In this document: in pieces, positions 1-7,753 of the stretch
Numbering within the stretch: position 1 is the stretch's first letter
How the letters are laid out: the number at the start of each line of letters is the position of its first letter
Assembly (NCBI GenBank): GCA_016207825.1
Contig: JACQZI010000015.1
Span: forward strand, 1-7,753
DNA: 7,753 nt
Direction of reading: 5' to 3'
DNA from: Planctomycetota bacterium
GTDB lineage: Bacteria > Planctomycetota > MHYJ01 > JACQXL01 > JACQZI01
The notes under the pieces: model-generated
What the model was told of the DNA's origin: nothing
Seen by the model: the letters and a program-made list of their open reading frames with translations, nothing else
The model's database searches: none
Made by a program: the position numbers and the translations under genes

Positions 1-175
1 CAATGGCACCTGCTGGCTTAATATGAAGCGGTGGCAAGTGACAACTCAATCACGAACGTATTATATTGTATACAAGTTAGCTGGGGATATCGGCGGAGGG
101 CAAAGAGCCGGGGTTAAAATTGCAGATAGTAGCTATTTGGAGTTCGAGAATGCGACATGTATTGGGGTCCCTTAG
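1..175 (+). CDS. C-terminal end of a secreted glycine-rich surface protein (5' truncated by the window)
   Basis: This is the 3' end of a gene that begins outside the window, read in the frame starting at base 2 and ending with TAG at 173-175. The 57 visible residues match the C-terminal module of the next gene: 44 of the 52 residues from N-G-T-C to F-E-N-A-T are identical. Of those 44, 26 use a different codon, so the duplication is old and the protein sequence has been kept by selection. The tail is short, ending C-I-G-V-P, whereas the paralogue carries a 16-residue insert just before its D-I-G-V-P ending. The product is presumably another exported, glycine-rich surface protein, but only the C-terminal module can be seen. 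The paralogous relationship is certain and the function is not. Confidence 0.85.
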   Translation, partial: NGTCWLNMKRWQVTTQSRTYYIVYKLAGDIGGGQRAGVKIADSSYLEFENATCIGVP

Positions 176-337
176 AATTCTCCTGAATGGGGTAGCCTAA
201 GTAGAGGTGCTTCGGAATCCCGATGTGAAGCCAAAGAAAGCGGCACCACTCGGGAGAAAACGCCACGGCTATCGGCGTGCCATGGTAAAAAGATGTTATC
301 CCGCAAGACGGGACGACTATATATTACTCGGCGTTAC
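176..337 (+). promoter_or_regulatory. Intergenic region with several hairpins, probable structured leader of the downstream surface-protein gene
   Basis: The gap between the two paralogues has no credible gene. It can fold into several hairpins: TCGG 212-215 with CCGA 220-223; ACGCC 260-264 with GGCGT 274-278; GGCA 242-245 with TGCC 278-281, which stacks next to the previous stem; and TCCCG 299-303 with CGGGA 309-313 around a five-base loop. The last hairpin has no T-run, so it is not a standard terminator. The reading frame of the downstream gene stays open back to a GTG at 207, but the peptide is basic and unlike an export signal, so I treat it as untranslated. The fold matches no riboswitch class that I can name. 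Confidence 0.4.
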
Positions 338-344
338 AAGAGGA
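338..344 (+). promoter_or_regulatory. Ribosome binding site that sets the start of the surface-protein gene
   Basis: AAGAGGA lies 9 nt before the ATG at 354. That ATG is followed at once by a textbook export signal. The two upstream in-frame options (GTG 207 and ATG 282) would put basic sequence before it, so this site favours 354. Confidence 0.65.
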
Positions 345-353
345 TGTTGCAAA

Positions 354-2681
354 ATGTTGCATAAAGCGTTTAGACGATTTGGCGTAATAGGGATTTGGGC
401 GATTATTCTATTATTGGTCATTGGGAATTGGGGCTTGAATAATTTCGCCTACGGCGATACCTGGTCCCAATCCTCCTTCACCGATGGAACGTTTAATAAC
501 ACGGTTACTACCACAAACAATACCGATGTAACATTAAAACTTATGAATTATGATAGCGGGAATGGAACAGATGGAACAATCACTATTACCACTGCGAAGA
601 ATATCAATACCGACCTTTTCAATCGGGCCTGGCCTGATGCGGTTACGGCTACTTCTATGGCGAATACATCATCCGGCGCTACCTCTATTGTCGTTGTCTC
701 TGCTCCTAATGGTCTGGCGGCCGGGGATGAAGTTATTATTATCAGCCTTAAAGGAACCAGCGGTAATGTCGGTTTCTATGAATTTGCCCGTATAACTTCT
801 ATTAACGTGAATACGCTGAATCTTAATAGAGCATTAACCAATGGATATAATGGCACTCTTGATAAAATAATGGTCCAGCGCGTGCCAAATTATACCAATG
901 TAACAATTGATTCTGGTTCGCTTACCTGTTCTGCCTGGAATGGAACTTGGGGCGGAGTTCTGGTATTCAGGGCTACTGGTACCGTTACGGTAAATGTGGT
1001 GAATGGCATCAACACAAATGCGAAAGGCTATTTGGGAGGCGACAGTGGAACCTCGGCTGGATCTAACTCTCCTGGTGGAGAAGGCTATAATGGCAGCGGC
1101 AGGAAAGGCGGCTATGCTAACGCATCTGCGGCGACTGGCGGCACGACTGTTGAATCCGGTGGTGCTGGAGGCGGAGGAGGGGCTACGCAATCAATTGGGG
1201 CAGGAAGCGGGAGCGCTGGAACTGTCGGTTCGGGCGGCGGCGGCGGTGGCGGTGCTTATCAAAGTTCTGTTGGTTTTGGAAAAGATTCTTCAAGTGGTGC
1301 CGGAGGCGGTGGTGGTAACGGTTCCGTTGGAGTTGGAGGAGGCGGTGCAGGCGCGGGTGGTTCCGGTAGCACTAATACTGGGGGGAATGGCGGCAGCGGA
1401 AGTTTTAATACTAGTGTTGCATGGGCAGGCGGCGGGGGTGGCGGCGGAACCGATGGGCAAGCCAATTCTTCCAACCTAATAAACCGTGCGTATATGGGAG
1501 GGGGAGGAGGAGCAAGTGGAGGTGAAAACGTTCCGGGCTACACAACGGACTACGGTTATGCAGGCGGTAATGGCGGTGGTATTATTTTCATTTCGGCTAA
1601 TATTATCAATGTGATTAATGGCGCATCAATTGCGGCTAATGGTCAGGCAGGAGCTAATGGTCGCAATGTTACTTTTGGAAGTGGAGGCGGCGGCGGAGGA
1701 GCGGGAGGTTCAATTATCCTTATTGCTATAACAATTACAAATCCCGGGGCAAGCGGAATTACGGCTAATGGAGGTGCTGGAGGTACTGGTAAGTTTAATG
1801 GTGGTAATGGCGGCGGTGGCAGAACCTATGCTAAATATTATGGCTCTGCACCGGCTAATTTACCAACCCCAAATTATGCATCGGCTTCGCTTGCCTATTT
1901 TGCTTCCGGCGTCTATACCTCAACAGCAATTGCACCGACAGGCGTTTCTTACTGGGGAACTCTTAATCATACAAAGATTACCCCAGCTAATACACTCTTA
2001 ACCGTAGATGTCTTGAGCTCTTCAAATAATGCATTATTAGTTGCCAATGTCCCATCGGGAACCGACCTTATGACAGCTTATCCGGCAACATTTGCCAATA
2101 TTACCGGTATAAAACTACGGGCAAATTTCTCTACATCCGATACCACTCAAACAGCAACTTTGTCTGATTGGCAATTAGAATATGCCGCGGGAACCGCGGT
2201 CTCCACCACCAACTGGTCTGATATTATCAATGGAAATTCTATTCAAATGGGACAGTCTGTTGCCCATGTCAAGTTTGATATGCGGACGGTTGAAGGCACC
2301 GCCCGCTGGAAACGATTCCGTATTGATAAAGGATTAAAGGCATATTCTACTAACATTGCCTGCCCGGATTGTAAAATTGAAATCCAAGTATGGATGGAAT
2401 CTGATAGCAACGGGTTTTGGGATACAGGCGACACTTTTATCAGTAAAGGAAACTTTAGTAACGGCACCTGTTATCTTAATATGAAACAATGGTCCATTAC
2501 GACCACCCCCAAGACTTACTACATTGTATACAAGCTTGCTAATGACATTGGGGGTGGTCAACGTGCCGGGGTGAAGATAGCGGATAGCAGTTATTTGGAA
2601 TTTGAAAATGCTACCATGCGTAGGAGTCCCTTAAGGGGACTCCGGAGTCCCAATGAATATCGGGATATTGGTGTACCTTGA
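354..2681 (+). CDS. Secreted glycine-rich surface protein with C-terminal calcium-type module
   Basis: This is a 775-residue exported protein. Residues 1-34 form a signal peptide: basic H-K-x-x-R-R, a hydrophobic core from about 10 to 24, and probable cleavage after F-A-Y-G. Residues 35 to about 224 are beta-rich and include A-G-D-E-V and an N-G-T-W-G-G-V-L-V-F motif. Residues 225-490 are dominated by Gly with Ala, Ser and Asn, interrupted by two related strands that contain G-G-x-I-I followed by A-N-G. The C-terminal module, about 620-754, has C-P-D-C at 670-673 and D-S-N-G-F-W-D-T-G-D, an acidic loop typical of calcium-binding sites in extracellular repeats, then T-P-K-T-Y-Y-I-V-Y. I recall this layout from glycine-rich surface proteins of Planctomycetota and Myxococcota. 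A role in adhesion or as a matrix protein is inference. Residues 755-770 come from a palindromic insert absent from the upstream paralogue. There is no catalytic motif. Confidence 0.85.
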   Translation: MLHKAFRRFGVIGIWAIILLLVIGNWGLNNFAYGDTWSQSSFTDGTFNNTVTTTNNTDVTLKLMNYDSGNGTDGTITITTAKNINTDLFNRAWPDAVTATSMANTSSGATSIVVVSAPNGLAAGDEVIIISLKGTSGNVGFYEFARITSINVNTLNLNRALTNGYNGTLDKIMVQRVPNYTNVTIDSGSLTCSAWNGTWGGVLVFRATGTVTVNVVNGINTNAKGYLGGDSGTSAGSNSPGGEGYNGSGRKGGYANASAATGGTTVESGGAGGGGGATQSIGAGSGSAGTVGSGGGGGGGAYQSSVGFGKDSSSGAGGGGGNGSVGVGGGGAGAGGSGSTNTGGNGGSGSFNTSVAWAGGGGGGGTDGQANSSNLINRAYMGGGGGASGGENVPGYTTDYGYAGGNGGGIIFISANIINVINGASIAANGQAGANGRNVTFGSGGGGGGAGGSIILIAITITNPGASGITANGGAGGTGKFNGGNGGGGRTYAKYYGSAPANLPTPNYASASLAYFASGVYTSTAIAPTGVSYWGTLNHTKITPANTLLTVDVLSSSNNALLVANVPSGTDLMTAYPATFANITGIKLRANFSTSDTTQTATLSDWQLEYAAGTAVSTTNWSDIINGNSIQMGQSVAHVKFDMRTVEGTARWKRFRIDKGLKAYSTNIACPDCKIEIQVWMESDSNGFWDTGDTFISKGNFSNGTCYLNMKQWSITTTPKTYYIVYKLANDIGGGQRAGVKIADSSYLEFENATMRRSPLRGLRSPNEYRDIGVP
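1026..1830 (+). repeat. Glycine-rich low-complexity coding tract
   Basis: Runs of GGC, GGT and GGA codons encode G-G-x-G-G blocks through residues 225-490 of the surface protein. The codons vary within the runs, so this is not a simple triplet expansion. The tract makes long open frames in other frames and on the minus strand, which are artefacts of composition. Confidence 0.85.
2616..2663 (+). repeat. Palindromic element inserted in frame near the 3' end of the surface-protein gene
   Basis: Three copies of one 8-base arm occur in alternating orientation: GGAGTCCC 2623-2630, GGGACTCC 2636-2643 and GGAGTCCC 2644-2651. They form a perfect 8-bp hairpin with a 5-base loop. Compared with the upstream paralogue, 16 extra codons sit between A-T and (D/C)-I-G-V-P, and they fill this interval. 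The result resembles the palindromic elements that insert in frame into genes in Rickettsia, but I do not recognise this family. Confidence 0.55.
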
Positions 2682-2687
2682 GTTTGC

Positions 2688-2707
2688 CGCCCCGATACAT
2701 CGGGGCG
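2688..2707. repeat. GC-rich inverted repeat just after the surface-protein stop codon
   Basis: CGCCCCGAT at 2688-2696 pairs perfectly with ATCGGGGCG at 2699-2707, giving a near-perfect 20-bp palindrome 6 nt after the TGA at 2679-2681. No T-run follows on the + strand (the next bases are TAGGAGTGCC), so it is not a canonical terminator. It could protect the 3' end of the mRNA, or it may be a dispersed palindromic repeat. Confidence 0.7.
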
Positions 2708-2739
2708 TAGGAGTGCCAGAATAATATAACTACAAAAAC

Positions 2740-2760
2740 ACCCTGTCGAAACGGCGGGGT
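2740..2760 (-). terminator. GC-rich hairpin, terminator-like when read on the minus strand
   Basis: ACCCTGTCG (2740-2748) pairs over nine positions, two of them G-T wobbles on the + strand, with CGGCGGGGT (2752-2760) around an AAA loop. Read on the minus strand, the stem is followed after one base by TTTTT, as in an intrinsic terminator. No credible minus-strand gene lies to its right, so it may simply be another palindromic repeat, or a barrier to antisense transcription. Confidence 0.35.
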
Positions 2761-2785
2761 GGTGAAAAAGGAACGTTTTAATATA

Positions 2786-3211
2786 ATGAACGTGAACAAG
2801 AAACTTGGTTTTATTTGTGACGTAGGGTTCCTGAGTAGGAACATCAAAGGATTACGGAATAATAAGCCTCTCCCCTGCCTCGCCGATGTGGGGGGGCGCG
2901 TCTTTACGACCATGCCCCCGCGTCTTTACGACCATGTCCCTACGTCTTTACGACTATCCCCCTGCGTCTCTACTATAGAGACCCCACGGCGTTATGACCA
3001 TGCCCCCGCGGTCTTACTAGGGATAAACCACGGTCTTACGAGAAATACCCCGCGGTCTTATGAGAGATACCCCACGGCTTTACGAAGGACACCCCGCGGC
3101 TTTATAACCAGTGCCCCACGGTTTTATGAGGAGTCCCCCGCAGGAGGTACCGTACCTACCCCCCTACGTTTGAATTCACCAAATTTTGTAACCCTTTATA
3201 AAACAAGATGA
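2786..3211 (+). CDS. Doubtful ORF across the 22-bp array (141 residues)
   Basis: This ORF runs from an ATG at 2786 to TGA at 3209-3211. A purine-rich AAAAAGGA lies 13 nt upstream, which is too far for a good ribosome binding site; an in-frame GTG at 2759 is the other possible start. The first 35 residues or so look unremarkable. The rest is the translated array: because 22 is not a multiple of 3, three units give one 22-residue repeat, with P-R-x-Y-[DE] recurring four times. The other two forward frames contain stops inside the array. The conserved bases of the unit fall in all three codon positions, which argues that the DNA or RNA is constrained and not the peptide. There is no signal peptide, unlike the complete genes around it. 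I think it is probably not a gene. Confidence 0.2.
   Translation: MNVNKKLGFICDVGFLSRNIKGLRNNKPLPCLADVGGRVFTTMPPRLYDHVPTSLRLSPCVSTIETPRRYDHAPAVLLGINHGLTRNTPRSYERYPTALRRTPRGFITSAPRFYEESPAGGTVPTPLRLNSPNFVTLYKTR
2898..3139 (+). repeat. Array of eleven 22-bp degenerate tandem repeats in exact register
   Basis: The units start at 2898, 2920, 2942, 2964, 2986, 3008, 3030, 3052, 3074, 3096 and 3118, always 22 bp apart with no indel. The conserved parts are RCGG or RCGT, then TTAYGA near the middle, then C4-C5 at the end. The first two units are nearly identical (20 of 22); later ones diverge. From the unit at 2942 on, the first base alternates A, G, A, G without exception through the start of the degenerate piece at 3140, which points to a 44-bp higher-order unit. 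Just before the array is a run of seven G (2890-2896), where a C-run would be expected. It lies between the surface-protein gene and the operon leader. It is not a CRISPR because there are no spacers. Confidence 0.9.
3145..3157. repeat. Short perfect palindrome at the end of the array
   Basis: AGGTAC 3145-3150 and GTACCT 3152-3157 are inverted around a single C. This replaces the TTAYGA core where a twelfth array unit (from 3140) would be. A size of 13 bp suits a dimeric repressor site, but no regulator in the window points to one. Confidence 0.45.
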
Positions 3212-3214
3212 TAC

Positions 3215-3335
3215 AAATAAAATTGATGCCGAAAAAGTTACCAATAATTGCGAGTGAGCCATGACACAAGATGCAAGAGGGAAAAATGCTCTCAGTCGTG
3301 GCAGGGATAATATAAGCCGTATTTAGAAAATATAT
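3215..3335 (+). ncRNA. Probable structured 5' leader of the HEAT/TPR/esterase operon
   Basis: GCCATGAC (3258-3265) pairs with GTCGTGGC (3295-3302) over eight positions including one G-U wobble, enclosing a smaller AGAG/CTCT stem (3276-3279 with 3289-3292) capped by GGAAAAATG. TGAG at 3255-3258 could alternatively pair with CTCA at 3291-3294, so two exclusive folds are possible, as in a switch. There is no T-run. The element sits 34 nt before the Shine-Dalgarno of the first operon gene. It matches none of the riboswitch consensus sequences I can recall (c-di-GMP, cobalamin, SAM, TPP, glycine). The short landmarks GA[AT]GCC, ACCA, CCATG and AAGATG also occur in the same order in the leader upstream of 354. 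Confidence 0.35.
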
Positions 3336-3351
3336 AAAGGAGAAATTTCAA

Positions 3352-5244
3352 ATGAATAAAGAAAACAAATTATATGGGTTGTTAGGATTATGGTGTTTTT
3401 TATGTTTCACCTTAATGGTAATTCAAGTTATGGCATGGTGCCCGGCTGCAGAAGAGGAAACGAAGAAATTCTTTAAGAACCCACCGCCTCCTCCAAAACC
3501 AGGAGACCAAATGAAACCGAATCCTGCTCCTGAACAAAAGCCGGAACCTCCTCTTCCACAAGCTCCAGAACCAACTCCACCAGCAATCCCAGCTCCACCC
3601 CCCCAAAAAGTAAAACCCGCCCCAATTCCGGCGCCAACCGTAAAACCGCCCCCACCTCCACTGCGGCCTCCGGCCGGGACAGGTATCGAACCGTTAGTTT
3701 TTAACCCGTTGTCTACAGTTCCGATGTGGGAAAACTGGTGGTCAAGAAACCGCCTTTATTACCTGCCATTTAAAAATATAATCCAGTGGGCTGATGATAT
3801 AAACCCTAAAAAAATGGATGACGGGACCCTTAACGTGGAAGCCAATCCAATCAGCAAGCAATCATTGGAGTTCCTTATAAAATGCCTGAAAGAAAATGAA
3901 AATCCTATTATCAGGGCAAATGCCGCACTAGCTCTAGGAAAATACAAACATAGAGGTGCTGTCCCGGCACTAAAAGACGCATTAAAGAATGATGCTAATT
4001 TTGATGTAAAGAATGTCTCGGCTTTAGCTTTGGGAATCATGGGAGAAGAATCTGCTATTACCGATTTAAAAGCAATCTTATTTAATGAAACGGATGAAAA
4101 ATCCCAGATGATTAGCCGCGCGTACGCCGCACTGGCACTCGGTTATATAAAAACCGAAGAATCAATTAATATACTGAAAGAAGCACTTGACCCAAACAAA
4201 AAATTACATAAGGAAATTCAATGCTCATCTATTCTTTCCCTGGGCAATATTCAGAATAAATCATCAGTTGATTTCTTGGGCAAAATATTGAATGATGCTT
4301 CGTATGATGAATATGTCCGGTCATACGCAGCCGTTGCTCTTGGCCGGCTCAAAGATGAATCTGCGCTTCCTTACTTGATAAAATCGCTGCAGGTAAAGGA
4401 AAGCACTATCCGCTCAAGCATCGCACTGGCTATGGGATTGATTAAATCACCTAAGGCAAAAGATGAATTGATAAATCTTATCAGCAAGGATAAGTCAACC
4501 GAAACCAAAGCATTTGCCGTGATATCACTTGCTCAATTAGGCGATAATAAGGCTTTCGATACCATCCATAACCTTACTAAAAAACCTGATTTTAATATTG
4601 AAGGGATGGCTTTTTTATCGCTAGGTTTATTGGGTAATAAAGCATCCATTCCGGAACTCCAAAAAATAGTGGTGAAAAAGACAAAGCCTCTTTCGCGCGG
4701 CGCCGCTATTATTGCTCTTGGCATGATGAAAGATATCTCATCCGTCAATACTTTGATTGAGGTTGTTCAAAAAGAAATCAATTCCGATCCTGTAAGCTGG
4801 AATTATGCTGTCCTTGCCCTGGGAATGATTGGAGACCAACAAGCCGTCCCTGCCTTGGAAGAAGCTTTCAAAAACGCCCAGCAAAGGGTTGATATGGCAA
4901 AAGTCGGTTATAATAATCTTACCATATCACTTGCTATGCTCGGCAAACGAAATGAAGTATTAGAAGAATTATATAAAAGAATCAGTGACAGTAAAAGTCT
5001 TCCGCAAATAAAAACCAGGGCACTCCACGGCATAGGGTATATCGGCGATAAAGCTTCTATTAAACAATTGATGGACTTCTATGTCGCGGAAAAAAATGAC
5101 GACCTGAGATCTTATGCCATATTAGCCATGGGTTTTATCCTGGATAACGAGCGGGTTAATCCTCTATATAAAATCACTGCTGACAATAATTTCGTGATTA
5201 CCATGCTGATTTTGAACCATATATTCTTTAGTAAACCTGAATAA
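3352..5244 (+). CDS. Secreted HEAT-repeat protein with proline-rich linker
   Basis: This is a 630-residue exported protein. The start is firm: AAAGGAG lies 9 nt before the ATG. Residues 1-28 form a signal peptide or anchor (hydrophobic G-L-L-G-L-W-C-F-L-C-F-T-L), with possible cleavage after V-M-A. Residues 44-109 are mainly proline, a stretch able to span or tether to the cell wall. Next comes W-E-N-W-W-S-R-N-R at 126-134, a tryptophan motif I recall before HEAT arrays in planctomycete proteins. Residues from about 165 to 620 hold some 13 HEAT repeats of 30-37 residues, each with an A-L-A-L-G or similar helix turn. Such solenoids bind proteins or other ligands and have no catalysis of their own. 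It is the first gene of an operon with a TPR protein and an esterase, so a scaffold role is likely. The fold is clear; the partner is unknown. Confidence 0.92.
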   Translation: MNKENKLYGLLGLWCFLCFTLMVIQVMAWCPAAEEETKKFFKNPPPPPKPGDQMKPNPAPEQKPEPPLPQAPEPTPPAIPAPPPQKVKPAPIPAPTVKPPPPPLRPPAGTGIEPLVFNPLSTVPMWENWWSRNRLYYLPFKNIIQWADDINPKKMDDGTLNVEANPISKQSLEFLIKCLKENENPIIRANAALALGKYKHRGAVPALKDALKNDANFDVKNVSALALGIMGEESAITDLKAILFNETDEKSQMISRAYAALALGYIKTEESINILKEALDPNKKLHKEIQCSSILSLGNIQNKSSVDFLGKILNDASYDEYVRSYAAVALGRLKDESALPYLIKSLQVKESTIRSSIALAMGLIKSPKAKDELINLISKDKSTETKAFAVISLAQLGDNKAFDTIHNLTKKPDFNIEGMAFLSLGLLGNKASIPELQKIVVKKTKPLSRGAAIIALGMMKDISSVNTLIEVVQKEINSDPVSWNYAVLALGMIGDQQAVPALEEAFKNAQQRVDMAKVGYNNLTISLAMLGKRNEVLEELYKRISDSKSLPQIKTRALHGIGYIGDKASIKQLMDFYVAEKNDDLRSYAILAMGFILDNERVNPLYKITADNNFVITMLILNHIFFSKPE

Positions 5245-5277
5245 TCTATAAACGCATAAAATGGAGTAAATTTGTGT

Positions 5278-5285
5278 AAAAGGAG
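5278..5285 (+). promoter_or_regulatory. Ribosome binding site of the TPR-protein gene
   Basis: AAAAGGAG lies 4 nt before ATG 5290 and 10 nt before ATG 5296, both in frame. The TTG at 5272 would place this site inside the coding region and is unlikely. Either ATG is possible, and the two products differ by two residues. Confidence 0.7.
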
Positions 5286-5289
5286 TACT

Positions 5290-6387
5290 ATGATTATGAA
5301 AAACATGAAAACCAACCTTTTTAGGAACGGGCCACCAAAGGTAACTGTAGTATTACCCCGTAAATACTTCTTCACCATAACGCTTTTTTTGTCCGGTTTT
5401 CTCATATACGGCCTTTTAATCATTTCTAAGGGGCTTTATGCAGATACGATAGAACTTCTATCAGGTGAAATGGTTCACGGACGGATTATCGGTGAGGAAA
5501 AACAAACTTTAAAACTACTTCCAGAAAACAAGGATGATAAATCCAAGGAAACTAAAACCTTTTATCTATTCCGCATCAAAAAAATAATCAAAGGTAATAC
5601 TTACCAGGATTACATGGCAAAAAAAGAAAAATGCCAAACCGCGGATGATTTTTATAGTTTGGGTGAATCCTGCAAGAACAATAAATTACCTGAAGAAGCA
5701 CTGCTAATGTGGGCGGAAGCGATCAAGATAGACCCCAACCATGAAAAATCCCGTAAAGCCCTGGGTCATAGGAAAGAAAACGACCGCTGGCTGACACAGG
5801 AAGAAATAAAAGAAGCGGAAGGATACGTTAAATTCCAAAACCGCTGGGTAAAAAAAGATGGGCTGGAAAAAGCCCGCCAGGAAGAGGCGAAAAAAAAATA
5901 TCAATCCGCGTATCCGATAAACATTAAAATCGGCGTGGTTACGGATGTAACGGAAGCATGGTTTGAAACATATCGTGACAGAATCAAAGAATATACTAAA
6001 TACTTATGGATTGCCAGCGAAGGACTGCTCTATTTAAATAACGTCGAAATATCAGATTGTTCTTCAGGTGAATTTACGGTGCTTATACCGCATCCATCCG
6101 ATGACGACAAATCAAAAAGCCAGGCTTACAGAAGTTGTGCCGGCGGGGTTGAAATGTCGGCACAGTGTGGCGCCCACATTTTCGTCCGCCAATGCGGTTT
6201 CGTAAAGCTCCATATCACAGCTCATGACGGTTGCATTCTGGAAAAAGCAAGCGGTTCTGTTACAAAATTCTGCGATGAATGCCTGACAAAAATAATAACC
6301 CTTTCCCCTAATGTCAAGCACCATCCGGATTTCCCTGAAGAACCGCCTGAAGTAAAGATAAAAATTACCAACAATAAACAAAAATAG
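5290..6387 (+). CDS. Secreted TPR protein with SH3-like N-terminal strand region and Cys-rich C-terminal domain
   Basis: The protein has 365 residues from ATG 5290. An unusually long N-terminus (about 25 residues) precedes a hydrophobic segment at 26-45, and G-L-Y-A at 48-51 is a good signal-peptidase site. D-T-I-E-L-L-S-G-E-M-V-H-G-R-I (52-66) is a small beta motif common at the start of planctomycete secreted proteins. One TPR-like hairpin spans about 107-150 (E-E-A-L-x-x-W-x-E-A-I-K-I-D-P). Two R-W-[LV] motifs follow, at 166-168 and 185-187, a pattern often seen after such TPRs. Residues from about 212 to 350 form a domain with seven cysteines, including C-D-E-C, consistent with disulfides outside the cytoplasm. 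Its start recalls secreted metalloprotease-like domains, but no H-E-x-x-H is present. It lies 45 nt after the HEAT gene, and its stop codon overlaps the next gene's ribosome binding site. The exact function is unknown. Confidence 0.88.
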   Translation: MIMKNMKTNLFRNGPPKVTVVLPRKYFFTITLFLSGFLIYGLLIISKGLYADTIELLSGEMVHGRIIGEEKQTLKLLPENKDDKSKETKTFYLFRIKKIIKGNTYQDYMAKKEKCQTADDFYSLGESCKNNKLPEEALLMWAEAIKIDPNHEKSRKALGHRKENDRWLTQEEIKEAEGYVKFQNRWVKKDGLEKARQEEAKKKYQSAYPINIKIGVVTDVTEAWFETYRDRIKEYTKYLWIASEGLLYLNNVEISDCSSGEFTVLIPHPSDDDKSKSQAYRSCAGGVEMSAQCGAHIFVRQCGFVKLHITAHDGCILEKASGSVTKFCDECLTKIITLSPNVKHHPDFPEEPPEVKIKITNNKQK

Positions 6388-6397
6388 GAGAAAAAAT

Positions 6398-7666
6398 ATG
6401 CGACGCTTCATTTCCTGCTGCTTTTGGATTGTTTCGTTATTGTTGGCACCTAATTATATGCTTATCACGGAAGAATCTGCCTCACCGTCTAAAAACCAGG
6501 GGCTTTCCTCACAGAAAAAATCCGAAGCAGAAAAACTCATCAAGAAATACTTTACGGTAAAAGATAGTATGGAAAAAACCGGGCTTCTTGATGAATTGGC
6601 AAAATATGATGAGGAAGTTTCCCCTTCAGACATAACCGCTTTTACTAAAACAATCTGGCCATTAGTTAAACAGGACGCCAAACCCGAAGGTAAAAATCCT
6701 GCAAAATGCACTCATCCTGATTACCCAGGCGAATATTTCATCTCGATACCCCCTGAAGCCAAAGCCGGTAAAAAAACAGGTGTTTTTATAGGATTGCACG
6801 GCTACAGATGTGAAGGGGATGACATGCAGGCTTGTTATGGTAACCCTAACCCAAAATTAATCGGAGTTTATCCGACTGTTATGGATAAAAGTAATGGCAG
6901 TGCCTGGAAAACAGAAACTGCGGAAAAATATATCATAGAAATTATCAACGACTTAAAGCGCACTTATAATATTGATACCAATCAAATCTACCTGGCCGGT
7001 CATTCTATGGGGGCACAAGGCACATGGTCAATTGGCTCCCATTATGCAGATATATTTGCAGCACTTGCACCTATGTCCGGGGCCGGTTCTACAGGAGGAA
7101 TACTCGCCAACCTTAAAAATACTCCCGTCTGGTTTTACCACAGCGCGGATGATAAAGTAATTTCAGTAGAGCCAGACCGCCAAGCCGCTGAAACTCTTAA
7201 AGCATACAAAGAAAAATATGGCGCATATGATTTTACTTACAAAGAATATTCCGACATCGGGCATGGATTTCCCAAAGAAGGATTCAAGCCGATTTGGGAC
7301 TGGATATTTTCCAAGAAACGCAATCCTTACCCTAAGTTTGTCATCTGGGAACCCACCCGGATTTATAAACAGATATTCTACTGGTTAAAAACAAATAATC
7401 CCCAACCAGGGCAAAGAATAGAGGCGAAAATAGATGCTAACAAGATTTTTATCCAAAGCGATGTTACGGAATTTAGCGTCTTACTTAATGATAAACTGGT
7501 GGATTTAAAAAAGCCGGTGGTTATTACTGTCAATGCTGATGAAAAATTTAATGGCTTAGCCGGGTATAGCCTACGCACATTAGTGGAAACCATAGATGAC
7601 AAAAAAGACCCAGAAATGTATTTCACCAGTCAAGTAAAGATAAAAAATGATGAGAAACGGAGGTAA
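6398..7666 (+). CDS. Secreted alpha/beta-hydrolase, PHB-depolymerase/esterase-like, with extra C-terminal domain
   Basis: The protein has 422 residues. AGGAG (6386-6390) lies 7 nt before the ATG and overlaps the stop codon of the previous gene, so translation is probably coupled. Residues 1 to about 28 are a signal peptide. The hydrolase core covers roughly 110-310: G-L-H-G-Y at 132-136 (oxyanion loop), nucleophile elbow G-H-S-M-G with Ser203, H-S-A-D-D-K-V with Asp252 as the likely acid, and G-H-G-F with His289. The triad is complete and well spaced, so the enzyme should be active as a serine esterase, lipase or possibly peptidase. Residues 325-420 form a beta-rich domain with a P-V-V-I-T-V-N-A strand; I recall a similar extension on planctomycete relatives. 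The linker at 29-110 is charged and of no clear family. The substrate (polyester, acetylated polysaccharide or other ester) cannot be told. Confidence 0.93.
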   Translation: MRRFISCCFWIVSLLLAPNYMLITEESASPSKNQGLSSQKKSEAEKLIKKYFTVKDSMEKTGLLDELAKYDEEVSPSDITAFTKTIWPLVKQDAKPEGKNPAKCTHPDYPGEYFISIPPEAKAGKKTGVFIGLHGYRCEGDDMQACYGNPNPKLIGVYPTVMDKSNGSAWKTETAEKYIIEIINDLKRTYNIDTNQIYLAGHSMGAQGTWSIGSHYADIFAALAPMSGAGSTGGILANLKNTPVWFYHSADDKVISVEPDRQAAETLKAYKEKYGAYDFTYKEYSDIGHGFPKEGFKPIWDWIFSKKRNPYPKFVIWEPTRIYKQIFYWLKTNNPQPGQRIEAKIDANKIFIQSDVTEFSVLLNDKLVDLKKPVVITVNADEKFNGLAGYSLRTLVETIDDKKDPEMYFTSQVKIKNDEKRR

Positions 7667-7668
7667 TC

Positions 7669-7753
7669 ATGCGTAATAGTAGAGGAAAACCGCTTCGCAG
7701 CAAATGGCTTGGTGCAGGCGTTATTGCGGTAGCAGTAACCGCCTTGTTGCTGG
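7669..7753 (+). CDS. Start of an exported or membrane protein (3' truncated by the window)
   Basis: Only 28 codons are visible. GGAGGT (7659-7664) overlaps the stop codon of the esterase gene and sits 4 nt before the ATG, and the gap between the genes is 2 nt, so it belongs to the same operon. The N-terminus is basic (R, R, K, R, K within 12 residues) and then hydrophobic (G-A-G-V-I-A-V-A-V-T-A-L-L-L), i.e. a signal peptide or first membrane segment. The family cannot be determined. Confidence 0.8.
   Translation, partial: MRNSRGKPLRSKWLGAGVIAVAVTALLL

Follow-up and report, generated by a model that had tools for sequence, protein, structure and literature searches.

The eleven direct repeats of exactly 22 bp found in the window (the whole stretch of 7,753 nucleotides that was analysed) belong to a class of arrays in which the letters of the unit are free to change while the spacing is nearly fixed. 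A total of 52 distinct arrays were gathered from six genomes of one order of uncultured Planctomycetota, where the period is 22 bp in all arrays and the unit sequence is particular to the locus in nearly every case. The arrays typically contain about 12.5 units (mostly 10-14). We tentatively read them as phased DNA binding scaffolds, probably for the product of an adjoining gene family, with a chance somewhat below even. The window is a complete contig (C15) from a 2.89 Mb genome (97.6% complete) of Candidatus Brocadiia, Planctomycetota, and other members of the host group come from groundwater and subsurface assemblies.

Tandem Repeats Finder and a listing of the units place the window array at positions 2897-3138 of the forward strand, with a consensus of approximately C[AG]CGGYTTTAYGANNNNNACCC and 0 indels, and a circular-profile alignment spans 2897-3141 with 26% substitutions and 0 indels. 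Self-identity was observed to be 0.68 at lag 22 and 0.69 at lag 44, compared with a top identity over all lags of 0.41 in 2,000 shuffles of the array, so the indel-free array of eleven units described in an earlier note on this DNA is real. Columns C3, G4, T9, A10, A13 and C22 are invariant in the eleven units. The conserved columns listed in that note were found as described, except that the first four units read CGTC and not CGG. Column 2 alternates strictly between G and A over units 2-12 (GAGAGAGAGAG, partial twelfth unit included), and an alternating run of that length in any column appeared in 2 of 2,000 shuffles of the unit order. The note had taken this alternation as evidence for a 44-bp period. 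The alternation stands, but only for one column and as a peculiarity of the window locus: because identity at lag 44 barely exceeds that at lag 22, it is essentially no strong higher-order repeat. A clear 44-bp period was observed in just 6 of the 52 related arrays and is therefore not general.

An open reading frame (2759-3211) crosses the window array, and a coding repeat was considered and rejected since 22 is not divisible by 3 and searches matched it to no protein family. Together with the location of the arrays between genes, this indicates that the function is not coding, which agrees with the DNA- or RNA-level role suggested earlier. An Rfam search of the window gave no match. A genome-wide pattern search with the window consensus found no additional close copies because the unit sequences differ at other loci.

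Evidence for constraint comes from the substitutions and indels of the whole class. In an alignment to circular 22-bp profiles with indels permitted, the 52 arrays show 3,021 substitutions and 6 indels (about 0.2 per 100), all six no farther than about 40 bases from the end of an array, and the divergence in some arrays reaches 35% substitutions. Neutral sequence gains 5-10 indels per 100 substitutions, a general figure that is not taken from these genomes. Simulated neutral arrays with this input were passed through the same detection and alignment steps, which recovered about 3-8 indels per 100 counted substitutions, or about 10-40 times more than in the 52 arrays. As the array seeds require lag-22 identity, old and strongly indel-ridden arrays are under-counted. 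Simulated arrays at 12% divergence were detected almost always, whatever their indels, and therefore detection bias cannot explain the indel deficit of low-divergence arrays. These results support selection on the spacing, as the earlier note had proposed; frequent indels were looked for in the relatives and not seen, and all other loci keep the 22-bp spacing.

The same counts bear on the possibility that the units are a satellite-like by-product of a replication or recombination process, functionless themselves and spread with the duplicating gene family. A by-product of this kind would account for unit sequences particular to each locus, for the strong divergence of some arrays and for the joint duplication of arrays and family genes. 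However, about 100-200 indels would be expected at 5-10 per 100 substitutions after pipeline losses where 6 were counted, every array in the six genomes has the period of 22 and copy number is stable among three paralogues, and we regard this origin as unlikely. Identity between units drops slightly with distance (0.69 at 22 to 0.66 at 110), and this nearly flat profile makes the arrays unlike recent stepwise duplications. In the relative G007, an array of 10.6 units (L036, 1-234) is 98% uniform, which indicates that freshly made or homogenised arrays coexist with old ones.

Arrays are frequent in two genomes that carry the gene family. A lag-blind scan of 400 kb of the host genome found 8 arrays and 200 kb of genome G003 contained 10, so that these samples, which are not whole genomes, give about one array per 20-50 kb, recurring along contigs of 197-596 kb. 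Four genomes that lack the family, sampled over about 405 kb in total, contained no array; the same-order outgroup control (G004) amounts to 78 kb only. Other strong periods in the same scans (102, 93, 81, 21, etc.) look like coding repeats. At locus L199 we noticed two 22-bp arrays with unlike unit sequences (15844-16077 and 16145-16413) about 70 bp apart. Several ends of the G000 contigs C5, C8, C13 and C14 fall inside an array or gene, as expected if the repeats break the assembly, and copy numbers are therefore lower bounds.

Diverged relatives of the window array are located on contigs C11, C5 and C20, where each is followed by the same terminal segment and then by an open gene (MGQDDTNENDAGK...). 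C8, and C14 at its start, carry further diverged relatives whose genes are broken. Three intact paralogous arrays match one another unit by unit, with stable copy number and substitutions as their only differences. The units of a second array pair, L075/L076, also match one to one and here the spacer is conserved too. Family genes and arrays duplicate together.

Side-by-side comparison of the units with the paralogous loci shows that, at 3139-3173 of the forward strand, a partial twelfth unit in the window runs into a terminal element, CGCAGGAGGTACCGTACCTACCCCCCTACGTTTGA. This element is the counterpart of an intact stem-loop, GGGGGGTGTGCCTACCCCCC, at the paralogous loci, with which it has an exact 17-base segment (TACCCCCCTACGTTTGA) in common, and its left arm has decayed. 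The decayed stem folds no better than shuffles (z 0.24, compared with -1.9 at L002) and no T-run terminator was found in the window. A remnant of about 19 codons follows on the same strand (3198-3257) and matches the start of the intact paralogues (L002 at 1631, L003, and L009 at 763). Its start codon is lost (ATA at 3198) and an in-frame stop, TGA, is present at 3255. A tblastn-like search also matched window positions 3068-3210 to C20. The family gene at the window locus has therefore decayed. The stem-loop, the gene family and the locus-specific units were absent from the earlier reading of this single sequence because other genomes are needed to see them.

The remaining window sequence contains several other genes. 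A glycine-rich protein with a weak AgmC N-terminal match is encoded at 207-2681, and the window opens with the tail of another copy of its C-terminal domain (1-176, compared with 2465-2640). This C-terminal domain also precedes the arrays on C11 and C8. Genes for a HEAT-repeat protein, an unknown 371-residue protein and an esterase-like hydrolase occupy 3352-7666, all on the forward strand.

At the gene-linked loci that were read, the array end facing the gene carries a stem-loop formed by a G-run and a C-run (G4-6...C4-6). Among all 52 arrays, a G4..C4 inverted repeat is present at exactly one array end in 21 (0.96 expected) and never at both ends. The general stem score of the terminal elements showed no excess over background, so the stem-loop claim rests on the specific G-run...C-run form, which was chosen after examples had been seen. 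The unit consensuses also have a weak core, RGGGRTA, in common, with an alignment information of 8.22 bits compared with 7.48 +- 0.13 bits in shuffles, and GGTA occurs in 29 of the 52 consensuses (8.8 expected). Within arrays the core was observed to be no better conserved than the other columns.

The gene family was found to be restricted to the same order as the arrays. An alignment of four proteins used as query gave 46 hits in the host genome and 28 and 20 in two others, and the family is present in 6 of the 9 genomes of the order. Elsewhere in the class, 14 genomes gave no hits, and a sample of 294 genomes from the phylum yielded none beyond the order. Searches against Pfam, NCBIfam, PHROGs, PADLOC and PDB sequences gave nothing above noise, and the viral, phage and plasmid collections contained no relatives of the protein. 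The family genes are real and constrained, as dN/dS in close pairs is 0.06-0.27, indicating purifying selection.

One clade of the protein tree (support 0.998) is closely linked to arrays: all 17 of its genes with at least 300 bp of upstream sequence have an array just upstream, where the top period is at lag 22, 44 or 66. When the 1.5 kb preceding each family gene was scanned without a preset period, 22, 44 or 66 also came out on top wherever any lag exceeded 0.5, and no other lag exceeded 0.49. In other clades the arrays are farther upstream or missing. Conversely, 2 of the 8 arrays in the 400-kb sample of the host genome adjoin a family gene, and in the samples more than half of the arrays stand without a neighbouring family gene. 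We also noticed a palindrome, GTAGGGGCGATTCATGAATCGCCCCTAC, within the reading frame of the family gene (L002 about 1878-1908, L009 about 1003-1033), which is translated as VGAIHESPLQ. At L097, L101, L104 and L113 the family reading frame continues in frame from a trypsin-like protease sequence (AAHVVG, GNSGGPV) lying upstream of it, and a fusion or translational coupling is possible.

An AlphaFold model was made for a family member outside the array clade (19 sequences; pLDDT 91, pTM 0.73). This confident model has mixed helices and, at either end, strands. No PDB entry matched it at E <= 0.001, nor did any known DNA-binding fold. The VIA-align rows (Z up to 5.2, rmsd about 9-11) are weak and were read as common helical arrangements. 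Those for TasH (Z 4.4, rmsd 7.2, 66 residues) are of the same common helical kind and were not counted as evidence.

Whether the array works as DNA or RNA was considered from folding, covariation and promoters. The units are not enriched in hairpins (4.29 compared with 4.06 +- 0.15), and base-pair covariation is not evident within them. Compared with shuffles, folding is no better in the window and L002 arrays (z 0.20 and -0.66), whereas the L189 array folds better (z -2.91). Without covariation and with no excess folding in two of three arrays, RNA models are weakened and the balance tilts toward DNA as the working form. A near-consensus promoter, TTGACA-17-TATAGT, was found on the gene strand 21 bp before the array in the L075/L076 pair. 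Upstream of arrays in general, the gene strand did not score higher for promoters than the opposite strand.

The main rival to the scaffold is an RNA role like that in type III toxin-antitoxin loci: the array would be transcribed into a repeat RNA that binds the product of the downstream gene or neutralises it, and the stem-loop would dampen read-through. The layout of array, stem-loop and gene is the same, the promoter of the L075/L076 pair and the folding of the L189 array would fit such a transcript, and multiple copies, some decayed, would suit a selfish or defence module. However, the hairpin, covariation and folding results above argue against this model, as do the missing promoter bias, the window without a T-run terminator and a protein that matched no toxin family in the sequence libraries searched. 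We consider it improbable, at roughly one chance in four.

In the scaffold reading, the array would be the cis-acting part of an unnamed module, providing about 12 direct-repeat sites exactly 22 bp, or about two helical turns, apart. The GC-rich inverted repeat would close the module on one side, originally followed by the family gene. A protein, probably the family product, may occupy neighbouring phased sites and build a multi-unit nucleoprotein complex, which would explain why the spacing is strictly kept while single bases are free to change. The array could regulate the gene beside it in cis, and where that gene has decayed, as in the window, paralogues could bind the array in trans. Several observations stand against this mechanism. 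For example, 22 bp corresponds to 2.1 turns of B-DNA and is not an exact multiple of 10.5, which gives a drift of about half to one turn over 12 units. Many arrays have no adjoining family gene and some clades have a distant array or none. Furthermore, the RGGGRTA core is not better conserved, the L189 array folds, and the modelled family member matches no known DNA-binding fold. The single helical face and the iteron or operator role put forward in the earlier note are possibilities only.

A more specific possibility, to which we give about one chance in three, is a two-part system in which an array of about 12 units, with locus-specific sequence but fixed length, is combined with a new family that would recognise its own array through the RGGGRTA core plus locus-specific letters. 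With tens of copies per genome in one Candidatus Brocadiia order, each cell would then contain many distinct protein-array pairs.

Letters that change freely under a nearly fixed spacing, at many loci with unrelated units, are a natural mark of selection acting only on length, and a rare one. The arrays and the family, with up to about 46 copies, confinement to one bacterial order and no sequence or structure match in the libraries searched, suggest a cellular or selfish system that is as yet undescribed. Searches of the openly accessible literature turned up no description of such arrays. Each named system with which the class was compared either differs in a defining feature or could not be shown to have it in common.

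The layout nevertheless resembles that of iteron arrays, type III toxin-antitoxin loci and TIGR arrays. Plasmid iterons are direct repeats of about 17-22 bp beside rep genes, and the chlamydial plasmid has 22-bp tandem repeats. Both are fixed-spacing direct repeats of similar unit length beside a gene whose product may bind, but the arrays here are chromosomal, number in the tens per genome, contain about 12 units and have their own sequence at each locus. Their recurrence every 20-50 kb along long contigs and a protein without plasmid or phage relatives do not fit a plasmid or extrachromosomal setting, and the adjacent gene matched no Pfam, NCBIfam or PHROGs family above noise that would make it a known Rep initiator. 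Centromere arrays of the parC/parS type, which are bound by ParR, also have at least 10 phased direct repeats that tolerate sequence change next to a binder gene, here a candidate one. Unlike these, the present arrays occupy many loci per chromosome, and no ParM or motor gene was noticed beside them among neighbours that were read unsystematically.

Type III toxin-antitoxin loci (ToxIN, CptIN, TenpIN) combine tandem repeats of about 34-48 nt in 2-6 units with a stem-loop and one gene. The order of tandem repeats, stem-loop and single gene is the same here, but the units are of 22 bp, number about 12 and have no consistent RNA fold, and the protein has no toxin match. PF13958, used as a check for the ToxN/CptN/TenpN fold, matched neither the host genome nor the control genomes. 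As a candidate for the terminator between array and gene, the stem-loop is present in 21 of the 52 arrays, and the window has no T-run.

A CRISPR array was rejected since there are no spacers and the period equals the repeat. TIGR arrays consist of two alternating repeats of 8-12 nt split by unique spacers of 9 nt (PMC12045711). TIGR-Tas loci have locus-specific units of constant length, 5-15 in number, with an end stem-loop and a single adjacent protein (PMC12045711), a likeness that would favour arrays encoding short guides, of TIGR or CRISPR type, for a new effector. However, the arrays here have no unit of two repeats and two spacers: the units are alike over their full length, and conserved columns are scattered (lag-1 autocorrelation 0.14) instead of forming repeat and spacer blocks. 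Nor does a Nop-domain protein accompany them, as PF01798 is absent from the host genome while the same search was positive in four control archaea. We therefore consider a guide array very improbable, and the resemblance to TIGR-Tas is one of layout.
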